This document shows positions 1 to 16,210 of a stretch of DNA of 16,210 nucleotides, piece by piece. The stretch comes from Rhodospirillaceae bacterium (GTDB lineage Bacteria > Pseudomonadota > Alphaproteobacteria > UBA828). Every line of letters starts with the position of its first letter. Position 1 is the stretch's first letter. The notes below the pieces were generated by a model. That model was not told the DNA's origin and made no database searches. It saw only the letters and a list, made by a program, of their open reading frames with translations. A program made the position numbers and the translations under genes. The stretch lies in assembly GCA_028819955.1 (NCBI GenBank), contig JAPPKP010000365.1:1-16210 (forward strand). Direction: 5' to 3'.

Positions 1-1
1 C

Positions 2-811
2 GTCATGCGCCGGCTCAACCTCTCCTACGGGCCGTCGATCATGGTCGGCGCGTTCATCGGCACCCTGGTCTATCTCGAGTTCAAGGCCAATGCGGTTGCG
101 ATTGCCGCGGCCACCGTGGTGGGCGCCGTGATCGTCGGCATCTACGTCGAGCGCCTGTGCTTCCGGGCCATTCGCCGGGGCGCGGCGGTGGCGTCGATGG
201 TCTCGAGCTTCGTCATATGGATGCAGCTCGAAGAGATCGTGACCGTGGTGTTCCCCGACCGGACCTACTTCTTCCCGCCCCTGGTCACGGCCGATCCGAT
301 CGATCTGGGGCCGTTCTTCTTCAAGGTGGAGAACATCGTGATGTTCGCCGTTGCGGCGGTCATGACCGTGCTGCTCCACTGGCTGCTGCAGTACACGCGA
401 TTCGGTCTGGCGCTCCGCGCCGTCTCCGAGAACCCGCGCGCGGCGCTCTTCATGGGCATCAACGTCGGCGCGGTCATGTTCCTGGCCTTCGTCATTGCAT
501 CGGCCTTCGGCGGCGTCGCCGCCTACCTCATCGTCAGCGCGGACGGCCAGATCACCCCGCTCTTCGGGCTCTGGGCCACCTTCAAGGGGCTGATCGCCAT
601 GATGCTGGGCGGCATGGGCTCGATCCCCGGCGCCATCCTCGGCGGGCTGCTGCTCGGCGTCGTCGAGGCCCAGAGCATCTGGTATCTCGGCACCGAGTAC
701 CGCGACCTCTCCGCCTACTTCCTGCTCTTCCTGTTCCTGGTCTTCCGGCCCGGCGGCCTCATGGGCCAGCTCGCCGTCGAGCGCGAGCTGGCGGCGACGC
801 GGCGCGTCTGA
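2..811 (+). CDS. livH: Branched-chain amino-acid ABC transporter permease LivH (5' partial)
   Basis: Inner-membrane permease of a Liv-type (HAAT) importer for branched-chain amino acids or related amides; it pairs with LivM to form the channel. The visible protein begins inside the family's first conserved block (RRLNLSYGPSIMVGAF, equivalent to the LNFAHGxxxMLGA segment of LivH), so about 30-40 N-terminal residues lie left of the window. The ATG at 5 is therefore probably internal and the frame is open back to position 2. Family hallmarks are the cytoplasmic coupling loop (TRFGLALRAVSENPRAALFMGI, about residues 130-150), the GGMGSIPGAILGGLLLGVVE segment and the terminal LVFRPGGLMG. The rest is hydrophobic with several membrane spans. 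The stop lies 3 bases before livM, so the two are translationally coupled. The transported substrate cannot be told from sequence: this family also carries urea, short-chain amides and aromatic compounds. Confidence 0.93.
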   Translation, partial: VMRRLNLSYGPSIMVGAFIGTLVYLEFKANAVAIAAATVVGAVIVGIYVERLCFRAIRRGAAVASMVSSFVIWMQLEEIVTVVFPDRTYFFPPLVTADPIDLGPFFFKVENIVMFAVAAVMTVLLHWLLQYTRFGLALRAVSENPRAALFMGINVGAVMFLAFVIASAFGGVAAYLIVSADGQITPLFGLWATFKGLIAMMLGGMGSIPGAILGGLLLGVVEAQSIWYLGTEYRDLSAYFLLFLFLVFRPGGLMGQLAVERELAATRRV

Positions 812-814
812 GCC

Positions 815-1726
815 ATGGACGATATCTATCTCATCACGATCCTCTCCAACATCGGCATGATCTCGTTCATCGCGCTCTCGGCCTATCTGCTGCTCGTGGT
901 GGGCGAGATCTCGTTCGGCCAGCAGGCCTTCTTCGCGGTCAGCGCCTACGGCTCCGGCATTGCGACTGCGATGTGGGGCTGGCCGATCTGGCTCGGCCTG
1001 CTTTGGGGCGCGCTGGTGGCCGGGGCGGCGGCGCTCGTGGTGGCGATCCCGACGGTGCGGCTCAGGGGGCTCTACTTCTCCGTCGCGACGCTCGCCTTCG
1101 CCGAGATGGTGCGGCTGATCTTCGAGATATTCAGGTACCAGGTGGAGATCGACGGCGAGCTGGTCGGCCCCGACGGCTCCGACGGCTTTCGCGACATCCG
1201 CGCCATCTACGACAGCAACGTCTCGGCCTTCGAGTACATGCTGATCATCTACGGGCTGCTGGCGGTGGTGCTCGTCGGCTTCCTGATCCTCGAGCGCTCC
1301 CGCCTCGGCGCGATCTTCCGGATGATCGGCGAGGACCCGATGCTGACGGAGATGCAGGGGCTCAACGTCACCAAGTACAAGATCCTTGCCGTCGTCATGG
1401 CCGGCATCGTCGCAGGCATCGGCGGCGCCCTCTATGCGCACCTCGCGACCTATGTCGAGCCCAAGATCTTCAACGTGATGCTGGGCGTGCACGCGCTCGC
1501 CTACGGCCTGATCGGCGGGCTGGGCACGGCGTTCGGGCCGCTGATTGGGGTCGCCATCGATATCGGCCTGCTGGAATCGATCCGCGCGATCTCCGGCTAC
1601 CGCATGATCGTCTTCGGCGGCCTGGTCGCCCTGCTGCTCATCGTGCGCCCGCGCGGGCTGCTGGACGAAGCCGCCATGCACTGGCTGCGCGGGCGCTGGC
1701 GAGGGTTGGTCCGTGCTGAGAATTGA
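815..1726 (+). CDS. livM: Branched-chain amino-acid ABC transporter permease LivM
   Basis: Second inner-membrane permease of the Liv importer, 303 aa, the normal length for the shorter LivM proteins. Hallmarks are the early GEISFGQQAFFAVSAYGSG segment, the VRLRGLYFSVATLAFAEMVR motif of the fourth to fifth span, the ABC-coupling loop SRLGAIFRMIGEDPMLTEMQG (about residues 166-186), and the C-terminal GGLGTAFGPLIG and RPRGLLDE blocks. The ATG follows the livH stop by 3 bases with no clear Shine-Dalgarno sequence, so translation is probably coupled to livH. Its 3' end overlaps the livG GTG start by 14 bases. The protein is complete with no frameshift. Assignment to the Liv/HAAT family is firm; the substrate is unknown. 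Confidence 0.94.
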   Translation: MDDIYLITILSNIGMISFIALSAYLLLVVGEISFGQQAFFAVSAYGSGIATAMWGWPIWLGLLWGALVAGAAALVVAIPTVRLRGLYFSVATLAFAEMVRLIFEIFRYQVEIDGELVGPDGSDGFRDIRAIYDSNVSAFEYMLIIYGLLAVVLVGFLILERSRLGAIFRMIGEDPMLTEMQGLNVTKYKILAVVMAGIVAGIGGALYAHLATYVEPKIFNVMLGVHALAYGLIGGLGTAFGPLIGVAIDIGLLESIRAISGYRMIVFGGLVALLLIVRPRGLLDEAAMHWLRGRWRGLVRAEN

Positions 1727-2468
1727 GGGCCTGAGCCGGTCCTTCGGGGGCGTCGCCGCCCTGGAGGCGCTCGATCTCGCGGTCGCGGACGGCGAGGTGG
1801 TGGGCCTCATCGGCCCCAACGGCTCGGGCAAGACGACGCTCTTCAACGTCATCACCGGCGTTCACCAAGCCGATACCGGCCGCGTCCTCCTGCGCGACGA
1901 GGACATCACCAGGAGCACGCCGGCCGGAATCGTCCGCCTCGGCATCGCGCGGACCTTCCAGAACCTCCGCATCTTCCAGCGCATGAGCGTGCGCGAGAAC
2001 GTCTGGGTGGCGCAGCACAGCCTGCCGGGCGTGGGGCCGCTGGCGCTGCTGTCCAACCGGTCCGCGGCCGAGCGGGCGCGGAAGGCGGAGGTCGATCGCC
2101 TGCTCGACGCGGTGGGCCTCGCCGATCGGCGGAACGTGCTGGCGGGCAGCCTGCCGCTCCCCGAACAGCGCCGGCTCGAGCTCGCCCGGGCGCTCGTGCG
2201 CTCTCCGGCGCTGCTGCTGCTGGACGAGCCGGCGGGTGGCATGACACCGGCCGAGACCGCGGAGATGGCCGCCCTCATCCGCGACTTCGCGGTGCCGGGG
2301 CGCACCTGCATCGTCATCGAGCACAAGCTCGACCTGATCTCGACGCTGTGCCAACGCCTCTGCGTCCTCAATTTCGGCCGCAAGATCGCGGACGGCGAGC
2401 CGGGCCGGGTCCTGGAGCAGGCCGACGTGCTGGAAGCCTATCTCGGTAGGGATGCAGTGAATGCTTGA
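1713..2468 (+). CDS. livG: Branched-chain amino-acid ABC transporter ATP-binding protein LivG
   Basis: Cytoplasmic ATPase of the Liv importer, 251 aa. Walker A is GPNGSGKTT (residues 34-42), the Q-loop is in the LivG-typical RTFQNLRIF block (Q83), Walker B is LLLLDEP (167-173) followed by GGMTPAE, and the switch histidine is in VIEHKLDLI (H204). The ABC signature is unusual: LivG proteins normally read LPYGxQRRLE here, while this protein reads LPLPEQRRLE (147-156), so the usually invariant signature glycine is replaced by proline. All other catalytic motifs are intact, and one such half-site in a LivG/LivF heterodimer may be tolerated. The start is GTG at 1713, inside the end of livM, which places residue 1 exactly where family alignments begin. 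It overlaps livF by 8 bases, consistent with equimolar production of the two ATPases. Confidence 0.93.
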   Translation: MLRIEGLSRSFGGVAALEALDLAVADGEVVGLIGPNGSGKTTLFNVITGVHQADTGRVLLRDEDITRSTPAGIVRLGIARTFQNLRIFQRMSVRENVWVAQHSLPGVGPLALLSNRSAAERARKAEVDRLLDAVGLADRRNVLAGSLPLPEQRRLELARALVRSPALLLLDEPAGGMTPAETAEMAALIRDFAVPGRTCIVIEHKLDLISTLCQRLCVLNFGRKIADGEPGRVLEQADVLEAYLGRDAVNA

Positions 2469-3177
2469 GATTCGCGACCTGCACCTCAGCTACGGCAAGG
2501 TGCGCGCCGTCCAGGGCGTCTCGCTGGAGGTCGCGGAGGGCGAGATCGTCGCCCTGATCGGCGCGAACGGCGCCGGCAAGAGCTCGACCATGCACGCGGT
2601 GTGCGGCATCGAGCGGCCGTCCGGCGGGCAGATTCGCTTTCTCGGCCAGGCGATCACCCGCCTGCCGCCGCACCGGATCATGCGCCGCGGCATCGTGCAG
2701 GTGCCGGAGGGGCGCCTGATCTTCGGCGGGCTGACCGTCGCCCAGAACCTGCGGCTCGGGGCCCATAACGTCGCAGGGCGCGCCAGGACCGAAGCGGACA
2801 TCGAGCGCGTGCTGGAGTCCTTCCCGATGCTGCGGGAGCGGCTCGACGAGCCGGGTGCTGCGCTCAGCGGCGGCCAGGCGCAGATGCTGGCGCTGGCGCG
2901 CGGGCTGATGGCGCGGCCCAGGCTCCTGATCCTCGACGAGCCGTCCCTCGGCCTCGCCCCGATCGCCGCGCTGGACGTCTTCGCCCTGATCCCCCGGCTC
3001 AGGGACGCGGGCGTGACGATCCTGCTGGTCGAGCAGAACGTGCGCCAGGCCTTGGCGATCGCGGACAGGGGCTACGTGCTGGAGAGCGGACGGATCATAC
3101 TGGACGGCAGGGCTGCAGAGCTTGCCGAGCACGAGCTGCTGGTCAGCGCCTATCTGGGTCTGCAACGAGGAGGGTGA
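2461..3177 (+). CDS. livF: Branched-chain amino-acid ABC transporter ATP-binding protein LivF
   Basis: Second cytoplasmic ATPase of the Liv importer, 238 aa, the usual LivF length. Walker A is GANGAGKSS (34-42). The LivF-specific block VQVPEGRLIFGGLTV follows (about 79-93). The ABC signature is canonical LSGGQ (135-139), Walker B is LLILDEP (155-161) followed by SLGLAP, and the switch region is the LivF-typical LLVEQN, where Q replaces the H of other ABC ATPases. The ATG at 2461 overlaps the end of livG and has an AGGGA Shine-Dalgarno element 8 bases upstream. With livH, livM and livG it completes the membrane complex; no substrate-binding protein is visible in the window, so it is presumably encoded upstream or elsewhere. 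Confidence 0.95.
   Translation: MLEIRDLHLSYGKVRAVQGVSLEVAEGEIVALIGANGAGKSSTMHAVCGIERPSGGQIRFLGQAITRLPPHRIMRRGIVQVPEGRLIFGGLTVAQNLRLGAHNVAGRARTEADIERVLESFPMLRERLDEPGAALSGGQAQMLALARGLMARPRLLILDEPSLGLAPIAALDVFALIPRLRDAGVTILLVEQNVRQALAIADRGYVLESGRIILDGRAAELAEHELLVSAYLGLQRGG
3168..3173 (+). promoter_or_regulatory. Strong Shine-Dalgarno site for the FixH-like gene
   Basis: AGGAGG lies 7 bases before the ATG at 3181 and overlaps the end of livF (stop at 3175-3177). It is the only consensus-grade ribosome site in the operon and fixes the start of the downstream gene. It suggests the FixH-like protein is translated efficiently from the liv transcript. Confidence 0.75.
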
Positions 3178-3180
3178 GCG

Positions 3181-3642
3181 ATGCGTACCTTGACGGCTGT
3201 GCTTGCGCTATCGGCGATGGTGACGGCGAGCGGTGCGGCCCTGGCGGGCGAGCGGGTCGCGGCCGACGTGAGCTGCACGGCGACGGCGGAGAAGCTGACC
3301 TACGACTGCACGATCGTGCTCCAGGGCAGGAAGAGCGGCGAGCCCGTGGCGGGCGCCGAGGTCGTGGTCAAGGCCGACATGCCGTCGATGCCGCTGGCGC
3401 ACAACGTGCGGCCCGTGAAGGCGGCGGCGGGCTCCACGCCGGGCCACTACACCGCCACACTGGAGCTTGAGATGCTGGGCGAATGGGCGCTCACCCTCGA
3501 CGTCAGCGGCCCGACCCGGGACCGCGTCGTCAGGAAGCTGGATTTCCGACCGGCCTCCGGCAATTCCGGGCACGAGCACGGGGAGATGACGGACCACGGC
3601 GACATGGATCGGGGCGGGATGAAGATGGAGGAGGCGCAGTAG
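3181..3642 (+). CDS. Exported FixH/YtkA-like protein with His/Met-rich metal-binding tail
   Basis: A 153-aa probable periplasmic protein. Residues 1-22 form a signal peptide with an ALA-type cleavage site (AALA before GER), leaving a mature protein of about 131 aa. The core resembles the FixH/YtkA-like Ig fold: GEPVAGAEVVVKADMPSMPLAH (the MPSMPLAH motif is at 67-74), then GHYTATLELEMLGEWALTLDV. Two cysteines (C32, C43) could form a disulfide. The C-terminal tail (about 131-150) is rich in His, Met, Asp and Glu (HEHGEMTDHGDMDRGGMKM), as expected for copper or another soft-metal ligand. Family members act in copper handling and cytochrome oxidase assembly, but that role is inferred here. It starts 3 bases after livF with a strong ribosome site, so it is co-transcribed with the transporter, an unusual partner for liv genes. 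Confidence 0.8.
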   Translation: MRTLTAVLALSAMVTASGAALAGERVAADVSCTATAEKLTYDCTIVLQGRKSGEPVAGAEVVVKADMPSMPLAHNVRPVKAAAGSTPGHYTATLELEMLGEWALTLDVSGPTRDRVVRKLDFRPASGNSGHEHGEMTDHGDMDRGGMKMEEAQ

Positions 3643-3697
3643 TCGGCGCGCCGGCGCTAGACGGGTAGCCTCAAGGGGCGCCCATTCCTTGTATAAT

Positions 3698-3731
3698 CGC
3701 CTCGCCGCGGCCGGGCGGTCGCGGCGAGGCG
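3698..3731. terminator. 12-bp perfect stem hairpin downstream of the liv/FixH operon
   Basis: CGCCTCGCCGCG and CGCGGCGAGGCG form a perfect 12-bp stem around a 10-base loop, about 55 bases after the FixH-like stop. No T-tract follows, so it is not a classical intrinsic terminator. It may end or stabilise the operon transcript, or be part of the repeat that directly abuts it. Confidence 0.4.
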
Positions 3732-3790
3732 GCGCCACCCTTCTCTCCCTCTCCTCCCTGGGGGGAGAGGGCCGGGGTGAGGTGGGCGCC
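3731..3790. repeat. CCCTCTCC/GGAGAGGG dispersed intergenic repeat
   Basis: The sequence contains CCCTCTCC, a short G/C loop, then GGAGAGGG and CCGGGGTGAGG. It is bracketed by GGCGCC at 3731-3736 and 3785-3790, giving an overall imperfect inverted repeat. Elements of this form are common between genes in many Proteobacteria, and their minus-strand translation gives the well-known spurious peptide LTPALSPQGGEGE, which occurs here. Only one copy lies in the window, so dispersal in this genome is inferred from general knowledge. Confidence 0.65.
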
Positions 3791-4073
3791 GTTCGAGCCG
3801 CCGTGACTTCGTAAGGTCGGATACTGCTCTAGAGCGCCACGCTGCATGTAGCTCAATCTGCAACTCCCCACTTGACCACGACCGTCTCACTCCCCATCTG
3901 AAAATCCGAACGATTCTAAGGGTGTAAACGACGACGGCTGGAGGAGACACCCCAGTCCGACGGGTTTCGCCCACCCCCGTGCCGGTCTCCGCGTCGCCCC
4001 CGTCGAGGCGGCGTCCGAGCCGTCCCGCGTTCCGCAGGCTCGCACACGCTCGCACACAGAAATTCGCCAATTC

Positions 4074-4089
4074 TCCCCAATGTTGGGGA
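4074..4089. promoter_or_regulatory. Palindromic operator-like site, copy 1
   Basis: TCCCCAATGTTGGGGA is a perfect 7+7 dyad with a 2-base centre, 214 bases upstream of the LuxR GTG start. The same half-sites recur exactly at 5544-5559. The flank just upstream (GAAATTCGCCAATTC) also resembles the flank of that copy, including an extra CCAA half-site. It is a candidate binding site for the adjacent LuxR-family protein; the regulator link is inferred from position. Confidence 0.55.
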
Positions 4090-4117
4090 AGCGGGGCCGT
4101 CCGCAACTGCACTATCC

Positions 4118-4133
4118 TCACCAATCCTGGGGA
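4118..4133. promoter_or_regulatory. Palindromic operator-like site, copy 2 (degenerate)
   Basis: TCACCAATCCTGGGGA matches the other two copies with two half-site substitutions, and its centre lies 44 bases downstream of copy 1 (about four helical turns). Its downstream flank (GATGCGTGAAGGTATGCCGG) resembles that of the 5544-5559 copy (GACGCG, then GTATGC and CCGG), so the similarity extends beyond the palindrome. It probably belongs to the LuxR gene's control region. Confidence 0.45.
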
Positions 4134-4302
4134 TGCGTGAAGGTATGCCGGTAGCTTGTACTTCATATGATGGCAGCGCGGTCGCGAGCGGGCGCGCCGA
4201 TAGGGAGCACGCAGAATTGCGGCAGGGACTGTCGGCAACGCGGGAACGCGCTTCCTGCGGGACGAGAGGCATCGGGTCTGCGGAGCGCCCGGCCGTGACG
4301 TT

Positions 4303-5466
4303 GTGGCCCGAAGCGAGCTGACCGCGTTCGAGCGCATCCTCGCCGCGTTGCACGAGGCGGCGCTCGACCCTGCCCGCTGGCCGGGCGCCTCGGCGCTGAT
4401 CGACGAAGCCCTCGGCACCCATGGCAACGCCCTGGCATGCGGTGACGGAGAGGCGGAAGAGGACTATCGAACATACTTCTTGTGGATCTGTCACCGCGGG
4501 CAGCGGCGCCGGGATCTGGAGCGCCTCTGGCTGGAGACCTACTATCCGCTCGACGAAGGCGTACCCCGCCTGCGGCAGCGCCCCTTCAACCGGTTGATCC
4601 ACATCGCCGGCCTCTACACCGAGGAGGAGTTGAAGACCTCCGAGTCGTTCGACATCCTGCGGACCCGCGCCCATGCCGGGAACTCTATCTACGTGCGTCT
4701 GGGCGGCACCGGGGGCTCGCGCCTCCTCTGGCAAGTCAACGACCCGCTGGAAGGCGACGGCTGGTCGTCCGCGCAGCGCGACACGATCCGGCGTCTGTTG
4801 CCGCACATCCGCCAGACCGTGCACGTCCAGCAGACGCTCGCGCGCGCGGATGCCCTGGGAGCCACGCTGACGGAGATGCTCGACCATTCCGGGATGGGCA
4901 TCGTCCAGCTCGACCTGCGCGGGCGGATCGTGGCGGCGAACGACCGGGCGCGGGACGTGCTGCGCTCGGGCGACGGCCTGTTCGACGAGGGCGGGTCGCT
5001 CTTCGCGCGCAGGCCGGAGGAGCAGGCCCGCCTCCAGGCGCTGCTGGCGCGCGCGCTGCCGCCCTCCGGGGCGAAGGGCGCCGGGGGCTCGGCATCGGTG
5101 AGCCGTTCGGACGGCCTGCCGCCGCTGGTGCTGCACGTCCACCCGGTGGGCCCGCAGGAGACGGACTTCCAGGTGTGGCCGGTGGCGGCGCTGGTGCTGG
5201 TCGTCGACCCGGCGAACGGGACCGCCGTCGATCCGGCGGCGGCTGCGGACGCCCTCGGCCTCACGCAGATGGAGGGCCGGGTAGCGGTGCTTCTGGCGCA
5301 GGGCATGAGCGTGCACCAGATCGCCGCGGCGACGGGCCGCAAGGAGAGCACGATCCGCAGCCACGTGAAGCACATGTTCGCCAAGCACGGGCTCTCGCGG
5401 CAGGCGGAGCTGGTGCGGCTGGTGCAGTCCGTGGCGGCGTCCCCGCAGGGCCGGCCGCACGGGTGA
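4303..5466 (+). CDS. LuxR-family transcriptional regulator with PAS-like sensor region
   Basis: A 387-aa DNA-binding regulator. The N-terminal block (residues 8-30, FERILAALHEAALDPARWPG) is typical of a group of alphaproteobacterial one-component LuxR regulators. The middle (about 190-300) looks PAS-like: LDHSGMGIVQLDLRGRIVAAN, then a 'DGLF'-type turn. The C-terminal 60 residues (about 316-378) form a LuxR/GerE helix-turn-helix: LGLTQMEGRVAVLLAQGMS, HQIAAATGRKESTIRSHVKH, then KHGLSRQAELVRLV. There is no acyl-homoserine-lactone domain signature and no receiver-domain phosphoacceptor, so the signal is unknown. The GTG at 4303 is the first start in this frame; the Shine-Dalgarno site is weak. 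Palindromes at 4074-4089, 4118-4133 and 5544-5559 flank the gene and are likely its own operators (inferred). Downstream is a broken surface-protein ORF that may be, or once was, its target. Confidence 0.87.
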   Translation: MARSELTAFERILAALHEAALDPARWPGASALIDEALGTHGNALACGDGEAEEDYRTYFLWICHRGQRRRDLERLWLETYYPLDEGVPRLRQRPFNRLIHIAGLYTEEELKTSESFDILRTRAHAGNSIYVRLGGTGGSRLLWQVNDPLEGDGWSSAQRDTIRRLLPHIRQTVHVQQTLARADALGATLTEMLDHSGMGIVQLDLRGRIVAANDRARDVLRSGDGLFDEGGSLFARRPEEQARLQALLARALPPSGAKGAGGSASVSRSDGLPPLVLHVHPVGPQETDFQVWPVAALVLVVDPANGTAVDPAAAADALGLTQMEGRVAVLLAQGMSVHQIAAATGRKESTIRSHVKHMFAKHGLSRQAELVRLVQSVAASPQGRPHG

Positions 5467-5543
5467 CGCAGGCCGCAGCACGAGGCCGCGAACGCCCCTC
5501 GTCGGGCAATCGGCCGGAATAGAGCGCGAATTTTTCCCAAATC

Positions 5544-5559
5544 TCCCCAATCTTGGGGA
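5544..5559. promoter_or_regulatory. Palindromic operator-like site, copy 3
   Basis: TCCCCAATCTTGGGGA is a perfect 7+7 dyad sharing both half-sites with the site at 4074-4089. It lies between the LuxR stop and the next ORF, 9 bases before the ATG at 5569, so a bound protein would cover the translation start. Its right half (GGGGA) could also serve as the ribosome site. The upstream flank (GAATTTTTCCCAAATC) parallels that of copy 1. Confidence 0.55.
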
Positions 5560-5568
5560 CGCGCGCGT

Positions 5569-5967
5569 ATGCGCATCCGGCATAGCATTCCGCACCATCG
5601 GCGGACGCCGTTCCCGGCCGGGGACGGCCTCATGCACAACTGCGACCATTCCGAGGACGTCCGCATGCAGTGCACGGAGGCGACCACGGCGGCCGGGGTC
5701 CTGATCGGCAAGCGCAAGCTCAGGATCGACGAGCAGGACACCACGGGCGCGACGTACTCGGTCAAGCTCGGCAAGGTGCCGAGCGGGAACGTGACCGTTA
5801 CGGTCGGAGGGCACAGTGGCACCGATCTCATCGTGAATCCCACGAGTCTCACCTTCACCATGTCGAACTGGAGTGACGCGCAGGACGTGACCGTGACGGC
5901 CGGCAACGACTCGGACACGACTCAGGACACGGCCACCCTCACCCACAGCGCGACAGGTGGCGGCTAG
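5569..5967 (+). pseudogene. Truncated Calx-beta-like repeat adhesin fragment
   Basis: A 132-aa ORF. Residues from about 50 onward form one complete bacterial Calx-beta/Ig-like repeat: TTGATYSVKLGKVPSGNVTV, then GGHSGTDL, NPTSLTFTMSNWSDAQDVTV and DTATLTHSATGGG. Proteins of this type are usually very large secreted or surface proteins with many tandem copies. Here the frame stops right after the repeat, and no frame downstream resumes it. Residues 1-45 show no signal peptide. The simplest reading is a remnant of a larger gene cut on its 3' side near 5965, where the minus-strand nuclease gene overlaps it by 29 bases. It could instead be a small intact one-repeat protein. An alternative start at ATG 5632 also has a GGGGA element upstream. 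It follows the LuxR gene on the same strand, behind the third palindrome. Confidence 0.6.
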
Positions 5968-8485
5968 CGGACGCTTGGCTGCTTGTCGACCGCTGATCAG
6001 AAACCGGCGGCGCGTGGTCCATCGCTTTGCTCGGTGGGTCGGAAAGGATGGCACGTAGTCGCTCGAATTGTTCCTTGATCCACTGGGCGGCCTCGAGCCA
6101 TTCGCCTTCGTCGTCGCGCGTCCAGTCTGTCTGGACGGTTATCGTCATCCCGTCCGCGCTGGTCTTCTCAATATTCTCTCCGAGCACCTGGTCACCCATC
6201 TCCTCGCGGATTTTCAGAGAATACGTTCGCATTCGCGCCGCCCGTTCTACCGACGCCTGGCGTTCTCCTGCCCGGATGTAAAGCCAAAGCAGCTCCGGGT
6301 TGCCGACGTAGATGCCGATCCGGTCGCCCGCAGCGTTCAGGGGAGCGCTCCACTGAGACTTTCCTCGCCAATAGTCCTTCTGTCCCGGAATGCCACCTTC
6401 GCGTTCCTTGAAGAGCTTCCAAAACGCCTGGGCCTGAGTGTTCTCTTCGAACTCGACTTCGACAGAGACGCCGCAGCGCTCGCCCATCTTCCGGCAACGC
6501 TCGGCGCTCGTGGCGAAGTCCTGGTTGTAGGGGTACAGCACATGCCTTTCGTGCCCCGGCACTGCGCGCATGGTGCACGCACCCACCGAAGTGTCGGGTA
6601 CATATTGGCTGGCGAGATGCACGTTCGACCTGATCGCCTCACCGGACAATCTTTGGGCGTTGATCGGGTCCCGGCTCAGGAGCGCCGCCGCAACGTTCAA
6701 TACCATCTGACTTGCAGTGCTCTCTGCGTGCCAGGGGCTATCCTCGATCCGCCAGCGAAGTCTGGCTGAAGGACTCTCAATCTCGCGCACGGGCGCGGGC
6801 TGCTCGGGCCAGGGCCAGCGGTCGAGGGCTCTGTGGGCCAGAAATTCCGCGCGCCGCTCAAGCGCCTCTTCATTCCACTCCGTTTCGTCCGCGAGGTTTC
6901 TCGTGATGCCAATCGAGCTCTCGCGGTACACCTCGCACTTCGCTGCGAACGTACCCGTCCCCATCGCCGTGTTTGTGACGTCTCCGCTCAAAGTCAGGTT
7001 GGGCAGCCGGTCGCTGTAGCGACCGTGTATTTCTTCGGCCTCCTCGCCTAGGGACCGCTTCCACTCGTCCGTGAGTTTTTGCGGCATCACGTGCTCGATC
7101 GTCAGGCGGTCACGCGCTGGTGCCTCCTCGCGATGCTCGGCTTCCATCAGTTCGCAAAGAACCGCAAACGCGGATCGGGTCGCGCCCCCTCCGTAGGCCT
7201 TGCGGGTGCGAATTCCCTCGCTGATCTCTTCGTCTCTCGGTACTCCCACCCGCGTGTTGCGGAGCCGTTGAAGCCTGCCGAGCCAATAGTCGACATAGTC
7301 CTCGCCGGCACCGGGACCCGGTCCATGAGCGAACTCGGCCGCGGCCTTGTTCATCCCGGCCATCGGTCTCTCAGCCAACCACATGCGGGTCGTCCACGTA
7401 CCAATGGCTGCAAGGACCTTCGCGAGCGCTTCTTCAGTCTCTTTCGAACCGCCGTTTTCGCTCGCGTCGCTCAGCAACCGCAGTGTCAGGGGCCGGTGAA
7501 CGTCGATTCTCATTGCGCGGAGATGGCGCAACTCTCTGTCCACCCTCCGATTGCGATGAGGGTCCGCTGTGCCAGTGATGGTCCCGTACAGCCCGGCGAG
7601 GCGCGCGAGATCGCGACACAGCGCCGGTCGATCGCCGGCCTGTCCCTCTCGCACCGCCCAGCGTCGCAATCCCTCGTAGACACGATCGATGCCCTGAATC
7701 TCGCCCGTCCGCCAGCGAAGAACGTCCCGCAGGAATACGTCCGTGGTTTCGGTCGTTTGTTCGGCGCCCAGCGTTCGCTCGATTTGACGCCAGTGATTGT
7801 CGTGGAGGTCCTGTTGCTCCGCATCCGGGAGGCCCATGAGCAGCCAGTTCTTGACCTTCTCGCTCTCCGTCAGCGGACGCCCGGTGGCGTTCAGACTCTC
7901 GAAAATCTGCTGTGGGTCTTCGTTGGCGTGGAGGCCGATGCTGACCACACGCAGCCGCTCGAGGCCCCGTAGCAATAGGGCAACGTCATTGCTGGCAACC
8001 AGGCGACGCGCAATCCGCCAAGCCTGAGCTACGGCGCCGGCACCCGTGTACGTGCCTTCGAGGCCCAGGCGGTATTCCTCGTCGTCGCCGTCCTGGAGCC
8101 GTAGCTTGCGGAACTTCTCAGGAGTCTTGCCGGGGTTCGTCAGTCGATCGTCGCGAACGATCTGAGCGGTCCAGTCCCCGCATCGGCCCTCGGACCCGAG
8201 CTTAGCGGCGATAGAGGCCAAGAGGATGCTGACGGTCGTCAGCCTCTGTTGGCCGTCGACAACCCGAAATATCTTCACTACCCCCGCCGCGCCGGGCTCG
8301 GGAAAGGTGAGGAGCGTGCCGCCGTAGTGCGCTGCCTCGGGGCCGGCGACCGCGACGGTGAGAAGATCCTCGACCAGCCGCTCGATGTCGGCTTGACCCC
8401 AGCGGTATCGACGCTGCCAGCGCGGCACGACGTACTGGACCTGTCCGTTCAGGAGCTCCAGAAACTCGATGTGGTGGGCGTGCAT
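5939..8485 (-). CDS. GmrSD-like DUF262/DUF1524 restriction nuclease
   Basis: An 848-aa cytoplasmic protein with the two-domain core of GmrSD-type (type IV) modification-dependent restriction enzymes. The DUF262 (GmrS-like) domain has QRRYRW (24-29), VVDGQQRLTT (75-84; the DGQQR nucleotide-binding motif) and FESLNATGRPLTESEKVKN (195-213). The DUF1524 (GmrD-like, HNH) domain has IEHVMPQ (463-469, with H465) and NLTLSGDVTN (496-505), then FAAKCEVY. All signature residues are present, so it is probably active. Residues about 565-815 form an extra C-terminal domain, tentatively DUF4268-like (IGIYVGNPELLWLYI; then DDEGEWLEAAQWIKEQFERL). The last 25 or so residues are low-complexity and read antisense into the Calx-beta fragment, so the native end may have been altered at a junction. 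The ATG at 8485 has an AGAAGG site about 8 bases upstream. It lies 131 bases behind the type IIG gene, probably co-transcribed. Modified-DNA specificity is inferred from family. Confidence 0.85.
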   Translation of the reverse strand: MHAHHIEFLELLNGQVQYVVPRWQRRYRWGQADIERLVEDLLTVAVAGPEAAHYGGTLLTFPEPGAAGVVKIFRVVDGQQRLTTVSILLASIAAKLGSEGRCGDWTAQIVRDDRLTNPGKTPEKFRKLRLQDGDDEEYRLGLEGTYTGAGAVAQAWRIARRLVASNDVALLLRGLERLRVVSIGLHANEDPQQIFESLNATGRPLTESEKVKNWLLMGLPDAEQQDLHDNHWRQIERTLGAEQTTETTDVFLRDVLRWRTGEIQGIDRVYEGLRRWAVREGQAGDRPALCRDLARLAGLYGTITGTADPHRNRRVDRELRHLRAMRIDVHRPLTLRLLSDASENGGSKETEEALAKVLAAIGTWTTRMWLAERPMAGMNKAAAEFAHGPGPGAGEDYVDYWLGRLQRLRNTRVGVPRDEEISEGIRTRKAYGGGATRSAFAVLCELMEAEHREEAPARDRLTIEHVMPQKLTDEWKRSLGEEAEEIHGRYSDRLPNLTLSGDVTNTAMGTGTFAAKCEVYRESSIGITRNLADETEWNEEALERRAEFLAHRALDRWPWPEQPAPVREIESPSARLRWRIEDSPWHAESTASQMVLNVAAALLSRDPINAQRLSGEAIRSNVHLASQYVPDTSVGACTMRAVPGHERHVLYPYNQDFATSAERCRKMGERCGVSVEVEFEENTQAQAFWKLFKEREGGIPGQKDYWRGKSQWSAPLNAAGDRIGIYVGNPELLWLYIRAGERQASVERAARMRTYSLKIREEMGDQVLGENIEKTSADGMTITVQTDWTRDDEGEWLEAAQWIKEQFERLRAILSDPPSKAMDHAPPVSDQRSTSSQASASRHLSRCG

Positions 8486-8562
8486 GGACTTACCTTCTTC
8501 TGACTACAGCGCGACCTCCGCATCCGGGTGGCCCGCGTCTCAGGGAGAGTCGCCGGAGGATC

Positions 8563-8614
8563 CTGGCTCCTTCGCCAAGTTGTAGCGCGAATTATTGGCG
8601 GACACAGGAGCCAG
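8563..8614 (-). promoter_or_regulatory. Nested inverted repeat between the two restriction genes
   Basis: CTGGCTCCT (8563-8571) pairs with AGGAGCCAG (8606-8614). Inside it CGCCAA (8573-8578) pairs with TTGGCG (8595-8600), giving a two-tier hairpin with a small bulge. It starts 3 bases after the type IIG stop on the minus strand. No T-tract follows, so it may act as an attenuator, processing or stability element setting the nuclease dose rather than as a full terminator. The rest of this 131-base gap holds only the downstream gene's ribosome site. Confidence 0.5.
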
Positions 8615-8616
8615 AC

Positions 8617-11600
8617 CTAACGAGGAATGAAGAAACGGCTGCTGCCGTTCTGTCCGTCGATCTCCTGTTGTGCGACGCCGGCGGCGACGAGGGTCTGCAG
8701 AGCCTTCTCCACTCCCTTCACACGCCGAGATGAATTCCTGCCGCTGAAGGCGACGCCCAGGGTTTCCGGCGCCACCGGGCCGGGAGCGCGGCTCAGCATG
8801 TCGCGGACGATGCTGATGCGGTCCATCTCGTCTTTTGGCCAGGCCGGCTTGCCATCGGCGGGTGCCGGAACGACCAGCTGAGCCTCGACCTGCTCGACGT
8901 CTTCGGGTGTCTTCACTTTGTGAGCCAGCTTGGGCTTCTGATAGTCAGGCCGCAGCCAGCGCACGGTGCCGCGCCGCTCTTCCGCTGCCCGCTTCCGGTT
9001 CAGGGCGACGAGGCGCGTGAGCAGCTCTTCCTCTGCGTCCTCTTGCTCCGGCGTCTTGTGCGGCGAGGGCATCGTCGCCCCCGGCTTGCCCACCAGAGCG
9101 GGGATCAGGTCGGCCCAACCATAGGCCTCGAACACGGCACGGTCGATGTCGTCGTGGATGTCCTTCAGGACGGAAACCAGTCCCGCCTCGTGGATAGCCT
9201 TCTCCTTCGCCGAGAGGGGCGGCACGCCGCAGCCGCTCTCCAGCTCCCGCACCCGCTCCAGCACGTTGTAGAGCCCGGTCATGGTGAGGAAGTCGTGTTC
9301 GGCCATACACTCTCTTCGGAACGCATCTAGGCGATCGCCCAACTCGTTCAGCCCTCGAGCGGCCCGATTAGCGGGAAACGGGAATGGATCAAAAGTCTTG
9401 GTCTTTGCGTACACAGGGTCGTTTCCTACACCCATCCAATTGCCACAGTAAATTGACCAGTGAGCGTGCACGCGTGAACTCAATATAGACAATGACGAAC
9501 CGTCGTTCAGGCCAATACCGATTAGCTTGTTATCGGGTCGAGTATTCGCGGCAAGAAACTGGAAGAACCGATGCTTCGATGTTTCGACCGTCGCAACGTA
9601 GCGCTCCAACGGCTCCAGTATGGGGCGCCAGTCAGGTCGGGGTTCGCCGAATATCCACCATTTCTCGCGATAGACTTTGCGGCTGTTGTGATCCCGCTCC
9701 GGTTTCACCCGCTCGACGACATGTTGGTACACCTTCGGGAACCGTTCACGTACCTCGTCGGCAGTCAGCGGATAGAGGTCGATCACCATGACCCCGCGCG
9801 GACGTTGAGCGATGTCGCGGCCGTGCCGGTACGGCAGGATGTGATCTTCCAGACCAGGCGTTGACCCGAGGCCGAGCGCAGCGGCCTGCTGCGGGGTCGC
9901 GATGAAACCGGACCCGTGCAGCTTGACGCCGGGGCTGGATATCAGGTCGTTGGCCATCAGCGGCTGGACCGCCGTGATGTCGGCGCCGACCTTCAGGTTG
10001 CCGTTGATCCTGCCTTCCCGCTCCCTCAGCTCGACGACCGGGGTGTCGGTGTTCAGGCCGCTCTCGCGTTCCACCGCGGCCAGCGTGCCCTCCCGCTCGC
10101 CGCGGGCCGCGACGGTCATGGCGATGCGCACCGCCGCCTTGCCGGCCGCCTTCTGCCAGGGGTGGTCGGGCACGGCATAGACCAGGGACAACGGCTCCTT
10201 CGCCCGCGCGTGCCGCTCGATCACGCGGCGGGAGAAGGTCTGGGTCACGGAGTTGGTGGTGATGAAGCCGAAGCGGCGCAGCGGGTTCGTCTTCCCCTTC
10301 ACCGGCTTGCGCAGCAGGCGGGTCGCTGCCTCGTCCCAGAAGTGCATGACAAAGTCGGCGCCACCGGGGAGTTTCGGACGGGCCTTCCACGCCGCCTCGG
10401 CATAGCCGCTCCCCAGCTCCGCGCGCATGTCCTTGCCGCCGATGAAGGGCGGGTTGCCCACGATGAACTCGGCCTCCGGCCATGCGGCCGGGCGCGGGTT
10501 CTCGTAGCGGTAGAGCTCCACCGTCGCGTCGGGATCGGGAACCTCCTCGCCCGTGATCGGGTGGAGCTTCATGGTCACGCCGTCCCACTGGGAGAGCGGC
10601 ACGCCGTTCTCGTCGCGGAGCAGTTCTTGCTTGTCCCAGGCCAGGATCGCGTCCTGCTCCTTGATCGTGCCGTAGGCGTGGAGCACCGGCTCGGCGATCT
10701 GCTCGGCCTTGACGGTGCGGAGCTGCCACTTGAGATAGCCGATCCACAGCACGAGATCGGCGATGGCGACGGCGCGGGGGTTGAACTCCAGGCCGTGGAA
10801 CTGGTGTGGACTCACGGTCTCGCCCTTGATCGCGAGGCGCGGGTTCTCGCCAAGGTCGTCCAGCGCGTCCAGCACCTCGCCTTCCAGCCGCTTCATTAGC
10901 TCCAGCGAGACATAGAGGAAATTGCCGGTGCCGCAGGCGGGGTCCAGCACGCGGGTGGTGCAGAGCCGATGGTGAAACTCCTTGATCGCTTGCAGCGCCG
11001 CCTGGTGCTTGCCCTCCCCCTCCAGCGCATGGGCGCGGGTCAGCGCCTCCTCCCAGTCGGCGCGCAGGGGCTCGACGATCGTGGGGACGACCAGCCGCTC
11101 CACATAGGCGCGCGGCGTGTAGTGGGCACCGAGCTTCGCGCGCTCCTTCTTGTCGAGCGCACGCTCCAGCAGCGTGCCGAAGATGGCGGGCTCGACGTCG
11201 CGCCAGTCGCGCCCAGCGGCGATGTGAAGCTCGCGGATGTCGTCCTTCTCCAGCGCAATCGCCTTGCGCCTGCTGAACAGCGTGCCGTTGAAGCGCTTGA
11301 GCGTCGCGTTCAGATGCGGGGCGTAGCCGCCCTCGTCCATGACCCGCCACAGACTCTCAAGCGCCGGGGCGAAATACTCGGGCGTCTGGACCATCTCGCC
11401 CAGCAGTGTCTCGAACCCCTGCTTCGGCAGCAGGTCGACATCCTCGGCGAACATGGTGAAGAGGCAGCGCATGAGGAACTCCGCGACCTCCTTGGGATGA
11501 TGCTTCCCCTCCAGATTGAGGGCGATGCGGGCGAGGCGCGCGGCGATGTCGCGGGTGACCTCGGCGCTGTGCTTCGCCGGATCGAGGGAGTGAGGGGCGC

Positions 11601-12249
11601 GCCAGATCGCGCGCAGACGGTCCCGGACGGCCGGGTCGCGCAGGCCTTCCAACGGAATGGAATAGCCGTCCCGATCCGGGAACTGGGCGTAGTTCTTCCC
11701 CTGGCCGGAGAAGTCGGCGTAGACCTCGATCACGTGGCCCACATCGACGACGAGGATGAAGGGCGGCCAGCCGTGCTCCTTCGGCAGCGCGCGGGCGTAG
11801 TCCTCCGCCTGTCGCTTGGCGGCGCGCATTACCTTGTCCCAGCGCCCCGTGCCGCGCGTGGCTGCCCCCGATTTGACTTGCGTGGCGTCCTCGGGGATCA
11901 GGTTCGGCTGGCAGGGCTCGGTCTTCTTCGCCTTGATGCGCTTGGCGGACTGCTTGGCCTCCATGACGAAGCAGTTGCGCTTGTACAGGTCGATCCAGCG
12001 CCGGGCCGTCGTGCCGTCGTCGAACTTGTAGTCGACGCGCCGTTCGAAGACGTAATCGTTGCGTTCGACTTCTTCCTGCGCCGGGTCTGGTCTCGGCACA
12101 CCGAGCAGATCGCAGAGCTCGTTGGCGAAGGTCTGAAAGTTCGCCATCTCCGCGCCGCCGGACTGCTTCCACCGGCCAATGAAGGCCTCGATGGCGGCGT
12201 GGTCGGCGCTGTCGTCGCCCGGTGGTACTTGCGAATCCTCCGCACTCAT
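8617..12249 (-). CDS. MmeI-like type IIG/IIL restriction enzyme-adenine methyltransferase
   Basis: A 1210-aa single-chain restriction-modification enzyme. The N-terminal nuclease (about 40-230) shows a PD-(D/E)XK pattern: D87, nine residues, then E97-A-K99. A helical linker ends with LGAHYTPRAYVERLV. The gamma-type N6-adenine methyltransferase follows, with motif I LDPACGTGNF (D436 onward, SAM binding), HGLEFNPRAVAIADLVLW, and catalytic motif IV GNPPF (N599-F602). TTNSVTQTFSRRVI comes next, as in MmeI. The target-recognition region (about 765-970) includes GNWMGVGNDPVY and TFDPFPFP. A C-terminal extension (about 1060-1210) ends in a winged-helix-like segment beyond usual MmeI length. The open frame extends upstream to 12960, but homology-like sequence begins at the ATG at 12249, so that start is used. 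There is no Shine-Dalgarno site; a leaderless promoter is possible. The recognition sequence cannot be read from sequence. Every motif is intact, so it is probably active. Confidence 0.9.
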   Translation of the reverse strand: MSAEDSQVPPGDDSADHAAIEAFIGRWKQSGGAEMANFQTFANELCDLLGVPRPDPAQEEVERNDYVFERRVDYKFDDGTTARRWIDLYKRNCFVMEAKQSAKRIKAKKTEPCQPNLIPEDATQVKSGAATRGTGRWDKVMRAAKRQAEDYARALPKEHGWPPFILVVDVGHVIEVYADFSGQGKNYAQFPDRDGYSIPLEGLRDPAVRDRLRAIWRAPHSLDPAKHSAEVTRDIAARLARIALNLEGKHHPKEVAEFLMRCLFTMFAEDVDLLPKQGFETLLGEMVQTPEYFAPALESLWRVMDEGGYAPHLNATLKRFNGTLFSRRKAIALEKDDIRELHIAAGRDWRDVEPAIFGTLLERALDKKERAKLGAHYTPRAYVERLVVPTIVEPLRADWEEALTRAHALEGEGKHQAALQAIKEFHHRLCTTRVLDPACGTGNFLYVSLELMKRLEGEVLDALDDLGENPRLAIKGETVSPHQFHGLEFNPRAVAIADLVLWIGYLKWQLRTVKAEQIAEPVLHAYGTIKEQDAILAWDKQELLRDENGVPLSQWDGVTMKLHPITGEEVPDPDATVELYRYENPRPAAWPEAEFIVGNPPFIGGKDMRAELGSGYAEAAWKARPKLPGGADFVMHFWDEAATRLLRKPVKGKTNPLRRFGFITTNSVTQTFSRRVIERHARAKEPLSLVYAVPDHPWQKAAGKAAVRIAMTVAARGEREGTLAAVERESGLNTDTPVVELREREGRINGNLKVGADITAVQPLMANDLISSPGVKLHGSGFIATPQQAAALGLGSTPGLEDHILPYRHGRDIAQRPRGVMVIDLYPLTADEVRERFPKVYQHVVERVKPERDHNSRKVYREKWWIFGEPRPDWRPILEPLERYVATVETSKHRFFQFLAANTRPDNKLIGIGLNDGSSLSILSSRVHAHWSIYCGNWMGVGNDPVYAKTKTFDPFPFPANRAARGLNELGDRLDAFRRECMAEHDFLTMTGLYNVLERVRELESGCGVPPLSAKEKAIHEAGLVSVLKDIHDDIDRAVFEAYGWADLIPALVGKPGATMPSPHKTPEQEDAEEELLTRLVALNRKRAAEERRGTVRWLRPDYQKPKLAHKVKTPEDVEQVEAQLVVPAPADGKPAWPKDEMDRISIVRDMLSRAPGPVAPETLGVAFSGRNSSRRVKGVEKALQTLVAAGVAQQEIDGQNGSSRFFIPR

Positions 12250-12255
12250 GAAGCG

Positions 12256-12283
12256 AGGATAGCGAATAGGGTTGGCCGTAAAA
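12256..12283 (-). promoter_or_regulatory. Candidate promoter for a leaderless type IIG transcript
   Basis: On the minus strand TTTTAC (12283-12278) and TATCCT (12261-12256) are spaced by 16 bases, and the -10 box ends 6 bases before the ATG at 12249. Transcription would start about at the A of the start codon, which would explain the absence of a ribosome site. Both boxes are imperfect, so this is a weak prediction. Confidence 0.3.
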
Positions 12284-12320
12284 GCTCCTATCGCCACCGC
12301 CCTCTGCCTGCATCTCTGGT

Positions 12321-12619
12321 CTACTTCACGCGATACCAGAGTTCGTCGACCGCCGCCGCGGTCAGAAAGCCGTTCGTTCGGGGCGAGGGGAAAATCCAGG
12401 TTGTCTTGCGGGGGAGGCCGTAGACGTTGGCGCGCGGCAGACGAGAGCCAGATCGTGCGCGGCGCGGTCTTGCTGTCGCTGAACGGCGGAAAATTGGTCG
12501 ATTCGACCCGCTTGGAGGGCCTCATAGCGGTTTTGGCTGGCGCAGGATGTGGCGAGCGGGCTCGACCACGGCGGCGCGTACCACGGATCAGGTGCAGTCG
12601 GTCGAGTAAGGGTTGGCAT
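12321..12619 (-). pseudogene. Frameshifted C-terminal relic of an unrecognised protein
   Basis: Reading the minus strand through two frame changes gives a coherent-looking protein end. The first part is DPWYAPPWSS then NRYEALQAGRIDQ. A +1 slip in the AAAA run at 12490-12493 leads to FPPFSDSKTAPRTIWLSSA. A second single-base slip near 12430-12441 leads to RANVYGLPRKTTWIFPSPR, then NGFLTAAAVDELWYRVK and a TAG at 12323-12321. The composition (Trp, Tyr, Phe-rich) is unlike the Arg/Pro/Ala-rich shadow frames around it. The family is not recognised. It sits just upstream of the type IIG gene in the same direction, so it may be a decayed former member of the cassette. Sequencing errors at the two slip points are an alternative. 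Confidence 0.5.
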
Positions 12620-13230
12620 AGGAACACGAGAGATTCCATGGACCGGCGGAAACTTTGATACAGCATATTCATTCGTTCAGAGTTTGATGGTGGTGACGAC
12701 GACAACCCGAGCCCAGCTGCTCTCCGTCGGGCAAAACGTGGAATCGTCGGAGGCCTGGCGATGGAAGCACCCGGTGACTGAACAGCACTTCGACTCCCCG
12801 GCACAACCGCACTTATGTATGACAACAGTGCGCGACGATACGCAGGCATAATTGCCAATCCTCTTGCATTTTGCTTACACGTTGCTGTCGTGGATGCTCT
12901 ACAGGAGTGGGCGGTGGGTGCAATATGGAGTTGAAACAACCGGTTACGCTGGCATGACATGGCGACACGGGGACAGACTTCCCCTAGCGCGACGCAGGAT
13001 GTGACATTGGCGTCAAATCCGAATTAGGCCCGCACCGCCGCGCGCGGGCGCTTGGGCGCGACAAGTCATCGTCAGGCGGCAAAGATTGCAACTGCAGCGT
13101 CTCATGGGAGACTGCGACTGAATATGCGATTGGGGTCTTGCGTAGCTGAGGGAGGTTATTGATTTCGACGCACGGTTGACCCAATGTTTCTCGGCTAAAA
13201 TGGGGAGCTGAAGCCGGAGCGACCCTACGG
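12620..13230. other. Gene-free interval right of the defence cassette
   Basis: About 610 bases with no convincing gene on either strand and locally lower G+C (about 48% over 12841-12900 by hand count). Small open frames are present but match nothing. The only structures noted are a short GGGGA/TCCCC stem (12969-12984) and scattered single half-sites of the CCCCAAT type near 13129 and 13180. This is where the right edge of the inserted cassette most likely lies. No direct repeat with the left edge was seen. Confidence 0.5.
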
Positions 13231-13641
13231 ATGGCTGAAACGGGCGAAACCGCCACTGCTTCCCCGCCGGAACCCTTCCTGCTCTACGACGGCGAATGCC
13301 CGTTCTGCAGCTACTACGTCGCCAAATCGCAGTTCGAGGCCCGCATCGGCAAGCCCCTGCACCTGATCGACGGCAGGGGCGCGCCCGGCCTCGTCGACCG
13401 GCTGCGGCGCGAGGGCTTCGATCTCGAACAGGGCATGATCCTGGCGCTCGACGGCCGGCACTATCACGGGGCCGCGGCGATGGTCGCGCTCAAGGCCATG
13501 AGCGCCGGCCCCGGCCGCTTCAACGCGCTCGCGCGCTGGTTCGCGTCGAGCCCTGCGCGGGTGCGTGCAGCCTATCCCTGGCTGCGTCGGCTGCGGCGCG
13601 CGGCGCTGCTGGCGAAGGGCGTGCCCCGGTTTCCGGACTGA
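13231..13641 (+). CDS. DCC-family thiol-disulfide oxidoreductase-like protein (DUF393)
   Basis: A 136-aa protein of the DCC (DUF393) family, named for its conserved Asp-Cys-Cys. The defining motif is LLYDGECPFCSYYV (D20, C23, C26), a thioredoxin-fold CxxC active site in the family's usual N-terminal position, followed by family-like HLIDGRGAPGLVDRLRREGFD and HYHGAAAMVALKAMS. The C-terminus (about 105-130) is basic and helical. No signal peptide is seen, so it is probably cytoplasmic or membrane-associated. The ATG at 13231 has a GGAG element about 11 bases upstream. It converges on the HTTM gene with only 6 bases between stops; DCC and HTTM/VKGC domains are often neighbours or fused, so a joint redox-linked membrane function is plausible. 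The specific reaction is unknown. Confidence 0.85.
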   Translation: MAETGETATASPPEPFLLYDGECPFCSYYVAKSQFEARIGKPLHLIDGRGAPGLVDRLRREGFDLEQGMILALDGRHYHGAAAMVALKAMSAGPGRFNALARWFASSPARVRAAYPWLRRLRRAALLAKGVPRFPD

Positions 13642-13647
13642 CCCGCA

Positions 13648-15231
13648 TTACTCTTTCACCCCGCGCGCGGGGGCGGCCTCGGCCTCGGAGGCAAGGTCCG
13701 GTGCGCCGAGCGCGTCCAGCATGGCGCCGAAGCGGGCGGCGGTAATCGGCGGATACCAGTCGGGGGCCAAACCTTCGGCGGCCTGCATCCGCGCGGGGCG
13801 GAGCACCCAGGGGTCCTCGCCGAACCAGTTGATCCCGTCGACGGCGGCGAGGTCCACGTCGGGGTCGATCAGTCGCCGATAGGGCTGGCCGTTCACGTTC
13901 TTGACGACGTCGGCGTAGATTCTCACATCGCCGACGCCGGTCTCTGCGTAGTGCGCCTTCATCAGGTGGACGAAGTGCAGCAGCATCTCGGGCTTGGCGA
14001 ACACCATCCAGGTCTGCAGGGGGTCGAGGTGCGCCTGCATGTCGATGACCCAGGCCTCGTCCTCCGGCGTGACCGCGATGAGGCGACCGTCTGCGCCGTG
14101 GACGTAGAGCATCATGCGCCACGAGAACTTCTGGCCCTCTTCGGTCCATCCCACGTATCCCTCGAAGAGGGTGTCGCGGACCGGCAGCCAGATCTGGACC
14201 AGGGCGTAGAGGACGAGTGCGGCCAGCGCCGCCGGGTGCAGGGGCCGGAAGGCGGCGCGCTCTCCCCCGCGTGCCGTCGGCCCGCCACCGACGAAGCGTG
14301 CGGCTTGGCCGATCCACGCCGGCACGGGCGGGCGTGGCAGCCGCAGCCATGTCAGGGCGGCGCCGATCCGCCCGGCGAGGATCGTGGGCCACGCGGGCGA
14401 GAACATGATCGTCGTGGCCGCGATGGTCATCCAGGGGAAGACGCCGATGTTGAACAGATGGGCGTTGGTTGCGTGGAAGGCGCAATAGAGCAGGAACACC
14501 CAGAGCCGGGTCTTCGACCAGAGCAACAGCGGCGCACCCACGGTGTGGAGCAGGATGATCAGAACGGGGGCCGCGAGCGTGATCCAGTGCACCTCGAAGA
14601 GGGTCGAGAGCGGCGACCAGGGGCGCTCCAGCATCCAGGTTCTGAGCGGCTCGCCGCGCAGCCAGTCGACCTCGATCTTCACGAGGCCGGCGAAGACGAG
14701 GATCACCTCGACCTGGAACTGCAGGATGAGCAGGTTCCAGAGCGGCACCTTCGTCGTACTCCCGATGCGCCCGAGGCGGCGGTCCAGCGACCAGCAGCGA
14801 TGCGCGTCGGTGCAGCCCAGCAGCAGCCCGAAGAGCGCGATCATGTAGAAGTGGTTGAGGTAGAGAAGCTGATCGAGCAGGAAGAAGTAGATGAAGATCG
14901 CGTTGAAGCCCCAGATCGCGATCCGGTAGAAGGCGCCGAGCGTCACCATCACGCAGCAGAGCCCGCAGAGGCTCCACAGCAGGTGCAGCCAGGGCGCCGG
15001 CAGCGCAGGCACCTCCAGCCCGTAGTAGGGAAACAGGATGGCGCGGTCGATGTAGAAGCCCGTGAGCCAGTCGTACCTCAACAGGTGGACGACGTCGTTG
15101 AGCATCAGCAGGCCGAAGGCGATGCGGAAGACGGCGAGCGACTGGCCGCAGACCGGCCGGGCGGCGAGGGTGCGGATGCGGCCGAGCGCGCCAGTCATGG
15201 CGTCGCCCGCGCGGCCGGCCGGCTGCGTCAC
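13648..15231 (-). CDS. HTTM/vitamin K-dependent gamma-carboxylase-like membrane protein
   Basis: A 527-aa polytopic membrane protein of the HTTM (horizontally transferred transmembrane) / VKGC-like group. The N-terminal two-thirds hold several hydrophobic spans. Family blocks are LNHFYMIALFGLLLG, FAGLVKIEVDWLRGEPLRTW (K185), HATNAHLFNIGVFPWM (253-268) and the C-terminal VRDTLFEGYVGWTEEGQKFS followed by WRMM (351-374), matching the conserved WTEEGxxFSWRMML segment of VKGC homologues. Eukaryotic members carboxylate glutamate using reduced vitamin K; bacterial substrates are mostly unknown, so no reaction is assigned. The GTG at 15231 is preferred because GAGGGG lies just upstream; an ATG at 15198 is the alternative. 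It follows the MacB-like permease by 24 bases on the same strand, so the two may be co-transcribed. Confidence 0.87.
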   Translation of the reverse strand: MTQPAGRAGDAMTGALGRIRTLAARPVCGQSLAVFRIAFGLLMLNDVVHLLRYDWLTGFYIDRAILFPYYGLEVPALPAPWLHLLWSLCGLCCVMVTLGAFYRIAIWGFNAIFIYFFLLDQLLYLNHFYMIALFGLLLGCTDAHRCWSLDRRLGRIGSTTKVPLWNLLILQFQVEVILVFAGLVKIEVDWLRGEPLRTWMLERPWSPLSTLFEVHWITLAAPVLIILLHTVGAPLLLWSKTRLWVFLLYCAFHATNAHLFNIGVFPWMTIAATTIMFSPAWPTILAGRIGAALTWLRLPRPPVPAWIGQAARFVGGGPTARGGERAAFRPLHPAALAALVLYALVQIWLPVRDTLFEGYVGWTEEGQKFSWRMMLYVHGADGRLIAVTPEDEAWVIDMQAHLDPLQTWMVFAKPEMLLHFVHLMKAHYAETGVGDVRIYADVVKNVNGQPYRRLIDPDVDLAAVDGINWFGEDPWVLRPARMQAAEGLAPDWYPPITAARFGAMLDALGAPDLASEAEAAPARGVKE

Positions 15232-15255
15232 CGCCCCTCGTTGCGTGCGGCCACG

Positions 15256-16210
15256 CTATTCCCCCTGCAGGGCGACGATGGGGTCGAGGCGGGAGGCCTG
15301 GTACGCGGGCTGGAAGCCGAAGAAGATGCCGACCGCCGTGGACACGCCGACGCCGACGACGATCGAGGCCGGGGAGATGAAGAACTCCCACGCGTAGATA
15401 TGGGCTATCCCGTAGGCGGCACCGGTGCCGACGATCACCCCGGCGATGCCGCCGCTGAGGGTCAGGATCAGGGCCTCGATCAGGAACTGGCGCTGGATGT
15501 CGCCGCGGTTCGCGCCGAGCGCGCGGCGGACGCCGATCTCGCGGCGCCGCTCCGCCACCGAGATCAGCATGATGTTCATCACTCCGATGCCGCCGACGAG
15601 GAGGCTGACGCAGCCGACCGCAGCCAGCAGCAGGGTCATGAGCCCGAGCTGCGATTCCATCTGCCCGATGAGCTGCTCGGCGCTGACGACCTCCAGCTCG
15701 AGCCCCCTGGCGCGCTCGGCGAAGTAGGCCCGCACGTCGCGCGTGGCATCGGCGTAGTGCACGCCCGGCGCCGCGCGGGCGACGATCAGCTCGATCTGCG
15801 CTTCGGGCTCGGTGCGGCGAACGGTGGTGATGGGCACGAATATCGAGCGGTTCGCGTCCACCGAGAACGGCAGCGCGTAGGTCTCCCGCGCGGACTCCAG
15901 CGCGCCGATCACCGTATAGAGGCGCTCGCCGACCTCCATGGTCTGGCCCACCAGGGCACCGGCCCCGCGCCGGCGCATGGCGTCCGCCACGTCCGCGCCG
16001 ACGACCGCGAAGTAGCGGCCCCGGTCGAGGTTCGAGACGAAGCGCCCCTCGGCCATCTGCAGCTTGTTCACGTCCGCGAAGGAGGCGGAGACCCCCTGCA
16101 CCGAGCCGCTGCCGACACGCTTGCCGGCGTAGCGGAAGCTGCCCTGCGTCTCGATTCGGGGCGCCGCCTCGGAGACGGACGGCAGCACTTCCGCCAAGGC
16201 GAGGGCGTCC
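15256..16210 (-). CDS. MacB/FtsX-type ABC transporter permease (5' partial)
   Basis: The C-terminal 318 or so residues of a MacB-family permease; the frame is open to the window edge. The first in-frame start codon (TTG at 16197) is internal, because the family's periplasmic-domain sequence continues before it (DALALAEVLPSVSEAAPRIE). The MacB periplasmic core is visible: VQGVSASFADVNKLQMAEGR, FAVVGADVADAMRRRGAGAL and EVGERLYTVIGALE. The FtsX domain then has LLLAAVGCVSLLVGGIGVMN, IMLISVAERRREIGVRRALG and the C-terminal SRLDPIVALQGE, with three membrane spans. Such proteins are non-canonical, mechanotransmitting ABC permeases working with a LolD/MacB-type ATPase and usually a MacA-like adaptor, exporting peptides, toxins or drugs. 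The partners would lie right of the window. The substrate is unknown. Confidence 0.9.
   Translation of the reverse strand, partial: DALALAEVLPSVSEAAPRIETQGSFRYAGKRVGSGSVQGVSASFADVNKLQMAEGRFVSNLDRGRYFAVVGADVADAMRRRGAGALVGQTMEVGERLYTVIGALESARETYALPFSVDANRSIFVPITTVRRTEPEAQIELIVARAAPGVHYADATRDVRAYFAERARGLELEVVSAEQLIGQMESQLGLMTLLLAAVGCVSLLVGGIGVMNIMLISVAERRREIGVRRALGANRGDIQRQFLIEALILTLSGGIAGVIVGTGAAYGIAHIYAWEFFISPASIVVGVGVSTAVGIFFGFQPAYQASRLDPIVALQGE

Follow-up and report, generated by a model that had tools for sequence, protein, structure and literature searches.

An MmeI-like type IIG enzyme and a GmrSD-like nuclease recur as a two-gene defence unit in some bacteria

The genes of an MmeI-like type IIG restriction enzyme-methyltransferase (MME) and of a single-chain GmrSD-like (DUF262-DUF1524) protein (GMR), which lie side by side in the 16,210-nucleotide stretch of DNA analysed here (the window), are found together again in some bacteria, as a small defence unit, and their pairing exceeds chance. 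By analogy with BREX and its companion BrxU, the two genes most likely represent two complementary restriction layers that move as one cassette.

Two intact genes and their conserved motifs

The sequence-only reading had described two intact genes on the same strand, 131 bases apart, one MmeI-like type IIG and the other GmrSD-like (DUF262/DUF1524), and both the arrangement and the family calls were borne out, the latter by Pfam, PADLOC and the motifs (Table 1). MME carries in one chain MmeI_N (2.9e-24), the helical spacer MmeI_hel (1.6e-16) and MmeI_Mtase (1e-27), all above the curated Pfam cut-offs, so that the MmeI-like domain set is present. The PADLOC model REase_MTase_IIG (PDLC03627) matched residues 19-1196 with 1483.5 bits, and MmeI (5hr4) was the sole PDB match to MME by sequence at E<=0.01. 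Within a longer frame that opens upstream, at 12960, the ATG at 12249 was taken as the start codon, because the relatives are mostly ~1200-1250 aa long and the DNA similarity to a second genome with the pair (G383) stops at 12268. In an alignment of 143 sequences, the window included, the three residues of the nuclease motif were conserved in every sequence without a gap at the position (D 137/137, E 138/138, K 138/138). We take D87, E97 and K99 to be a PD-(D/E)XK nuclease motif, and DPACGTGNF and GNPPF to be amino-methyltransferase motifs; the nuclease and methyltransferase motifs are intact in the window protein, which probably modifies the DNA of the host and cleaves DNA that lacks this mark. 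The Pfam family of the target-recognition domain, PF20466 (MmeI_TRD), had no match in the window MME at E<=0.001; it is present in six of six relatives, which were picked for carrying it, at about residues 769-978 of their own numbering, and overlaps the target-recognition block of the window protein (hereafter TRD block).

Table 1. Positions of the two genes, their spacer and their protein features in the window
Feature	Position	Strand	Remarks
MME, MmeI-like type IIG restriction enzyme-methyltransferase	8617..12249	-	1210 aa; intact open ORF, Pfam, PADLOC
MME PD-(D/E)XK-like nuclease motif D87-x9-E97-A-K99	11950..11991	-	conservation in aligned relatives
MME methyltransferase motif DPACGTGNF, residues 436-444	10918..10944	-	kept almost without exception in relatives
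MME methyltransferase motif GNPPF, residues 598-602	10444..10458	-	kept almost without exception in relatives
MME target-recognition block (TRD), residues 841-1020	9190..9729	-	types differ among paired relatives
MME-GMR spacer	8486..8616	.	131 bp; 133 bp in G383
GMR, single-chain GmrSD-like (DUF262-DUF1524) protein	5939..8485	-	848 aa; intact open ORF, Pfam
GMR W23-Q24-R25	8411..8419	-	occupies the place of SspE Y30-Q31-R32 and DndI Y25
GMR NTPase motif D77-G-Q-Q-R81	8243..8257	-	invariant in 23/23 sequences
GMR HNH-type nuclease motif region, H465, N496, N505, K516	6938..7093	-	invariant in 23/23; HNH assignment made here
GMR C-terminal third, residues 561-815	6041..6805	-	weakly DUF4268-like

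GMR carries GmrSD_N (1.4e-25) and GmrSD_C (2.7e-21) and shows the marks of the GmrSD family, i.e., a DUF262 domain with DGQQR and a DUF1524 domain with HNH residues; it probably cuts chemically modified DNA. Its AlphaFold2 model was of middling confidence (mean pLDDT 66.9, pTM 0.49; mostly pLDDT 60-91 from about residue 575 on). In Foldseek and VIA-align 2 comparisons, this model was closer to DndI (9jfl) and SspE (6jiv, 7dri) than to BrxU (7p9m, 7p9k). At E<=0.01, the GMR sequence profile matched DndI, SspE and an 818-residue DUF262 protein (20yv, 20yw), and BrxU gave no match at this threshold. The model thus suggests that GMR shares the SspE/DndI fold. The match to DndI and SspE stops near residue 563-569, and the C-terminal third is therefore an extra part; its weak likeness to DUF4268 reached E<=1 in 13 of the 23 members, with a best E of 0.002. 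DUF4268 is a known companion of DUF262/DUF1524 domains (PMC4619093). At two further loci (L151:9323-9624 and L152:9473-9774), two additional copies of GMR residues 1-40, 67-70% identical to the window GMR, lie immediately upstream of a full-length GMR.

Recurrence of the pair, solo relatives and cassette edges

G383, a genome of the same class and another family, has the pair as well, its two genes following each other as in the window and 133 bp apart. The DNA of G383 is 81% identical to window positions 6047-12268 only, with nothing more found by blastn in the surrounding 19.5 kb, and the similarity ends near the edges of both genes. Between the two genomes, the spacer is 62% identical and both genes 82%. 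The spacer RNA folds no better than shuffled sequences, and no terminator-like site is listed within 8486-8616. Searched with the GMR alignment at E<=1e-60, a class-level sample of 385 genomes gave matches in three; two of these are distant and partial, and G383 alone has a full-length close relative. G383 was again the only genome with the pair in a search of 28 genomes and in a repeat search of 385 genomes (largely the same class sample); 40 genomes gave a single distant match, 398 genomes gave none at E<=1e-90, and among 72 genomes five had GMR-clade genes, none of the five with a close MME adjoining.

Linkage was further assessed by comparing the longest contig of each relative between 120 GMR relatives listed of 798 and 142 MME relatives listed, the window's own protein included, and counting exactly equal contig sizes. 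At least seven coincidences were obtained among the matches listed, whereas 1000 shifts of the sizes gave a mean of 0.16 and never more than 3, and so seven further contigs very probably carry both relatives. One of these contigs is 7078 bp long and leaves at most ~0.8 kb beside the two genes; the other six show sharing, not distance, and none of the seven shows gene order. All seven coincidences fall within the 31 listed GMR rows at >=76% identity and none in the other 89 listed rows; with contigs of >=6.3 kb considered (29/31 rows at >=76% vs 74/89 rows below), the Fisher p was 8e-5, a contrast that is partly built in, as the MME side holds only the best matches.

Each gene was also found without the other. 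MME relatives at E<=1e-100 are present in 15 of the 385 class genomes, and by tblastn GMR adjoins in G383 only; in G206, G067 and G057 the MME relative reaches or nearly reaches the end of its contig, and therefore 11 of the other 14 genomes are informative. Reciprocally, GMR-clade genes with no close MME alongside were found in G786 (L003/L154), G848 (two copies), G849, G850, G839 (partial), G788 (L005) and G787 (L004, a tandem pair). Next to one G848 copy, a short stretch of ~77 residues weakly resembles the N-terminus of MME (37% identity, E 1e-4). Those solo GMR matches that span all or nearly all of the protein are 49-65% identical to the window GMR, and the solo genes thus lie outside the subclade in which the pairs were seen. 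Whole-genome searches at E<=1e-10 (G786, G787, G788) and E<=1e-30 (G848, G849, G850, G839, G786) found no close MME in any of the seven solo-GMR genomes, with only partial 27-48% matches in G786, G788 and G839, which indicates that these GMR-clade genes can do without a linked MME. Among 80 DUF262 loci with flanks of unequal length, an MmeI-like gene was nearby in L049 only (Akkermansia, 24% identity), and L056 gave a weak methyltransferase-domain match to MME. Since the relatives of MME and GMR usually stand alone in the genomes examined, an obligate two-gene system as a general rule is unsupported and was rejected. Co-occurrence, which the sequence-only reading had proposed to check, stands in part: the linkage recurs in the window, in G383 and in at least seven coincident contigs, but the relatives examined usually lack the partner.

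Several other arrangements were observed in the loci examined. The tandem GMR-clade genes at L004:10001-13381 are each ~49% identical to the window GMR. At L122:8154-12608, the gene that starts 9 bp behind an MmeI-like gene encodes an Mrr-type (type IV) nuclease with Mrr_N and Mrr_cat domains, so that here, too, a type IIG gene adjoins a type IV one. At L049:5660-13844 (Akkermansia), MmeI-like, Shedu (SduA_C), DUF262 and HSDR_N proteins are encoded in a row.

The surroundings of the pair were compared with G001, the nearest genome compared, which has 27% of sampled words in common with the window and is presumed to be akin to the host. GMR was absent at E<=1e-60 from 21 of 21 genomes of the G001 family, eight of them of the G001 genus. 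Same-genus genomes match all or part of the left flank (1-3650) at 86-93%, and G001 matches the right flank (13024-16210) at 96%. Because the flanks are matched and the segment between them is not, this segment is variable; together with the lack of GMR from all 21 nearest-family genomes, this makes the MME-GMR unit look acquired. At its 3′ end, GMR runs into a gene fragment at 5569-5967 (+) that encodes part of a threonine/valine-rich repeat-type protein and was apparently cut by the cassette; positions 5633-5966 are 90% identical in G001 (C27), which places the left cassette edge near 5967. Just upstream of MME, ~150 bp at 12326-12479 have 76-80% identical copies in several same-genus genomes, possibly as a dispersed repeat that borders the cassette. 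Positions 3725-3834 also have ~55-110 bp matches at 80-95% in many places of same-genus genomes.

Divergence of the two proteins and the GMR residue at the SspE/DndI reader position

To the extent that these small samples allow, with P0094, P0060, P0242 and P0246 being partial proteins, the divergence matrices indicated that GMR follows the MME backbone. The amino-acid divergence of GMR correlated with that of whole MME (r 0.61, 16/5040 permutations, 7 pairs), more closely once the TRD was left out of MME (Mantel r 0.83, 5/5040 permutations, 7 pairs), and with MME residues 17-700 (r 0.57, 45/20000 permutations, 9 pairs), so that the matching divergence of both proteins looked for was found outside the TRD. 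For MME residues 701-1090, r was -0.03 (2722/5040 permutations, 7 pairs), and for the TRD block itself, residues 841-1020, it was 0.28 (2569/20000 permutations, 8 pairs, with P0242, which lacks the TRD, excluded). By parts of GMR, the correlation with MME outside the TRD was 0.56 for DUF262, 0.82 for the middle, 0.48 for HNH and 0.77 for the C-terminal third, and that of the HNH part with the MME methyltransferase domain was just 0.07. Common host descent could be the source of the backbone correlation.

The window and P0001, its nearest GMR in the set, differ by 9% in GMR and by 34% in the TRD block; for G383 and P0016, the GMR closest to it, the figures are 8% and 42%, respectively; G383 and P0001 are 18% apart in GMR yet have the same TRD type (13%); and the TRD of the P0019 partner is 65-67% different from those of all other pairs. 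Thus, the TRD of MME appears to have been exchanged, or at the least to have changed very rapidly, in pairs that otherwise remained joined. Co-evolved specificities were accordingly rejected, within the few pairs available, as the TRD block had no clear relation to GMR whereas the backbone had one. The suggestion of the sequence-only reading that the two specificities are co-selected thus found no support, since the TRD varies independently of GMR, a pattern that a motif-indifferent GMR fits.

The reader residues of the DUF262 domain are Y30 in SspE and Y25 in DndI (PMC9646914, PMC11662687). The corresponding place in GMR (Table 1) was found by placing DndI Y25 in its P-x-Y-Q-R motif by alignment, and that of SspE by the consecutive Y30, Q31 and R32 in PMC9646914. 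The Tyr of the Y-Q-R reader motif of SspE and DndI is missing from the window GMR, which has Trp instead. Trp was found in 118 of the 118 GMR relatives with the motif, among 120 matches listed, and in DUF262 loci outside the GMR clade the same position held Tyr in 60, Phe in 19 and Trp in none. The solo relatives at L003, L004 and L005 carry this Trp as well, so that it characterises the clade and does not signal pairing.

Probable parallel layers, alternative readings and known systems

We consider it fairly probable that the pair was gained by horizontal transfer and serves as a two-gene anti-phage cassette, with MME and GMR acting in parallel. MME would be a one-protein restriction-modification system that methylates its own site in the host and cuts incoming DNA lacking the mark; GMR would be a nucleotide-driven, modification-dependent (type IV-like) nuclease that works alone and targets phage DNA protected from MME by its modified bases. 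They would have no sequence specificity in common, and they would be co-inherited because together they cover unmodified and modified phages. All biochemical activity, the transfer as such, co-transcription and the gain from having two layers are inferred here; a function in two layers is plausible in view of BREX and BrxU of the plasmid pEFER defence island, for which complementary layers were shown experimentally (PMC8565348). A change of the TRD with no matching change of GMR would be expected under parallel action, because GMR would ignore the MME site.

Two other readings have to be weighed against parallel layers. That unrelated restriction genes became neighbours once in the ancestor of the subclade and then moved by mere linkage, with no benefit, seems to us somewhat unlikely: the confinement of all seven coincidences to the closest GMR rows fits a single origin, a pattern also favoured by the listing of only the best MME matches, and GmrSD genes generally cluster with restriction systems (PMC4619093), but order and spacing are kept in G383 though the spacer sequence has drifted, the similarity block stops near the gene edges, and another MmeI-like gene adjoins the gene of a different type IV nuclease, Mrr (L122). 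We judge it unlikely that GMR is a DndI/SspE-like nuclease that reads the N6-methyladenine of MME to spare or activate itself, the pair then being one system. DndI and SspE are the best structural matches of the GMR model, both are governed by a host mark that an aromatic DUF262 residue recognises (PMC11662687, PMC9646914), and a Trp is fixed at this position in GMR relatives; against it, L003, L004 and L005 have the same Trp with no close MME in their whole genomes, and GMR does not track the TRD block, so that at most a sequence-independent reading of adenine methylation would be left. Such a counterpart of Ssp/Dnd, in which the Trp-bearing DUF262 pocket of GMR would read the N6-methyladenine of MME in any sequence and attack unmarked DNA, is quite improbable in our estimate; if true, a swap of the MME target domain would change the target sequences and leave the nuclease unchanged.

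The pair adds a minimal two-protein case to the loci that combine a host-DNA modifier with a DUF262-DUF1524 nuclease, namely BREX-BrxU, Ssp, Dnd and type I-RloF. With solo relatives of both partners and natural variation in the specificity block, it lends itself to a clean test of whether such nucleases depend on the host mark or act independently of it. No description of an MmeI-like and GmrSD-like pair was found in the excerpts of open-licence literature, including PMC8713573, PMC10952713 and PMC13390438. The precedent of a GmrSD-like protein beside BREX, named in the sequence-only reading, proved right (BrxU, PMC8565348), and RloF, SspE and DndI are further ones.

Like BREX-BrxU, the pair joins an adenine-methylating system against unmodified DNA to an adjoining single-chain DUF262-DUF1524 nuclease (PMC8565348); unlike there, the modification side is one MmeI-type IIG protein and not a multi-gene BREX operon, and GMR, at 848 aa, has the additional C-terminal third and is closer to DndI/SspE than to BrxU. 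With MmeI, MME shares the N-terminal nuclease, helical spacer and methyltransferase domains, and the IIG model is matched over nearly its full length, but MME has 1210 aa compared with the 919-residue chain in 5hr4, and among MmeI-like enzymes the GmrSD-like partner occurs in a minority of the relatives examined. SspE and DndI are DUF262-DUF1524 nucleases of phosphorothioate loci (PMC9646914, PMC11662687); SspE activation requires the host phosphorothioate mark (PMC9646914), and DndI is active without the mark and is let go from phosphorothioate-marked DNA (PMC11662687). GMR resembles them in its two domains, the DGQQR motif, the structural match and its place beside a host-DNA modification module, and differs in the Trp in place of the reader Tyr, the additional C-terminal third and a neighbour that is a methyltransferase-nuclease; no phosphorothioation genes (dnd/ssp) were found among the six window ORFs scanned with Pfam, MME and GMR included. 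RloF, set against GMR by description, is likewise a GmrSD-like gene within restriction-modification loci, of type I (hsd) as opposed to type IIG here (PMC4619093).
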